Source: Comamonas antarctica
GTDB lineage: Bacteria > Pseudomonadota > Gammaproteobacteria > Burkholderiales > Burkholderiaceae_C
DNA length: 64,000 nt
Direction: 5' to 3'
Assembly: GCF_013363755.1 (NCBI RefSeq)
Contig: NZ_CP054841.1
Coordinates: 62,001 to 126,000, forward strand
Shown here: piece by piece, positions 1 through 64,000 of the stretch
Layout of the letters: every line of letters begins with the position of its first letter
Position numbering within the stretch: position 1 is the stretch's first letter
Program-made: the position numbers and the translations under genes
The notes under the pieces: generated by a model
Seen by the model: the letters and a program-made list of their open reading frames with translations, nothing else
What the model was told of the DNA's origin: nothing
Database searches by the model: none

Positions 1-1
1 G

Positions 2-238
2 GCGCCGCGCAATCTGCTGCCGCTTGCCGCGCTGGCCGGCATTGACTGTCCGACGCTGTTTGTCGTCGGCAGCGAGGACCCGCTGGTGCCCATCGAGGCC
101 ATGCAGGCGTTCGCGCAGCAAGTGCCGGGCAGCGAACTGCGCGTGGTGGAGGGCGCGGGCCACTCGGCCTACTTCGAGAAGCCCGTGGAATTCAACGAGA
201 ATGTGCTGGCATTCCTGCGCCGCCATCTTCTGCGCTAG
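2..238 (+). CDS. alpha/beta hydrolase, C-terminal fragment (5' end outside window)
   Basis: Frame 2 is open from the window edge to a TAG at 236-238 and encodes 78 residues that match the last part of an alpha/beta-hydrolase fold. The acid segment reads VGSEDPLVP, in which the Asp would be the catalytic acid, and EGAGHSAYFEKP carries the catalytic His followed by the usual helix ending in LAFLRRHLL. The nucleophile elbow is upstream and not visible, so the substrate cannot be named. The following acetyltransferase gene starts 27 bases later on the same strand and may be co-transcribed. Confidence 0.85.
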   Translation, partial: APRNLLPLAALAGIDCPTLFVVGSEDPLVPIEAMQAFAQQVPGSELRVVEGAGHSAYFEKPVEFNENVLAFLRRHLLR

Positions 239-265
239 TTGCCTGCGGCAACGGCGCGCCTGCCG

Positions 266-1090
266 ATGAATACCGAGTTCACGTCCGCCCGCCACCCTCC
301 CACCACGTTGCCGCTGTACAGCGCCCTGGCCCATGCGGGCGCGGCCAGCGTGCAGCAGCTGGAGCAGCGCGGCTTCAATGCCTGGCCCGCGCCGCGCAGC
401 GCGGTCATGGGCGACTGGCTGCTGCGCAGCGCCGGGGGTTACACCAAGCGCGCCAACTCGGCCAATGCCCTGCAGCCCGGGGCCGCGCTGACGCCGCAGC
501 TGCTCCAGCAGATCGAAGCCCACTACGCACGCCAGCAGCTGGCCTGCATTTTCCGGCTCAGCCCGCTGGCCGATGCGGGCGTCGAGGCGCTGCTGCAGGC
601 CCGCGGCTATCGCGCGATCGAGCCCTCGCTGCTGATGCAGCGCGCCACGCAGGCCGAAGACAGTCGCTGGCAGCCGGCGGCGCAGGTGCAGCTGCAGTCG
701 CATTCCGCGTTGCAGACCAGCTGGCTTGACGGCTATTGCGCGGCCAGCGAGCACCCGCCGCAGCAGCAGCCCGCGCACCGCGCCGTATTGGAGTCGATCG
801 GCATGCGCTGCGCCTATCTCACGCTGGCGCAGCACGGCGCGGTCCGCGCTTGGGGCCTGGCGGTGTTCGAGCGCGATGCCGTGGGCCTCTACGAAGTGCT
901 GGTGCATCCCGCGCACCGCGGCCAGGGCCTGGGGCGGCAGATGGTCCTGGCCCTGCTGCAGTGGGCCGCGCGGCAAGGCGCAACCCATACCGATCTGCAG
1001 GTCGGCGGCGGCAATCTGCGCGCGCAGCAGCTTTACACCGGCCTGGGCTTTGCGCCGGTCTACGGCTACCACTACCGAGTGCAGGCCTGA
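266..1090 (+). CDS. GNAT family N-acetyltransferase
   Basis: A 274-residue protein when started at the ATG at 266; an in-frame TTG at 239 would add nine unconvincing residues. The C-terminal third holds a clear GNAT core: a beta-strand ending LYEVLVHPAHR, then the acetyl-CoA pyrophosphate loop GQGLGRQM, and later the NLRAQQLYTGLGF segment typical of motif B. The first about 150 residues are poorly conserved and may be a second, degenerate GNAT-like half, since two-domain GNATs of this length exist. The acceptor substrate is unknown. It lies 27 bases after the hydrolase fragment and converges on the VOC gene with a 9-base gap. Confidence 0.85.
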   Translation: MNTEFTSARHPPTTLPLYSALAHAGAASVQQLEQRGFNAWPAPRSAVMGDWLLRSAGGYTKRANSANALQPGAALTPQLLQQIEAHYARQQLACIFRLSPLADAGVEALLQARGYRAIEPSLLMQRATQAEDSRWQPAAQVQLQSHSALQTSWLDGYCAASEHPPQQQPAHRAVLESIGMRCAYLTLAQHGAVRAWGLAVFERDAVGLYEVLVHPAHRGQGLGRQMVLALLQWAARQGATHTDLQVGGGNLRAQQLYTGLGFAPVYGYHYRVQA

Positions 1091-1099
1091 AGCCTGCGA

Positions 1100-1579
1100 T
1101 CAGCCGCGGCGCGCGGCCTCGATGGCGGCAATGTCGATCTTCTTCATGGTCATCATGGCTTCGAAGACGCGCCGCGCCACGGCCGGGTCGGGATCGGTGG
1201 TGCCCTCGGTCAGCACGCGCGGCGTGATCTGCCAGGACACGCCCCAGCGGTCCTTGCACCAGCCGCATGCGCTTTCCTGGCCGCCGTTGCCGACGATCGC
1301 ATTCCACAGCCGGTCGGTTTCCTGCTGGTCGTCGGTGGCGATCTGGAAGGAGAAGGACTCGTTGTGCCGGAACTGCGGCCCGCCGTTGAGGCCCAGGCAG
1401 GGAATGCCGGCGACGGTGAAATTCACCGTGAGCACATCGCCCTGCTTGCCCGCGGGATAGTCGGCCGGCGCGCGGTGCACGGCCTGCACGGCGCTGTCGG
1501 GAAAGGTCTGGGCGTAGAAGCGGGCGGCTTCTTCGGCCGTGCCGTCGTACCAGAGGCAGAGGGTGTTCCTGGGGATCAT
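1100..1579 (-). CDS. VOC superfamily protein (PhnB / 3-demethylubiquinone methyltransferase-like fold)
   Basis: A 159-residue protein with the paired beta-alpha-beta-beta-beta modules of the vicinal oxygen chelate fold. It begins with strand residues NTLCLWYDGTAEEAARFY, has the central GLNGGPQF segment, and a second half containing CGWCKDRWGVSWQITP, which is the signature of the PhnB-like subfamily often misannotated as 3-demethylubiquinone-9 3-methyltransferase. No metal triad or substrate can be assigned. The ATG at 1579 is preceded by AGGAG at good spacing. The gene is divergent from ada across 243 bases that contain one copy of the dispersed palindromic repeat. Confidence 0.85.
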   Translation of the reverse strand: MIPRNTLCLWYDGTAEEAARFYAQTFPDSAVQAVHRAPADYPAGKQGDVLTVNFTVAGIPCLGLNGGPQFRHNESFSFQIATDDQQETDRLWNAIVGNGGQESACGWCKDRWGVSWQITPRVLTEGTTDPDPAVARRVFEAMMTMKKIDIAAIEAARRG

Positions 1580-1609
1580 GGCGGCTCCTGGAGGTGCTGG
1601 AGGGCAGGA

Positions 1610-1649
1610 CGTTCATGCTTCGACGCGGCTCACCACGAACGGTTGAACC
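1610..1649. repeat. dispersed palindromic repeat, degenerate copy
   Basis: The segment contains GTTCATGCTTCGAC then GCTCACCACGAACGG, which closely matches the right arm of the larger palindrome at 33893-33983. It sits between the divergent VOC and ada genes. It is probably a decayed member of the same intergenic repeat family as those near 7914, 26231 and 33893. Confidence 0.55.
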
Positions 1650-1822
1650 GCGCGCCTGGAGCCTGGATCGATTGTCATTTGCCATTTCCATGCTGGCTAC
1701 CCGGTCCCGCATGCGCAGCAGGGAGATTGCTCCACCCGCAGAATTCAAGCGCAAGAATCGGAGTGCTTGCGGCCCCATTCGGCGCTATCGTGCCGACACC
1801 CATTGCACCCCAGGAAGCGAGC

Positions 1823-2919
<1,097 letters not shown>

Positions 2920-2932
<13 letters not shown>

Positions 2933-4251
2933 ACCGGCATTTCCGCCTGCACGCGGATCTGGTCGATATTCGCCTCGCCCTGCGCCGGGTTCACGCGGTG
3001 CACGCCGTAGCGCAGCAGCAGCGCCAGGCCCTTCGCCGCGCCCTGGCGCAGCGTATAGCGCAGCAGCAGGTCGCGCTCCCAATGCCGGCCGTTGCTGCCC
3101 GCGTAGCCCAGGTAGCTGGCGTAGATCGGCGTCAGCCGGCTGTTGTCAATGCCGGTGCCGCGCGTATAGGCGATACCCGCGCTCAGGCCGGGCGCGACCA
3201 GCGTGGCGAGATCGACGTCGTAGCGCAGCTGCCACGACGCCTCGCCTGGGCCGTTGAAGTCCGACAGCTGCATCGCGTTTTCGAGCCAGATCGAGCCACG
3301 GTTGACATAGTCGAACGGCGTGTCGCCATGGACCTTCTGATAGCCCAGGCCAAAGCGGTGTATCCCGGTGGCGTAGCTGCCCATCAGGCTGAACGTGGTG
3401 TTGTCCACCACGCCGGCGCGCGCCTGGCCGGTATCGCGGTTGCGGTAGAGATTGAAGCTCAACGCCAGCGCCTGCTTGTGCGCCAGCTCAAGCTGGTAGG
3501 CGCTGCCCAGATACCAGGTGTTCCAGTAATCCTCATATTGGCCGGCATAGCTGCTCAGGCTCCAGTGCTTGACCGGCGTGGTCCAGGTGCCGCCGAAGAA
3601 GCTGAAGGCGTCGCCATTCGCGCCCGAATAATTGGCCAGCAGCTTGCCGCCATTCTTGCGGCTGTTGCGGTCGGCCCAGGCCGTGAAGCGCCCCGCCTGC
3701 AGTGCCAGCGAGGGAATATCGCTGCTGCTCAGCAGCCAGCCGCGATTGGTTTCGGGCAGCAGCCGCGTGTCGGAGGAATTGAAGATCGGGTTGCGCGTGC
3801 GCATTTCGCCGAGCCGCAGTTCGGTGGACGACACGCGCAGCTTGAGCGCCGCGCCCGCGCGGCCAAAGCTGCGCGGGATGTCCTGCCCGTTCTTGGCGAC
3901 ATAACGCGGTGTCGCGCGCGCGCTGTCCGGCTGGGTATCGATGTTGATGGCGCCATGCACATGCGCGTCGATGCCCAGCCCCACCGCGCCCTGCGTATAG
4001 CCCGACTGCAAGTTCAGCATCAGCCCGTAGCCCGACTCGCGTGCCCGGGTCTTGCCGCGCGCGCCATTGGTGGCGCGAAAACTGCTGCCGTGGCGGTAGT
4101 CGAGCTGCTCGTAGACCAGGCGGTTTTGCATCTGCAGCTGCGCGCCTTCGATGAGACCGGTGGCCGTATCCTGTGCGCCCGCCAGCACCGGACCGCAAAG
4201 GCACAGCAACGCGGCGCTGCCCGCGCCCAGGGAATATCGCTTCAGTGCCAT
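2920..4251 (-). CDS. OprD-family outer-membrane porin
   Basis: A 443-residue protein with an N-terminal signal peptide ending near CGPVLAGAQ and repeated amphipathic beta-strands up to a C-terminal phenylalanine (MPVQLF), the usual end of an outer-membrane barrel. Phrases such as RNPIFNSSDTRLLPE, the LALQAGRFTAWADRN strand and the RGTGID segment are typical of the OprD/OpdP porin family, which lets small solutes such as basic amino acids or carboxylates cross the outer membrane. The start is the ATG at 4251, just five bases after the stop of the pseudoazurin gene, so the two are almost certainly co-transcribed. It is the last gene of the riboswitch-led run that begins at 7875. The transported solute cannot be read from the sequence. 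Confidence 0.85.
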
Positions 4252-4617
4252 GGTGTTCAGCGCGCGGCGCGCGCGGCAATGTCCTGAAAGCGCTTTTGCG
4301 CGCGCTCGGGCGCGTCGGCGGGGATCTTCAGCGTGGACAGCGGCGCAGCGCCGACCTGCACCAGCATCACCATGCCCATTGCGTAGTGCGGCAGGCATTT
4401 GATGCCGTAGAGGCCCGGCTCGGTGAACGCCACTTCGATCTCTTCATTGATCCGGCCCTTGAAGGGCTGCGCCCCCGCGGGCAGCATGCCGTCGATCGAC
4501 ACAGCGTCGTGGCCGCTGCTGCTGGCCAGGAACTTGATCCGGTCCCCGGGCTCGAGCTGGATGAACTCGGGCTCGTAGACCATGGCGCCCTGGCTGCCGC
4601 GGTTGAGCATCCTCACT

Positions 4618-5471
<854 letters not shown>

Positions 5472-5475
<4 letters not shown>

Positions 5476-6530
5476 GTGCGGCCTCCGCGGCCCTTGAGCA
5501 GGATGGCGGCAAACACCGGCGCGCCCACCAGCGCGGTGATGACGCCGATCGGCAGCACCTGGCCTGGAAGCAAGGTGCGCGAGATCACATCGGCGGCAAT
5601 CAGGAAGATCGCACCGATCAAGGCGCTGGCCGGAATCAGCCGGCGGTGGCGCACGCCGACCAGAAAGCGCGCGGCATGCGGAATCACCAGCCCGACAAAA
5701 CCGATCGCGCCGACGATGGACACCATCACCGCCGTGATCAGCGCCGCGGCCAGCAGCAGCACCAGCTGCACGCGCCGCACCGGCACGCCCAGCGCGGCCG
5801 CGGATTCGCTGCCGAAGGTGAACGCATCGAGCGCGCGCGCATGCCACAGGCAGACCGCCAGGCCCGCCACGGCCACCGCCGCCGTGAGCAGCGTATCGCT
5901 CCAGCGCACGCCGCTCAGGTTGCCCAGCAGCCAGAACATGATGCCGCGCGCCTGTTCGGCGCTGCCCGACTTGGTGATGATCAGCGAGGTCAATGCATTG
6001 AACAGCTGCGAGCCCGCGATGCCGGCCAGCACGATCTGCGCGCCATTGCGCAGGCCGCCGCTGCCGGCCGCATGCGCGAGCAGCGCCACCAGCGCGAACG
6101 CGCACACGGCGCCAAAGAAGGCGCCGGTGGTCATGGAGATCGCGCCCGCGCCCAGCCCGGCCACGGACACCAGTACCGCGCCCGTCGAGGCGCCGGCGGA
6201 GATGCCCAGCAGATAGGGTTCGGCCAGCGCATTGCGCAGCAGCGATTGCAGGATCACGCCCGAGATCGCCAGGCCCGCGCCGCAGCTGGCGGCCACCAGC
6301 GCGCGCGCGAGGCGGTAGTTCCAGACAATGCCCTGGTCGATGGGATCGACCGGATACCCGGCGCCCGCGAGCTGGTTGGCCAGCACCTGCCAGACCACGC
6401 CGGGGGCAATCGAGGTTTCGCCAATCGCCACGCCAAGCAGCACGGCCAGGGCCAGCAGCGCCAGCGCGGCGCCGGTCAGCAAAAGAATGCGCACGATCGG
6501 ATGCATGGGAAAGAGGCGGCGCCAGGCCAC
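5472..6530 (-). CDS. btuC: FecCD-family ABC permease, probable cobalamin importer
   Basis: A hydrophobic 352-residue permease of the BtuC/FecCD family with about ten membrane helices. Family hallmarks include LARALVAASCGAGLAISG, the NALAEPYLLGISAGA loop, the SIVGAIGFVGLVIPHAAR cytoplasmic coupling helix and a closing GAPVFAAILLKGR. The start could be GTG 6530 or ATG 6506; I give the longer form because a weak GAG lies about ten bases before the GTG. It sits 10 bases after btuF and overlaps btuD by four bases. It forms the transmembrane channel of the riboswitch-controlled importer. Confidence 0.92.
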
Positions 6531-6540
6531 CGGATGCTGC

Positions 6541-7551
6541 TCAACGCGCCCGCGCCTGCAGCTTCAGCGCCGCCTGCGCGATCTGCTCCATGCCATCGAC
6601 CATGCGGATCGAGCCCTGCAGCGCATCGGCGTCGACGATCACGATGCGCTCGTTCTTCACCGCGTCCATATGCCGCGTGACCGGGTCCTGCTTCAGGAAC
6701 TCGAGCTTCTTGCGGTAGTCGTCGGCGGGAAAGCGGCGGCGGTCCATGCGCGCGATGATCAGGATCGACGGGTTGGCCCTGGCAATGGTTTCCCAGCCCA
6801 CCGTGGGCCACTCCTCGGCCGAGCCCACGATATTGCGCAGGCCCAGCGTCTGCAGCATGTAGCCGGCCACGCCCTTTTGCCCGGCCATGTACGGATCGAT
6901 GGCCAGATCGGCGCTCGAAAACCACAGCGCGGCCGTCAGGTCCTTGAGCTTCGAGCCCTGCAACTGCGCCACGGCCCTGGCCTGGCGCTGCTTGAGTTCA
7001 TCGACCAGGGCCTTGCCACGCGGCTCGACATCGAAGATCTGCGCCAGCTGCTGCACGCTCTTGTAGAGCGCATTGACGTCATAGGCCGCGGTGCGCGTGC
7101 CGTCGGCGCCGCTGAGATTGTTCTTGCCTTCGCAGTCCGACGGCATCGCATAGCTGGCAATGCGCAGGTCATGGAACTGCTCGCGCGTGCCGACCACGCC
7201 CTCCTTGCCGACCATCCACTCGAACTGCGACACCACCAGCGCCGGGCGCTTGCCGATCACGGCCTCGAAGCTCGGGTCGTTGTCGGCCAGGCGCGGCACC
7301 TTGTCGTTGATGGCCTTGAACTGCGGCTGCACGGCGTTGAACCACAGCGCGGTGCCCGCCAGCTTGTCGCCCAGCCCCAGCGCATAAAGCATCTCGGTGC
7401 CGGCCTGGCCGATGGTCACCGCCGATGCGGGCGCCTTGTCGAACGTGAGCGTGTAGCCGCAGTTGTGCAGGCGCAGCGGGTAGTCGGTGGCATTGGCCGC
7501 GAGGGGCGCGGCGGCCAGCAGCAGGGACAAGGCAAGGCGTGGCATCGGCAT
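6541..7551 (-). CDS. btuF: periplasmic substrate-binding protein of cobalamin-type ABC importer
   Basis: A 336-residue protein when started at ATG 7551 (ATG 7545 is equally possible), which places a clear signal peptide at the front (LALSLLLAAAPLAANA). The rest is a class III (BtuF/FepB/TroA-like) binding protein, with an early strand TIGQAGTEMLYALGLGDKLAGT, the VVSQFEW strand and a late PSILIIARMD strand. It lacks lipobox features and should be soluble in the periplasm. It is the first gene after the minus-strand cobalamin riboswitch, with a leader of about 140 bases, which is why corrinoid binding is the preferred role. No BtuB-type outer-membrane receptor adjoins it. Confidence 0.88.
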   Translation of the reverse strand: MPMPRLALSLLLAAAPLAANATDYPLRLHNCGYTLTFDKAPASAVTIGQAGTEMLYALGLGDKLAGTALWFNAVQPQFKAINDKVPRLADNDPSFEAVIGKRPALVVSQFEWMVGKEGVVGTREQFHDLRIASYAMPSDCEGKNNLSGADGTRTAAYDVNALYKSVQQLAQIFDVEPRGKALVDELKQRQARAVAQLQGSKLKDLTAALWFSSADLAIDPYMAGQKGVAGYMLQTLGLRNIVGSAEEWPTVGWETIARANPSILIIARMDRRRFPADDYRKKLEFLKQDPVTRHMDAVKNERIVIVDADALQGSIRMVDGMEQIAQAALKLQARAR

Positions 7552-7691
7552 CGGGTCGGTCTTTCCAGAAAAGGCAGGAGTTTTCCGAAAGCCAGCAATG
7601 CACGATGGCGCCTGCCGCGGCATGCGGCACGGCGGAGTCCAAGCCATTGGTCGCTTCCCGGACACCCCGCCGGCAATGATCATTTCCTTCC

Positions 7692-7875
7692 TCGGCAGGT
7701 CTCCTGACTGGCAAGTCGCCGCTGGCGCGCCGCCTTCCCGAACCTGCGTTCAGTGGCATGTGGCGCGCCCGCTCGTTGCCTACAGTTGCGGGGGCAGTTC
7801 CATTGCATGGGCGCCCGGGTCTTGCAGACGGGGCGCTCTGGATTCCCTCATGCGGCTTTTTGACGGCGGCATGTC
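7692..7875 (-). promoter_or_regulatory. cobalamin riboswitch upstream of btuFCD
   Basis: Read on the minus strand, the leader shows the canonical order of AdoCbl-riboswitch elements: a GAGGGAATCC motif, CTGCCCCCGCAACTGTAGGC, the B12-box-like GCCACTG followed by GGGAAGGCGG, and the closing GCCAGTCAGGAGACCTGCC. It ends about 140 bases before the btuF start. Binding of adenosylcobalamin normally shuts off expression, so uptake should rise when cobalamin is scarce. The expression platform was not resolved. Confidence 0.93.
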
Positions 7876-7913
7876 CTTGCGGAACCGGAGGTGGGGGTTA
7901 ATGTAGCTGAACC

Positions 7914-7940
7914 CGTTTGCCCCGAGCCGGTCGAAGGGGG
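7914..7940. repeat. dispersed palindromic repeat, half copy
   Basis: GTTTGCCCCGAGCCGGTCGAAGGGG is a diverged version of the arm CCGTTCGCCCTGAGCTTATCG found at 33893. It lies in the 100-base gap between the minus-strand riboswitch and the GNAT gene. Only one arm is recognisable. Confidence 0.5.
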
Positions 7941-7978
7941 TGAACCCGACAAAATAGAGATGCCCTAGAGTTTCTTCC

Positions 7979-8464
7979 ATGCCCATCGACACCGTTCATG
8001 CCTGCGCCCCCGTCCTTGATTTCCTCCAGCAGGCCCGCGCCGAGATGTTTGCCGGCCGCCTCGACACCTGCGCGATGGCGCCGGATCTGCGGGACTTCGA
8101 ATCCACCTACACCCAGGGCCACGGCCTGATGCTGGCCGCCCATGAGCCCGCCCTGGGCATTGTCGGCACCATTGCCTGGCGCGCCTATGACCATCGCTTT
8201 GCGCAGCTGGACTTTGCCGGCCGGCGCGTCGTGGAGGTGGTGCGGCTGTATGTGCGGCCCGCGTGCCGGCGGCGCGGCATTGCCGATGCGCTGTTCGCGG
8301 CGCTCAAGGAACAGGCGCGCGCGCAGGGCATCGAGGTGCTGTATCTGCATACCCACCCCTTCCTGCCCGGCGCCGAGGCTTTCTGGCAGCGCCATGGCTT
8401 CGAGGTCCTCTGCCGCGATGCCGATCCGCAATGGCAGACCATCCATATGCAATGCGCGCTGTAA
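7979..8464 (+). CDS. GNAT family N-acetyltransferase
   Basis: A 161-residue single-domain acetyltransferase. The core is VVEVVRLYVRPACRRRGIADALFAALKEQA, whose RRRGIA loop binds the acetyl-CoA pyrophosphate, and the downstream EAFWQRHGFEVL is the usual motif B. The acceptor is unknown. It stands alone between two oppositely directed cobalamin riboswitches. Because it reads toward cobW it could be transcribed into the second riboswitch, but a good -10 box starts just 34 bases after its stop, so cobW has its own promoter. No link to cobalamin metabolism can be shown from sequence. Confidence 0.85.
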   Translation: MPIDTVHACAPVLDFLQQARAEMFAGRLDTCAMAPDLRDFESTYTQGHGLMLAAHEPALGIVGTIAWRAYDHRFAQLDFAGRRVVEVVRLYVRPACRRRGIADALFAALKEQARAQGIEVLYLHTHPFLPGAEAFWQRHGFEVLCRDADPQWQTIHMQCAL

Positions 8465-8497
8465 TGCCCTGCGCCGGGGAGATCGCCGACCGGCTCC

Positions 8498-8503
8498 TAT
8501 AAT
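8498..8503 (+). promoter_or_regulatory. probable -10 box of the cobW-cobN promoter
   Basis: A perfect TATAAT lies about ten bases before the first structured element of the plus-strand cobalamin riboswitch, just where a transcription start is expected. No good TTGACA-like -35 box stands 17 bases upstream, so an activator or another sigma preference is possible. Confidence 0.5.
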
Positions 8504-8512
8504 CGCCGCACC

Positions 8513-8702
8513 CGTACAGGAGTCCCGGGCCGCAGTCGCGGCCGGGGTGAAACGGGAAGACCGGTGACCTCCCGCGCGGGAGCATTCCGGCGCAGCCCCC
8601 GCTGCTGTAAGCCTGACAGACACATCTCGACGCCACTGGGCCGCGGCCCGGGAAGGCGGTGTGCGCTGGACGAAGGCAAGCCAGAATACCGACCTGTACG
8701 AA
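8513..8702 (+). promoter_or_regulatory. cobalamin riboswitch upstream of cobW-cobN-chlID
   Basis: The leader contains the standard elements in order: ACAGGAGTCCCGGG, GGTGAAACGGGAAGACCGGTG, GCAGCCCCCGCTGCTGTAAG, the B12-box core GCCACTG followed by GGGAAGGCGG, and AAGCCAGAATACCGACCTGTA. About 170 bases remain before the cobW ATG. A GC hairpin with arms 8751-8757 (CTGCGCG) and 8785-8791 (CGCGCAG), followed by CTTTTG, could act as an intrinsic terminator in the expression platform, though its U-run is short. Confidence 0.93.
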
Positions 8703-8872
8703 TGCCGTTGTCTGCCACGGGGTGTGGCGGCGAACGTTCCGCGGCCGCGCCTGCGCGCTGCCGCGCGCGTCGTCGCCCGTCTCCCGCGCAGCTTTTGTAC
8801 CCTTTGTGCTGGACCGCGCCGGGCATTGCCTGCCTTTCGCGTCGCCGGCATGGCCTCTTCCCGGAGCACTCA

Positions 8873-9928
8873 ATGAAGCACCTGCCAAAAATCCCCGCGA
8901 CCATCGTCACCGGCTTCCTGGGCAGCGGCAAGACCACGCTGCTGCGCCATATCCTCGAGAACGCGGGCGGGCGCCGCATTGCCGTCATCGTCAACGAATT
9001 CGGCGAGCTGGGCATCGATGGCGACATCCTGCGCAGCTGCGGCATCGGCTGCGACGAGAACGGCGTCGAGCAGCAGGGACAGCTTTATGAACTCGCCAAC
9101 GGCTGCATGTGCTGCACCGTGCAGGAAGAGTTCTACCCGGTGATGCGCGAGCTGATCGCGCGGCGCGACGACATCGACCATATCCTGATCGAGACCAGCG
9201 GCCTGGCGCTGCCCAAGCCGCTGGTGCAGGCCTTCAACTGGCCCGAGATCAAGAACGCCTGCACCGTCGATGCGGTGATCACCGTGGTCGACACGCCCGC
9301 CACCGCCGCAGGTCAGTTCGCGGCCAATCCGGCCGCGGTCGATGCCCAGCGCCGCCAGGACCCGAACCTCGACCACGAATCGCCGCTGCACGAGCTGTTC
9401 GAGGACCAGCTGCTGTCGGCCGACCTGGTGGTGCTGACCAAGCTCGATCTGGCCAGCAGCGAAGACCGCGCCAGGGTCGAAGCCATCGTGCGCGAGGAAG
9501 TGCCGGCGCAGGTGAAGATCGTCGCCGCCAACCAGGGCAAGATCGATCTGGGCGTGGTGCTGGGCCTGTCCAGCGCGTCGGAAGAAAGCATTGAGCAGCG
9601 CCAGAGCCACCACAGCCATGACGACGACCACGACCACGACGATTTCGACTCGATTGTCGTCAAGCTGCCCGAAGTCGAGCGCGAGGCCTTGCTGGCCACG
9701 CTCGAGCGCATCGTGGCCGCGCACCAGGTCTACCGCATCAAGGGCTTTGTCGCCGTGCCGGGCAAGCCCATGCGCCTGGTGGTGCATGGCGTGGGCACGC
9801 GCTTCGACAGCTATTTCGACCGCCGCTGGGCCGCGGGCGAGGCGCCGCAGACGCATCTGGTGCTGATCGGCCACGACCTCGACGACACCGCGATCCGCGC
9901 CGAACTCGCCACGCTGGGAGCGCGCTGA
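8873..9928 (+). CDS. cobW: CobW-type GTPase, metal chaperone of cobalamin synthesis
   Basis: A 351-residue G3E-family GTPase. Walker A is GFLGSGKTT (residues 14-22), the metal-binding CxCC motif is Cys78-Met-Cys80-Cys81 and the G4 motif is TKLD. A His/Asp-rich stretch near residues 244-256 (HHSHDDDHDHDD) precedes the C-terminal CobW domain. Proteins of this group deliver metal ions, here presumably cobalt, to the chelatase. The ATG at 8873 follows the riboswitch leader with GGAG nine bases upstream. Its stop overlaps the cobN start as TGATG, and chlI follows cobN, supporting a single cobalt-insertion operon repressed by cobalamin. Confidence 0.95.
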   Translation: MKHLPKIPATIVTGFLGSGKTTLLRHILENAGGRRIAVIVNEFGELGIDGDILRSCGIGCDENGVEQQGQLYELANGCMCCTVQEEFYPVMRELIARRDDIDHILIETSGLALPKPLVQAFNWPEIKNACTVDAVITVVDTPATAAGQFAANPAAVDAQRRQDPNLDHESPLHELFEDQLLSADLVVLTKLDLASSEDRARVEAIVREEVPAQVKIVAANQGKIDLGVVLGLSSASEESIEQRQSHHSHDDDHDHDDFDSIVVKLPEVEREALLATLERIVAAHQVYRIKGFVAVPGKPMRLVVHGVGTRFDSYFDRRWAAGEAPQTHLVLIGHDLDDTAIRAELATLGAR

Positions 9929-12900
9929 TGCATCTGCTTGCCGTCCAGCCCGGTGGCTTTGTCGACGACGAAGCCTTTGTCTCCAGCCTGGGCCAGACCC
10001 CGGCGCAGCTGGTGTTCCTGAGCGCGGCCGACACCACGCTGGCGCTGCTGGCCGAGGTCTATGGCCAGCTGCGCGGCGGCCCGGACGGCGAGCAGTGGCC
10101 GACAGTGCGCCTGGCCAATCTGATGCACCTGCGCCAGCCGGCCTCGGTCGATCTGTATGTCGACGAGGTGCTGCAGCACGCGCGCGTGATCGTCATCGAT
10201 CACCTGGGCGGCGAAAGCTACTGGCCCTACGGCACCGAACGCATCCGCGAGATCTGCCGCAGCAAGGGCATCGAGCTGGTGATGTTCTCGGGCGACACCA
10301 CCGAAGACCTGAACCTGCTGCAAAAAAGCACCGCCTCGATGGAGCAGTGCCGCAGCCTCTGGCGCTATCTGCGCGAAGGCGGCGCGGCCAATGCGCGCGA
10401 GCTGTTCCGCTACCTGTGGCACCAATTCCTCGGCGGTGCCCGGCCGGCCTTGCCACCCCAGCCCCTGCCGGCGGTCGCGGTCTACCATCCGGAACACGAC
10501 GCCGCGTCCGTTGACGCCTGGCAGCAGCCCGGCGCCTTGCAGTGGATCGACGGCGCGCCCGTGGTGCTGATCGTGTTCTACCGCGCGCATCTGCAGTCGG
10601 GCAACACGCAGGTGTTTCGCGCGCTCGGCGAGCAACTGCTGGCACGCGGCATGAACCCGCTGCCGCTGGCCCTGCTGTCGCTCAAGGACGCGGCCTGCAT
10701 GGCGATGCTGCACCAGCTGTGCGACCAGCAGCAGGTGGCACTGATTCTCAACACCACGTCGTTTTCGCAATCCTCGCTGGAAACACCGGGCGACCATGCG
10801 CTGGCCGGCGACATTCCGGTGCTGCAGGTCATCATGTCGGGCGCCAACGAGCAAAGCTGGCTCGAAGACGCGCATGGCCTGCAGCCGCGCGACATCGCCA
10901 TGCATGTGGCCATGCCCGAAGTCGACGGCCGCATCATCACGCGCGCCATCAGCTTCAAGGGCCGCTCGCACCGCAGCGAACTCACGCAATCGGATGTGGT
11001 GCAGTACCAGCCGCATGCCGAACGCCTGGGCTTCGTCGTGGACCTGGCCCAGCGCTGGTGCCGGCTGCGCCGCAAGGACAATGCCGACAAGCGCCTGGCG
11101 CTGATCCTGGCCAACTACCCGACCAAGGAAGGCCGGCTGGGCAATGGCGTCGGGCTCGACACGCCGGCCTCGGTGGTGCATATCCTGCAGGCGCTGCAGG
11201 CCCAGGGCTACTGCGTCGACACGCTGCCCGCCGATGGCGATGCGCTGATGCGGCAGCTGCAGCAGGGCATCACCAACGACCCCGATTCGTGGGCGGTGCG
11301 CCCCGCGCAGCAAAGCCTGGCGCTGGAAAGCTACCAGGCGTTCTTTGCGAGCCTGCCCGCAGCCAATCGGCAGGCGGTGCTGGAACGCTGGGGCGCGCCC
11401 GAGGCCGACCCGATGCTGCGCGCAGGCCGCTTCATGATTGCCGGGCTGCGCTGCGGCCAGGTGTTTGTGGGCATCCAGCCCGCGCGCGGCTATCAGCTCG
11501 ACCCTGCGGCCAGCTACCACGACCCCGACCTCGTGCCGCCGCACTACTACCTCGCGTTCTACCACTGGCTGCGCTCGGCCTGGGATGCCGATGCGATGGT
11601 GCATGTGGGCAAGCATGGCAATCTCGAATGGCTGCCGGGCAAGAGCGTGGCGCTGGCCAACACCTGCTGGCCCGACCTGGTGTTCGGGCCGATGCCGCAT
11701 CTCTATCCCTTTATCGTCAACGACCCGGGCGAAGGCACGCAGGCCAAGCGCCGCGCGCAGGCGGTGATCGTCGACCACCTGATGCCGCCGCTCACGCGCG
11801 CCGAGAGCTATGGGCCGACGCGCGACCTCGAACGCATGGTCGACGAGTACTACGACGCGATCACCATGGACCAGCGGCGCGCCGGATTGCTGCGCCGGCA
11901 GATCCTCGAGCATATCCTCGCCCACGACCTGCACCAGGACCTGGGCGTGGCCGCGCCGCGCGGCGCCGAAGAAGAGCAGTTGCTGCTCAACAAGACCGAT
12001 GCCTATCTGTGCGAGCTCAAGGAAAGCCAGATCCGCGACGGCCTGCACATCTTCGGCCAGTCGCCCGCGGGCCGGCTCGAGCGCGACACGCTGCTGGCGC
12101 TGGCGCGCCATCCCGTGGGCAACGGCCAGGGCGCGAACGCCAGCCTGATTGGCGCGCTGGCCGCCGATCTGCAACTCGGCGCCGATTTCAATCCGCTCGA
12201 TGCCGCCTGGGAAGCGCCCTGGACCGGACCGCGGCCCGAACTGCTGGCGCAGATCGATGCCCAGCCCTGGCGCCACGCCGGCGACACGCGCGAGCGGCTG
12301 GAGCTGCTGGCGCTCGACTGGCTGGAGCGGCCGCTCGAAGATCTGCGCGCCCGCCACGCCGCCATGGCCCAGACGCTGCAGGTGCTCGAACGCGTGCAGC
12401 GCGATCTGCGCCCGCGCCTCACGGCCTGCGGCGAACAGGAGATCCTGCAGCTGAGCCGCGGCCTCGAGGGCCGCTTCGTGCCCGCGGGCCCGAGCGGCGC
12501 GCCCACGCGCGGCCGGCCCGATGTGCTGCCCACCGGGCGCAACTTCTTTTCCATCGACACGCGCGCCGTGCCCACGCCCACCAGCTGGACGCTGGGACTG
12601 CAGTCGGCGCAGCTGCTGATCGAGAAATACACGCAGGAGCATGGCGACTACCCGCGCACGCTGGGCCTGTCGGTCTGGGGCACGGCCACCATGCGCACCG
12701 GCGGCGACGACATCGCGCAGGCCTTTGCGCTGCTGGGCGTGCGCCCGAAATGGGCCGACGGCAGCTGGCGCGTGGTGGATTTCGAAGTGCTGCCGATGGC
12801 GGTGCTGGGCCGCCCGCGCGTCGATGTGACACTGCGCGTGTCGGGCTTCTTCCGCGATGCGTTCACCAATGTGATCCGCCTGTTCGATGCGGCGGTGCAG

Positions 12901-13740
12901 AAGGTGGCCGATCTCGAGGACGAAGACGCGGACACCAACCCAATCCGCGCGCGCGTGCTGCTCGAAGCGCAACAGCTGCGCGCACAAGGCCTCGACGCCA
13001 AGGCCGCGCGCCACCAGGCCGGCCTGCGCGTGTTTGGCGCCAAGCCCGGCAGCTATGGCGCGGGCCTGCAAGGGCTGATGGACGGCAGGAACTGGGAAAC
13101 CGACGAGGACCTGGCCACGGCGTTTCGCAACTGGGGCGCGTATGCCTACGGCCAGAACGACCATGGCACGCCACTACCCGAGACTTTCGTGCGCCGCCTC
13201 GGCGCCATGCAACTGGTGGTGCAAAACCAGGACAACCGCGAGCACGACCTGCTTGACTCCGACGACTACTACCAGTTCCAGGGCGGCATGGCCGCGGCCG
13301 TGCGCCATTACAGCGGCCAGCAGCCCGCGCTGTATTTCGGCGACCACAGCAACCCGCAGGCGCCGCGCATGCGCACGCTGCAGGAGGAGATCAGCCGCGT
13401 GGTGCGCGCGCGCGTGACCAATCCCAAATGGATCGACGGCATCAAGCGCCATGGCTACAAGGGCGCGGCCGAGGTCGCGGCCACGGTCGACTATCTGTTT
13501 GCGTTCGACGCCACGGCGCGCGTGGTGCGGGGCGACCAATATGCGCGCGTGACCGATGCCTTTGTCGCCGATGCCGCCACGCGCAGCTTCCTGCAGCAGC
13601 ACAATCCCGCGGCCTTCCACGGCATCTGCGAGCGCCTGCTCGAAGCCATCCAGCGCGGGCTGTGGCAAGACAGCGGCGACTACCAGCCACTGCTCGAACA
13701 ACAATTGCTTGAAGCCGAACAGCTTCTGGAGAACCGATGA
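9928..13740 (+). CDS. cobN: cobaltochelatase large subunit CobN
   Basis: A 1270-residue protein, matching the usual length of CobN (about 1275) and of the homologous BchH/ChlH. It inserts Co2+ into hydrogenobyrinic acid a,c-diamide in the aerobic cobalamin pathway, using ATP hydrolysed by the partner AAA/VWA subunits. Recognisable segments include LDTPASVVHILQ, the HVGKHGNLEWLPGK motif conserved in CobN/BchH with a putative metal-ligating His, PHLYPFIVNDPGEGTQAKRR and the C-terminal FRNWGAYAYG region. It overlaps cobW by one base and chlI by four bases (ATGA), so all three are translationally coupled. Confidence 0.97.
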   Translation: MHLLAVQPGGFVDDEAFVSSLGQTPAQLVFLSAADTTLALLAEVYGQLRGGPDGEQWPTVRLANLMHLRQPASVDLYVDEVLQHARVIVIDHLGGESYWPYGTERIREICRSKGIELVMFSGDTTEDLNLLQKSTASMEQCRSLWRYLREGGAANARELFRYLWHQFLGGARPALPPQPLPAVAVYHPEHDAASVDAWQQPGALQWIDGAPVVLIVFYRAHLQSGNTQVFRALGEQLLARGMNPLPLALLSLKDAACMAMLHQLCDQQQVALILNTTSFSQSSLETPGDHALAGDIPVLQVIMSGANEQSWLEDAHGLQPRDIAMHVAMPEVDGRIITRAISFKGRSHRSELTQSDVVQYQPHAERLGFVVDLAQRWCRLRRKDNADKRLALILANYPTKEGRLGNGVGLDTPASVVHILQALQAQGYCVDTLPADGDALMRQLQQGITNDPDSWAVRPAQQSLALESYQAFFASLPAANRQAVLERWGAPEADPMLRAGRFMIAGLRCGQVFVGIQPARGYQLDPAASYHDPDLVPPHYYLAFYHWLRSAWDADAMVHVGKHGNLEWLPGKSVALANTCWPDLVFGPMPHLYPFIVNDPGEGTQAKRRAQAVIVDHLMPPLTRAESYGPTRDLERMVDEYYDAITMDQRRAGLLRRQILEHILAHDLHQDLGVAAPRGAEEEQLLLNKTDAYLCELKESQIRDGLHIFGQSPAGRLERDTLLALARHPVGNGQGANASLIGALAADLQLGADFNPLDAAWEAPWTGPRPELLAQIDAQPWRHAGDTRERLELLALDWLERPLEDLRARHAAMAQTLQVLERVQRDLRPRLTACGEQEILQLSRGLEGRFVPAGPSGAPTRGRPDVLPTGRNFFSIDTRAVPTPTSWTLGLQSAQLLIEKYTQEHGDYPRTLGLSVWGTATMRTGGDDIAQAFALLGVRPKWADGSWRVVDFEVLPMAVLGRPRVDVTLRVSGFFRDAFTNVIRLFDAAVQKVADLEDEDADTNPIRARVLLEAQQLRAQGLDAKAARHQAGLRVFGAKPGSYGAGLQGLMDGRNWETDEDLATAFRNWGAYAYGQNDHGTPLPETFVRRLGAMQLVVQNQDNREHDLLDSDDYYQFQGGMAAAVRHYSGQQPALYFGDHSNPQAPRMRTLQEEISRVVRARVTNPKWIDGIKRHGYKGAAEVAATVDYLFAFDATARVVRGDQYARVTDAFVADAATRSFLQQHNPAAFHGICERLLEAIQRGLWQDSGDYQPLLEQQLLEAEQLLENR

Positions 13741-14801
13741 CTTTCCCCCCGGCCTTTCCCTTTACCGCCCTGCAGGGCCAGCAGCCGCTGCAGACGGCGC
13801 TGCTGCTGGTGGCCGTGGACCCGCTGCTCGGCGGCGTGCTGGTCGAAGGCCCGCGCGGCACGGCCAAGTCGACCAGTGCGCGCGCGCTCGCCGCGCTGCT
13901 GCCCGCGGGCCGCTTCGTCAACCTGCCGCTGGGCGCGACCGAGGAGCAACTGGTCGGCACGCTCGATCTCGAAGCCGCGCTGCAGGGCAGCCGCGTGCAG
14001 TTCCGCCCCGGCCTGCTGGCCCAGGCGCACCAGGGCATTCTCTATGTCGACGAAGTCAATCTGCTGGCCGACGGCCTGGTCGATCTGCTGCTCGATGTCA
14101 GCGCCAGCGGCATCAACCGCGTGGAGCGCGACGGCGTCTCGCACCAGCACCCGGCGCGCATCGCGCTGATCGGCACCATGAACCCCGAGGAAGGCCAGCT
14201 GCGCCCGCAATTGCTCGACCGCTTCGGCCTGTTCGTGCAGCTGGACAACGTGCCCGATGTCGCCACGCGCAAGGCCATCGTCAAGACGCGCATGGCGTAT
14301 GACGCCGACCACGAGGCGTTCGCAGCGCAATATGCCCAGGCGCAGCAGGCGCTGGCCCGGCGCGTCGCGACGGCGCGCGCGAGCGTGGCTTCGCTCGACT
14401 GGTCCGATGCCGTGCATGAGCAGGTTGCCCAGCTGTGCCAGCAGGCGGGTGTCGAAGGCGTGCGTGCCGATCTGGTGATGCTGCGCGCGGCGCGTGCGCA
14501 CGCGGCGCTGGCCGGCCGCAGCGAGGTGACGCAGGCCGATGTCACCGCTGTGGCGGAACTCGCACTGGCGCACCGGCGCAGCCAGGCGGGCGACGCAAGC
14601 CAGGCTTCGCCGCCGCCGCCGTCGGAGCAACAGCCTGCCAGCACCCCGCCCCCGCCGACTGCCGCATCGCAAGCTGACACTGGCAATGCGCAGAGCCCTG
14701 GCGAAAGCCAGTCGGAACATTGGGGCGCCCTGCCCCCGCCCCAGGCCACGGGTCTGCAGACCGTCAAACCGCTGAAGGCGCTCGCGCCAAAAAAAGCCTG
14801 A
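13737..14801 (+). CDS. chlI: ChlI/BchI-like AAA+ ATPase subunit of the cobalt chelatase
   Basis: A 354-residue AAA+ protein. Walker A is EGPRGTAKST (about 37-46), Walker B is GILYVDEVNLL (about 101-111), and the sensor region GTMNPEEGQLRPQLLDRFGL is typical of Mg-chelatase subunit I. It stands in for CobS in powering CobN. The last 70 residues form a Pro/Ser/Gln-rich linker like that found between the AAA and VWA halves of full-length ChlD. The frame closes as CCA AAA AAA GCC TGA at an A7 tract, and the VWA domain continues in the -1 frame, so this ORF is probably both a free short subunit and the front half of a fused ChlD made by frameshifting. Confidence 0.93.
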   Translation: MTFPPAFPFTALQGQQPLQTALLLVAVDPLLGGVLVEGPRGTAKSTSARALAALLPAGRFVNLPLGATEEQLVGTLDLEAALQGSRVQFRPGLLAQAHQGILYVDEVNLLADGLVDLLLDVSASGINRVERDGVSHQHPARIALIGTMNPEEGQLRPQLLDRFGLFVQLDNVPDVATRKAIVKTRMAYDADHEAFAAQYAQAQQALARRVATARASVASLDWSDAVHEQVAQLCQQAGVEGVRADLVMLRAARAHAALAGRSEVTQADVTAVAELALAHRRSQAGDASQASPPPPSEQQPASTPPPPTAASQADTGNAQSPGESQSEHWGALPPPQATGLQTVKPLKALAPKKA

Positions 14802-15454
14802 CGCGTCCTGCGCTGGCCGGCCAGGCCAGCGTGGGGCGCGGCAGCAATACCGCGCGCAAGGGCCGCCGCGACGCTGCGCCCGGCCAGCAGCTGGACTGGA
14901 TCAGGACCCTGCTGCGCAAGGGCCCGCGGCGTCTGCAAGCGGGGGACCTGCGCTATCGGCCGCAGCCCCGGGGCAGCAGCACGCTGCATTGCGTGCTGCT
15001 CGACATGTCGGCCTCCATGCTGCGCGGCGAAAAGCTCGCACTGGCCAAGGGCTGCCTGCTCGCGCTGACGCAGGACTTCTACCGTCGGCGCGAGCATCTG
15101 GCGGTGATTGGTTTCTCGGGCCATGAGGCCCGGCTGCTGCAGGCGCCGGGCAAGGCCGTGGCCTTCAACGCCGGCTGGATCCAGCCGCTGCGCGGCGGCG
15201 GCGCGACGCCCGTGGCGTCGGCCATGCAGCTGGCCGAAGCTGTGCTGCAGCGCGCGCGCCGCGCCTCGTCCGGCCAGTTGCTGTCGCTGTGGCTGCTGAC
15301 CGACGGCCGCTTTGCCGCCCTGCCCACGCGCCCTAAGCTTGCCGACTGCTGCCAGATCGTCGACTTCGAGAACGAGGCCATCGCGCTGCAGCGCTGCCAG
15401 CGGCTCGCGCGGGAATGGGACGCGCAGTGGATCGGCGCGGCGCAGCTGCTTTAG
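14720..15454 (+). CDS. chlD: VWA-domain subunit of the cobalt chelatase (ChlD C-terminal half, CobT-like)
   Basis: This frame runs from a TTG at 14720 to the stop at 15454, but residues before about 14795 look like out-of-frame translation of the chlI linker. From there on a short basic segment leads into a von Willebrand A domain with an intact MIDAS motif (LLDMSAS, DxSxS) and the later LLTDGRF strand. In the Mg-chelatase and CobNST families this domain bridges the ATPase ring and the large subunit. There is no convincing independent start: only TTG 14720 and GTG 14831 exist and neither has a good ribosome site. Expression is more likely by -1 frameshifting from chlI. Confidence 0.85.
   Translation: MGRPAPAPGHGSADRQTAEGARAKKSLTRPALAGQASVGRGSNTARKGRRDAAPGQQLDWIRTLLRKGPRRLQAGDLRYRPQPRGSSTLHCVLLDMSASMLRGEKLALAKGCLLALTQDFYRRREHLAVIGFSGHEARLLQAPGKAVAFNAGWIQPLRGGGATPVASAMQLAEAVLQRARRASSGQLLSLWLLTDGRFAALPTRPKLADCCQIVDFENEAIALQRCQRLAREWDAQWIGAAQLL
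14789..14840 (+). promoter_or_regulatory. probable programmed -1 ribosomal frameshift signal joining ChlI and VWA frames
   Basis: The heptamer A_AAA_AAA occupies 14789-14795 in the correct zero-frame phase. The zero-frame stop TGA is at 14799-14801. Six bases after the heptamer begins a long GC hairpin: 14802-14808 pairs with 14834-14840, and 14811-14818 pairs perfectly with 14824-14831 around a five-base loop. Slippage by -1 changes KKA-stop to KKSLTR and continues into the VWA domain, giving a 572-residue AAA-linker-VWA protein. Programmed frameshifting in chlD-type genes has been proposed in the literature; the structure here is my own reading. Confidence 0.75.
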
Positions 15455-15645
15455 CGGCTAAAAAAACGCTGCCGCGCATATCCCCAGCGCAAAAAAGCCT
15501 TCAGCGCTTGGGGACGTAGGCGGCCGCGCGGACAACGCCACCGCGCGATCCAGGGATAATCCTATTGCATTTTTTATAGCATTCATCCATAAGACCCGAC
15601 CCGCGACTGGCCGCCCTGCTGCTGCCGGCCCGCGCGACACCCTCC

Positions 15646-18081
15646 ATGACCTCCAAACCCACCCCTCCGACCCTGGCCGCCAGGGCCGGGCTGATCCTCC
15701 TTGGCCTGTGCCTTCTGGGCGCCGGCCTGTTCTTTGTCTCCAACGGCTTGCAGCTGGCCAAGCTCGGCGGCAGCTGGTACTTCCTGCTGGCCGGCCTGGC
15801 GCTGGTGTTCTCCGGCGTGCAGATCGCGCGCGTGCGACCCAGCGGCGCGATCGTCTATGGCGTGATGTTCATTGCCACCGTGGCCTGGGCGCTGGCCGAT
15901 GCCGGTTTCGACTTCTGGGCCCAGGTCTCGCGCCTGCTGGTGTTTGCCGGCTTTGGCGTGCTGGTCGCGCTGGCCTGGCCCACGCTGCGCCGCGCGCGCG
16001 GCCGGGCCGTGCAGCCGGGCGCCGCGCGCGCCGTCGCCGCGGTGCTGGTTCTGGCCTGCCTGGCCACGGTGGGCGGCATGTTCGTGCCGCACGCCAGCGT
16101 CTCGGCCAAGGCCGACAACACGACGCTGCAGCCGGTGGCTCCGGGTCAGACCCAGGACTGGGCCCACTACGGCAGCACGGCCGGCGGCACGCGCTTTGCG
16201 GCACTGGACCAGATCACGCGCAGCAACGTCAAGGACCTGCAGGTGGCCTGGAGCTACCAGACCGGCGACGTGCCGGTGAGCCCGGGCGGCGGCGGCGCCG
16301 AGGACCAGCTCACGCCGCTGCAGATCGGCAACAGCGTGTTCGTCTGCACGCCGCACAACAACGTGATCGCGCTTGACGCCACCACGGGCAAGGAACTGTG
16401 GAAGACCGAGATCAACGCCAAGCAAAAGAAGTGGATGCGTTGCCGCGGCCTGGCCTACTTCGACGCGGCCGCGCCCCTGGCGCAGCCGACCGAAGCCGGC
16501 GCCACGCCGGTCAAGGCGGTGTCGGTGGCTGCCGGCGCCGCCTGCCAGCGCCGCGTGATCATGAACAGCGTTGCACCTGAGCTGATCGCGCTGGACGCCG
16601 ACACCGGCGCCTTCTGCGAGGACTTCGGCAGCCACGGCCGCGTCGACCTGCGCGCCGACATGGGCAAGGGCGCCGACAAGGGCCAGTACTACCCGACCTC
16701 GGCACCCACGCTGGCCGGCACGACCATCGTGATCGGCGGCCGCGTGGCCGACAACGTCGCCACCGACATGCCTGGCGGCGTGGTGCGCGGCTTCGATGTC
16801 GTCACCGGCGCGCTGCGCTGGGCGTTCGACCCGGGCAACCCCGAAGACAAGAACGCGCCGGCCGAAGGCAAGACCTACGCGCGCTCGACGCCCAACGTCT
16901 GGGCACCGATGTCGTACGACGCGCAGTCGAACACCGTGTTCATGCCCGTGGGCAGCGCGGCCGTCGACCTGTGGGGCGTGAAGCACACCGCGCTCGACCG
17001 CAAGTACGGCGCCTCGATGCTGGCCGTCGACGCCAGCACCGGCAAGGAAAAGTGGGTCTACCAGACCGTGCACAACGACCTGTGGGACTTCGACGTGCCG
17101 ATGCAGCCGACGTTTGTCGACTTCCCCGGCGCAGGCGGCAAGACCACGCCGGCGCTGGTGTTCGGCACCAAGGCCGGCCAGATCTTCGTGCTCGACCGCA
17201 AGACCGGCCAGCCCCTGACCCAGGTCGAGGAGCGCGCCGTGCCCGTGGGCAACATCGAAGGCGAAACCTACGCGCCGACGCAGCCGTTCTCGGTGGGCAT
17301 GCCCAGCATCGGTGCCAGCGACATGCGCGAATCGGACATGTGGGGCGCCACGCCCTTCGACCAGCTGCTGTGCCGCCTGAAGTTCAAATCCAAGCGCTAC
17401 ACCGGCCTGTTCACGCCCCCGGGCACCGACCCGTCGCTGAACCTGCCCGGCTCGCTGGGCGGCATGAACTGGGGTGGTTTCTCGCTCGATCCGACCAACA
17501 ACCTGCTGTTCGTCAACGACATGCGCGTGGGCCTCGAAGTCCAGCTGATCAAGGCCGACCCGGCCGAGGTCGGCCCGAAGTCGGACGGCAACGAAGCCGC
17601 GGCCATCACCCGCCCCGTGCCGCTCGACGGAACGCCCTATGCGATCAACGCCAAGGTGCGCTTCATGTCGCCGATCGAGATCCCGTGCCAGAAGCCGCCC
17701 TTCGGCACGCTCACGGCCGTGGACCTGAAGACCCGGCAGATCGCCTGGCAGGTGCCCGTGGGCACGGTGCAGGACACCGGCCCGTTCGGCGTCAAGATGG
17801 GCCTGCCGATTCCCATCGGCATGCCGACCATCGGCGGCACGCTCGCCACCCAGGGCGGCCTGGTGTTCATCGCCGCGACGCAGGACTATTTCCTGCGCGC
17901 CTATGACACCGGCACCGGCAAGGAGGCCTGGAAGGCGCGCCTGCCCGTGGGCAGCCAGGGCACGCCGATCAGCTACCGGTCGCCCGTGACCGGCCAGCAG
18001 TTCGTACTGATTTCCGCCGGCGGCGCGCGCAACTCGCCCGACCGCGGCGACCATGTGATTGCCTACGCGCTGCCCAGGTAA
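15646..18081 (+). CDS. membrane-bound PQQ-dependent dehydrogenase, glucose/quinate/shikimate family
   Basis: An 811-residue quinoprotein. Five hydrophobic helices occupy about residues 12-138, the quinone-reacting membrane anchor of Gcd and QuiA. The periplasmic eight-bladed propeller follows, with repeated blade motifs such as VIALDATTGKELWK, MLAVDASTGKEKWVYQT and AYDTGTGKEAWKA. The segment HNDLWDFDVP contains the Asp expected to act as catalytic base next to PQQ. The C-terminus GGARNSPDRGDHVIAYALP differs from the GGHGSFGTKMGD-type end I recall for glucose dehydrogenase, which leans toward quinate/shikimate oxidation, but this is uncertain. Electrons would go directly to ubiquinone. No PQQ synthesis genes are nearby. 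A terminator follows at 18123. Confidence 0.92.
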   Translation: MTSKPTPPTLAARAGLILLGLCLLGAGLFFVSNGLQLAKLGGSWYFLLAGLALVFSGVQIARVRPSGAIVYGVMFIATVAWALADAGFDFWAQVSRLLVFAGFGVLVALAWPTLRRARGRAVQPGAARAVAAVLVLACLATVGGMFVPHASVSAKADNTTLQPVAPGQTQDWAHYGSTAGGTRFAALDQITRSNVKDLQVAWSYQTGDVPVSPGGGGAEDQLTPLQIGNSVFVCTPHNNVIALDATTGKELWKTEINAKQKKWMRCRGLAYFDAAAPLAQPTEAGATPVKAVSVAAGAACQRRVIMNSVAPELIALDADTGAFCEDFGSHGRVDLRADMGKGADKGQYYPTSAPTLAGTTIVIGGRVADNVATDMPGGVVRGFDVVTGALRWAFDPGNPEDKNAPAEGKTYARSTPNVWAPMSYDAQSNTVFMPVGSAAVDLWGVKHTALDRKYGASMLAVDASTGKEKWVYQTVHNDLWDFDVPMQPTFVDFPGAGGKTTPALVFGTKAGQIFVLDRKTGQPLTQVEERAVPVGNIEGETYAPTQPFSVGMPSIGASDMRESDMWGATPFDQLLCRLKFKSKRYTGLFTPPGTDPSLNLPGSLGGMNWGGFSLDPTNNLLFVNDMRVGLEVQLIKADPAEVGPKSDGNEAAAITRPVPLDGTPYAINAKVRFMSPIEIPCQKPPFGTLTAVDLKTRQIAWQVPVGTVQDTGPFGVKMGLPIPIGMPTIGGTLATQGGLVFIAATQDYFLRAYDTGTGKEAWKARLPVGSQGTPISYRSPVTGQQFVLISAGGARNSPDRGDHVIAYALPR

Positions 18082-18122
18082 GCGGCGTCTGCCATTCCGG
18101 CAGTGCACGCCACTGCCCCCAC

Positions 18123-18156
18123 AAGCCCCGTGCGCCTGCGCCGGGGCTTTTTCTTT
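18123..18156 (+). terminator. intrinsic terminator after PQQ dehydrogenase
   Basis: Arms AAGCCCCG (18123-18130) and CGGGGCTT (18142-18149) form a stable GC hairpin followed by TTTTTCTTT. It lies 41 bases after the dehydrogenase stop. Confidence 0.85.
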
Positions 18157-18232
18157 GCTCGCCTCGGCCATCTGGCGACGCGCGGCGCGCGGCGCGCGGC
18201 GCCCGGCGGCAAATTTAAAGCGATAACTGAAT

Positions 18233-18251
18233 AGTAATCGATATCATTATC
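18233..18251. promoter_or_regulatory. probable Fur box
   Basis: Read on the minus strand the segment is GATAATGATATCGATTACT, identical to the first ten bases of the Fur consensus and close in the rest. It lies 70 bases before the siderophore receptor start in an AT-rich patch, the expected place for iron repression. Confidence 0.75.
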
Positions 18252-18320
18252 ATTACAATTCTTTGCTTTCAGACATGGGCCGTTTACATAGACGGCCCGC
18301 AGACTTCAGCGAAGCGACAG

Positions 18321-20480
18321 ATGACAAAGAGAATTGAGGCAATCGCGGCGCGCCGCAATCTGCGCCTGCGGGCGTGCGCGGCACTGGCCGCCTGGGCGTG
18401 CGCCAGCGCAGCCAGCGCGCAGCAACAGGAGTCGGGCGCAGTGGCGCAATTGGCACTACCCACGGTCGAGGTCAATGCCAGCCAGTACGACCCCGATGAC
18501 GTGCGCCCCGAAGGCGTGACCACGGCCACCAAGACCTATATGGCGCCCAAGGACATTCCACAGACCATCGACACGCTCGAGGTCAACAAGTACAAGAGCT
18601 ATGGCATCAACGACCTGGCGACCATGCTCGACGGCGTGCCGGGCGTGAACACCAGCTACGACATGCGTGGCGAGGGCGTGATGATCCGCGGCTTCCAGGC
18701 CGATGCCGGCGACATCTACCGCGACGGCGTGCGCGAAAGCGGCCAGGTACGGCGCAGCACGGCCAACGTGGAGCGCATCGAGATCCTCAAGGGCCCGGCA
18801 TCGGTACTCTATGGCCGCAGCGCCGGCGGCGGCGTGATCAATCTGGTCAGCAAACAGGCCCGCTTCGATGCGAAAAGCAGCCTCACGCTGCGCGGCGGCT
18901 CATGGGAAAACGCGGGCGCAACCATCGACATCAACCGGGTCATCAACCCCAACGTGGTCGTGCGCCTCACCGCCGACCGCGAACAGGCGCACAGCTTTCG
19001 CAACGGCATCCGCAACAAGAACGAGATGCTCTCGCCCAGCATCCTGGTCGACAACCGCAAGGGCCTGCGCTGGCTGGGCCAGTACACCTATGACCAGGTC
19101 TGGCGCGTGCCCGACCGCAGCCCGGCCTACGACCAGTTGCCCGCCGGCGTGTCCATCCGCCAGGGCTTTGCCCAGCCCGGCGACTATGTCGAGGACCGGC
19201 TGCGCGTGTGGCGTTCCGACCTGGCCTACGACTTCAACCCCGACTGGAGCCTGCGCTGGCTTGCAAGCCGGCGCGAGGCCGACCAGGACTTCGACCACTA
19301 CTACCTCGGAACCTACTGCAACGCGCAGGGCCGCACCGCGGCGGGCGCGGCCTGCGCCTACCGCGGCCAGGTGCGTCAGAGCTATGCCTGGCAGCAGACC
19401 GCCAACAAGACCACGGCCCACACGCTGGACCTGACGGGCCGCTTCGATGTCGCCGGCATGCGCCACGAATTACTGCTGGGCGCGGAATACAGCGAGGAAG
19501 AACGCGCGCCGCGGCTGTTCTCCACCACGGCCAGCAACGGCTATGTCGACCCGTTCAACCCGGTGCTCAACGCCCAGCGCCCGGCGCAGGGCGCGCCCTC
19601 GCAGCACAACCTGCACCTGGGCAAGGGCCATGCGTTCTACCTGCAGGACCTGGTGCATCTGGCGCAGCAGTGGAAACTGCTGCTGGGCGCGCGCTACGAC
19701 AGCTATAGCTTCGAGAGCACCAACCAGATCAACGGCTTCCAGCGCGACACCAGCGGCAGCGCGGTCAGCCCGCGCGTCGGCCTGGTGTGGCAGCCCGTGC
19801 ACGCGCACAGCGTCTATGCCTCGTGGAACAAGAGCTTTTCGCCCTATGGCGGCCGCGGCACCCTGAGCGTCGACACCTCCGCCACGGCGGTGCTCGACGA
19901 GGCACCGCAGCATTCGCGCCAGGCCGAAATCGGCATCAAGAGCGACTGGCTCGATGGCGCGCTGTCGACCCAGCTCGCGGTGTATGAACTCGAGCACTAC
20001 AACATCCGCTACCGCCCCGAGCCCGAGATCGACCCCTATCGGTTCGCGGTGCGCGGCAAGGAACGCTCGCGCGGCATCGAGTTCAGCGCGGCCGGCCGGC
20101 TCGCGCCTGCCTGGTACGTGCGCGGCGGTGTCGGCGCGATGAGCGCCAAGGTCGCCGGCGACCTGAGCAACCCGGCCAACGAAGGCAAGTACCTGCCCAA
20201 TACCGCCCAGCGCAACGGCAACCTGTTCGTGCGCTACGCGCCCGCAGGCCACTGGTACGGCGAGCTGGGCGTGACCTACACCAGCCAGCGCTATACCAAT
20301 GCCGCGAACACCGCCATCGTGCCCGGCTACACGCGCTGGGACGCGCTGCTCGGCTGGCGCGCCGCGCCCTGGACCGTGACGTTTGCCGTGTCGAACCTGT
20401 TCGACAAGGAATACTGGCGCTCGAACGCCATGCCCGGCACGCCGCGCAGCTTCCTGGTCAGCGGCAACTACCAGTTCTGA
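18321..20480 (+). CDS. TonB-dependent ferric-siderophore receptor
   Basis: A 719-residue outer-membrane receptor. It has a signal peptide ending ASAASAQ and a plug domain (about residues 60-190) with TMLDGVPGVNTSYD, VMIRGFQADAGD and VERIEILKGPASVLYGRSAGGGVINLVSK, all hallmarks of the FhuA/FpvA-type siderophore receptor family. A 22-stranded barrel follows and ends in the usual aromatic residue (GNYQF). There is no N-terminal signalling extension, so it is not a FecA-like transducer. An upstream Fur box predicts induction under iron starvation. Two cysteines (TYCNAQ and AACAY) may form an extracellular-loop disulphide. No siderophore synthesis or uptake ABC genes adjoin it. The siderophore is not identifiable. 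Confidence 0.94.
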   Translation: MTKRIEAIAARRNLRLRACAALAAWACASAASAQQQESGAVAQLALPTVEVNASQYDPDDVRPEGVTTATKTYMAPKDIPQTIDTLEVNKYKSYGINDLATMLDGVPGVNTSYDMRGEGVMIRGFQADAGDIYRDGVRESGQVRRSTANVERIEILKGPASVLYGRSAGGGVINLVSKQARFDAKSSLTLRGGSWENAGATIDINRVINPNVVVRLTADREQAHSFRNGIRNKNEMLSPSILVDNRKGLRWLGQYTYDQVWRVPDRSPAYDQLPAGVSIRQGFAQPGDYVEDRLRVWRSDLAYDFNPDWSLRWLASRREADQDFDHYYLGTYCNAQGRTAAGAACAYRGQVRQSYAWQQTANKTTAHTLDLTGRFDVAGMRHELLLGAEYSEEERAPRLFSTTASNGYVDPFNPVLNAQRPAQGAPSQHNLHLGKGHAFYLQDLVHLAQQWKLLLGARYDSYSFESTNQINGFQRDTSGSAVSPRVGLVWQPVHAHSVYASWNKSFSPYGGRGTLSVDTSATAVLDEAPQHSRQAEIGIKSDWLDGALSTQLAVYELEHYNIRYRPEPEIDPYRFAVRGKERSRGIEFSAAGRLAPAWYVRGGVGAMSAKVAGDLSNPANEGKYLPNTAQRNGNLFVRYAPAGHWYGELGVTYTSQRYTNAANTAIVPGYTRWDALLGWRAAPWTVTFAVSNLFDKEYWRSNAMPGTPRSFLVSGNYQF

Positions 20481-20488
20481 GAGCGCGC

Positions 20489-21475
20489 CTACTCGACGAT
20501 CTTGGCATACGCCGCGAGGTCGGCGTACTTGTCCATATCGGTGCGGATCAGCTGCGCCAGGTCCTCGTCGCCCTTGGCCGGAATCGCGCCCGAGGCCTCG
20601 AGGCGCTGGCGGATCGCCGGGTCGGCCAGGCCGGCGCGCAGCGCGGCCTGCAGCTTGGCCTGGATCTCGGGCGGCAGGCCCTTGGGCGCGGCAAACGCGA
20701 ACCAGCCGGCCAGCGAGTAGCCCTTGAGGGCGGGATGCTCGCCCAGCGCCGGCACGTCCTTGAAGTTCGGCAGGCGGCTGGCGGTGGTCACGCCCAGCGC
20801 CTTGAGGCGGCCGTTTTGCAGGAACGGGCCCGCGGCCAGTGGCGAGATGATGGCGAAATCGACATTGCCCCCGCCCAGGTCGGTGGTCATCGCGGCCGAG
20901 CCGCGGTAGGGCACATGGGTGATATAGAGACCCGCGAGCTTCTTGATCAGCTCGGCCGAGAAATGCGGTGTCGAGCCGATGCCCGGGCTGCCATAGCTGT
21001 ACTTGCCCGGGTTCTTCTTCACCAGCGCAATGAACTCCTCGAGGTTCTTCACCGGCACATGCGCGCCCGCGACCCACATATTGGGCGCGAGTGCCGCCAG
21101 GCCGATGGGCGTCAGGTCCTTGGACGGGTCGTATTTCTGCGCGGTGTTCACGGCCTTGGTGCCGGCCAGTTCATTGCTCGATCCGGCGAGCAGCGTATAG
21201 CCATCGGGCTTGCTCGACACCACGCGCTGCGCCGCCACCACGCCGGCGGCGCCGGCCTGGTTCTCGACCACCACCGTGGCATCGAGGTGCTTGGTAAGAA
21301 TGTCGGCAATCACGCGGCCGACCATATCGACCGAGCCGCCGGGCGCGTAGCCAATCACCAGGCGGATGGGCTTGGCGGGATAGGCAGGCTGGGCGGGCTG
21401 GGCCCAGGCGGGCGCGATGGCCAGGGCGGCCGCCGACGCTACGAGGGCGCGCCGGGAAAAACGGGAGGGGATCAT
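20489..21475 (-). CDS. Bug/TctC-family periplasmic solute-binding protein
   Basis: A 328-residue protein from ATG 21475, with a signal peptide (RRALVASAAALAIAPAWAQ). Family motifs are clear: YPAKPIRLVIGYAPGGSVDMVGR at the start of the mature protein, VVENQAGAAGVVAAQ, the DGYTLL strand and PHFSAELIKKLAGL followed by HVPYRGSAAM. Bug proteins bind small carboxylates or other metabolites, mostly without a dedicated transporter partner nearby, and this one is likewise an orphan. It converges on the siderophore receptor with an eight-base gap. An in-frame TTG at 21502 is an alternative start that I reject. Confidence 0.93.
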   Translation of the reverse strand: MIPSRFSRRALVASAAALAIAPAWAQPAQPAYPAKPIRLVIGYAPGGSVDMVGRVIADILTKHLDATVVVENQAGAAGVVAAQRVVSSKPDGYTLLAGSSNELAGTKAVNTAQKYDPSKDLTPIGLAALAPNMWVAGAHVPVKNLEEFIALVKKNPGKYSYGSPGIGSTPHFSAELIKKLAGLYITHVPYRGSAAMTTDLGGGNVDFAIISPLAAGPFLQNGRLKALGVTTASRLPNFKDVPALGEHPALKGYSLAGWFAFAAPKGLPPEIQAKLQAALRAGLADPAIRQRLEASGAIPAKGDEDLAQLIRTDMDKYADLAAYAKIVE

Positions 21476-21674
21476 GGAAACAGTCTGGGAATAGCGTTGC
21501 AATGCTCTGCCGGTTGCAAGAACCGGACCAAGGCAGCGATGTTAGGCGGCAATCGCCCCTATTGTGCGCAGCAATCCCTAGGTGTTTGTACCAGCATCGA
21601 ATTGCTATTGTTCAACAATCAATGCCCGACCATGGTGCCGACCGACCTGGCCAACGCACCCTCATGGTGCGAAG

Positions 21675-22103
21675 TCAGCCTGGCTTGGCAACGTAGACCA
21701 TGGTCGCCTGCATCATCGCCACCACCTTGTATCCGCTCTGGCCGCTGGCATGGGCGCGCACTTCGCCGCGGCACACCGCCAGCTGGCGTCCCGCGTTCTC
21801 GAGCTTGCCCACGGCAGTGAAGCGCTCGCCCAGTGCCGGGCGCAGGAAATTGATCTTGAATTCGGCCGTGACCACTTCGTGCCCGGCTGGCGCGCGCGTG
21901 AGCGCCGCGTAGCCGCAGGCGCTGTCGACCACGCTGGTGACGGCGCCCGCATGCACATAGCCGTGCTGCTGCGACAGCCGCGTGGAAAACGGCAGTTCGA
22001 TATGCACCTCGCCATCGGCCACCAGCGCCAGGCGTGCGCCGAGTGTCTGCATCAGGCCTTGCGCGCCGTAGCTGGCGGCAACGCGTTGCTGGATTTCGTT
22101 CAT
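21675..22103 (-). CDS. PaaI-type hotdog-fold thioesterase
   Basis: A 142-residue hotdog protein. The key segment HGYVHAGAVTSVVDSACGYAAL matches the HGG..DxxxG pattern of the PaaI/YdiI thioesterase family, in which the Asp in VVDSA is the likely catalytic acid. EFKINFLRPALG is the conserved central strand. It probably hydrolyses a CoA thioester; the acyl group is not predictable. The ATG at 22103 lies 30 bases after the stop of the chemotaxis receptor gene on the same strand, so the two may share a transcript, although no functional connection is obvious. Confidence 0.88.
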   Translation of the reverse strand: MNEIQQRVAASYGAQGLMQTLGARLALVADGEVHIELPFSTRLSQQHGYVHAGAVTSVVDSACGYAALTRAPAGHEVVTAEFKINFLRPALGERFTAVGKLENAGRQLAVCRGEVRAHASGQSGYKVVAMMQATMVYVAKPG

Positions 22104-22133
22104 CGGGTCGGCAAACTCACTGGCAAAGGCCTG

Positions 22134-23861
22134 TCAAAACGATTCCCATGCGGCGTCATCGGCCAGGCGCGGGGCGCTGGCCTGGGCTGCGGGGCGCTGT
22201 GGCGCACGCCTGGCGGGCACCGCACGCGCGAGCGCGCGCTGCCCGGCCGGGGCCGGGGTCGGGGCCACGCCGGGCGTCGCTGCGCCGGGCGTCGCTGCGC
22301 CGGGCGACAACTGGAAGATGCTGACCGAGCGCACCAGTTCCTGCGCCTGGGTGCTGAGGCTGCTGGCCGCAGCCGACATCTGCTCGACCAGCGCAGCGTT
22401 TTGCTGCGTGGCATGGTCGATGCTGGTCACGGCCTCGCCGACCTGGGCCACGCCCGCGCTTTGCTCGGCGCTGGCGGCGCTGATCTCGCCGACGATGTCC
22501 GTGACGCGGCGGATGCTCTCCACCACCTGCTGCATGGTGCTGCCGGCGCGGTCCACCAGCGTCGAGCCCGCGGCCACGCGCTGCCCGCTTTCCTCGATCA
22601 GCTGCTTGATCTCCTTGGCGGCCGCCGCGCTGCGTCCGGCCAGCGAGCGCACTTCGCTGGCCACCACGGCAAAGCCGCGGCCCTGCTCGCCCGCACGCGC
22701 GGCCTCGACGGCGGCGTTGAGCGCGAGGATATTGGTCTGGAAGGCAATGCCGTCAATGACATTGATGATGTCCGCGATGCGCCGGCTCGATTCGCTGATG
22801 CCGCGCATCGTGACCACCACCTGTTCGACGACCTGGCCGCCCTGCTGCGCCACGCTGCTGGCGTTTTGCGCGAGCTGGTTGGCCTGGCCGGCGTTGTCGG
22901 CGTTTTGCCGCACCGTCGAGCCCAGCTCCTCCATGGACGAAGCCGTCTGCTCGAGCGCGCTGGCCTGGCTCTCGGTGCGCGCCGAAAGGTCCAGATTGCC
23001 CTGCGCGATCTCGCCGCTGGCCGTCGACACGCCTTCGGCGCCCTGGCGCACGGTCGATACCAGCGCCACCAGGCCTTGCTGCATGCGGGCCAGCGCCGTG
23101 AGCAGCCGCCCGAACTCGTCGCGGGTGTCGATGCGGATGCTGCGGCTGATGTCGCCCTGCGCAATGGCATTGATCTGCGCGACGGCCTGATCCAGCGGCC
23201 GCACGATGGCGCGCACGATCAGCAGCGCGGCCCAGCAGGCCAGCGCCACGGCCAGCACGCTGACGATCAGCAGCACGCGCTGGCGTTGCTGGTTGGCGGC
23301 CTCGGCGTCCTCGATCATGGCCTGCGAGCGCTGCGCGGTCAGCGCGGCGTAGGCGTCGGTGGCCTGGACCAGCGCCGCCAGCAGCACGCGGCATTCGTCG
23401 TTCATCTTCTGCACCCCGGCCTCGCGCTGGTCGCCCAGCAGCATGCCGACGATGGCCATCGCCACCGGCTCGTACCGGCCCTCGATGCGCGCGATGTCGG
23501 CGACCTTGGCGCGCACCAGTTCGGGCACGCCCGGCTTGGCCGACAGCGCCTGCAGCTCACCCAGGTATTTGCGCACATCGGCCACGGCCTGTTCCACCGC
23601 GGTCTTTTCCGTGGCCACATCCTGCGGCTTGGTCACCAGCGCGAGATTGCGCGCGGCAATGGCGCGGCGGTCGACCGCCTCGCGCAGCCGGTGTGCGGTA
23701 TCGGCCCGGGCCTGTATGCCATGCACATAATCGCGAAATTGCGCCCCGTCCTCACGCATCATCTGAATGGCATAAGCCGAGATACCGATGATGACTGCAA
23801 TCAACAGGCCCAAGGTGCCCGTCAGTTTGGCCTTGACCGAAATGTTCCGCCAGGTCTGCAT
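22134..23861 (-). CDS. methyl-accepting chemotaxis protein with CheR-tether C-terminus
   Basis: A 575-residue receptor started at ATG 23861, which has AAGGA about ten bases upstream. Helix 1 is [17 protein letters not shown] (about 15-33), followed by a helical periplasmic sensor (about 35-205, four-helix-bundle type), a second helix [20 protein letters not shown], a HAMP domain and a signalling domain with the invariant hairpin segment [30 protein letters not shown]. The last residues are AAWESF, matching the xWxxF pentapeptide that tethers CheR/CheB in E. coli-type receptors. A 15-base tandem repeat encodes PGAAT units in the flexible linker. The ligand is unknown and no che genes lie in the window. 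Confidence 0.94.
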
Positions 23862-24135
23862 CGCTTTTTTTCCTTCTGCCGTGGTCTGGCATGGCCAGTG
23901 CTTTACTGGCAATTACGAATGGCAAGCTTTGCGCCGAAATAATCAATCCACACGGTGAAGAGTCCTTCACCCCTCGAGCATTAGACCGCCTTCCAGTGCT
24001 TGTCGGATATGGCCTACGCATAAATTTTTTCTTTTTTTATTACTTCGAGAATAGGTATTTTTTTGGAACAGCGAATATGGGGGCGGCTTTTTCCTATAAA
24101 GGAAAAACTTGATAATGGATTTCCCTGGCCGGCAT
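23862..24135. other. AT-rich intergenic region between chemotaxis receptor and Bug gene
   Basis: No convincing gene is present in these 274 bases. The part from about 24020 to 24125 is markedly AT-rich, with T6, T7 and T7 runs and a hairpin TTTTTCC/GGAAAAA (24088-24094 with 24101-24107). It must contain the receptor promoter on the minus strand, but I could not pick reliable -35/-10 or sigma-28 boxes. Confidence 0.5.
23954..23971. repeat. perfect inverted repeat upstream of chemotaxis receptor
   Basis: GGTGAAG and CTTCACC flank an AGTC spacer, about 95 bases upstream of the receptor start. It may be an operator or a leader hairpin; there is no U-run to make it a terminator. Confidence 0.4.
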
Positions 24136-24159
24136 AAAAAAAAGCGGCTTACGCCGCTT
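24136..24159 (-). terminator. intrinsic terminator of the acyl-CoA catabolic operon
   Basis: On the minus strand AAGCGGC (loop of four) GCCGCTT is followed by eight U residues. It lies 20 bases beyond the stop of the last Bug gene. Confidence 0.9.
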
Positions 24160-24178
24160 CATTTTGGTGCACGCAACG

Positions 24179-25159
24179 CTAAAGCGTGACCTTTGCATCG
24201 CGGATCACGCGGCCCCATTTCTGCGTTTCGGCCGCAATGAAACGGTCGCACTCCTCGGGGGTCGAACCTTCGGGCACCGTACCCATGGCTTCAAGCCGCG
24301 CCAGGCCTTCGGGGCTATGGATGATCTTGCGCACCTCCGCCGACATGCGTTGCAGGATCTCCCGCGGCACGCCCGCCGGCGCGACCATGGCCGCCCAGGT
24401 GCTGCCCACCAGCCCGTCGATGCCCTGCTCGATGAAGGTCGGCACGTCGGGCAGCGAAGGGATGCGTTTTTCGCTGGCCACGCCGATCAGCCGCAGCTTG
24501 CCGGCCTTGGCAGGCTGGATCAGGTTCGGCGGCGGATCGAGAAACAGCTGCACCTGCCCGCCCATCAGATCGACCAGCGCCGGCGATGCGCCCTTGTAAG
24601 GCACATGCACCATGTCGGTCTTGGTCAGCAGCTTGAGCAACTCGGTGGTGAGATGGGCGCTCGAGCCCGCGCCAGACGATGCAAAGCTCACCTTGCCGGG
24701 GTTGGCGCGCGCATACGCCACCAACTCCTGCGCGGTCTTGAACGGTGCGTTGTTGGCGACGGCCGCGACCAGCGGCGACACGCCCATCAGCGAGACGCCG
24801 ACGATGTCCTTGGTCGGGCTGTAGGGCAGCTTGTCGTAGAGCGTGGTGTTGCCGGCAAACGCGGCAATCACCACGCCAAAGGTCAGGCCGTCGGGCGCCG
24901 ACTTGGCGACCTGGTCGACGCCGATGATGCTGTTGGCGCCGGGCTTGTTCTCGATGACGATGGGCTGGCCCAGTGCCTTTTGCAGGCCGACCTGCAGCAT
25001 GCGCGCCATCTGGTCGGTGAACCCGCCGGCCGTGTACGGCACGATGATGCGTACGGGCTTGTTCGGCCAGTGGCCCTGGCTCCAGGCGGGCGCGGATGCC
25101 ACGGCCGCGCCCGCGGCCATGGTGTGAAGAAAGGAACGGCGCGAAGTCGCTGGCGACAT
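24179..25159 (-). CDS. Bug/TctC-family periplasmic solute-binding protein, last gene of the catabolic operon
   Basis: A 326-residue protein from ATG 25159 (AGAAAG upstream). The N-terminus SRRSFLHTMAAGAAVASAPAWS is a signal peptide with a Tat-like twin arginine. Family motifs are PNKPVRIIVPYTAGGFTDQMAR, VIENKPGANSIIGVDQVA and SSAHLTTELLKLL followed by HVPYKGASPALVDLMGGQ. It follows etfA by about 110 bases and ends just before a strong terminator, so it is the promoter-distal gene of the operon that starts at 36131. A dicarboxylate or other acid degraded by the operon is the natural ligand guess; this is inference. Confidence 0.93.
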   Translation of the reverse strand: MSPATSRRSFLHTMAAGAAVASAPAWSQGHWPNKPVRIIVPYTAGGFTDQMARMLQVGLQKALGQPIVIENKPGANSIIGVDQVAKSAPDGLTFGVVIAAFAGNTTLYDKLPYSPTKDIVGVSLMGVSPLVAAVANNAPFKTAQELVAYARANPGKVSFASSGAGSSAHLTTELLKLLTKTDMVHVPYKGASPALVDLMGGQVQLFLDPPPNLIQPAKAGKLRLIGVASEKRIPSLPDVPTFIEQGIDGLVGSTWAAMVAPAGVPREILQRMSAEVRKIIHSPEGLARLEAMGTVPEGSTPEECDRFIAAETQKWGRVIRDAKVTL

Positions 25160-25240
25160 GGTTTTATCTTTCTGCTCGGTTGCCGTGAAAAACGCCTCTG
25201 TTGTCTCCGGATCCGGCAGAGGCGTGGGAAAGCGCTGAAC

Positions 25241-25268
25241 GCTCAAAAAGCCTGGCTCAAAAAGCCTG
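25241..25268. repeat. 14-bp direct tandem duplication before etfA stop
   Basis: Two exact copies of GCTCAAAAAGCCTG stand in tandem, and a third partial copy (GCTCAAAGG) carries the etfA stop codon. It looks like a recent slippage duplication in the etfA-bug spacer. Confidence 0.8.
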
Positions 25269-25270
25269 GC

Positions 25271-26203
25271 TCAAAGGGCCTTGGCCAGTTCCGGCACGGC
25301 CGTGAACAGGTCGGCCTCGAGGCCGTAATCGGCGACGCTGAAGATCGGCGCTTCGGCGTCCTTGTTGATCGCCACGATCACCTTGGAGTCCTTCATGCCG
25401 GCCAGATGCTGGATCGCGCCCGAGATGCCCACGGCAACGTACAGCTGCGGCGCGACGATCTTGCCGGTCTGGCCGACCTGCAGGTCGTTGGCGGCGTAGC
25501 CCGCGTCCACGGCGGCGCGCGAGGCGCCGATCGCGGCGCCGAGCTTGTCGGCCAGCGGCGTGATCACTTCGTTGAACTTCTCGGCCGAGCCCAGCGCACG
25601 GCCGCCCGACACGATGATCTTCGCGGCGGTGAGTTCGGGGCGGTCGCTGGCGGCGATCTCGCTGCCAACGAAGCGGCTCTTGCCGGCATCGGCGGCAGCC
25701 GTCACGTTTTCCACGCCGGCGCTGCCGCCCGTGGCCGCAGCCGCGTCGAAGCCCGTGGTGCGCACGGTGATCACCTTGGTCGCATCGCTGCTCTGCACGG
25801 TGGCAATCGCGTTGCCGGCGTAGATCGGGCGCTCGAAGGTGTCGGGGCTCACGACCTTGGTGATGTCGCTGATCTGCGCGACATCGAGCGTGGCGGCCAC
25901 GCGCGGCGCGACGTTCTTGCCCGAGGCGGTGGCGGGAAACAGGATGTGGCTGTAGTTGCCAGCGAGCGCCAGCACCTGCTCGGCGAGGTTCTCGGCCAGG
26001 CCGTTCTTGAGGGAGTCGCCTTCGGCGAGGATCACCTTGGAGACGCCGGCGATCTGGGACGCGGCTTGCGCGGCAGCGGCAGCGCCCTCACCGGCCACCA
26101 GCACATGCACCTCGCCACCGCAGGCGGCGGCGGCCGTGACGGTGTTCAGGGTCGCGGGCTTGATCGAGGCGTTGTCGTGTTCTGCAATTACAAGGGAAGT
26201 CAT
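25271..26203 (-). CDS. etfA: electron transfer flavoprotein alpha subunit
   Basis: A 310-residue EtfA from ATG 26203. The N-terminal domain starts [11 protein letters not shown] with a Rossmann-like [16 protein letters not shown] segment. The C-terminal FAD-binding domain has [15 protein letters not shown] and [27 protein letters not shown], the ETF alpha signature. With EtfB it accepts electrons from the two acyl-CoA dehydrogenases of this operon and passes them to ETF:ubiquinone oxidoreductase. It lies 116 bases after etfB, with a palindromic repeat in the gap. Confidence 0.96.
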
Positions 26204-26230
26204 GGAGTTTCTTTCGAATGGTGTCACACA

Positions 26231-26281
26231 CTTCGACAGGCTCAGTGTGAACGGGATCGTTCGTCCTGAGCTTGTCGAAGG
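26231..26281. repeat. dispersed palindromic repeat between etfB and etfA
   Basis: Left arm CTTCGACAGGCTCAGTG..GAACGG (26231-26254) and right arm CGTTCG..CCTGAGCTTGTCGAAG (26258-26281) are near-perfect inverted repeats separated by three bases. They belong to the same family as the element at 33893-33983. Confidence 0.85.
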
Positions 26282-26319
26282 ATGAAGGGCCTGTCCTCAG
26301 GGAAGTCCCCGCAAAGGGT

Positions 26320-27069
26320 TTAGATCACCTTCGCTTCGTTCTTCAATTTGTCCACCAGCGCCGCCACATCGGCCACCTTCACGCCTGCACCGCGCTTGGC
26401 GGGCTCGGAGACCTTGAGGGTCTTGAGGCGCGGCGTGACATCGACACCCAGGTCCTCGGGCGTCACGGTGTCGAGCTGCTTTTTCTTGGCCTTCATGATG
26501 TTGGGCAGCGTCACATAGCGCGGCTCGTTCAGGCGCAGGTCGGTGGTGATCACGGCGGGCGTGTTCAGCGACAGGGTCTCGAGGCCGCCGTCGACTTCGC
26601 GCGTGACCTGAACGACATCGCCCGACAGTTCGACCTTCGACGCAAACGTCGCCTGCGGCAGATCGGCCAGCGCCGCGAGCATCTGGCCGGTCTGGTTGGC
26701 GTCGTCATCGATGGCCTGCTTGCCCAGGATGATCAGGCCGGGTTGCTCCTTGTCGACCAAAGCCTTGAGCAGCTTGGCCACGGCCAGCGGCTGCAGTTCG
26801 GCATCTGTCTGCACCAGGATCGCGCGGTCGGCGCCGATCGCCATCGCGGTGCGCAGGGTTTCCTGGCACTGGGCCACGCCGCAGGACACGGCGATGACCT
26901 CGGTGGCCGCGCCCTTCTCCTTGAGCCGCACGGCTTCCTCGACGGCAATCTCGTCAAACGGGTTCATGCTCATCTTGACATTGGCGATATCGACGCCGCT
27001 GCCATCGGATTTGACGCGCACCTTGACGTTGTAGTCGACGACGCGCTTGACGGGAACAATGATTTTCAT
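26320..27069 (-). CDS. etfB: electron transfer flavoprotein beta subunit
   Basis: A 249-residue EtfB starting [14 protein letters not shown] with the conserved [21 protein letters not shown] and [17 protein letters not shown], the AMP-binding loop of ETF beta. The late segment [16 protein letters not shown] is the recognition loop that contacts acyl-CoA dehydrogenases. It lies 40 bases after the upstream Bug gene and forms a heterodimer with EtfA encoded immediately downstream. The duplication of etf genes within catabolic operons is common in this bacterial order and suggests a dedicated electron carrier, but a second housekeeping etfBA pair cannot be checked here. Confidence 0.97.
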
Positions 27070-27109
27070 GAAAGAAGTCTCCTGGAAACTGGATGGGAAC
27101 GCTGCGCAC

Positions 27110-28099
27110 TCATTCCGAGGCGATGCGCTTGTCGCGGATCAGCTGGCCCCAGCGCGCGTAGTCCTGCTGCACGCGCTGGCCCATCTCGGCGGGCGACTGG
27201 AAGCGCGCAATGGCGCCGGCATTGAGCAGCCGGGTCTGGACATCGGCGTCGGCAAGAATCTGCTTGACCTCGCCGGCGATGCGCTGGACCACGGCCGCAG
27301 GCGTGCCCTTGGGCGCGAGCAGGCCGCCCCAGGACACGGCGTCGTAGCCCTGGATGCCCTGCTCGGCAATGGTCTTGACCTCGGGCAGCATGACCACGCG
27401 CTGCGGCGAGCCCACGGCAATGGCGCGCAGCTTGCCGGCCTGGATATGCGGCAGCGCGGCCACGAGGTCGGAATACATCACCGGCACCTGGCCGCCGATG
27501 GTGTCGGTGATGGCCGGCGTGCCGCCCTTGTAGGGCACATGCTGCATGTCGAAGGAAGCCATCTGCTTGAGCAGCTCCATGCTCAGGTGGCCGAAGCTGC
27601 CCGCGCCCGAGCTGGTGTAGTTCATCGGCTGCTTTTGCGCCTTGGCATGCGCGATCAGGCTCTTGATGTCGGTGACGTCCGGCAGCAGCTTGGGATTGAC
27701 CACGATCACGATGGGCAGGTCGTAGACCGTGGCCACGGGCGCGAAGTCCTTCACGGTGTCATAGCCCGCGCTCTTGTAGAGATGCGGCGCGAGCAGCGTG
27801 GGCGTGGCCAGCATCATCAGCGTATAGCCGTCCGCCGGGCTGGAGGCAACCTGCGCCGCGGCAATCGAGCCCGAAGCGCCGGGGCGGTTTTCCACCAGCA
27901 CGGTCTGCTTGAGGCGTTCGCCGAGCTTCTGGCCGACGATGCGCGAGGCGATGTCGGTGGGGCCGCCCGCGGGGAAGGGCACGATCAGCTTGACCATCTT
28001 GCCGGGCCAGGCGGGTTGCTGCGCGAACGCCGGGGTGGCCAGCAAGGGGGCGGCCGCGAGGGCCAGCAGGCTGCGGCGGGTAGTGTGAAAGGAAGCCAT
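27110..28099 (-). CDS. Bug/TctC-family periplasmic solute-binding protein within the catabolic operon
   Basis: A 329-residue protein with the signal peptide [22 protein letters not shown]. Motifs are [37 protein letters not shown] and [13 protein letters not shown] followed by [23 protein letters not shown]. The ATG at 28099 lies about 70 bases after the CoA-transferase gene. It is clearly distinct in sequence from the Bug protein at the operon end, so two different ligands, or a transport and a signalling role, are possible. Operon position suggests the ligand is the acid activated by the adjacent CoA-transferase. Confidence 0.93.
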
Positions 28100-28171
28100 G
28101 GTGTCTCTGTCTCTTTATAGGTTTCAAAGCGACGCCCGCAGCCGGACGCTGCGGCGTCGGGCGGTGCGGCT

Positions 28172-29419
28172 TCAGGCCGCGGGCAGCGTCAGCACGCCCT
28201 GGGCCTGCAGTGCCTGCAGTTCCTCCTCGGACAGCTGCAGCAATTGCTGCAGCACATCCTTCGTGCCTTCGCCCAGCGTCGGCGGCGCGCGGCGGATCGG
28301 CAGGCGCTGGCCGTCAAGCCGGTACGGCGGCGCAAACACATGGGTCGTGCCGGCCACCGGGTGCGGCATTTCCTGCAGCAGGCCGCCGCGGCGCGTGCGC
28401 TCGCTGGTCAGCGCCTCGTGCAGGCCGGACACCTTGCCGCAGGGAATGCCGAACTGGTTCATGCGCTCGAGCAGCACATCGCGCGGCAGGCCGCGGATCA
28501 GTTCGGTCAGCAGCGGCAGCAGCGCCGGGCGGTTCTTCGCGCGCTCGACGTTCGTGGCGAACTTGGCATCGGCAAGAATGTCCGGGCGCTGCACCACATC
28601 GCGGCAAAAGCGCTCGAACTGCTGGTTGTTGCCCACGGCAATGATCAGCGGACCGTCGGCGGCCTCGAACATGCCATAGGGCACGATGGACGGGTGCGAG
28701 TTGCCGTAGCGCTGCGGATCACGCCCCAGCTGCATCGCGTCGAGCCCGTAGTAGCCGGTCACGGTGATGCCGCAGTCGTAGAGCGCCATCTCGATGAGCC
28801 GGCCGCGGCCGGTGCGTTCGCGCCGGAACAGCGCCGCGATCACCGCCTGCGCCGCATACATGCCGGTCATCAGGTCGACCACGGCCACGCCGAACTTGAG
28901 CGGCGGCTGCTGCGCCTCGCCATTGAGCGCCATCAGCCCGGCTTCGCCCTGGATCACCAGGTCGTAGCCGGGCCGCTTGGCTTCGGGGCCGGAGCTGTCG
29001 TAGCCGGCAATCGCGCAGTAGACCAGATCGGGCTTGAGCGCCTTGAGCTGCGCGTAGCCCAGGCCCAGCTTCTCGGCGCCGCCGGTCTTGAAGTTGTGCA
29101 GCACCACGTCGCACTGCGGCAGCAGCTCGTGGATGATCTTCAGTCCCTCGGGAGACCGCAGATCGACGGTGATGGACCGCTTGTTGCGGTTCATGGCGCT
29201 GTAGTAGGTGGTCTCGGTCTTGCCGATGCGAATCCCCCAGTCGCGCGTATCGTCGCCACGCTCGGGGTGCTCGACCTTGATGACCTCGGCGCCGAAGTCG
29301 GCCAGCACCATGCCGCACATCGGCCCGGCAAACACGCGCGACAGATCGAGCACGCGGATGCCTTCCAAAGGAAAGTCGGTGGTGTCGTCAGCGGGTGAAG
29401 TGGTGTTGTTGTCGCTCAA
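28172..29419 (-). CDS. CaiB/BaiF family (class III) CoA-transferase
   Basis: A 415-residue class III CoA-transferase. The start is best placed at TTG 29419, which has AGGAG eight bases upstream; there is no ATG before the conserved region. Conserved segments are GIRVLDLSRVFAGPMCGMVLADFGAEVIKVE, the SAMNRNKRSITVDL segment and VVDLMTGMYAAQAVIAALF, whose Asp182 aligns with the catalytic Asp of formyl-CoA transferase as far as I can judge by eye. These enzymes move CoA between carboxylic acids through an aspartyl-CoA intermediate. In this operon it would activate the entering acid using a pathway acyl-CoA or succinyl-CoA as donor. It lies 20 bases after the enoyl-CoA hydratase gene. Confidence 0.93.
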   Translation of the reverse strand: MSDNNTTSPADDTTDFPLEGIRVLDLSRVFAGPMCGMVLADFGAEVIKVEHPERGDDTRDWGIRIGKTETTYYSAMNRNKRSITVDLRSPEGLKIIHELLPQCDVVLHNFKTGGAEKLGLGYAQLKALKPDLVYCAIAGYDSSGPEAKRPGYDLVIQGEAGLMALNGEAQQPPLKFGVAVVDLMTGMYAAQAVIAALFRRERTGRGRLIEMALYDCGITVTGYYGLDAMQLGRDPQRYGNSHPSIVPYGMFEAADGPLIIAVGNNQQFERFCRDVVQRPDILADAKFATNVERAKNRPALLPLLTELIRGLPRDVLLERMNQFGIPCGKVSGLHEALTSERTRRGGLLQEMPHPVAGTTHVFAPPYRLDGQRLPIRRAPPTLGEGTKDVLQQLLQLSEEELQALQAQGVLTLPAA

Positions 29420-29439
29420 ATTTGTCTCCTGCCGCGCCG

Positions 29440-30237
29440 CTATTTGCGCAGCTGCGTGTAATCCGGGCTGCGCTTTTCCAGGAACGCGGCCATGCCTTCG
29501 CGCGATTCCTCGCTGGCCTGGGCCTGCACCATGAATTCGCGCTCCGCGTCGAGCTGCTGCTCCAGCGTATTGTCGTAGGCCGCGTGGCACAGCGCCTTGA
29601 TGTGGGCCATGGCCACATCGGGGCCGGTGGCCAGCTGCTGCGCCAGCGCGATGGCCTCGGCCAGCGCTGCGCCGGAGTCGGCCAGGCGGTTGACCGCGCC
29701 CAGCGCATGCAGGCGCTCGCCCGAGATGCGCTCGCCCGTGAGGCACAGCTCGGTCAGCACCTGGCGCGACAGGAACTGCGCGAGCAAGGCCGTGGCGCCG
29801 CCATCGGGCGTGAGGCCGATCTTCACATAGGCCACCGAGAACACCGCATTGCGCGCCGCGACGACCATGTCGCAGGCCAGCGCCAGCGACACGCCCGCGC
29901 CCGCTGCCGCGCCCTCGACGGCGGCAATCACCGGCTTGGGGCAGGCGCGCACCGCGCGGATCAGGTCATGCAGGCCTTCGATCTTCTCGCGCCGTTCGGG
30001 CAGCGACAGCTCGCGGCGCTTGACCAGCTGGCGCAGATCGCCGCCGGCGCAGAAATGCCCGCCCTCGCCGGTGAGCACGATCGCGCCCACGGTCGGGTCG
30101 CTGCTGGCGTCGGCCAGCGCCTGCGTCAGCGCCTGGTAGAACGCCGGCGACAGCGCATTGCGCGCCGCCGGGTTGTTGTTGCTCAGCACCAGCACCGCGC
30201 CTTCGCGGCGGCTGAGGAGGGCTTGTTCGCTGCTCAT
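29440..30237 (-). CDS. enoyl-CoA hydratase/isomerase family protein, PaaG-like
   Basis: A 265-residue crotonase-fold protein. The oxyanion-hole segments are GEGGHFCAGGDLRQL and PVIAAVEGAAAGAGVSLALACD. At the catalytic position it has IGLTPDGGATALLA, with Asp where typical hydratases carry Glu; PaaG-type isomerases use such an Asp. A double-bond shift or ring-related isomerisation is thus as likely as simple hydration, and a complete hydratase is already present in the FadB-like protein of this operon. The start ATG overlaps the stop of the acyl-CoA dehydrogenase gene by four bases. Confidence 0.9.
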   Translation of the reverse strand: MSSEQALLSRREGAVLVLSNNNPAARNALSPAFYQALTQALADASSDPTVGAIVLTGEGGHFCAGGDLRQLVKRRELSLPERREKIEGLHDLIRAVRACPKPVIAAVEGAAAGAGVSLALACDMVVAARNAVFSVAYVKIGLTPDGGATALLAQFLSRQVLTELCLTGERISGERLHALGAVNRLADSGAALAEAIALAQQLATGPDVAMAHIKALCHAAYDNTLEQQLDAEREFMVQAQASEESREGMAAFLEKRSPDYTQLRK

Positions 30238-31373
30238 TCGGCATCCTCCCGGCCCAGCGCCATGAAGCGCGCCAGGTGATGGTCTTCGTCCCCGAGCTCA
30301 TGGTCGATCATGACCAGGCGCTTGGCGTAATGCGACAGCGGCAGCTCCCAGGTCATGCCGATGCCGCCATGCATCTGTATGCTTTCCTCGGCCACCAGCG
30401 CGCCGATGCGGCCGATGGTGTATTTCGCTGCCGACAGCGCGCGTTCGCGCGTCACGCGGTCGGCGTCGAGCGCGGCCGCCGCGTTGATCACCGCCGAGCG
30501 CGACTGCTCGATTTCCAGCAGCAGGTCGGCCATGCGGTGCTGCAAGGCCTGGAAGCTGCCGATGGCCACGCCGAACTGCTTGCGTGTCTGCAGGTATTCC
30601 AGCGTGTCGCGCTTGGCAATTTCCATCGCGCCCAGGGCCTCGGCGCACAGCGCCAGCACACCCGTGCCCACCGTCAGCTCCAGCGTCGCAAAGCCCCGGC
30701 CTTCTTCGCCCAGCAGCGCATCGGCGCCCAGCTGCACCTGCTCGAACGTGATCTCGGCCACGCGGCCGCCGTCCATGCGGCCCATGCCGCGGCGCGTCAC
30801 GCCCGCCGCATCGCCGGGCACCAGGAACAGCGAGATGCCGTCTTCGCTGTCAATCTCGCCCGAGGTGCGCGCCGACACCAGCAGCAAGTCAGCATTGTCG
30901 CCCTGCACCACCACCGCCTTGGCGCCCGACAGCGTCCAGCCGTCGCCCTCGCGCTTGGCGCGCGTGGCCACGCGGCCCAGCTCGTAGTGGTTGCCCGGCT
31001 CGTCATGCGCCAGCGCACCGATCTGGCTGCCGTCGATCAGCTCGGCAAGCAGCGCCTTTTGCGCTTCGCTGCCGGCGGCGGCCAGCGCGCGGCCAACCAG
31101 CAGCGCGCCCAGGAAGGGCTCGACCACCAGTCCGCGGCCCAGCGCCTCGAACACCACGGCGATGTCGAAGCCGGCGCCGCCAAAGCCGCCATCGGCTTCG
31201 GAAAACAGCGCGCCAATCGCGCCAAGCTCGGCAAACTGGCTCCACAGCGCGGGCGCCATGCCCACGTCGCCATAGGCAATCGCGTTGCGGGTCTCGAAAC
31301 CGTATTGCTCGGAAACAAAGCGGTTGAGCGTGTCCGCCAGCATGCGGCGGTCTTCGGTAGGTTCAAAATTCAT
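30234..31373 (-). CDS. acyl-CoA dehydrogenase, small (PimD-like) subunit
   Basis: A 379-residue acyl-CoA dehydrogenase. The N-terminus NFEPTEDRRMLADTLNRFVSEQY and C-terminus EESIQMHGGIGMTWELPLSHYAKRL are typical of the divergent subunits that pair with a larger dehydrogenase in pimeloyl-CoA and related systems. The middle domain (about 120-230) contains DGWTLSGAKAVVVQGDNADLLLV. It lies ten bases after the large-subunit gene and overlaps the hydratase gene, so a heteromeric enzyme is likely. FAD is the expected cofactor and EtfAB the acceptor. Substrate assignment to dicarboxyl-CoA is by analogy with pimCD. Confidence 0.9.
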   Translation of the reverse strand: MNFEPTEDRRMLADTLNRFVSEQYGFETRNAIAYGDVGMAPALWSQFAELGAIGALFSEADGGFGGAGFDIAVVFEALGRGLVVEPFLGALLVGRALAAAGSEAQKALLAELIDGSQIGALAHDEPGNHYELGRVATRAKREGDGWTLSGAKAVVVQGDNADLLLVSARTSGEIDSEDGISLFLVPGDAAGVTRRGMGRMDGGRVAEITFEQVQLGADALLGEEGRGFATLELTVGTGVLALCAEALGAMEIAKRDTLEYLQTRKQFGVAIGSFQALQHRMADLLLEIEQSRSAVINAAAALDADRVTRERALSAAKYTIGRIGALVAEESIQMHGGIGMTWELPLSHYAKRLVMIDHELGDEDHHLARFMALGREDAE

Positions 31374-31383
31374 CGCGCGAGTC

Positions 31384-32592
31384 TCACAGGCCCAGGATCA
31401 TCTTCGAGATGATGTTCTTCTGGATTTCATTGGAGCCGCCAAAGATCGACAGCTTGCGGTAGTTGAAATAGTTGGCCGCGGCCGTGGCCGCTTCCTTGGG
31501 ACCGACGGGCGCGCCGGCATAGTCCGAGTACTGCGCTTCTTCGATGAACGGCAGCGCGTACGGGCCCACGGCGCGGCGGATCAGCGACAGGATTTCCTGG
31601 CGGATCTCGGTGCCGCGGATCTTGAGCATCGAGCTCTCGGCGCCGGGCACGCCGCCGCCGGCCACCGCGGCGATCACGCGCAGATTGGTGGTCTTCATGT
31701 TCTCCAGGTCGATCTCGACCTTGGCCAGGCGCTGCGCGAACTGCGGGTCCTGGTCCAGCGGCTTGCCGTTGCGCTGCACGCGGCTGGCCACCGCCTTGAG
31801 CTTTTCCAGCGACGCCACCGAGAAGCCGACGCCGGCAATGCCGGTGCGCTCATAGGTCAGCAGGTACTTGGCATAGGTCCAGCCCTTGTTTTCCTCGCCC
31901 ACCAGATTCTCGGCCGGCACGCGCACGTCGGTGAAGAACACTTCGTTGACTTCGCGGTCGCCGTCAAGCGTGCGGATCGGACGGATCTCGACGCCGGGCG
32001 TGTTCATGTCGATCAGCAGGAAGCTGATGCCGGCCTGCGGGCGCGCTTCGCGGTCGGTGCGCACCAGGCAGAAGATCATGTTGGCGTGCTGGCCCTGGGT
32101 GGTCCAGGTCTTCTGGCCGTTGACGATGTAATGGTCGCCGCCTGCGTCGACGCCGCGCACCGCCGTGGTCTTCACGGAAGCCAGGTCCGAGCCCGCGCCG
32201 GGCTCGGAATAGCCCTGGCACCACCAGTCCTCGCCGCTCAGGATGCGCGGCAGCCAGTGGCTCTTTTGCTGCTCGTTGCCGTACTTGATCAGCACCGGGC
32301 CGAGCATGTTCACGCCGAACGGCACGATGCGCGGGCCGCCGGCGAGCGCGCATTCGTTGTCGAAGATGAACTTCTGCACCGGCGTCCAGCCCGGGCCGTC
32401 GTGCGCCTCGGGCCAGTGGTTCGCATACCAGCCACGCTCGTTGAGCAGCGCATGCCATTCGGACTGGTCCTCGCGGCTCAGCCGCTGGCCGGCCTTGACC
32501 TTGGCGGCCAGCGCCGCGGGCAGCTTGTCCTTGAGGAACTGCTGCACTTCGGCGCGAAACGCCTGCTCTTCAGGGGTGAAATTCAGATCCAT
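31384..32592 (-). CDS. acyl-CoA dehydrogenase, large (PimC-like) subunit
   Basis: A 402-residue acyl-CoA dehydrogenase. Flavin-contact segment QGYSEPGAGSDLASVKTTA and the following HYIVNGQKTWTTQGQHA are canonical, and the C-terminus IFGGSNEIQKNIISKMILGL is the usual closing helix. Length and the LNERGWYANHWPEAHDGPGW segment fit the PimC-like large subunits. It is eleven bases downstream of the thiolase gene and ten bases upstream of the second dehydrogenase. It should introduce the 2,3 double bond and hand electrons to EtfAB. Confidence 0.93.
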   Translation of the reverse strand: MDLNFTPEEQAFRAEVQQFLKDKLPAALAAKVKAGQRLSREDQSEWHALLNERGWYANHWPEAHDGPGWTPVQKFIFDNECALAGGPRIVPFGVNMLGPVLIKYGNEQQKSHWLPRILSGEDWWCQGYSEPGAGSDLASVKTTAVRGVDAGGDHYIVNGQKTWTTQGQHANMIFCLVRTDREARPQAGISFLLIDMNTPGVEIRPIRTLDGDREVNEVFFTDVRVPAENLVGEENKGWTYAKYLLTYERTGIAGVGFSVASLEKLKAVASRVQRNGKPLDQDPQFAQRLAKVEIDLENMKTTNLRVIAAVAGGGVPGAESSMLKIRGTEIRQEILSLIRRAVGPYALPFIEEAQYSDYAGAPVGPKEAATAAANYFNYRKLSIFGGSNEIQKNIISKMILGL

Positions 32593-32603
32593 ATCGCGTT
32601 TTC

Positions 32604-33785
32604 TCAGTAAATCTCAAACAGACCAGCTGCGCCCATGCCACCCGCGATGCACATGGTCACGACGCCATACTTGGCCTTGCGGCGGCGACCTTCGAGCAAC
32701 AGGTGGCCGACCAGGCGCGCGCCGGTCATGCCGAACGGGTGGCCGATGGAGATCGCGCCGCCGTTGACGTTCAGGCGCTCCGAAGGAATGCCCAGACGGC
32801 GCTGGCAATACAGCGCCTGCGAGGCAAACGCCTCGTTCATTTCCCACAGATCGATGTCCTCGACCTTGAGGCCATGGCGCGCCAGCAGCTTGGGCACCGC
32901 AAACACCGGGCCGATGCCCATCTCGTCGGGCTCGCAGCCGGCCACGGCGAAGCCGCGGAACGCGCCCAGCGGCTGCAGGCCCAGGCGCTCGGCCTCCCTG
33001 GCTTCCATCAGCACGCTGGCCGAGGAACCATCGGACAGCTGCGAGGCGTTGCCGGCGGTCACGAACTGGTCCGGGCCCTTGACGGGTTCGAGCTTGGCCA
33101 GGCCCTCGAGCGTGGTGCCCGGGCGGTTGCAGTTGTCGCGGGTGGCGATGACATCGCGCAGCGTGACTTCGCCCGTGTCCTTGTTCTTCTCGGCCATGCG
33201 CGTCGCGCAGGCAATGATCTCGTCGTCGAACAAGCCCTTTTCCTGGGCCGCGGCGGTGCGCTGCTGGCTCAGCAGCGAGAAGCGGTCCTGGTCCTCGCGG
33301 CTGATGCCGTAGCGCCGGGCCACGATGTCGGCGGTGTCGATCATCGCCATGTAGAGGTCGGGCTTGTGCTCGACCAGCCAGGGGTCCATGTCGCCGGGCA
33401 GGTTGTTGCCCGGGCGCAGGCCGGAGATGGTCTCGACGCCGCCGGCAATCATCGCCGGCACGCCTTCGGCGACGATGCGGCCCGCGGCAATGGCGATCGA
33501 CTGCAGGCCCGACGCGCAGTAGCGCGTGACGGTCATGCCCGCCACCGACAGCGGCAGCCCGGCGCGCAGCGCAGTTTGGCGGCCCAGGTTGCGGCCCTGG
33601 AAACCATCGGGATTGCCGCAGCCCAGCACCAGGTCCTCGAACTGCTCGGGGTCCACGCCCGAGCGCTCGACGGCGGCCTTGACGGAATAGGCGGCCAGCT
33701 GGGCCGCGGGGGTGACATTGAATTCGCCGCGGTGCGACTTGGTCAGCGGCGTACGGGCGGTGGAAACGATTACGGCTTCACGCAT
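32604..33785 (-). CDS. acetyl-CoA acetyltransferase / 3-ketoacyl-CoA thiolase
   Basis: A 393-residue thiolase from ATG 33785 (AAAGAGA upstream). The nucleophile is Cys90 in VTRYCASGLQS. The other active-site blocks are NEAFASQ, NVNGGAISIGHPFGMTGAR with the catalytic His, and MCIAGGMGAAGLFE with the second Cys. It cleaves 3-ketoacyl-CoA with CoA to release acetyl-CoA. It is separated from the upstream FadB-like gene by 228 bases that hold a long imperfect palindrome, so it may have its own promoter or receive a different transcript level. PimB-like by context. Confidence 0.95.
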   Translation of the reverse strand: MREAVIVSTARTPLTKSHRGEFNVTPAAQLAAYSVKAAVERSGVDPEQFEDLVLGCGNPDGFQGRNLGRQTALRAGLPLSVAGMTVTRYCASGLQSIAIAAGRIVAEGVPAMIAGGVETISGLRPGNNLPGDMDPWLVEHKPDLYMAMIDTADIVARRYGISREDQDRFSLLSQQRTAAAQEKGLFDDEIIACATRMAEKNKDTGEVTLRDVIATRDNCNRPGTTLEGLAKLEPVKGPDQFVTAGNASQLSDGSSASVLMEAREAERLGLQPLGAFRGFAVAGCEPDEMGIGPVFAVPKLLARHGLKVEDIDLWEMNEAFASQALYCQRRLGIPSERLNVNGGAISIGHPFGMTGARLVGHLLLEGRRRKAKYGVVTMCIAGGMGAAGLFEIY

Positions 33786-33892
33786 GGTGATTGTCTCTTT
33801 GGGTTGGGTGGCTGGGCGTCTGCGCGGGCCCGGGGGGGGGCGGCGCAGCGCTGGCTCTGATTGGGAAGATGCGCTCGACGAGGCGCACACAA

Positions 33893-33983
33893 CCGTTCGC
33901 CCTGAGCTTATCGAAGGGTGGACGGCCTGCGCTCAAACCATGAGCACAGGCCGTTCATGGTTCGATAAGCTCACCACGAACGG
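33893..33983. repeat. large palindromic repeat between fadB-like and thiolase genes
   Basis: Outer arms CCGTTCGCCCTGAGCTTATCG (from 33893) and CGATAAGCTCACCACGAACGG (to 33983) are inverted repeats; inside them GGCCTG.GCTCA and TGAGC.CAGGCC form a second nested inverted repeat. The whole can fold as one long hairpin within the operon. Related arms occur near 1610, 7914 and 26231. Confidence 0.85.
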
Positions 33984-34013
33984 GGGGACCGGGAACCCGG
34001 CGGCAAAGTCAGC

Positions 34014-36131
34014 TCACTCCGCCTTATTCAAACTATCAAACCCCTTGCCTTCCTTCACCAGCCGCACCAGCAGCGGCGCCGGCTCCCAGAACAGCGGGTC
34101 TTCCTTGGCAAACGATTCGATGTCGGCGAGGATCTTCGGCAGGCCCTGCATGTCGGCCCACTTCATCGGGCCGCCGCGGTGGCGCGGGAAACCGTAGCCG
34201 GACATGAAGGTCACGTCCACGTCGAGCGGACGCAGCGCAATGCCCTCTTCCACGACCTTCGCGCCCTCGTTGACCATGGCCGCCATATAGCGGCGCAGGA
34301 TCTCCTCCTCGGTGAAAGATCGCGGCGTCACGCCCTTCTTCTGGCGCTCGGCATCGACAATCGCCAGCACTTCGGGGTCGGGCTGACCGACGCGCGCGCC
34401 TTCGGGATAGAGGTAGAAGCCGCGGCCGGTCTTCTGGCCGAACCAGCCGCGCTCGCAGATGCGGTCGGCGATCTCGACATAGCGCGCGGCCGGGTTGCGC
34501 GTGGCCGCACGGCGCTTGCGCGTGGCCCAGCCGATATCGCCGCCGGCCAGGTCGGTGACCTGGAACGGGCCCATCGGGTAGCCGAACGAACGCACGGCGG
34601 CATCGATCTCGTAGGGGCTGGCGCCGTCTTCCATCAGGTAGTCGGCGGCCTGCTTGTACACGGCCAGGATGCGGTTGCCGATGAAGCCGTCGCAGACGCC
34701 GGCGCGCACCGGCACCTTCTTGAGCTTCTTGGCGAGTTCGAAGGCCGTGGCCACGACATCGGCGCTGACCTTGGACGGTACGACGATCTCCAGCAGCTTC
34801 ATGATGTTGGCCGGGCTGAAGAAATGCAGGCCGATCACGTCCTGCGGGCGGCTGGTGGCATCGGCAATGGCTTCGATGTCCAGGTAGGAGGTGTTGGTGG
34901 CCAGCACCGCGCCGGGCTTGCAGACGCGGTCGAGTTCGCGGAACACCGCCTTCTTGACTTCGAGGTCCTCGAACACGGCTTCGATCACCAGATCGACCTG
35001 CGCGATGTCGTCGTAGCTCGTCGATGGCGTGTAGCGCGCCATGATGGCGGCCTTGGCGTCGGCCGTCATGCGGCCCTTGGCGATCAGGCCGTCATAGACC
35101 TTCTCGACATTCTTCTGGCCGCGCGCGATCGATTCGGCATCGCGCTCGATCATGGTCACGGCAAAGCCCGCGTCCAGCGCCGACACGGTGATGCCCGCGC
35201 CCATGGTGCCGCCGCCAATGATGGCGATGCTGCTGAAGGGGCGCGGCGCGGCCAGCTTGGCCTCGGGCACCTTGGCCACTTCGCGCTCGGCAAAGAACGC
35301 ATGCACCAGGCCGGCGCGCTGCGGGCTGGCGACGCAGGCCACGAACTGCGCGCGCTCGAAGGCCAGCGCCGCGTCGAACGGCTGCTGCACCGCGGCCTGC
35401 ACGCATTCGATGATCTTCAGCGGCGAGAACAGGCCGCGGCTCTTCTTCGCGGTCTCGGCCTTGAGGGCTTCGAGCGCGGCCAGCGCTTCTTCGGGGTTGG
35501 CGATCACGATATCGCGCGTGCGGCGCACCGGCGCCTTCTGCGCCAGCAATTCGTTGGCATAGGCCAGGCCCGCGGCGACGGGATCCGTGCCCTCGGCCAG
35601 GCGGTCGACCAGGCCCGCGGCCAGCGCGGCCTTGGCGTTCATCGGCTTGCCGCTGAGCATCAACTCGGTCGCGGGCTTGACGCCCATCAGGCGCGGCGCG
35701 CGCTGCGTGCCGCCCGAGCCGGGCAGCAGGCCCAGCAGCACTTCGGGCAGGCCCAGGCTCGCGGCCGGCAATGCCAGGCGGTAGTGCGCCGACATCGCGA
35801 CTTCGAGGCCACCGCCCAGCGCCGCGCCATGGATGGCGGCAATCACCGGCTTGCTGCAGTTTTCAATGGCCGCGCAGACTTCGGGCAGCGAGGGCGGCAC
35901 GGGCGGCTGGCCGAATTCGCGGATATCGGCGCCGGCAATGAAGGCCTTGCCCTGGCCGACCAACAGCACGGCGGATACCGCGGCATCGGCCTCGGCCTGC
36001 TGCATCGCCGCGGCCAGGCCCTGGCGCACGGCCTGGCCCAGCGCGTTGACGGGAGGGTTGTCGATGGTCACGACCAGGATGGCGCCGTGAAGCGCCGTGG
36101 TGACGGCGGAAGCGAGAGGGGCAGTGCCCAT
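34014..36131 (-). CDS. FadB-like enoyl-CoA hydratase / 3-hydroxyacyl-CoA dehydrogenase
   Basis: A 705-residue two-domain enzyme. The hydratase half (about 1-190) has GKAFIAGADIREFG and LGLPEVLLGLLPGSGGTQRAPRL with its catalytic Glu in PEV. The dehydrogenase half has the NAD-binding loop IAIIGGGTMGAG, the VFEDLEVKK block, LATNTSYLDI, the HFFSPANIMKLLEIV segment with catalytic His, and CDGFIGNRI. I start at ATG 36131, because GGAG lies eight bases upstream of it but only two before the in-frame ATG at 36137. It is the first gene of the catabolic operon and is divergent from a LysR gene. It resembles PimF by order and domain content. Confidence 0.95.
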   Translation of the reverse strand: MGTAPLASAVTTALHGAILVVTIDNPPVNALGQAVRQGLAAAMQQAEADAAVSAVLLVGQGKAFIAGADIREFGQPPVPPSLPEVCAAIENCSKPVIAAIHGAALGGGLEVAMSAHYRLALPAASLGLPEVLLGLLPGSGGTQRAPRLMGVKPATELMLSGKPMNAKAALAAGLVDRLAEGTDPVAAGLAYANELLAQKAPVRRTRDIVIANPEEALAALEALKAETAKKSRGLFSPLKIIECVQAAVQQPFDAALAFERAQFVACVASPQRAGLVHAFFAEREVAKVPEAKLAAPRPFSSIAIIGGGTMGAGITVSALDAGFAVTMIERDAESIARGQKNVEKVYDGLIAKGRMTADAKAAIMARYTPSTSYDDIAQVDLVIEAVFEDLEVKKAVFRELDRVCKPGAVLATNTSYLDIEAIADATSRPQDVIGLHFFSPANIMKLLEIVVPSKVSADVVATAFELAKKLKKVPVRAGVCDGFIGNRILAVYKQAADYLMEDGASPYEIDAAVRSFGYPMGPFQVTDLAGGDIGWATRKRRAATRNPAARYVEIADRICERGWFGQKTGRGFYLYPEGARVGQPDPEVLAIVDAERQKKGVTPRSFTEEEILRRYMAAMVNEGAKVVEEGIALRPLDVDVTFMSGYGFPRHRGGPMKWADMQGLPKILADIESFAKEDPLFWEPAPLLVRLVKEGKGFDSLNKAE

Positions 36132-36206
36132 GGACATGTCTCCGAAAATACCTAAGGAATGCACCATTGTGGTGGCGCCAAACAATCTTGACAATTACAT
36201 GGGCTA

Positions 36207-36221
36207 TTGACAGACTGTCAA
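36207..36221. promoter_or_regulatory. perfect 15-bp palindrome, probable LysR operator
   Basis: TTGACAGACTGTCAA is a perfect palindrome centred between the divergent fadB-like and lysR genes. Two more TTGACA words lie nearby (36189 and 36231), giving both -35-like boxes and further half-sites. LysR regulators bind interrupted palindromes in exactly this arrangement. Confidence 0.65.
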
Positions 36222-36254
36222 ACCATTTTTGACAACTGATTTGACCACGCCCGC

Positions 36255-37163
36255 ATGGAACTGCAGTCACTGACCCTGCTGGTCGACATCCTCGACGCCG
36301 GCAACCTGAGCCAGGCCGCGCGCAACCTGAAGATGACGCGCGCCAACGTCAGCTACCACCTGAACCAGCTCGAGAAATCGGTGGGCGCGCAGCTCGTGCG
36401 CCGCACCACGCGCCGCGTCGAGCCGACCGAGGTCGGCCTGCGCCTGTATGCCCACGGCCTGGCGATCCAGAACGAGATGCGCGCCGCGCGCGAGACCATC
36501 ACCACGCTGGGCCAGGGGCTGCAGGGCCGCGTCGGCCTGAGCGTGCCCAGCGGCTACGGCCAGCTGGTCATGTCCGACTGGCTGATCGACTTCAAGCGCC
36601 TGTACCCCTTCATCGTGCTGGAAGTGCGCTTCGAGAACCGCGTCGACGACCTGATCCGCGAGGACATCGACATCGCCATCCGCGTCATGCCCGAGCCGCC
36701 GCCGACGCTGGTGGCGCGCGACCTGGGCCAGGTGCGCTACATGGCCTGCGCCTCGCGCGCCTATGCCGCAGAGCACGGCCTGCCGGCGACCCCTGAAGCG
36801 CTGCGCAGCGCACCGCTGATCACCGCCGGCGTGGTCGGGCGCCAGCTGCGCCTGAGCGCCTACCAGGGCGCGCAGCGCGAGGAAGTGATGCTCGAGCCGA
36901 CGCTGATCTCCGAGCACTTCCCGTTCCTGCGCCAGGGCATCCTGGCCGGCCTTGGCGTCGGCCTGGTGCCCGACTATGTGGTACAGGACGCCGTGGCCAG
37001 CGGCGAGGTGCTGACCACGCTCGACGAATGGCGGCTGAGCATCTTCGGCACGCAGATGTACCTGCTCTACATGCCCCAGCGCCACCAGACGCGCGCCGTG
37101 CGCACCTGCATCGACTACCTGCTGGCGCGCGCGCGGCCGCAGACGCTCGCGACCTCCATCTGA
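36255..37163 (+). CDS. LysR-type transcriptional regulator of the catabolic operon
   Basis: A 302-residue LTTR. The winged helix at the N-terminus includes GNLSQAARNLKMTRANVSYHLNQLEKSVGAQL, then a linker helix and the effector-binding domain from about residue 90 (GRVGLSVPSGYGQLV). It belongs to the CrgA/DmlR-like subgroup judged from RRTTRRVEPTEVG. Its divergent placement 123 bases from the fadB-like gene, with a palindrome between, makes it the likely activator or repressor of the ten-gene operon. The inducer is unknown, presumably the substrate acid or its CoA ester. Confidence 0.94.
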   Translation: MELQSLTLLVDILDAGNLSQAARNLKMTRANVSYHLNQLEKSVGAQLVRRTTRRVEPTEVGLRLYAHGLAIQNEMRAARETITTLGQGLQGRVGLSVPSGYGQLVMSDWLIDFKRLYPFIVLEVRFENRVDDLIREDIDIAIRVMPEPPPTLVARDLGQVRYMACASRAYAAEHGLPATPEALRSAPLITAGVVGRQLRLSAYQGAQREEVMLEPTLISEHFPFLRQGILAGLGVGLVPDYVVQDAVASGEVLTTLDEWRLSIFGTQMYLLYMPQRHQTRAVRTCIDYLLARARPQTLATSI

Positions 37164-37300
37164 GCACCAGGGCATAGCCCAAACAAATCAACTAACCATG
37201 TCGATTTATCAAACCAATGTAACTAGCATGTCACGGAGGCCACCAAACCAGCATATCTAACCGATGCACGCGAAGCCTGCGGTTTCGCGGCCGATCTGTG

Positions 37301-40300
37301 ATGAACCATGTCTACCGTGTCCTCTGGAACCGTGCCCTGGGTCGTTTCTGCGTGACCAGCGAGGTCGGCCGCAACCGCAGCCGCAGCGCGGCACGCAGCA
37401 GAGCCGATCACCCTCGCGGCTGCCTCTTAGCGCAATGGGTCGTCGGCTTGGCATTGGCCTGCTCGCTCCCGGCGTGGTCGAGCGCCGGTTTACCGCAGGG
37501 GCTGGATATGATGACCGGCGTCGCCTGGATCAATACGGACCCGGTGCGCATGACCATCCGGCAAGAGCTGCCCAAAGCCATCCTGGACTGGCAAAGCTTC
37601 AATATCGGCGCGGGCCAGCAGGTCATCTTCGAGCAGCCTAACGCCGCCGCCGTGGCGTTGAACCGCGTGATTGGTACCGACGCTTCGGCCATCCATGGCA
37701 CGCTGCAGGCCAACGGCCGGGTATTCCTCGTCAACCCCAACGGCGTGCTGTTTGGCGCGGGCGCGAACGTCAGCGTCGGCGGCTTGGTGGCGTCGACGCT
37801 CAAGCTTTCCGACCAGGACTTTCTCGCGGGCCGCTACCAGTTCAGCGGCCCGGGCAGCAGCGTGCAGGGTGCCTCCATCGTCAACCAGGGGCGGATCAGC
37901 GCGAGTGACGGCGGCGCCGTGGTCCTGCTCGGCGGCAGCGTCAGCAACCAGGGCACGATTGCCGCGCGCCTGGGCTCGGTGGCGCTCGCCGCGGGCAACC
38001 AGGTGCTGCTGGACTTTGCCGGCGATGGTCTGCTCGATGTCCAGGTGCAGCAATCGGCCGTCAACGCGCTGGTGGAAAACCGCCAGCTGATCCAGGCCGA
38101 TGGCGGCAGCGTGCTGATGACGGCCAAGGCCACCGATGCGCTCTTGCAGACCGTGGTCAACAACACCGGCGCCGTGCAGGCGCGCACGATAGACAACCGC
38201 TCCGGCAAGATCGTGCTGCTCGGCGGCTTCGATGGCGGCACGACGCGGGTGGCGGGCACGCTCGATGCCAGCGCCCCGGACGGCGGCGAGGGCGGTTTTG
38301 TCGACACCAGCGGCGCCAATGTACAGATCGAGGCCGGCACGCGGGTCACGACGCTCGCCCCACAGGGCAAGACCGGCTCCTGGCTGATCGATGCCACGAA
38401 TTTCACCATCAGTGCGGGAGCGGGTGCCAAAACCGACAGCGGCATTGGTGCGGACACGCTGATGTCGAGCCTGGCCACCACCGGAATGACGCTGCAGACG
38501 CTGGCCACGGGCAGCGAAGCCGGCGATATCCATGTCAACGCCCCGGTGTCATGGAACAAGAATGTTCTGACGCTCAATGCCCACCGCAATATCAATATCA
38601 ATGCGCTGATGTCGGTGAATGGCGAGGGCAAGCTGGCGTTGAATTATGGCGGCACGCAGGGCAATGCCACAGCCACTCCGGTCGCAGGAAGCAATCTCAA
38701 TGTCTATGCCGGCGGGCGGGTCGACTTCGAGAAAAGCGGCTACGGCCTGCTCGCGGTCAACGCAGAAGACTTCAAGGTCATTCATACGCATGACGACCTA
38801 TCCGGCATCAACCAGGGGCTGGCCGGAAAATATGCGCTGGGCCGCGACATCGACGCGAGCGCCACGGCCGACACCGCGCAAGGCTTCATGCCCATCGGTA
38901 CAGCGAATACTCTGTTCACTGGCGTATTCGATGGGCTGGGCCATGTCATCAACAAGTTGAACATCAACCGTTCAGCAATGAACAACGTGGGCCTTTTTGG
39001 CTTTGCGAGGGATGCAGTGCTGCGCAATATCGGCCTTGTGGAGAGCAGCATCAACGGAAAATCACGCACTGGCGCGCTGGTTGGCTATCAAATCCGCGGA
39101 AGCATCAGTAACGCATATGCAACCGGCACTGTGACGGGTACCACTTACACCGGCGGTTTGGTCGGTCAAAACGAAGGCAGCATCAACAATGCCTACGCAA
39201 CAGTCAGCGTGACGGGTACCGATGACGTGGGCGGCTTGGTCGGCTATCAACGCTACGGCACCATCACCAACGCCTACGCAACAGGCAGTGTCATGAATAG
39301 CCATTTTGGGGGGGGCTTGGTTGGCTATCTAGAAGGCGGTATCGTCACAAACGCATACGCCACGGGTGCGGTGATGGGTTACATGGCCGCAGGCGGCTTG
39401 GTCGGCGCTCAGATGGGCGGCAGCATCAACAACGCCTACGCAACCGGCGCCGTGTCGGGTAGCACCGACATCGGTGGCTTGGTCGGCAATCTCGCCATTG
39501 GCATGGTCAACAATAGCTTCGCGACAGGCCGGGTGACGGGTAGCTTCGCCACGGGTGGCCTCATAGGTTTTACAGATCGCAGCGAAATCAACAACTCGTA
39601 CTGGAACACTGAGACCACCGGCGAGCAAACCAGCGCTGGAGGCCTGGGCAAGACCTCGGAGCAAATGAAACAGCTCGCGACCTATGCGAACTGGGATATC
39701 AGCAACCAAGGCGGCAGCAACGCGGTATGGCGCATCTATGAAGGTGAGACCGCGCCCTTGCTGCGCAGCTTTCTGACGGCAGTGACCATAGGCAGCGATG
39801 CCACGAGTACCTATAACGGCAGCAATGTTCATGTAATCGCCGATTACGCCAAGCCCGAGATCGGGGACAGCACCCAGCTTCTGGGAGCATTGCGCTACAC
39901 AGCCAGTTCCAAAAACGTCGGCAACTACAACGGCGCAAACCTGTCCATCGATGGGCTTTACTCGACCCAGCAGGGTTATGACATCAGCTATGCAACCAGT
40001 GCCAGCCTGCGCATCATCCCCAAGGAGATCAGCCAGGTCGACGGCATCACCGCTGAAAACCGCACCTATGATGGAGCGACCGGTGCCACCCTGAACACGC
40101 AGAAAAGCCGGTTCAATGGCCTGATCGATGGCGATATGCTCACGGTGTCAGAGGCCAGCGCCAGCTTCCGCGACAAGAACGCCGGTCTTGCCAAAGATGT
40201 TGATGTCACCGGTATCACGCTGGGTGGTGCAGACGCCGGCAACTACACGCTGGCCAATACGACGGCAACGGTGAAAGCCGATATCTCCAAAGCTGAAATC

Positions 40301-43300
40301 AGCAGCGTCAGCGGCATCACGGCGCAAAACCGGACCTATGACGGAACCATCAGCGCCGTATTGAACACCCAGGACAGCGCATTCAACGGCATGGTCGTGG
40401 GCGATGAGCTCACGGTGTCAAAGGCTAGCGCCAGTTTCCGAGACAAGAACGCCGCTATTGGCAAGGATGTCGATATCACCGATATCGAACTGGGCGGCGC
40501 CGATGCCGGAAACTATTCGCTGGCCAATACAACCGCAAAGACCAAAGCCGATATTTTTAAAGCTGAAATCAGCAGCGTCAGCGGCATCACCGCGCTAAAC
40601 CGGACCTATGACGGCACGACCGGGGTCGAACTGCACACTGACAAGGCCTCGTTCGCCGGCGTTCTGGCAGGCGATTCGCTGAGCGTGGACAAGGCCAGCG
40701 GCAATATGCTCAACAAGAACGCCGGCGATGGCAAGAAGGTCAACATCATCGGCATTACGTTGGCCGGCGAAGACGCAGGCAACTACGCGCTCAAAAACGA
40801 TACGGCCACCACGACGGTCAACATCGCCAAGGCGGAGATCACCCAGGTAGACGGCATTACCGCCCAGAACCGGATCTATGACAGCAAGACCGGGATCGAA
40901 CTGCACACTGACAAAGCCTCCTTCGCGGGTTTGCTGGCAGGCGATTCGCTGAGCGTGGACAAGGCCAGCGGCAGCATGCTCGACAAGAACGCCGGCCAGC
41001 GCAAGGAAGTGGCGATCACCGGCATCACGCTAACCGGCGACGACGCGGGCAACTACGCGCTCAAAAACGACACGGCCACCACCACGGTCAACATCGCCAA
41101 GGCCGAGATTGCCCAGGTTGCCGGCATCACCGCCCAGAACCGGACCTATGACAGCAAGACCGGGGTCGAACTGCACACTGACAAAGCCTCGTTCGCGGGC
41201 TTGCTGGCAGGCGATTCGCTGAGCGTGGATCAGGCCATCGGCAACATGCTCGACAAGAACGCCGGCCCTGGCAAGGAAGTGGCGATCACCGGCATCACGC
41301 TGGCCGGCGACGATGCGGGCAACTACGCGCTGAAAAACACCCAGGCCAGCACCCGGGTCGACATCGCCAAGGCGGAGATCACCCAAGTCGACGGCATTAC
41401 CGCCCAGAACCGGATCTATGACAGCAAGACCGGGGTCGAACTGCACACTGACAAAGCCTCCTTCGAGGGTTTGCTGGCAGGCGATTCGCTGAGCGTGGAC
41501 CAGGCCATCGGCAACATGCTCGACAAAAACGCCGGCCAGCGCAAGGAAGTGGCGATCACCGGCATCACGCTAACCGGTGACGACGCAGGCAACTACACGC
41601 TGAAAAACAACCAGGCCAGCACCCGGGTCGACATCGCCAGGGCCGAGATCACCCAGGTCGAAGGCATTACCGCCCAGAACCGGACCTATGACGGCACGAC
41701 CGGCGCCACATTGAACACCCAGGACAGCGCATTCAACGGCATGGTCATGGGCGATGCACTCACGGTGGCAAAGGCGAACGCGAGCTTCCGAGACAAGAAC
41801 GCCGATATTAGCAAGGATGTCGATATCACCGGCATCGAACTGGGCGGCGCCGATGCGCGCAACTATTCGCTGGCCAATACGACCGCTGCCGCCAAAGCCG
41901 ATATCTCCAAAGCTCAAATCAGCAGCGTCAGCGGCATCACCGCAGAAAACCGGACCTATGACGGCACGACCAGCGCCACCCTGAACACCCAGGACAGCGC
42001 ATTCAACGGCATGGTCATGGGCGACGAGCTCACGGTGTCAAAGGCCAGCGCCAGCTTCCGAGACAAGAATGCGGATAGGGGCAAGGATGTCGATATCACC
42101 GGCATCACGCTGGGCGGCGCCGATGCGCGCAACTACTCGCTGGCCAATACGACCGCAGCGACCAAAGCCAATATCGACAAGGCCACCATCAGCAGCGTCA
42201 GCGGCATCACCGCGCTAAACCGGACCTATGACGGCACGACCAGCGCCACATTGAACACCCAGGACAGCGGGTTTAACGGCATGGTCGTGGGCGATGAGCT
42301 CACGGTGTCAAAGGCCAACGCCAGCTTCCGCGACAAGAACGCCGATCTTGCCAAGGATGTCGATATCACCGGCATCGAACTGGGCGGCGCAGACGCCGGC
42401 AACTACTCGCTGGCCAATACGACCGCAGCGACCAAAGCCAACATCGACAAGGCCACCATCAGCAGCGTCAGCGGCATCACCGCGCTAAACCGGACCTATG
42501 ACGGCACGACCAGCGCCACATTGAACACCCAGGACAGCGGGTTTAACGGCATGGTAGTGGGCGACGAGCTCATGGTGTCAAAGGCCAGCGCCAGCTTCCG
42601 CGACAAGAATGCCGATCTTGGCAAGGACGTCGATATCAGCGGCATCGAGCTGGGCGGCGCAGACGCCGGTAACTACTCGCTGGCCAATACGACCGCAACG
42701 GCAAAAGCCAATATCGACAAGGCCACCATCAGCAGCGTCAGCGGCATCACCGCGCTAAACCGGACCTATGACGGCACGACCGGCGCCACCCTGGACACCC
42801 AGAAAAGCGTGTTCAACGGCATGGTCGTGGGCGACGAGCTCACGGTGTCAAAGGCCAGCGCGAGCTTCCGCGACAAGAACGCCGATATTGGCAAGGACGT
42901 CGATATCACCGGCATCGAGCTGGGGGGCGCAGACGCCGGCAACTACTCGCTGGCCAATACGACCGCAGCGACCAAGGCCGATATCGACCGATTGGCCGTC
43001 GAAGCCCGCATAAGCGCCGATGGCAAGACCTATGACGCCAGTAGCGCGGCGGTCACCCATGGCCTGCTCGGCGGCGTGCTGGGCGACGACCGCGTCAGCC
43101 TGTCCACCAGCGGCAGCTTTGCGGACAAGAACGCCGGCAGCGCCAAGGTGGTCTCCGTCAGCGGCACGCTGGGCGGCGCCGATGCCGGCAACTATCGCCT
43201 CGTGCATAACGAAACCACCACCGCCGACATCGCCCAGCGGGCCATCACCGCCAGCATCAGCGCCGACAGCAAGACCGAGGATGGGAATGCCAACGCCGGC

Positions 43301-43711
43301 ACAAGAGGCAGCCTGGCTGGCGTACTGGACGGCGACCAGGTACTGCTGACCACCACGGGCCAGTTTGCCGAAGCGGGTGCCGGCTCCGGCAAGATCGTCT
43401 ACGTCAGCGGCCAGCTCGAGGGCGCGGATGCGGGCAACTATCGGCTTGCGCACAACGCCACGTCCAGCGCCGACATCCTTGCCGCGCGCAAGGAAGACCG
43501 GCCCGTGCAGGACGCCATTCACAACAGCATCAGCCAGCAACTGCGCGCGCCGGCGGTCGCAACCGGCGCTACGGCGCAGACTTTGGGCTGTGTCTTTGAA
43601 ATCCATGCGGTGGTAGACACCGGTATCCGCCTGCCTGCAGGCGCCGGGCCCGCCGCCAGCCGCGCGGCGGACGCCGTGGACGCTGCTGCCACCTGCGCAC
43701 CGCCGCGCTGA
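37301..43711 (+). CDS. TpsA exoprotein, filamentous-haemagglutinin-like, with GLUG and YDG repeats
   Basis: A 2136-residue secreted protein from ATG 37301. The N-terminus MNHVYRVLWNRALG is an ESPR extended signal peptide, with cleavage near LPAWSSAG. The TPS/haemagglutination domain (about 65-320) has RVIGTDASAIHGTLQANG and VFLVNPNGVLFGAGA. GLUG motifs (GGLVG..NAYATG) recur at about 590-785. From residue 910 to 1899 eleven consecutive 90-residue YDG repeats follow, then two shorter diverged ones to about 2063 and a short tail with a lone Cys pair. There is no toxin domain at the C-terminus. It would be exported by the TpsB protein encoded 219 bases downstream and likely serves adhesion. Confidence 0.94.
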   Translation: MNHVYRVLWNRALGRFCVTSEVGRNRSRSAARSRADHPRGCLLAQWVVGLALACSLPAWSSAGLPQGLDMMTGVAWINTDPVRMTIRQELPKAILDWQSFNIGAGQQVIFEQPNAAAVALNRVIGTDASAIHGTLQANGRVFLVNPNGVLFGAGANVSVGGLVASTLKLSDQDFLAGRYQFSGPGSSVQGASIVNQGRISASDGGAVVLLGGSVSNQGTIAARLGSVALAAGNQVLLDFAGDGLLDVQVQQSAVNALVENRQLIQADGGSVLMTAKATDALLQTVVNNTGAVQARTIDNRSGKIVLLGGFDGGTTRVAGTLDASAPDGGEGGFVDTSGANVQIEAGTRVTTLAPQGKTGSWLIDATNFTISAGAGAKTDSGIGADTLMSSLATTGMTLQTLATGSEAGDIHVNAPVSWNKNVLTLNAHRNININALMSVNGEGKLALNYGGTQGNATATPVAGSNLNVYAGGRVDFEKSGYGLLAVNAEDFKVIHTHDDLSGINQGLAGKYALGRDIDASATADTAQGFMPIGTANTLFTGVFDGLGHVINKLNINRSAMNNVGLFGFARDAVLRNIGLVESSINGKSRTGALVGYQIRGSISNAYATGTVTGTTYTGGLVGQNEGSINNAYATVSVTGTDDVGGLVGYQRYGTITNAYATGSVMNSHFGGGLVGYLEGGIVTNAYATGAVMGYMAAGGLVGAQMGGSINNAYATGAVSGSTDIGGLVGNLAIGMVNNSFATGRVTGSFATGGLIGFTDRSEINNSYWNTETTGEQTSAGGLGKTSEQMKQLATYANWDISNQGGSNAVWRIYEGETAPLLRSFLTAVTIGSDATSTYNGSNVHVIADYAKPEIGDSTQLLGALRYTASSKNVGNYNGANLSIDGLYSTQQGYDISYATSASLRIIPKEISQVDGITAENRTYDGATGATLNTQKSRFNGLIDGDMLTVSEASASFRDKNAGLAKDVDVTGITLGGADAGNYTLANTTATVKADISKAEISSVSGITAQNRTYDGTISAVLNTQDSAFNGMVVGDELTVSKASASFRDKNAAIGKDVDITDIELGGADAGNYSLANTTAKTKADIFKAEISSVSGITALNRTYDGTTGVELHTDKASFAGVLAGDSLSVDKASGNMLNKNAGDGKKVNIIGITLAGEDAGNYALKNDTATTTVNIAKAEITQVDGITAQNRIYDSKTGIELHTDKASFAGLLAGDSLSVDKASGSMLDKNAGQRKEVAITGITLTGDDAGNYALKNDTATTTVNIAKAEIAQVAGITAQNRTYDSKTGVELHTDKASFAGLLAGDSLSVDQAIGNMLDKNAGPGKEVAITGITLAGDDAGNYALKNTQASTRVDIAKAEITQVDGITAQNRIYDSKTGVELHTDKASFEGLLAGDSLSVDQAIGNMLDKNAGQRKEVAITGITLTGDDAGNYTLKNNQASTRVDIARAEITQVEGITAQNRTYDGTTGATLNTQDSAFNGMVMGDALTVAKANASFRDKNADISKDVDITGIELGGADARNYSLANTTAAAKADISKAQISSVSGITAENRTYDGTTSATLNTQDSAFNGMVMGDELTVSKASASFRDKNADRGKDVDITGITLGGADARNYSLANTTAATKANIDKATISSVSGITALNRTYDGTTSATLNTQDSGFNGMVVGDELTVSKANASFRDKNADLAKDVDITGIELGGADAGNYSLANTTAATKANIDKATISSVSGITALNRTYDGTTSATLNTQDSGFNGMVVGDELMVSKASASFRDKNADLGKDVDISGIELGGADAGNYSLANTTATAKANIDKATISSVSGITALNRTYDGTTGATLDTQKSVFNGMVVGDELTVSKASASFRDKNADIGKDVDITGIELGGADAGNYSLANTTAATKADIDRLAVEARISADGKTYDASSAAVTHGLLGGVLGDDRVSLSTSGSFADKNAGSAKVVSVSGTLGGADAGNYRLVHNETTTADIAQRAITASISADSKTEDGNANAGTRGSLAGVLDGDQVLLTTTGQFAEAGAGSGKIVYVSGQLEGADAGNYRLAHNATSSADILAARKEDRPVQDAIHNSISQQLRAPAVATGATAQTLGCVFEIHAVVDTGIRLPAGAGPAASRAADAVDAAATCAPPR
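40028..42997 (+). repeat. eleven tandem 270-bp YDG repeats
   Basis: Units start at 40028 and then every 270 bases to 42728, with no indels between units. Type A units (1, 2, 7-11) carry LNTQDSAFNGMV and ASFRDKNA; type B units (3-6) carry ELHTDKASFAGLLAGD and MLDKNAG. Each unit has NRTYDG or NRIYDS and a GADAGNY/GDDAGNY end. Units 9 and 10 are nearly identical in DNA. Confidence 0.95.
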
Positions 43712-43930
43712 GTCGCGGCCGGTTGCCGGGGCGCCGGGCGGAAACTGCGCCAGCAAGGCAGAAACCTGCAACCAATCCCGCCGCCCGGTGACTCAATCCC
43801 GAGAAGTCCGCACACCCCGCGGCAGCGAATCGCCGGACGCGGCTGCCGCCAAGCCTCGCGGCGGCGCCCTGGGCCGCAGCCCGGGCGCGACGGCCAGCTG
43901 CGATTGTTCCCGCCCTGAATTGCGCCATCC
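43712..43930 (+). other. spacer between tpsA and tpsB
   Basis: No gene, strong hairpin terminator or convincing promoter was seen in these 219 GC-rich bases. The two genes are probably co-transcribed. Confidence 0.4.
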
Positions 43931-45619
43931 ATGACCGAAAACGCCAAGCCTTCATTTCTCAGCACTCCGCTTGGGCTTGCCCTGGGTGCCGTCCTCGCGG
44001 GACTGCCGGCATGGGCCAGCGGCCAGCTCATTCCCAACGCCGGCAAGGTGCTCGAAAGCGTGGAGCAGCAACGCCTCGCGCCGCCCGCGCCCCCAGGCAT
44101 CGAGCTGCGCCTGCCCGATGCGCCCGAGCCCTCCGCGATCGAAGCGGCAGGCCCGGCCATCGACGTCGAGGACTTTGCCATCGCCGGCAACCGCGCGATT
44201 GCCACGCCGCAGTTGCAGGCGCTGCTGCAGCCGCTGCGCGGCCGTTCGCTGACCATGGCGCAACTCGAAACGGCACTGGCGCGCATCACCGCGCTCTATC
44301 GCAGCCAAGGCTATCCCTTTGCCTACGCCTATCTGCCTGAACAGACCGTGGAGGGCGGATTGGTGCGCGTGGCGGTGATCGAAGGCCATCTGGGCGAGGT
44401 CAAGCTGGAGAACGCATCGCGCCAGCGGCCGCAGGTGTTCGCCGCGCCCTTGTCGCAGTTGCGCAGTGGCGATGTGCTCCGCGCCGATACGCTGGAATCG
44501 AGCCTGCTGTTGCTGGGCGACGTGAACGGCGTGCGCGCACGCGCCAGCCTCCAGCCCGGCGCCGAGACCGGCAGCGCGGATCTGGTGGTCAAGATAGAGG
44601 ATCAGGCGCTGGCCAGCGCCAGCCTGGGGCTGGACAATTTCGGCAACCGCTACACCGGTGCCAACCGGGCCACGGCCAGCCTGCAGCTCCAAGGCGCGCT
44701 GGGAATGGGCGAACAGATCCAGCTGCAGACCCTGCTCAGCGACGAGCACCTGCGCAACTACCAGTTGGCCTACCAGATGCCGCTCGGGCCCTGGAACACC
44801 CGCATCGGCGCGAGCGTGTCGCGCCTGAACTATGCGCTGGCGCAGGAGTTCGAAGTGCTCGGCGCCTATGGCAGCGCCGATGTCGCCAGCGTCTACCTGA
44901 GCCAGCCGCTGGTGCGCCGGCGGGCCATGAATCTCAACCTGCGCCTGCAATACGCGCAAAAGCGCCTGAACGACCATGTCGGGCTGTTCGGCAGCGAAGA
45001 TGCCAGGCACAGCGCCGTGACGACGCTGTCTCTGGACGGCAACTGGCAAGACCGCGTGGGCGGGGGCGCGGTGAGCCAATGGAGCCTGGCCTGGCTCAAC
45101 GGCAGCCTGCGCCTGGGCAGCGAAGCGCAGGAGCGCCGCGATGCGCTTACAGCGCGCAGTGGCGGCCGTTTCCAGGTGCTGACCGCCGGTCTCTCGCGCT
45201 GGCAGGCGCTGGCAGGCCCATGGGGCCTGCAAGGCCGGGTCAACGGCCAATGGGCCAATCGCAATCTCGATTCCTCCGAGAAGATGAGCCTGGGCGGCGG
45301 CTATGGCGTGCGGGCCTATCCGCAGGGCGAGGGCTCGGGCGATGCCGGGCTGCTGGCGACGCTGGAGCTGCGCTACGCGCTGCCCGAAGCCTGGCAGCTC
45401 AGCGGCTTCGTCGATGCCGGCCGGGTCCAGTTGCAGCGCCACCCATGGATCGCGGGCGCCAATTACCGCAGCCTCAGCGGCACCGGCGTCGGGCTGCAGC
45501 GCAACGGCGACGGCTGGTCGCTGGAAACGGCACTGGCTTGGCGCACCAGCGGCCAAAAGGCCATCAGTGCGCCGGACAAATCGCCGCGCCTGTGGGTCAG
45601 AGCGCAGATCTATTTCTAG
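43931..45619 (+). CDS. TpsB/FhaC-type outer-membrane transporter
   Basis: A 562-residue Omp85-superfamily transporter. A signal peptide ends near LPAWASGQ, then an N-terminal helix/linker, two POTRA domains (about 75-230, with VEDFAIAGNRAIATPQLQAL and YPFAYAYLPEQTVEGGLVRV) and a 16-stranded barrel. The conserved L6-loop motif appears as GVRAYPQGEGSGDAG, matching the VRGY/F motif of FhaC-like proteins, and the protein ends RAQIYF with the terminal Phe. It recognises the TPS domain of the upstream exoprotein and moves it across the outer membrane. TetR follows after 21 bases. Confidence 0.94.
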   Translation: MTENAKPSFLSTPLGLALGAVLAGLPAWASGQLIPNAGKVLESVEQQRLAPPAPPGIELRLPDAPEPSAIEAAGPAIDVEDFAIAGNRAIATPQLQALLQPLRGRSLTMAQLETALARITALYRSQGYPFAYAYLPEQTVEGGLVRVAVIEGHLGEVKLENASRQRPQVFAAPLSQLRSGDVLRADTLESSLLLLGDVNGVRARASLQPGAETGSADLVVKIEDQALASASLGLDNFGNRYTGANRATASLQLQGALGMGEQIQLQTLLSDEHLRNYQLAYQMPLGPWNTRIGASVSRLNYALAQEFEVLGAYGSADVASVYLSQPLVRRRAMNLNLRLQYAQKRLNDHVGLFGSEDARHSAVTTLSLDGNWQDRVGGGAVSQWSLAWLNGSLRLGSEAQERRDALTARSGGRFQVLTAGLSRWQALAGPWGLQGRVNGQWANRNLDSSEKMSLGGGYGVRAYPQGEGSGDAGLLATLELRYALPEAWQLSGFVDAGRVQLQRHPWIAGANYRSLSGTGVGLQRNGDGWSLETALAWRTSGQKAISAPDKSPRLWVRAQIYF

Positions 45620-45640
45620 GCGGCGCATAGAATCCGCGCC

Positions 45641-46252
45641 ATGGAAACCATTGCCCTGACCGCCTCCCGCCTGCAAGACGCAGCGCTTGCCCGCTTTGCG
45701 CGCCAGGGTTTCGATGCGACGTCGATGGCCGAGATCGCGGCCGACGTGGGCATCAAGAAGCCATCGATCTACGCGCATTTCCGCAACAAGGATGCGCTGT
45801 ATCTGAGCCTGATTCCGCTGATGATCGCGGCCGAGCTGGACTATGCCAAAGGCGTGCTGCAGGGCGGCGCCCAGATCCGCACGCAACTGCATGCCTACCT
45901 GCAGAGCATCCAGCTGCGCTTTGCCGATTCGTTTCGCGTGCAGTTCTGGATGCGGGCGCTGTATACGCCACCGGGCCATCTGTACGACCAGGTGATGGCG
46001 CCCATGCATGGCTTCATGGAGCAGCTCGAAGCCATCGTGCTGGCCGCGATCAGCGAATCGAGCCTGGTGCCCAATGCCCAGCAGTTGAGCGCCGAGGTGC
46101 TGACTCGGACCTATCTGGGCCTGATCGACTGCCTGCAAGTCGAGCTGACCTATGCCGGGCCGGCCAAGTTCGCGCGCCGGCTGCAGGCGGTCTGGGCGGT
46201 GTTCGAGGCCGCTACTGCGCCGGCGCCGGCGCCTGCACCGTTGCAGCGCTAG
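45641..46252 (+). CDS. TetR family transcriptional regulator
   Basis: A 203-residue repressor. The helix-turn-helix is FDATSMAEIAADVGIKKPSIYAHFRNKDALYLSL; the remainder is an all-helical ligand-binding domain ending in an Ala/Pro-rich tail. The start lies 21 bases after the tpsB stop, so it may be co-transcribed with the secretion genes. Its 3' end overlaps the convergent MFS pump gene by 41 bases. It could regulate either neighbour; sequence does not decide. Confidence 0.92.
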   Translation: METIALTASRLQDAALARFARQGFDATSMAEIAADVGIKKPSIYAHFRNKDALYLSLIPLMIAAELDYAKGVLQGGAQIRTQLHAYLQSIQLRFADSFRVQFWMRALYTPPGHLYDQVMAPMHGFMEQLEAIVLAAISESSLVPNAQQLSAEVLTRTYLGLIDCLQVELTYAGPAKFARRLQAVWAVFEAATAPAPAPAPLQR

Positions 46253-47450
46253 GCGCGCGGCGCGCACCGAGCCAGCAGCACAGCAGCGCGAGCACGCCGC
46301 AGACAAAGATCGTCGCCGGCAGCGGCGCCAGCCCCGGCGCGGCCAGCGTCACCAGCGCGCCCACGACCGCGCCCATCAGGTATTGCAGCAGGCCCATCAG
46401 CGCCGAGGCCACGCCGGCCTGTTCGCCGGCTTGCGCCATGGTCAGCGCCGTGAGGTTGCCGAACACCAGGCCCAGCGTCCAGATCGACAAGCCCAGCAGA
46501 CCGAGATAAATGCCGAGGCCGGCAACGCCCGCCTGCACTGCCAGCAGCAGCGCCAAGCCCGCCAGCGCATGCACGGCGATGCCGGCCAGCAGCACGCGCT
46601 GCTCGCCCCAGCGCCGCGTCCACCACAGGCTCAGCTGTCCGGCCGCGACGATGCCCAGCGCATTCGCGGCAAAGAAGTAGCTGAAATGTTGGGGCGTCAT
46701 GCCGAAGTGCTCGATCAGCACGAAGGGCGAGACGCTGATGTAGACGAACAGCGCACCCAGGATGAAGCCGCCGGCCAGCGTATAGGCCATGAAGCTGGCG
46801 CTGCGGCACTGCTGCACATAGGCGCGCACGATGGCACGCGCATGCAGCGGCGCACGCTTTTCGCGCGGCAGCGTTTCGCCGATCGCGCGCAGCCCCCAGG
46901 CCGCGCCCAGCATGCCGACCAGGGCCAGCGTCCAGAACACCATGCGCCAGCCGCCATGGGTGAGCAGCCAGCCGCCGACCACGGGCGCGAGGATGGGCGC
47001 GATCATCATCACCTGCATCAGCACCGAGAACACGCGCGCCGATTCCGGCACCGTGCAGACATCGGAGACGATGGCGCGCGGCGCCACCAGCCCCGCGGCC
47101 GCGCCCAGCGCCTGCACAAAGCGTGCGAACAGCAGCCATTCGACGCTGTGCGCGAGCGCCGCCAGCACCGAGCCCAGCACGAAGATGCCCAGGCCGATGA
47201 GCAGCGGCCAGCGCCGGCCGAAGCGGTCGAGCAGCGGCCCGTACAGGCCCTGCCCCAGCGCCAGGCCGACCAGGAACACCGACAGCGTCTGCTGGATCTG
47301 GCCGGGCGAGGCGCCCAGCTCCCGCGCCACCGCGGGAAACGCCGGCAGGTACATATCGATGGCCATCGCGTCAAGCGCGGTGATCATCGCCAGCAGGAAC
47401 ATGAAGGGCCAGGCAAAGGCCGGGCGCGGGGACAATTGGGACGCAGTCAT
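46212..47450 (-). CDS. Bcr/CflA-type MFS drug exporter
   Basis: A 412-residue MFS protein with 12 predicted helices from ATG 47450. The family A-motif is GQGLYGPLLDRFGRRWPLL, and ALDAMAIDMYLPAFPAVAREL is the typical first-helix sequence of the Bcr/CflA group, whose members expel bicyclomycin, sulphonamides or chloramphenicol. It is divergent from a marR gene across about 210 bases and overlaps tetR at its 3' end. The last 15 residues (ATVQAPAPAQ) come from the overlap and are unlikely to matter. Substrate is not predictable. Confidence 0.92.
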   Translation of the reverse strand: MTASQLSPRPAFAWPFMFLLAMITALDAMAIDMYLPAFPAVARELGASPGQIQQTLSVFLVGLALGQGLYGPLLDRFGRRWPLLIGLGIFVLGSVLAALAHSVEWLLFARFVQALGAAAGLVAPRAIVSDVCTVPESARVFSVLMQVMMIAPILAPVVGGWLLTHGGWRMVFWTLALVGMLGAAWGLRAIGETLPREKRAPLHARAIVRAYVQQCRSASFMAYTLAGGFILGALFVYISVSPFVLIEHFGMTPQHFSYFFAANALGIVAAGQLSLWWTRRWGEQRVLLAGIAVHALAGLALLLAVQAGVAGLGIYLGLLGLSIWTLGLVFGNLTALTMAQAGEQAGVASALMGLLQYLMGAVVGALVTLAAPGLAPLPATIFVCGVLALLCCWLGARRAPSAATVQAPAPAQ

Positions 47451-47626
47451 ACAAAAATTCAAAAAACGCAAGCGGCACCGGGCGTTGGGAGCAGCAATCC
47501 GCCCTAACGGTCGGTAGGCTATTTTACGGGTCTGCGCAGGGCGGTTCAGCAGCAAGCAAAAACCCTGGTCGAAACCGGGTTCATTCTGGCGGGGCCATGT
47601 CCCGTCAACCATTTACCCGACAATAA

Positions 47627-47638
47627 TTGCCTAGTCAA
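47627..47638. promoter_or_regulatory. possible MarR operator
   Basis: TTGCCTAGTCAA is a near-palindrome (ten of twelve positions symmetric) about 25 bases before the marR start, in an AT-rich stretch. MarR proteins often repress from such sites; this is suggestive only. Confidence 0.35.
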
Positions 47639-47662
47639 ACAAACACGTTTACATACATCTAC

Positions 47663-48151
47663 ATGAACCCTGCCCCGCTTCCCTCGGATTTCTACCAGGC
47701 TGGTGTCTATACGCCCCAGGAAAGCGTGGGGTTTCTGATGCGCCGCGTGCTCAGTTCCATCCTGCAGCAGGCCGACGCCGAGCTGGCCGTGCATGACCTG
47801 ACCTATGTGCAGTGGCTGCCGCTGTACAAGCTGATGGTCTGCAGCGACACCACCAGCGCCGGCCTGTCGCGCGATCTGGGCATCGACCCCGCGGCCGTCA
47901 CGCGCGCGCTGGACCGGCTCGAAGCCAAGGGCATGCTGCGCCGCGAGCGCTCGACCACCGACCGGCGCGTGGTGCACCTGGTGCTGACCGATGAAGGCCG
48001 GGCCATTGCCGCCAAGGTGCCGCAGGCGCTGGCCAGCGTGCTCAATGCCCATCTGAGTGGCTTCAGCCACGACGAAAGCCGGCTGCTCATCGACATGCTG
48101 CGGCGCATGCTGCACAACGGCGAGGCCCTGCGTGGCGCAGCGCCGACTTGA
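47663..48151 (+). CDS. MarR family transcriptional regulator of efflux operon
   Basis: A 162-residue winged-helix regulator. The recognition region is LGIDPAAVTRALDRLEAKGMLRRERSTTDRRVVHLVLTDEG, with the wing arginines intact. The ATG at 47663 has no strong ribosome site. The gene stands at the head of a plus-strand run with an outer-membrane factor, EmrA and EmrB, matching the emrRAB organisation in which a MarR protein represses the pump and is released by the drug. It is also divergent from the Bcr/CflA pump and might control both. Confidence 0.93.
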   Translation: MNPAPLPSDFYQAGVYTPQESVGFLMRRVLSSILQQADAELAVHDLTYVQWLPLYKLMVCSDTTSAGLSRDLGIDPAAVTRALDRLEAKGMLRRERSTTDRRVVHLVLTDEGRAIAAKVPQALASVLNAHLSGFSHDESRLLIDMLRRMLHNGEALRGAAPT

Positions 48152-48197
48152 TACCCGGCACGGCTTGACTTTCCGTATTTCCACTCCTCCTCTCACC

Positions 48198-49643
48198 ATG
48201 CAATCACTTTCTCCACTGCGCAGCCCGAGGCTGCTGGCTCTGTGCGCCGCGCTGGCCCTGGCCGGCTGCGCCGCGCCCGGCGCAGGCCACGCGCCGCTGG
48301 CGCAAGTCACGCCCGCGGCCGCGGGCCTGGCCAAAACCGGCACCACGGCCGCCTTGCCCGCGCCCGACTGGTGGACCGCGCTGGGCGATGCGCGCCTGAA
48401 CGCGCTCGTCGACCAGGCGCTCCAAGGCAATCCGAGCCTGGCCGCGAGCCGCGCGCGCTTCGAGCGCGCGGCGGCGCTGGCCACGGCCAGCAGCACCGCG
48501 GGCCAGCCGCACGGCACGCTGGGCATCGATGCCACGCGCCAGCGCTACAGCGCCAACGGCCTGGTGCCGCCGCCGGTGGCGGGCCACACCTATGACAGCG
48601 GCAATGCCCAGGTCGCCTTCAGCTGGACGCCGGACTTCTTCGGCCGCCATGCCGCCGAACTCGAAGCAGCCCTCGGCCAGGCGCGCGCTGCCCAGGCCGA
48701 CAGCGCCGCGGCCGCCAACCAGCTCGCCGCCCAGGTGGCGCGCAGCTATGTCGCGCTGGCGCGGCTCTTCGCCCAGCGCGATGTCGCGCAGCGCACCTTG
48801 GCGCAGCGCCAGCAGCTGCTGGAGCTGAGCCAGCAGCGCACGGGCGCGGGCCTCGACAGCCAGGTCGAGTTGACCCAGGCCGAGGCCGGCCTGCCCGAAG
48901 CCAGCACGCAGATCGAGATGCTCGAGGAGCAGATCACGCTGGCACGGCGCACGCTGGCCGTGCTGTGCGGCCAGGCGCCCGATGCGCAGCAGGACCTGCA
49001 GCCGCAACTCGCGCAACTGGCGCTGCAGGAGGTGCCCCAGGCGCTGGGCGTGGACCTGCTGGGCCGCCGCCCCGACATCGTGGCCGCACGCTGGCGCGTC
49101 GAGGCCGCCGGCCAGGACATTGCACGCGCGCGTGCCGATTTCTACCCCGACATCAGCCTGAGCGCGTTTGTCGGGCTGAACGCCATCGGCCTCGATCAGC
49201 TGCTGCAGGGCAGCTCGCGCCAGCTGGGCGTGACGCCTGCGCTGCGCCTGCCGATCTTCGAAGGCACGCGCCTGCGCGCCCAACTGCGCGGCCGCGAAGC
49301 CGAGCGCGACACCGCCATTGCGCAGTACAACGGCGCGGTGCTCGACGCGGTCAAGCAGGCCGGCGATGCGATTGCCTCGGTGCAGTCGCTGCGCCGCCAG
49401 CAGACGCTGCAGGCCGAATCGGTGCGCAAAGCCGAGCAGGCCTATGACTTCGCGCTGCAGCGCTTTCGCGCCGGCCTGAGCGGCCAGGTCACGCTGCTGC
49501 AGACCGAGACCCAGGTCATCGTGCAGCGCCGCCTCGCCGTGGACATCCAGGCGCGCCAGCTCGACAGCCGCATCAACCTGATGCAGGCGCTGGGCGGCGG
49601 CTGGACCGATACCACCGCGCAGCTGCAGGTCAGCCAGCGCTGA
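48198..49643 (+). CDS. NodT-family outer-membrane efflux lipoprotein (TolC-like)
   Basis: A 481-residue outer-membrane factor. The lipobox is LALAGC, so the mature protein is lipidated at that Cys. Two repeated helical halves follow, with ALGDARLNALVDQALQGNPSLAASRARFERA in the first and GVDLLGRRPDIVAARWRVEAAGQDIARARADFYPDISL in the second, both standard for the NodT group. It lies 46 bases after marR and 76 bases before emrA, completing a three-part pump across both membranes. Confidence 0.93.
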   Translation: MQSLSPLRSPRLLALCAALALAGCAAPGAGHAPLAQVTPAAAGLAKTGTTAALPAPDWWTALGDARLNALVDQALQGNPSLAASRARFERAAALATASSTAGQPHGTLGIDATRQRYSANGLVPPPVAGHTYDSGNAQVAFSWTPDFFGRHAAELEAALGQARAAQADSAAAANQLAAQVARSYVALARLFAQRDVAQRTLAQRQQLLELSQQRTGAGLDSQVELTQAEAGLPEASTQIEMLEEQITLARRTLAVLCGQAPDAQQDLQPQLAQLALQEVPQALGVDLLGRRPDIVAARWRVEAAGQDIARARADFYPDISLSAFVGLNAIGLDQLLQGSSRQLGVTPALRLPIFEGTRLRAQLRGREAERDTAIAQYNGAVLDAVKQAGDAIASVQSLRRQQTLQAESVRKAEQAYDFALQRFRAGLSGQVTLLQTETQVIVQRRLAVDIQARQLDSRINLMQALGGGWTDTTAQLQVSQR

Positions 49644-49719
49644 AACCCTTTTTTCCTGGATGGGCAGCGCGCTGCCCGGGACGCAAAAACTTCACCGACA
49701 TAACAAAGCGCCAATTCTC

Positions 49720-50985
49720 ATGACCGATCAAAAGCAAGCCGCCGCTCCCGCCGCCACCGGCAACCCCCGTGCCCGCCGCAAGGGCCTGACCCTCATTGCC
49801 GCTGCCGTGGCCGTCGTGGGCCTGGGCTGGGGCGCGTGGCACTGGAGCCATGGCCGCAACTTCGAGACCACCGACAACGCCTATGCCGCGGGCAACGTGG
49901 TGCAGATCACGCCGCAGCTCGGCGGCACCGTGGTCAGCATCGGCGCCGACGACACCGACTTCGTGCGCCCGGGCCAGCTGCTGGTGCAGCTCGACGCCTC
50001 CGACGCGCTGGTCGCGCTGGCCCAGGCCGAAGCCCAGCTCGCGCAGACGGTGCGCGAAGTGCGCGCGCTCTATGCCAACAATGCCCCGCTGCAAGCGCAA
50101 GTCGCGCTGCGCGAAGCCGAGCTGCAGCGCCTCGAGGCCGATGCCGCACGCGCCCAGCAGGATGTGGCGCGGCGCCAGCCGCTGCTGGCCACGGGCGCGG
50201 TTGGCAAGGAAGAGTTCGAACACGCGCAGACCCAGGCCGCGGCCAACCGCAACGCCGTCGGCGCGGCCCAGGCCGCGGTGCGCGCCGCGCGCGCCCAGCT
50301 CACCGCAGCGCAGGCGCAGACCGAGGGCAGCACCGCGCAGGAGCACCCGAACGTGGTGCGCGCCGCGGCGAAGGTGCGCGAGGCCTATCTGGCGCTGCAG
50401 CGCACGCGCCTGCTGTCGCCGGTCGAGGGCCATGTCGCCAAGCGCGGCGTGCAGCTGGGCCAGCGCATCGCCGCGGGCGCGCCGGTCATGACCGTGGTCG
50501 GTCTCAACGACCTGTGGGTCGATGCCAACTTCAAGGAAAGCCAGATTGCCGGCCTGCGCATCGGCCAGAGCGCCGAAGTCACGGCCGATGTCTATGGTGA
50601 CAAGGTCACCTACCACGGCAAGGTGCTGGGCCTGGGCGCGGGCACGGGCGCGGCGTTTGCACTGCTGCCGGCGCAAAACGCCACCGGCAACTGGATCAAG
50701 GTGGTGCAGCGCGTGCCGGTGCGCATCGCGCTCGACCCCGCCGATCTGGCCAGCCATCCGCTGCGCGTGGGCCTGTCGATGGAAGCCAAGGTCGACGTGC
50801 GCAGCCAGGACGGCAATGCCGGCGCGATGCTCGCCAGCGTGCCGCGCACCGCGCCCGTTGCCTCGACCACGGTCTATGCGACCGGCATGGCCGATGCCGA
50901 TGCGCGCATCGCGCGCATCATCGCCGGCGAAGTGCTGCCGGCGCTGACCGCGCTGCCCGCGGCTGCTCCCGCCACGGGCGCCTGA
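49720..50985 (+). CDS. emrA: EmrA-type membrane fusion protein
   Basis: A 421-residue HlyD/EmrA adaptor. One N-terminal helix (LTLIAAAVAVVGLGWGAW) anchors it in the inner membrane. ETTDNAYAAGNVVQITPQLGGTVV begins the biotinyl-lipoyl domain, a long coiled-coil hairpin spans about 90-215, and LLSPVEGHVAKRGVQLGQ closes the lipoyl half. DLWVDANFKESQIAGLRIGQ is the beta-barrel domain signature. It links the MFS pump EmrB, 19 bases downstream, to the outer-membrane factor. Confidence 0.94.
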   Translation: MTDQKQAAAPAATGNPRARRKGLTLIAAAVAVVGLGWGAWHWSHGRNFETTDNAYAAGNVVQITPQLGGTVVSIGADDTDFVRPGQLLVQLDASDALVALAQAEAQLAQTVREVRALYANNAPLQAQVALREAELQRLEADAARAQQDVARRQPLLATGAVGKEEFEHAQTQAAANRNAVGAAQAAVRAARAQLTAAQAQTEGSTAQEHPNVVRAAAKVREAYLALQRTRLLSPVEGHVAKRGVQLGQRIAAGAPVMTVVGLNDLWVDANFKESQIAGLRIGQSAEVTADVYGDKVTYHGKVLGLGAGTGAAFALLPAQNATGNWIKVVQRVPVRIALDPADLASHPLRVGLSMEAKVDVRSQDGNAGAMLASVPRTAPVASTTVYATGMADADARIARIIAGEVLPALTALPAAAPATGA

Positions 50986-51004
50986 GCGGCAGGAGCGTAT
51001 TCGC

Positions 51005-52609
51005 ATGAGTACCCCTTCCACCGCTGCCGCGGGGGCCGCCCCGCGTCCGGCCGGCGCGCCCGCCGCCCCGCTGAAGCTGTCGCCGCTGCATGGCCCGGCG
51101 CTGCTGCTGGGCACCATGGCGCTGTCGCTGGCGACCTTCATGAACGTGCTGGATTCGTCGATTGCCAACGTGGCGATTCCGTCGATTTCCGGCGACCTGG
51201 GCGTGAGCTCGACCCAGGGCACCTGGGTGATCACCAGCTTTGGCGTCGCCAACGCGATCTCGGTGCCGCTCACCGGCTGGCTCACGCAGCGCTTTGGCGC
51301 GGTGCGGCTGTTCACCATGAGCGTGCTGCTGTTCGTGCTGACCTCCTGGCTCTGCGGGTTTGCCAACTCGCTGGAAATGCTGGTGTTCTTCCGCGTGCTG
51401 CAAGGCCTGGTCGCGGGCCCGATGATCCCGCTGTCGCAGACCCTGCTGCTGTCGAGCTATCCCGCGGCCATGGCCGGCACCGCGCTGGCGCTATGGGGGG
51501 TGACCACGCTGGTGGCCCCGGTGGTCGGGCCGCTGCTGGGCGGCTGGATCACCGACAACATCTCCTGGCCCTGGATCTTCTATATCAACGTGCCGGTCGG
51601 GTTGTTCGCGGCCGCGCTGACCTGGGGCATCTACCGCCAGCGCGAGACGCCCACGCGCAAGCTGCCGATCGACACCGTGGGCCTGTCGCTGCTGGTGCTG
51701 TGGGTCGGCGCGCTGCAGCTGATGCTCGACAAGGGCAAGGAACTCGACTGGTTTGCGTCGGGCGAGATCATCACCATGGCCGTGGTGGCGGTGGTGGGCC
51801 TGGCGGTCTTCATCGTCTGGGAACTGACCGATGAGCACCCGGTGGTCGATCTGCGGCTGTTTGCGCGGCGCAACTTCGCCGCGGGCTCGGTGGCGCTGTC
51901 GGTGGCCTACGGGCTGTTCTTCGGCAACGTGGTGCTGATGCCGCTGTGGCTGCAGCAGTGGATGGGCTACACCGCCACCTCGGCCGGCATGGCGCTCGCG
52001 CCCGTGGGCGTGTTTGCCATCCTGCTCACGCCACTGGTGGGCAAGAAGGTCGGCCAATGGGACCCGCGCAAGATGGCGACCGCGGCGTTCGTGGTGTTTG
52101 CGCTGGTGCTCTGGATGCGCTCGCATTTCACGACCGAGACCGACTTCGCGCATATCCTGCTGCCGACGCTGATCCAGGGCGCGGCCATGGCGTTCTTCTT
52201 CATCCCGCTGACCACGCTGACCCTGGCCGGCCTGCCGCCCGAGCGCATTCCCGCGGCCGCGGGGCTGAGCAACTTCGTGCGCATCACCGCGGGCGCCATG
52301 GGAACGTCCATTGCGACCACCCTGTGGAGCGACCGCGCGACGATGCACCATGCGCATCTGACCGAAGGCTTGATCGAAGGCCAGGGCGTGTTTGGCGCGA
52401 TGCTGCAGAACCTGCAGGCCACGGGGCTGGGCAAGGAGCAGGCGCTGGTGCAGATCAACCGGCTCATCGACCAGCAGGCGTTCACGCGCGCCGCCGACGA
52501 CATCTTCCTCGGATCGTCATATCTGTTCCTGCTGCTGATCGGCCTGATCTGGCTGACCCGGCGGCCCACGCCGGGCGCGGCCGCGGCCGACGCGGGCGGC
52601 GCGCACTGA
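51005..52609 (+). CDS. emrB: EmrB-type DHA2 family MFS drug exporter
   Basis: A 534-residue, 14-helix transporter. Helix 1 carries MNVLDSSIANVAIPSISGDLGVSSTQGTW, and the motif GWLTQRFGAVR and the motif-C helix VVGPLLGGWITDNISW are typical of DHA2. The segment GLPPERIPAAAGLSNFVRITAGAMGTSIATTLW is diagnostic of EmrB; a relic of the same segment occurs at 54328. It exports hydrophobic drugs using the proton gradient together with EmrA and the outer-membrane factor. The 3' end faces the convergent ABC exporter gene with nine bases between. Confidence 0.95.
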   Translation: MSTPSTAAAGAAPRPAGAPAAPLKLSPLHGPALLLGTMALSLATFMNVLDSSIANVAIPSISGDLGVSSTQGTWVITSFGVANAISVPLTGWLTQRFGAVRLFTMSVLLFVLTSWLCGFANSLEMLVFFRVLQGLVAGPMIPLSQTLLLSSYPAAMAGTALALWGVTTLVAPVVGPLLGGWITDNISWPWIFYINVPVGLFAAALTWGIYRQRETPTRKLPIDTVGLSLLVLWVGALQLMLDKGKELDWFASGEIITMAVVAVVGLAVFIVWELTDEHPVVDLRLFARRNFAAGSVALSVAYGLFFGNVVLMPLWLQQWMGYTATSAGMALAPVGVFAILLTPLVGKKVGQWDPRKMATAAFVVFALVLWMRSHFTTETDFAHILLPTLIQGAAMAFFFIPLTTLTLAGLPPERIPAAAGLSNFVRITAGAMGTSIATTLWSDRATMHHAHLTEGLIEGQGVFGAMLQNLQATGLGKEQALVQINRLIDQQAFTRAADDIFLGSSYLFLLLIGLIWLTRRPTPGAAAADAGGAH

Positions 52610-52618
52610 TCCGCGGCT

Positions 52619-54265
52619 TCAAGGCATCGCACCCTGGTCCAGTGCCAGCGTGCGATACCCCGCCTGCTGCGCATGCGGCCTGTGGCTGACCGCCACGATG
52701 GTGGTATCGGGCAGGCGCTCGTGCAGCAACTGCAGCACGGCAGCTTCAGTCTGCGCGTCGAGCGCCGAGGTGGCCTCGTCGAGCAGCAACAGCGGGCGCG
52801 CCTGCAAAATTGCGCGGGCCAGCAGGATCCGCTGCCTTTCTCCGCCGCTCAGGTCCAGACCGTCCTTGCCGACGCCGGCATCCAGCCAGCACGCCCCCTC
52901 CTGGCGCTGCAGCCGCTCCAATTTCAAGCCCAGCAGCAGCGTCTGCACTTCGTCATACGGCACATGCTCGAGGCCATAGGTCGCATTGGCGTAGACCGAG
53001 CGATCGAACAGCTTGGCATCCTGGGGAATGATGGACATCAGCCGCGATCGGTCGCGGCGCGAAAGCGCGCGCGCCGCTCGGCCCGCATACCGCACCTGTC
53101 CTGCCTGTGGCTCCAGCCGCCCGGCCAAAATCTTCAACAAAGAGGATTTGCCCGTGCCACTGGGTCCCGTGATCAAGTATCGGCCTGCGGGCTCCAGCTT
53201 GATACAAAGGTCGCACAGGAGCGGCCGGCCCTCGACGTAATGAAAAAAGACGTGGTCGATATCCACTCCCACAGCGCCCGTGTCGAATATTGCGCTCTGC
53301 AGTGGTTCGTCTTTCACCCCCCCGTATTCCAAGCCTTCAAGCACGGTCTCCAGCTTGTGGAGTTGCTCGAAAACGGTGTTGAGCGATTTTCCTACCGTGT
53401 CAAGTTGCACGTATGAAATCAGTCCGATGACGTACAGCATCACGGCACTGGCGGCATCGCCACCACCGCTGGCCGCCACGGAAACGATGAAAACAATGAA
53501 AACCAGGGCCAGGAATGACCTCTGCAGGAAATCATTTCTATCCATCAAAGCTTGCGCTTTTCTATAGGCAGCCCTCTCCACCTCAAGAAATGTGGAAATT
53601 CTGTTCCTCTCCACATACCCCATGTCATTCCCCACGACCGAATCGATATTGAAAATAATATCGGAAACCTCTTTGGAAGCACTGACGGTGGCAAGCACGG
53701 CATCGGCCACATGCCTCGACGAACTGCGTGCCAGCCGGTATGCCATGCAGCAATAAAAAGCCGCGGCAACAACGAAAATGAAACCATGCACTGGCAGTTT
53801 CACAAAGACCAGGACAGCAGAAAAAACGATAAAAAACAAAGCCCGCACCAGCGCATTGAGCCCCTCAAAAACCATGGTCCGCACCGCCTGCGAAGCCGTG
53901 GCCACCGCGGCTTCAATCGATCCTTGGTTCAAGCCGTGAAAAAATTCCAGGGGTTTGCTCAGCAGGCATTCGTACAATGCATACTTGGATGTACAGCGGA
54001 TATCCTGCAGCACGGAATTATTGATTTCAGCCACTGCGTACGCCATGGCTCCAGAGAGGACCATGGCAGCCGCCAGGAAGACCACGCCAACACGAACCTC
54101 CATGGTGGATTGCTGGGCCATTTCCCGAACGATCAAGGCTATCAAAAACGGCTGCGCCACCATTGCCGCCGAATAAAATCCGATGGCTGCAAAAGACAGC
54201 AGGATTCGCGATTTCAGCTCGCCCAATTTGACGATATTTTTGACGAAGCACAAGGGATCAGACAT
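52619..54265 (-). CDS. orphan ABC exporter, fused membrane and ATPase domains
   Basis: A 548-residue half-transporter. I use ATG 54265 because GGAG is five bases upstream, versus two for ATG 54268. Six helices span about 20-300, then the ATPase has Walker A TGPSGTGKSS, Q-loop IIPQDAKL, signature LSGGERQ, Walker B LLLLDEATSALD and the switch His in VAVSHRP. There is no peptidase or other extra domain. The membrane half is much more AT-rich and uses rarer codons than its surroundings, while the ATPase part is GC-rich, suggesting acquisition or chimerism. No precursor peptide, maturase or partner subunit lies beside it, so the cargo is unknown. Confidence 0.9.
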   Translation of the reverse strand: MSDPLCFVKNIVKLGELKSRILLSFAAIGFYSAAMVAQPFLIALIVREMAQQSTMEVRVGVVFLAAAMVLSGAMAYAVAEINNSVLQDIRCTSKYALYECLLSKPLEFFHGLNQGSIEAAVATASQAVRTMVFEGLNALVRALFFIVFSAVLVFVKLPVHGFIFVVAAAFYCCMAYRLARSSSRHVADAVLATVSASKEVSDIIFNIDSVVGNDMGYVERNRISTFLEVERAAYRKAQALMDRNDFLQRSFLALVFIVFIVSVAASGGGDAASAVMLYVIGLISYVQLDTVGKSLNTVFEQLHKLETVLEGLEYGGVKDEPLQSAIFDTGAVGVDIDHVFFHYVEGRPLLCDLCIKLEPAGRYLITGPSGTGKSSLLKILAGRLEPQAGQVRYAGRAARALSRRDRSRLMSIIPQDAKLFDRSVYANATYGLEHVPYDEVQTLLLGLKLERLQRQEGACWLDAGVGKDGLDLSGGERQRILLARAILQARPLLLLDEATSALDAQTEAAVLQLLHERLPDTTIVAVSHRPHAQQAGYRTLALDQGAMP

Positions 54266-54327
54266 CATCGCTCCCGTGTAGCCGCATCATGTTCGGGCAA
54301 ACATTGAAAGCAGCGTCGTGAATATGG

Positions 54328-54451
54328 GTGCGGCCGCCATGGCCTTCTTCGCACCCCCTGACGGCGCTGACCTGGGCCGGCCTGCCGCCCGAGCGCCTGC
54401 GCGCCTGCGCGCGGGCGCGATGGACATATGCATTGCGAACAGCGTCTGGTC
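54328..54451 (+). pseudogene. relic of an emrB-like gene (frameshifted fragment)
   Basis: This stretch aligns with 52177-52330 of emrB. In one frame it reads GAAAMAFFAP, in the next PLTALTWAGLPPERL and back in the first RAGAMDICIANSVWS, corresponding to EmrB GAAMAFFFIP, PLTTLTLAGLPPERI and TAGAMGTSIATTLWS. The DNA GGCCGGCCTGCCGCCCGAGC is shared exactly. Two frame changes and a deletion of about 30 bases show it is dead. It differs enough from emrB to come from a paralogue. Confidence 0.8.
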
Positions 54452-54487
54452 CAAAAGAAAAGCCATCCCCCGCAAGAAGGGATGGCT
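54451..54487 (-). terminator. intrinsic terminator after PRC-barrel gene
   Basis: Read on the minus strand, AGCCATCCC and GGGATGGCT form a perfect nine-base-pair stem (54479-54487 with 54461-54469), followed by TTTTCTTTT. It lies 28 bases past the PRC-barrel stop. Confidence 0.88.
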
Positions 54488-54514
54488 CGAGGCGCAGGCG
54501 GCGGCGCGGGATGG

Positions 54515-54871
54515 TCAGATATACGGCACGCCGTAGTAGTCGTTCACGCGGCGGCCGTATTCATCGGTGTACTCGGGATAGTCATCGCGTGCATAGCGTG
54601 GCGCGCCCTCGAGCTGCTCGCGCTGCAGCGACACCACATAGCCGCCCATTTCGGGCTCGTACTTGAGTGTGTCCCAGGGCAGCGGATAACGGTCGGTGCC
54701 GATGCCCAGGAATCCGCCGAATTCCATGACGGCGTAGCGCACCTTGCCCGACAGCTTGTCGATCATCAGCGTGTCGATCGTGCCCAGCTTCTCGCCGGCG
54801 GGATTGTAGACATTGGTGCCGTTGACGCGGTCGGAGGAAATGACGCTCGAGACGGTGTTGGGGGTGTTCAT
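54515..54871 (-). CDS. PRC-barrel domain protein
   Basis: A 118-residue protein from ATG 54871, with AAGGAC eight bases upstream. It contains one PRC-barrel: VYNPAGEKLGTIDTLMIDKLSGKVRYAVMEFGGFLGIG, then RYPLPWDTLKYEPEMGGYVV. No signal peptide or membrane helix is present. Such small proteins are common in soil proteobacteria and often stress-linked, but no role is established. The C-terminal part is rich in Tyr, Asp and Glu. It stands alone, followed by a strong terminator. Confidence 0.92.
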   Translation of the reverse strand: MNTPNTVSSVISSDRVNGTNVYNPAGEKLGTIDTLMIDKLSGKVRYAVMEFGGFLGIGTDRYPLPWDTLKYEPEMGGYVVSLQREQLEGAPRYARDDYPEYTDEYGRRVNDYYGVPYI

Positions 54872-55020
54872 GGCAGTCCTTTCTATCGGTGGCGCAGTGG
54901 TCGCTGCAAACCCCGAGCCTACGTCCGGCGTGCGCGCGCCGGGGTAGTCGCTGCGCGGACAGCGGCGTAGGAGAGCCCGCAAGACCGCTTCGGGCCGTGC
55001 GGGCCGGCGCGCCTGCCGGC

Positions 55021-56469
55021 CTAAGACGCCGGCGCGATGCGCGAAGCGCCGGCTGCCGGCTCCCAACTGCCGCCCAGGGCGCGGATCAGCATCACCGTGG
55101 TGGTGTACTGCGCGCTGCGCAGCTGCAGCGCGTTGCGGCGCTGGCGCAGCGCATTGCGGCGCGCGTCCAGCAGCTCGAGCTGGCTCACATAGCCGTTGCG
55201 CCAGCGCACGTCCGACAGATGGCTCGCGCGCTCGGCCGATTCCACCGCCTGCGCCAGCACCTGCGACTGCTCGCCCAGCAGGCGCAGCGCGCTGAGCTGG
55301 TCCTCGACGTCGCGAAACGCCGTGAGCACCTGGCCGCGCTGCGCGGCCACGGCGGCTTCGAGCCGGGCCTTCGCGCCCTGTTCCTGCGCGGCGCGCTGGC
55401 CGCCGTCGAAAACCGGCAATGACAGCAGTGCGTTGACGCCCCAGGAACGCGCCGACCAGCGCAGCAGGTCGCCCAGTTCGGGCGAGGCGTAGCCGCCCTG
55501 CGCGGTGAGCACGATCTGCGGAAACCACGCCGCCTGCGCCACGCCGACGCGCGCCAGCGCGGCCTGCACCGTGGCCTGCGCGGCCGCGACATCGGGCCGG
55601 CGCGCCAGCACCGCGGCCGGCACGCCCGCGGGTATCAGCGGCAGCGCCGCCGGCGCCCCCGGCGCGACGCTGAACGCGCCGGCGACATCGCCCACCAGCA
55701 GCGCCAGTGCATTGCGCAGCAGCGCCTGCTGCCGGTCGAGCGCCAGCAGCTCGGAAGCGGTGGCCGATACCTCGGTCTGCATGCGCGCCAGATCGAGTTC
55801 GGCGGCGTCGCCGGCCTCGAAGCGGCGCGACGTGAGGCGCAGGCTGTCGCGGTAGATGTCCAGGCTTTGCGCCAGCAGCGCGCGCTCGTCCTGCAGCCCG
55901 CGCAGCTGCAGATAGGCCTGGGCGACATCGGCCTGCACCATCAGCCGCGTGCTTTGCAGCAGCGCGGCGCGCGCCTGCGCATCCTGCAGCGCCGCGGCGC
56001 TGGCCTGCGACAGCCGGCCCGACAGATCGACCTCATACGACAGATTCAAGCCCGCCGTACCCAAGGTGGCCGGCGCGGCGCCGCCCGTGGACTGCGCCCC
56101 GGCCTGGCGCCCGACGCCGGCGGATGCACCGAGCTGCGGCAGCCGCTGCGCATCGGCCGAACGCAGCAGCGCGCGCGCTTCGGCCAGCCGCGCGGCCGCG
56201 GCCTGGATATCGGTGTTGGCGTCACCGGCGCGCTCGACCAGCGCGCTGAGCTGCGGATCGGCAAACGCCAGCCACCAGGCGCCGCGCGGCTGGGCTTCGG
56301 CCGCGGCGGCGGCGGCGGCCGGCGCGCCGCTGAAGCGCGCAGGTATTTCCACGCCCGCGTTTTCGGGCGGGGCCGGCAGGGCGCTGGCGCAGCCGGCCAG
56401 CACCAGCGCGGCAAACAGCGGGGTCAGCAGGGCCAGCGTGCGCCGGCCAGGGTGGGGTATGGGTTTCAT
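55021..56469 (-). CDS. NodT-family outer-membrane efflux lipoprotein of RND pump
   Basis: A 482-residue outer-membrane factor from ATG 56469. The lipobox is LVLAGC. First-repeat segment WWLAFADPQLSALVERAGDANTDIQAAAARLAEARALLRSADAQRLPQL and second-repeat segment VLARRPDVAAAQATVQAALARVGVAQAAWFPQIVLTA are standard for OprN/OprM-like channels when shortened here to their key parts (ARRPDV and AAWFPQI). It is the last gene of the minus-strand MFP-RND-OMF operon, 13 bases after the RND gene. Confidence 0.93.
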   Translation of the reverse strand: MKPIPHPGRRTLALLTPLFAALVLAGCASALPAPPENAGVEIPARFSGAPAAAAAAAEAQPRGAWWLAFADPQLSALVERAGDANTDIQAAAARLAEARALLRSADAQRLPQLGASAGVGRQAGAQSTGGAAPATLGTAGLNLSYEVDLSGRLSQASAAALQDAQARAALLQSTRLMVQADVAQAYLQLRGLQDERALLAQSLDIYRDSLRLTSRRFEAGDAAELDLARMQTEVSATASELLALDRQQALLRNALALLVGDVAGAFSVAPGAPAALPLIPAGVPAAVLARRPDVAAAQATVQAALARVGVAQAAWFPQIVLTAQGGYASPELGDLLRWSARSWGVNALLSLPVFDGGQRAAQEQGAKARLEAAVAAQRGQVLTAFRDVEDQLSALRLLGEQSQVLAQAVESAERASHLSDVRWRNGYVSQLELLDARRNALRQRRNALQLRSAQYTTTVMLIRALGGSWEPAAGASRIAPAS

Positions 56470-56482
56470 GGCAGCTTTCTTC

Positions 56483-59400
56483 TTATTCAGCAGGGCCGCG
56501 CGGCGCGGCCAGCACGGGATGGGCATTGGCGCCGGAGCCCGCGGGCCCGGCCTGCGGGTGCTGCAGCAGCGGCCGGTTGCCGGCCATGCGCCGCAGCAGC
56601 ACATAGAACACCGGCGTGAGGAACAGGCCGAAGGCCGTGACGCCGATCATTCCAAAGAACACCGCCACGCCCATCGCGCTGCGCATCTCGGCGCCCGCGC
56701 CCGTGGCCAGCACCAGGGGCAGCACGCCCATGACAAACGCCAGCGAGGTCATCAGGATGGGCCGCAGCCGCAGCCGGCTGGCCTCGATGGCCGCCTGCAC
56801 GGGCGTGCGCCCGGCAAATTCGAGCTCGCGCGCGAACTCGACGATCAGGATGGCGTTCTTCGCCGACAGGCCCACGAGCACGATCAGCCCGATCTGCGTG
56901 AACACGTTGTTGTCGCCGCCGCTGAGCCAGACCCCGGTCATGGCCGCGAGCAAGCCCATGGGCACGATCAGGATGATGGCAATCGGCAGCGTGAGGCTTT
57001 CATACTGCGCGGCCAGCACCAGGAACACCAGCAGGATGGCCAGCGGGAACACCAGCAGCGCGGAGTTGCCGGCCAGGATCTCCTGGTAGGTCAGCTCGGT
57101 CCATTCAAAGCCGATGCCCTGGGGCAGCGTCTCGTCGGCCACGCGTTCGATCGCGGCCTGGGCCTGGCCCGAGGAGAAGCCGGGCGCAGGCCCGCCGCTG
57201 ACGTCGGCCGACAGGAAACCGTTGTAGCGCATCGCGCGCTCGGGGCCGAAACTCGGCTCGAGCTTCATCAACGCCGACAGCGGCACCATCTGGCCCGTGC
57301 TCGAGCGCACCTGCAACAGGCCCACGTCCTCGGCGCGCGCGCGAAACGCCGCATCGGCCTGCACGCGCACGCTGTAGGTACGGCCGAACTGGTTGAAGTC
57401 GTTGGCGTACAGGCTGCCCAGATAGATCTGCAGCGTCTCGAAGATGTCCGTGACCGGAACGCCCAGCTGGCGCGCCTTGGTGCGGTCGATATTCGCGTAG
57501 AGCTGCGGCACGTTGACCTGCCAGCTGGTGAACAGGCCGGCGAGTTCGGGCGTCTGGTAGGCCTTGGCCATGAAGGCCTTGACGGCCGCGTCCATGGCTT
57601 CATAGCCCAGCGAGGCACGGTCTTCGATCTGCAGCTTGAAGCCGCCGGTCGTGCCCAGGCCGGCCACGGGCGGCGGCGGGAACAGCGCGATGAAGGCTTC
57701 CTGGATGCTGCCAAAGGCCTGGTTCAGTTGCCCGGCCACGGCCGCGCCGCTCTGGTCGGCGCGCGTGCGCTCGGCAAACGGCTTGAGCGTGACGAACACC
57801 ACGCCCGAGTTCGAGCTGTTGGTGAAGCCATTGATCGACAGGCCGGTGAACGCCAGCGCGTCCTCGACGTTCGGGTTCTGCTTGACGATCTCGCCCATGC
57901 GGCGAATCACTTCATCGGTGCGGTCCAGCGTCGCGCCATCGGGCAACTGCGCAAAGCCCACCAGGTATTGCTTGTCCTGCGCCGGCACGAAGCCGCCGGG
58001 CACCAGCTTGAACAGGCCCCAGGTCGCGCCGACCAGCGCCAGATAGATCACCAGCATCAGCGCCTTGCGGCCGATCACGCGCTGCACGCCGCCGCTGTAG
58101 GCATCCGAGCCGCGCTGGAACAGCCGGTTGAAGCGTCGGAAGAAGCCGCCCAGCACGCGGTCCATGCCGCGCGTGAGCGCGTCCTTGGGCGCATCGTGGC
58201 CCTTGAGCAGCAGCGCGCTGAGCGCGGGCGCGAGCGTCAGCGAGTTGATCGCTGAAATCACCGTGGAGATCGCGATGGTCACCGCGAACTGGCGGTAGAA
58301 CTGGCCCGTGAGCCCGCTGATGAAGGCCAGCGGCACGAACACCGCGACCAGCACCAAGGCAATCGCAATGATCGGGCCCGACACCTCGCGCATCGCGCGG
58401 TAGGTGGCTTCGCGCGGCGACAGGCCGGTCTCGATATTGCGCTCGACGTTTTCCACGACCACGATGGCGTCGTCGACCACGATGCCGATGGCCAGCACCA
58501 AGCCGAACAGGCTCAGCGCGTTGATCGAGAAGCCCAGCAGGTGCAGCACGGCAAAGGTGCCGACCACCGACACCGGCACGGCCAGCAGCGGAATGATCGA
58601 GGCGCGCCAGGTCTGCAGGAACAGCACCACCACCAGCACCACCAGCGCCACGGCTTCGAGCAGCGTGGTGATCACCGACTTGATCGAGGCGCGCACGAAC
58701 TGCGTCGGGTCGTAGGCAATGCGGAACTCCACGCCTTCGGGCATGTTCTTTTGCAGCTCGGCCATGGTGGCGCGCACATTCGCCGAGATGTCGAGCGCGT
58801 TCGAGCCCGGTGCCTGGAACACGCCCATGCCCACCGCGGGCTCGTTGTTGAGCAGCGAGCGCAGCGCGTAATCGGCCGCGCCGAGTTCGAGCCGCGCGAC
58901 ATCGCGCAGCCGCGTCACCGCGCCGTCGGCGCCCGACTTGACGATGATGTCGCCGAACTCCTCCTCGGTCTGCAGCCGGCCCTGGGCGTTGATCGACAGC
59001 TGCATGTCCACGCCGGGCAGGCCGGGCGAGGCGCCGACCACGCCGGCCGCGGCCTGCACGTTCTGGCCGCGGATGGCAGCCACGACATCGGCCGCCGACA
59101 GGCCGCGCTGCGCGATCTTCTGCGGGTCGAGCCAGGCGCGCATGGCATAGTCGCCGCCGCCGAAGATCTGCACCTGGCCGACGCCGGGAATGCGCGCGAG
59201 CCGGTCCTTGACGTTGAGCACCGCGTAGTTGCGCAGGTAGTCGATGTCATAGCGGCCGTTGGGCGAGGCCATGTGCACGACCATGGTCAGGTCGGGCGCG
59301 CTCTTGATGGTGGTGATGCCGAGCCGGCGCACCTCCTCGGGCAGGCGCGGCTCGGCCTGCGAGACGCGGTTTTGCACCAGCTGCTGCGCCTTGTCGGGGT

Positions 59401-59701
59401 CGGTGCCGAGCGCGAACGTCACGGTGAGCGTCATCACGCCATCGGTCGTCGCCTGGCTGCCCATGTAGAGCATGCCTTCGACGCCGTTGATCGATTCCTC
59501 GAGCGGCGTGGCGACGGTCTCGGCAATCACCTTGGGGTTGGCGCCCGGGTACTGGGCGCGCACCACCACCGACGGCGGCGCGACATCGGGATACTCCGAG
59601 ATCGGCAGCGCGCGCAAGGCGATCAGGCCGGCCAGGAAGATCAGCACCGACAGCACGCCGGCAAAGATCGGTCGGTCGATGAAAAAGCGGGAAAGATTCA
59701 T
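56483..59701 (-). CDS. RND multidrug efflux transporter, HAE-1 family (MexF/AcrB-like)
   Basis: A 1072-residue inner-membrane proton antiporter. It begins MNLSRFFIDRPIFAGVLSV, has the proton-relay Asp pair in GIVVDDAIVVVENVERN and the relay Lys in LVGLSAKNAILIVEFA. Two large periplasmic porter loops and twelve helices are evident, and the length fits MexF-type pumps. DRTKARQLGVPVTDIFETLQ is the conserved docking-domain stretch. It lies 26 bases after the adaptor gene and 13 before the channel gene, so the operon encodes a full tripartite pump. Confidence 0.96.
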   Translation of the reverse strand: MNLSRFFIDRPIFAGVLSVLIFLAGLIALRALPISEYPDVAPPSVVVRAQYPGANPKVIAETVATPLEESINGVEGMLYMGSQATTDGVMTLTVTFALGTDPDKAQQLVQNRVSQAEPRLPEEVRRLGITTIKSAPDLTMVVHMASPNGRYDIDYLRNYAVLNVKDRLARIPGVGQVQIFGGGDYAMRAWLDPQKIAQRGLSAADVVAAIRGQNVQAAAGVVGASPGLPGVDMQLSINAQGRLQTEEEFGDIIVKSGADGAVTRLRDVARLELGAADYALRSLLNNEPAVGMGVFQAPGSNALDISANVRATMAELQKNMPEGVEFRIAYDPTQFVRASIKSVITTLLEAVALVVLVVVLFLQTWRASIIPLLAVPVSVVGTFAVLHLLGFSINALSLFGLVLAIGIVVDDAIVVVENVERNIETGLSPREATYRAMREVSGPIIAIALVLVAVFVPLAFISGLTGQFYRQFAVTIAISTVISAINSLTLAPALSALLLKGHDAPKDALTRGMDRVLGGFFRRFNRLFQRGSDAYSGGVQRVIGRKALMLVIYLALVGATWGLFKLVPGGFVPAQDKQYLVGFAQLPDGATLDRTDEVIRRMGEIVKQNPNVEDALAFTGLSINGFTNSSNSGVVFVTLKPFAERTRADQSGAAVAGQLNQAFGSIQEAFIALFPPPPVAGLGTTGGFKLQIEDRASLGYEAMDAAVKAFMAKAYQTPELAGLFTSWQVNVPQLYANIDRTKARQLGVPVTDIFETLQIYLGSLYANDFNQFGRTYSVRVQADAAFRARAEDVGLLQVRSSTGQMVPLSALMKLEPSFGPERAMRYNGFLSADVSGGPAPGFSSGQAQAAIERVADETLPQGIGFEWTELTYQEILAGNSALLVFPLAILLVFLVLAAQYESLTLPIAIILIVPMGLLAAMTGVWLSGGDNNVFTQIGLIVLVGLSAKNAILIVEFARELEFAGRTPVQAAIEASRLRLRPILMTSLAFVMGVLPLVLATGAGAEMRSAMGVAVFFGMIGVTAFGLFLTPVFYVLLRRMAGNRPLLQHPQAGPAGSGANAHPVLAAPRGPAE

Positions 59702-59727
59702 GGTGTTCTTCTGGTGGTTCAGCGCGT

Positions 59728-60933
59728 TCAGGCGGCTGGTGCCTTGGCGAGCATGGGCACGTCCTGGGCTTCAATGCGCGCGCCGGGACGCACGCGCTGC
59801 AAGCCGTTGACGACCACGCGCTCGCCGGCCTGGAGTCCCGAAGTGACGATGCGCAGGCCCTCGAAGGGCGCGCCCAGCTGCACCTCGCGGTACTCGGCGG
59901 TGTCGCCCGCGCCCACGACCATCACGTATTTCTTGTTCTGGTCGGTGCCGACCGCGCGTTCGCTGACCAGCACCGCCTGCGTGCTGCGCGCCTGGCCCAT
60001 GCGGATGCGCGCGAACTGGCCCGGCATCAGCGCGCCGTCGGCGTTGTCGAACACCGCGCGCACCCGCACCGTGCCGCTTTGCGCATCGACCTGGTTGTCG
60101 ATCAGCTGCAGCTGGCCGGTATGCGGCGTGCCGCCGGCCGTGCCCGTGCCCATCTGCACCGGAATGCGCTCGATGCGCGCGCGCCCGCCCGGCCCCGCGG
60201 CCAGGCCGTCCAGGGCCTTGACCACCACCTGCTCGTCGCTGTCGAAACTCGCATAGATCGGGCTCACCGACACCAGCGTGGTCAGCACCGGCGCGCCCGC
60301 GCCCGACGCCACCAGGTTGCCGACGGTGACTTCGACGCGGCCCGCGCGGCCCGCGATCGGCGCGCGCACCTCGGTGTATCCCAGGTTCAGGCGCGCGGTC
60401 TGCAGCGCCGCCTGCGCGGCGCGCAGGTTGGCATCGGCTTCGCGCTGCGCGTTCACGCGCTCGTCGTGTTCGCGCTGCGCAATCGCGCGCTCTTCCCACA
60501 GCCGCGTCGAGCGCTCCATTTCACTGCGGGTGTACGACAGCCGCGCCTGCGCGGCCACGACCTGGGCCTGCGCGCGGTCGACCTCGGCCGCGAACGGCGC
60601 CGGATCGACGCTGAACAGCAAGTCGCCCTTCTTCACCAGCGCGCCTTCGCGAAAGTGCACGGCCTGCACCGCGCCGGCCACGCGCGGGCGGATATCGACG
60701 CGCTGCACGGCTTCAAGCCGGCCCGAGAATTCGTCCCAGAGCGCGACGTCCTGCTGCACGACCTGGGCCACGGAGACGGGAATTGCCGGCGGCGCGGCCG
60801 GCGCACCCTCGGCGGCGCCCTGCGCGGAGGCTTGCAGGCCAAAGGCCGCGCCGCCCACGACCGCAATCGCGGCGGCGGCAATGGCGGCGGTGCGCCAGCG
60901 TTGCGGCAGGGAAGAAAGGAAATGCGGTTTCAT
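59728..60933 (-). CDS. RND periplasmic adaptor (MexE/AcrA-like membrane fusion protein)
   Basis: A 401-residue adaptor with an N-terminal membrane segment (AAIAAAAIAVVGGAAFGL) and no lipobox Cys. VALWDEFSGRLEAVQRVDIRPRV opens the lipoyl/barrel region, a coiled-coil hairpin follows (about 95-190), and LGYTEVRAPIAGRAGRVEVTVGN closes the lipoyl domain. EYREVQLGAPFEGLRIVTSGLQAGERVVVNGLQ is the membrane-proximal domain. It is the first gene of the RND operon; 165 bases separate it from the upstream pseudo-esterase gene. Confidence 0.95.
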   Translation of the reverse strand: MKPHFLSSLPQRWRTAAIAAAAIAVVGGAAFGLQASAQGAAEGAPAAPPAIPVSVAQVVQQDVALWDEFSGRLEAVQRVDIRPRVAGAVQAVHFREGALVKKGDLLFSVDPAPFAAEVDRAQAQVVAAQARLSYTRSEMERSTRLWEERAIAQREHDERVNAQREADANLRAAQAALQTARLNLGYTEVRAPIAGRAGRVEVTVGNLVASGAGAPVLTTLVSVSPIYASFDSDEQVVVKALDGLAAGPGGRARIERIPVQMGTGTAGGTPHTGQLQLIDNQVDAQSGTVRVRAVFDNADGALMPGQFARIRMGQARSTQAVLVSERAVGTDQNKKYVMVVGAGDTAEYREVQLGAPFEGLRIVTSGLQAGERVVVNGLQRVRPGARIEAQDVPMLAKAPAA

Positions 60934-61098
60934 GGTCGGTCTCTCAAGGTGAAGGCGCAGGCAGGCGGCGCTTTTGGACGCAACGCCGCCTTCCGGCGCA
61001 AAGGTCGGAAAACAAAAAGCAAAGGAAAATCGGGCGGCAACGGCTCCGCCAGCGCGCCTTGGCTGTGGCCAGGGCGCGGCGCCGTCAGGCAGCGGGAA

Positions 61099-61932
61099 TC
61101 AGGGTTTCAGCTCAGATCGACATCGCGTCGTGGCGAAAAAGCGCTGGAACTGCGCCTGCACCTCGTCGGCGCAGGGACAAGGCCGTGGATCGGGCTGCAG
61201 CAGCGCATCGGGCCATTGCCGGGCCTTGTCGAACACATGCCGCGCCACCTCCAGGCCCGCGCTCTCCAGCCGCGCCGCATAGGCCAGCGCCTCGTCGCGC
61301 ATCGGGTCGTCCTGGCCCACCAGCACCAGCGTCGGCGGCAGGCCCGCCAGGCGCTGCGCGGCGCTGGGCACGGCATAGGGATGCTGGGCATCGTGGGCCG
61401 AGCGCAGGAACAGGTGCCAGCCCTGCGCCCACTTGCAATCGGTGGCCGTGCCGGTGGCCGCGCGCAGCGAGGGCGTGCCCACGCAGGGATCGAGCATCGG
61501 CGACAGCAGGATCTGCCCGGCCAGCGGCGGATGGCGCTGGTCGCGCGCCATCATGCACACGCCGGCCGCGAGATTGCCGCCCGCCTCCTCGCCGGCCAGA
61601 TACACCGGCGCGCCCTTGCCCGCCAGACGCACGCGGTGGCGCCAGGCCCACTGCAGCACGCCATAGCCGATCTCCAGCGGCTGTGGAAACGGATGCTCGG
61701 GCGCCAGCGGATAGGCCACCGAAACCACGCGCGCACCCGCGGCGGCAAGCAGATGCGCCACCGTGCAGCCGCTGTCGAGCGAGCCGGAGATGAACGCCCC
61801 GCCGTGGAAGTGCACCACCAGCGGCAGGCAGTCGCCGGCCTTCTTGTGGCCGTAGGTGCGCACCGCGACCTGCTGGCCGGTGGCCAGGGCAATGACGTCG
61901 TCGGCGGGGCGATCGGGTGAAGGTGTGGGCAT
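61099..61932 (-). CDS. HSL/acetyl-esterase-like alpha/beta hydrolase lacking catalytic Ser
   Basis: A 277-residue protein of the hormone-sensitive-lipase family from ATG 61932. The oxyanion-hole motif VVHFHGGAFISGS is intact, but the nucleophile elbow, normally GDSAGG, reads GEEAGG, with Glu in place of Ser. The acid Asp is present in GQDDPMRDE, yet the expected His of the GMIHGF-type motif is missing (FDKARQWP). At least two triad residues are thus lost, which argues for a pseudo-enzyme, perhaps a ligand-binding protein. It lies upstream of the RND pump on the same strand and divergent from a LysR gene, so it may be regulated with the pump. Confidence 0.85.
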   Translation of the reverse strand: MPTPSPDRPADDVIALATGQQVAVRTYGHKKAGDCLPLVVHFHGGAFISGSLDSGCTVAHLLAAAGARVVSVAYPLAPEHPFPQPLEIGYGVLQWAWRHRVRLAGKGAPVYLAGEEAGGNLAAGVCMMARDQRHPPLAGQILLSPMLDPCVGTPSLRAATGTATDCKWAQGWHLFLRSAHDAQHPYAVPSAAQRLAGLPPTLVLVGQDDPMRDEALAYAARLESAGLEVARHVFDKARQWPDALLQPDPRPCPCADEVQAQFQRFFATTRCRSELKP

Positions 61933-62092
61933 GGTGTGGTCCGGACGCAAGCGTGGAGCCACAAATGTAAACGCTGGGGCAACGCCCACCAACCGCGCAA
62001 ATGCAGCCGCAGTGTTTCCAAAACCCGAACAATCAAGGCCTGGACCCCATGTCAGAATTCGTTACCCGCTGACCACCAACCCAGGAGAGCCC

Positions 62093-63007
62093 ATGGATCA
62101 GATACAAGCCATGCGCACCTTCGCGCGCGTGGTCGAGGCCGGCACCTTCACGCATGCAGCCGATTCGCTGCAGCTGCCCAAGGCCACCGTCACCAAGCAT
62201 GTGCAGGCGCTCGAGGAGCGGCTGCGCGTGAAGCTGCTCAACCGCACCACGCGCCGCGTCACCGTCACCACCGACGGCGCGGCGTACTACGACCGCGCCG
62301 TGCGCCTGCTCGCCGATTTCGACGACATGGAGGCCAGCATGACGCAGGCCCGCGCCACGCCGCGCGGTCGCCTGCGCGTCGATGTCGGCACCTCGGTGGC
62401 GCGCCTGCTGATCATTCCGCAGCTGGCCGACTTCCAGCAGCGCTATCCCGAGATCCAGATCGACCTGGGCGTGACCGACCGCACCATCGACCTGATCGGC
62501 GACAACGTCGACTGCGTGATCCGCGGCGGCGAGCTCAGCGACCAGTCGCTGGTGGCGCGGCGCATCGCCAACCTGGAGTTCATCACCGTCGCCACGCCCG
62601 ACTATCTCGCGCGCCATGGCACGCCCGCGCACCCGCTGGAGCTGGAATCGGGCCACCGCATCGTGACCTATTTCTCGCCGGTCTCGCAGCGCCGCTATCC
62701 GCTCGAGTTCCACCGCGATGGCGAAGTGATCGAGGTCGCCAACAACGCGCATCTCACGGTGAATGAAAGCAACGCCTATGTGCTGTCGGTCGTGGCCGGC
62801 CAGGGCATCGGCCAGATCACCACCTTGCAGGCGCAGCAGCACCTCGAGCGCGGCGAGCTGGTGGCGCTGCTGCCCGACTGGCCGCAGCCGCCGCTGCCGG
62901 TGTATGTGGTGTACCCGCCCAACCGCCACCTGAGCGCCAAGGTGCGCGCCTTCGTCGACTGGGCTGCCGAGCTGTTTGCCAGGCACCCGCTGCTGCAGCG
63001 CGGGTGA
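62093..63007 (+). CDS. LysR-type transcriptional regulator, probable regulator of RND locus
   Basis: A 304-residue LTTR of the CrgA/AaeR-like group. The helix-turn-helix includes GTFTHAADSLQLPKATVTKHVQALEERLRVKLLNRTTRRV, followed by the effector domain from about residue 90. The ATG at 62093 has AGGAG seven bases upstream, which decides the start. It is divergent, across 160 bases, from the pseudo-esterase gene that precedes the MFP-RND-OMF genes, an arrangement like mexT-mexEF-oprN. Control of the pump is inference. Confidence 0.94.
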   Translation: MDQIQAMRTFARVVEAGTFTHAADSLQLPKATVTKHVQALEERLRVKLLNRTTRRVTVTTDGAAYYDRAVRLLADFDDMEASMTQARATPRGRLRVDVGTSVARLLIIPQLADFQQRYPEIQIDLGVTDRTIDLIGDNVDCVIRGGELSDQSLVARRIANLEFITVATPDYLARHGTPAHPLELESGHRIVTYFSPVSQRRYPLEFHRDGEVIEVANNAHLTVNESNAYVLSVVAGQGIGQITTLQAQQHLERGELVALLPDWPQPPLPVYVVYPPNRHLSAKVRAFVDWAAELFARHPLLQRG

Positions 63008-63025
63008 GCGGCGCGTGGCAGCGGC

Positions 63026-64000
63026 CTAGCCGGGCAGGCCCAGAAACCGGAAGGGTTCGGCCGGCTGGAATGCCGGCGTGGCATTGCCGGCGTAGGGGTG
63101 GTCCTGGTTCGGGCCGAGATCGAGCTTGAGCACCCGGCCGCGCTCGGCGCTGAAATCCAGCGCCTTGAGATCGACCCAGAAGGTATTGGGCGTGAGCGCC
63201 GACTCGAAGAAATACAGTTGGCGCTGGTGATCGAACACCGTGCGCCAGCGCGTCGAGGAAATATTCGGTTCGTCCGGCGTGCTGATGCCGTAGGGCACCG
63301 AGACATTGCGGATCACGCTGAAGACACTGGCCAGCGCCTTGTTCGGATCGGGGTCCTTGGGCACGGCGTTGACATAGAACGCGGCGCGCGCAAAGCGGTC
63401 GGCGGCGCGGTTGGTGCCCGGCAGCATGGTGGTGCCGCCGATCTGCTGCCAATAGGCATTGAGCGCCAGCTGCTGCTCGAAATGCGGCGAATTGGTCATG
63501 ACCTGGTAGCTGCGGCTGTGGTGAATGACCTGCCGGCCGCCGATGTACTCGACGATCGCGCTGTCGCCGCCCGCATCCGACATCGACAGGTGCAGCGTGG
63601 TCAGGCGCCTCTCGCCAGGCACGTTGTCGGTGACCAGCGTGAACGGCTCGAGTTGCAGCGCGGCCACGGCCTCGGCCACGCTGGCAAAGTTGTCGAGCAC
63701 ATACTGCGCCCAGGCGGCAATGGTCAGGCCCGGCTTGCTGTTGGCATCGAAACGCGGGTATTCGGACTCGGCCAGCCACAGCAGATTGGCGTGCAGCCCG
63801 GCCTCGTTCACGCCATCGGTGGTCGAGACGTCATAGCCCGAGGTGACGAGACTGCCATAGCGCGAGGTCCAGCGCAGCGAATTCGGACCCGCCTCGCCGC
63901 TGCGCTGCATGCCGCGCGGCAGCACCCAGAGATTGCTGGTGATGTCGCTTTTCCAATCCATCGAGCGCGCCGTGATGACCTGGCCTGCGGCGCCGTGGTA
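63026..64000 (-). CDS. choloylglycine hydrolase / penicillin acylase-like Ntn hydrolase, 3' part
   Basis: The frame stays open to the window edge, so the N-terminus is outside. The visible 324 residues begin VITARSMDWKSDITSNLWVLPRG, which matches the start of the linear amide C-N hydrolase (cholylglycine hydrolase) family just after the catalytic N-terminal Cys. Further family segments are TDGVNEAGLHANLLWL and VMTNSPHFEQQL (the conserved Asn region), and later TNRAADRFARA with an expected catalytic Arg. It likely hydrolyses an amide such as an acyl-homoserine lactone, bile salt or penicillin V; which one is undecidable. It converges on the LysR gene. Confidence 0.9.
   Translation of the reverse strand, partial: YHGAAGQVITARSMDWKSDITSNLWVLPRGMQRSGEAGPNSLRWTSRYGSLVTSGYDVSTTDGVNEAGLHANLLWLAESEYPRFDANSKPGLTIAAWAQYVLDNFASVAEAVAALQLEPFTLVTDNVPGERRLTTLHLSMSDAGGDSAIVEYIGGRQVIHHSRSYQVMTNSPHFEQQLALNAYWQQIGGTTMLPGTNRAADRFARAAFYVNAVPKDPDPNKALASVFSVIRNVSVPYGISTPDEPNISSTRWRTVFDHQRQLYFFESALTPNTFWVDLKALDFSAERGRVLKLDLGPNQDHPYAGNATPAFQPAEPFRFLGLPG

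Follow-up and report, generated by a model that had tools for sequence, protein, structure and literature searches.

The three-gene chelatases, Mg-chelatase ChlI/ChlD/ChlH and CobS/CobT/CobN, are built from a AAA+ small subunit, a medium subunit with AAA+ and VWA domains, and a large subunit of the CobN/ChlH kind. In both systems, the small and medium subunits are encoded by separate genes. A 2020 article by Antonov in Mol Biol Evol is said to deal with the fs-chlD cobalt chelatase.

Antonov et al. 2013 (PMC3711429) described a cluster of 23 frameshifted "magnesium chelatase" genes, with members from Pseudomonas, Burkholderia, Delftia, Herpetosiphon, and two archaeal genera. In E. coli, cassettes with 11, 9, or 7 A's shifted at rates of 63, 40, and 10%, respectively; these came from three other members of the cluster, not from the gene that we discuss here. 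Atkins et al. 2016 (PMC5009743) also discuss this cluster and report that its structure lacks strong sequence conservation. The sections of these two papers on the cluster name no Shine-Dalgarno element for chlD, and one may already be in print in the 2020 article. Kuznetsov et al. 2022 (PMC9227772) propose that fs-chlD gives rise to both subunits of a cobalt chelatase.

We examined a 64,000-nucleotide stretch of DNA from Comamonas antarctica, which we will call the window; all coordinates are positions within it. We consider it likely that the window's chlD gene is an fs-chlD of the aerobic B12 route, and that a programmed -1 shift yields a 354-residue small subunit and a 572-residue medium subunit, both of which act with CobN. 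As far as PMC3711429 and PMC5009743 describe the "magnesium chelatase" cluster, it has the same gene layout as the window's gene, a -1 shift at A_AAA_AAR, and a potential downstream structure. Delftia is a named member, and its records L092, L095, and L112 share their junctions with loci L026, L023, and L027 from our genus sample, which puts close kin of the window inside the published group. The window's gene also resembles the fs-chlD cobalt chelatase as outlined in PMC9227772: small and medium subunits apparently come from one chlD, there is a cobN, and there is no separate small-subunit gene. We see no difference in kind from that outline, and the signal is mapped more exactly here. In short, this kind of gene is already published, and the window adds a well-supported member with a finer map of the signal. 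An earlier reading of the window, made from its sequence only, had noted that frameshifting in chlD was proposed to make short (ChlI/CobS-like) and long (ChlD/CobT-like) subunits, and PMC9227772 bears this out.

The zero frame (13737..14801, forward strand) encodes 354 amino acids, which comprise a ChlI-like AAA+ domain and then a Pro/Gln linker, and it ends with a TGA stop codon at 14799..14801 (forward strand). The -1 frame (14795..15454, forward strand) continues into 219 amino acids with a VWA domain (Pfam VWA_2, E = 5.4e-9), just as the sequence-only reading had it. The predicted ChlD-like medium subunit would join the N-terminal part to this extension (353 + 219 = 572 amino acids), so the product lengths of 354 and 572 residues that were suggested earlier agree with the frames. 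The N-terminal part, as in the short form, matches the structures of ChlI (8osf, E = 4.4e-74) and BchI (1g8p, E = 4e-73), and the -1-frame tail matches BchD (2x31, E = 6e-11). The AAA+ part, which is in both products, can be aligned with ChlI over most of its length, including the Walker, sensor, and Arg-finger stretches. The VWA extension contains a MIDAS-like DMSAS stretch. TIGR02442 (putative cobaltochelatase) scores 405 and 75 bits, split over the two frames, and its curated cut-off for a single frame is higher, at 779 bits. As expected of an fs-chlD, a ChlI-like AAA+ part and a VWA part lie in two overlapping frames.

Upstream of chlD, on the same strand, are a cobalamin riboswitch (8501..8711, Rfam RF00174, 101.6 bits, E = 2.8e-24), cobW (8873..9928), and cobN, which encodes the large subunit of cobalt chelatase (9928..13740; TIGR02257, 1608 bits against a cut-off of 822). 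CobW was identified by TIGR02475 (E = 7.9e-155 on 8885-9925), and its start is placed at the ATG that precedes 8885 by four codons. Among the 73 loci of the window's type that we describe below, chlD lies behind cobN in 71. The CobS (TIGR01650) and CobT (TIGR01651) models have no match across the whole genome, which is 99.86% complete, and the only match to TIGR02442 (the ChlI/ChlD model) elsewhere in the genome is remote (E = 2.6e-7). This one remote match aside, cobN is present and there is no separate small-subunit gene, as in other fs-chlD systems. Given the matches to ChlI/BchI and BchD, and given the lack of other close genes, the short product is probably the small subunit and the long product the medium subunit. 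It is very probable that two subunits of a metal chelatase come from this one gene. A second cobalamin riboswitch, on the reverse strand (7677..7904), heads open reading frames for a periplasmic binding protein, a FecCD permease, and an ABC ATPase. The two riboswitches are divergent, with an open reading frame for a GNAT acetyltransferase (7979-8464) between them, and they were the only matches to pass in an Rfam scan of the whole window.

To describe the relatives of this gene, we used three samples of genomes. Homologues with an E value of 1e-20 or below were present in 39 of the 53 genomes of the genus sample, one in each. Of the 299 genomes in the family sample, 81 had a match at 1e-40 or better (again, one each), of which 32, from 21 genera, were of the window's type (E of 1.7e-86 or below) and 49 were weaker (7.7e-69 to 1.6e-46). 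Judging by the part matched, the weaker ones are ChlI/BchI-like; two of them recurred in the order sample (L149 and L156). The order sample added five loci of the window's type, from five genera. We read 94 loci in all and assigned 73 to the window's type (L005-L072 and L131-L135), by strength of match and not by frame. The other 21 (L136-L156) were set aside: nine are single-frame genes, eleven have no downstream VWA match (this includes L136, with E = 1.4e-80), and L144 appears to be a BchI with a separate gene after it. In the 12 genomes of the window's type in which all candidates were scored, none of the further ChlI matches was better than about 2e-6; the family and order scans scored the best five or six candidates per genome, so absence of a second ChlI carries less weight there than in the genus sample or in genomes with every candidate scored.

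All 73 homologues of the window's type carry the VWA part in the -1 frame. If the two frames were truly one, and the break were a sequencing error or the mark of a pseudogene, then the homopolymer would be the natural place for it. But the identical break recurs in 73 of 73 separate genomes, so we rejected this explanation, which is almost certainly wrong. Instead, this appears to be a clean and apparently chromosomal programmed frameshift that is kept in 26 sampled genera.

We also read 58 named loci. The -1 layout was found in 20 of them, including four Pseudomonas loci and Lampropedia. In the remaining 38, the VWA part was in the same frame (14), was in the +1 frame far downstream (2), or had no match within reach (22). 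One record titled Pantoea sp. 18069 (L074) has a gene that is 83% identical to the window's, and the title looks wrong for the group.

At the end of the zero frame, the codons are CCA AAA AAA GCC TGA, which places an A7 run (14789..14795, forward strand) in the X_XXY_YYZ register. This confirms the in-phase A_AAA_AAA heptamer that was noticed earlier. The zero-frame stop had been placed six bases after the heptamer; the TGA is indeed there, but only three bases separate it from the heptamer, and the sixth base is its last. A7 occurs seven times in the window, counting both strands and including two overlapping matches, where 0.79 would be expected. One of these lies at 15460-15466, a few bases after the -1 frame has ended, in a possible terminator region.

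The sequence-only reading had suggested an alignment of the junction in related genomes, and both the A7 and the stem that follows it prove to be conserved. As expected of an fs-chlD, a slippery site is conserved in the overlap of the frames: A7 is kept in 72 of the 73 homologues. The exception (L071) has C_CCA_AAA, which is also of the X_XXY_YYZ form. We will refer to the loci with A7 as the 72, and to those that are at most 80% identical to each other from -60 to +70 as the 48 non-redundant sequences. The codon before AAA AAA varies (GCA, CCA, ACA, TCA, CTA, CAA, GGA, or GTA), but its final A is present in 72 of 72. For comparison, across the 48 non-redundant genes only 7.5% of third positions in the N-terminal part are A, and lysine codons there are AAG 115 times and AAA 39 times. 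In 17 of the 72 loci (L024, L028-L041, L063, and L068), the zero-frame stop lies 24 nt past the heptamer rather than 3, within the hairpin, and the short product is seven residues longer. This later stop is seen in none of the named loci with the -1 layout.

The heptamer is followed by a predicted stimulatory hairpin (14802..14840, forward strand) that opens six bases past it, and the zero-frame stop sits within this 6-nt spacer. The hairpin is 39 nt long, with 17 unbroken pairs (three of them G-U; 14802-14818 with 14824-14840) and a 5-nt loop. Over 14796-14850, the minimum free energy comes to -41.4 kcal/mol (z = -5.03), and none of 200 shuffled sequences was as good. So its size and start were given correctly in the sequence-only reading, but "two-part" does not describe it: the stem is continuous in the window, and internal loops are found in relatives. 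No Rfam family exists for the junction (five matches fell below the threshold).

Across relatives, the position of the stem is fixed. A 6-bp helix begins exactly at +7 in 47 of the 48 non-redundant sequences (L046 lacks it). Helices start at +6 in 11 of 48, at any given position from +1 to +5 in 2-5 of 48, and at +8 to +10 in 27-33 of 48; the last is as expected of a longer helix. Similarly, when an 8-nt arm is paired with the downstream sequence, the duplex energy averaged over these 48 peaks at +7 (-15.7 kcal/mol), against a background mean of -9.5 and a lowest background position mean of -11.5 kcal/mol. The fourth pair of the stem is A-U in 17 sequences, C-G in 13, G-C in 10, U-A in 6, and U-G in 1, which are compensatory changes, and when arms are exchanged between sequences, 529 of 2162 combinations pair. 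Because the 3' arm was picked by complementarity, the pair types and the arm swaps favour pairing, and the comparison across arm starts is the control. Fold by fold, z was below -2 in 45 of the 72 loci (in 60-nt windows, which leave out the 3' arm in some), and a shuffle test for each sequence gave p < 0.05 in 23 of the 48. Among six non-A7 loci that we folded, a helix from +7 was predicted in L071 and in L083, L088, and L090 from Pseudomonas. In L086, the arms at +7 are complementary, but the minimum-energy fold differs; L084 has its complementary 3' arm beyond the stretch that was folded. L071 has the lowest-energy fold of the six (-51 kcal/mol). As expected of an fs-chlD, a downstream RNA structure is present and conserved, and it putatively stimulates the shift. 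PMC5009743 sees no strong conservation in the sequence of the structure; in contrast, the window's relatives have a fixed stem start at +7 and covariation.

Because the register of the heptamer, the 6-nt spacer, and the covarying stem are conserved in loci from three families of the order, programmed -1 ribosomal frameshifting appears to be by far the best reading of this junction. In Comamonas antarctica, ribosomes that stay in frame would stop at the TGA that ends at 14801 and release the ChlI-like AAA+ small subunit of 354 amino acids. The hairpin, six nucleotides past A_AAA_AAA, would hold back a fraction of ribosomes, both Lys-tRNAs would slip back by one base, and the ChlD-like medium subunit of 572 amino acids, with its VWA domain, would be made. 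Both subunits would then join CobN. What we infer from the sequences is the slippage itself and its rate in this organism, and that the short protein has a role of its own. The ratio of the two subunits may be set by translation, as the sequence-only reading proposed. The earlier claim of a programmed -1 frameshift that likely gives two cobalt-chelatase subunits is supported by the conserved signal, by the linkage to cobN, and by the subunit matches.

An A7 homopolymer could also lead RNA polymerase, rather than the ribosome, to slip, and the published cluster's runs of 9 and 11 A's do shift more (PMC3711429). But the run is exactly seven in 71 of the 72 loci and eight in the other (L048). Also, four Pseudomonas loci with A_AAA_AAG and Lampropedia with A_AAA_AAC have a run of just six, and L071 has C_CCA_AAA, yet all retain the tandem-slip register. 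The tandem-slip register, the spacer and stem that are fixed to the base, and these relatives with shorter runs point to ribosomal rather than transcriptional slippage, and we rejected the latter as very improbable.

Another way to produce the VWA part would be to translate it separately, by internal initiation or by coupling at the TGA. The -1 frame does contain a TTG at 14720 and a GTG at 14831, and downstream initiation is reported for some of the frame-transition genes in PMC3711429. However, neither start is conserved, in keeping with the earlier claim that the VWA part has no credible start of its own: 23 of the 48 non-redundant sequences have no start in the span that runs to +75 from the upstream stop (150 nt back at most), and up to +75 no -1-frame start position is common to at least five of the 48. 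We rejected internal starts on these grounds and consider them even less probable than slippage by the polymerase.

Frameshifting might be real while the long protein alone matters; the short protein would then be a by-product, and the signal would merely set the amount of the long one. We consider this unlikely, although some evidence does point that way. In nine genomes of the order (L137-L143, L145, and L151), a single-frame chlD lies beside cobN, and these genomes, with all candidates scored, have no second strong ChlI match. The single open frames are of 629-730 amino acids, and that of L140 extends further upstream. This suggests that neither the split nor a separate small subunit is required in every lineage, and that one chlD product can apparently suffice in other lineages. 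But these nine appear to form a different subfamily, which has an insertion that contains Cys. In the window's lineage, the frame break is kept in 73 of 73, although one indel would fuse the frames, and most of the AAA+ part, with its motif stretches, can be aligned with ChlI. Both products are probably needed in this lineage. A hidden dnaX-like shift in reverse within the single-frame genes is unsupported: a scan for A and T runs in the nine genes found no slip signal. Seven of them have no run of five or more A's or T's, and L142 and L143 have A6 at most and no A_AAA_AAR.

E. coli dnaX is, in the accounts that we drew on, another close comparison. Like the window's gene, it combines A_AAA_AAR with a downstream hairpin, and it shares an upstream Shine-Dalgarno-like patch with many relatives of the window's chlD. 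The shifted product of dnaX is the short one, whereas that of chlD is the long one. In dnaX, the Shine-Dalgarno stimulator lies about 10 nt upstream of the heptamer. In the window's chlD the patch is weak, unlike that of dnaX: it is AAGG (14775..14778, forward strand), it ends 10 nt before the A7, and its pairing energy of -2.8 kcal/mol is matched or bettered by 31% of background windows. Many relatives have GGAG or GAGG at the same place. Thirty-two of the 48 non-redundant relatives reach -5 kcal/mol or lower (16 are above it), as compared to 15.8% of 8640 in-phase windows from the same genes, and in the four Pseudomonas loci tested, the patch ranges from 0 to -2.8 kcal/mol. The patch is thus a trend among relatives more than an established property of the window's copy. 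It could be that the chlD signal of the Comamonadaceae is a full three-part device like that of dnaX (patch, heptamer, and covarying +7 stem), with the strength of the patch varying by species and tuning the ratio of small to medium subunits in each lineage; we propose this tentatively and lean slightly against it. The fixed +7 stem with its compensatory changes, the variable patch, and the single-frame genes elsewhere make the reason for keeping the split directly testable.

Averaged over sequences, pairing with the 16S-tail string peaks at -5.2 kcal/mol in 8-nt windows that end 7 nt upstream, as compared to -1.7 elsewhere. The choice of codons at this place is skewed as well: where codon -14 encodes glycine, it is GGA in 14 of 17 cases, as compared to 47 of 1236 glycines elsewhere (binomial p = 8e-18, which is optimistic since the sequences are related).
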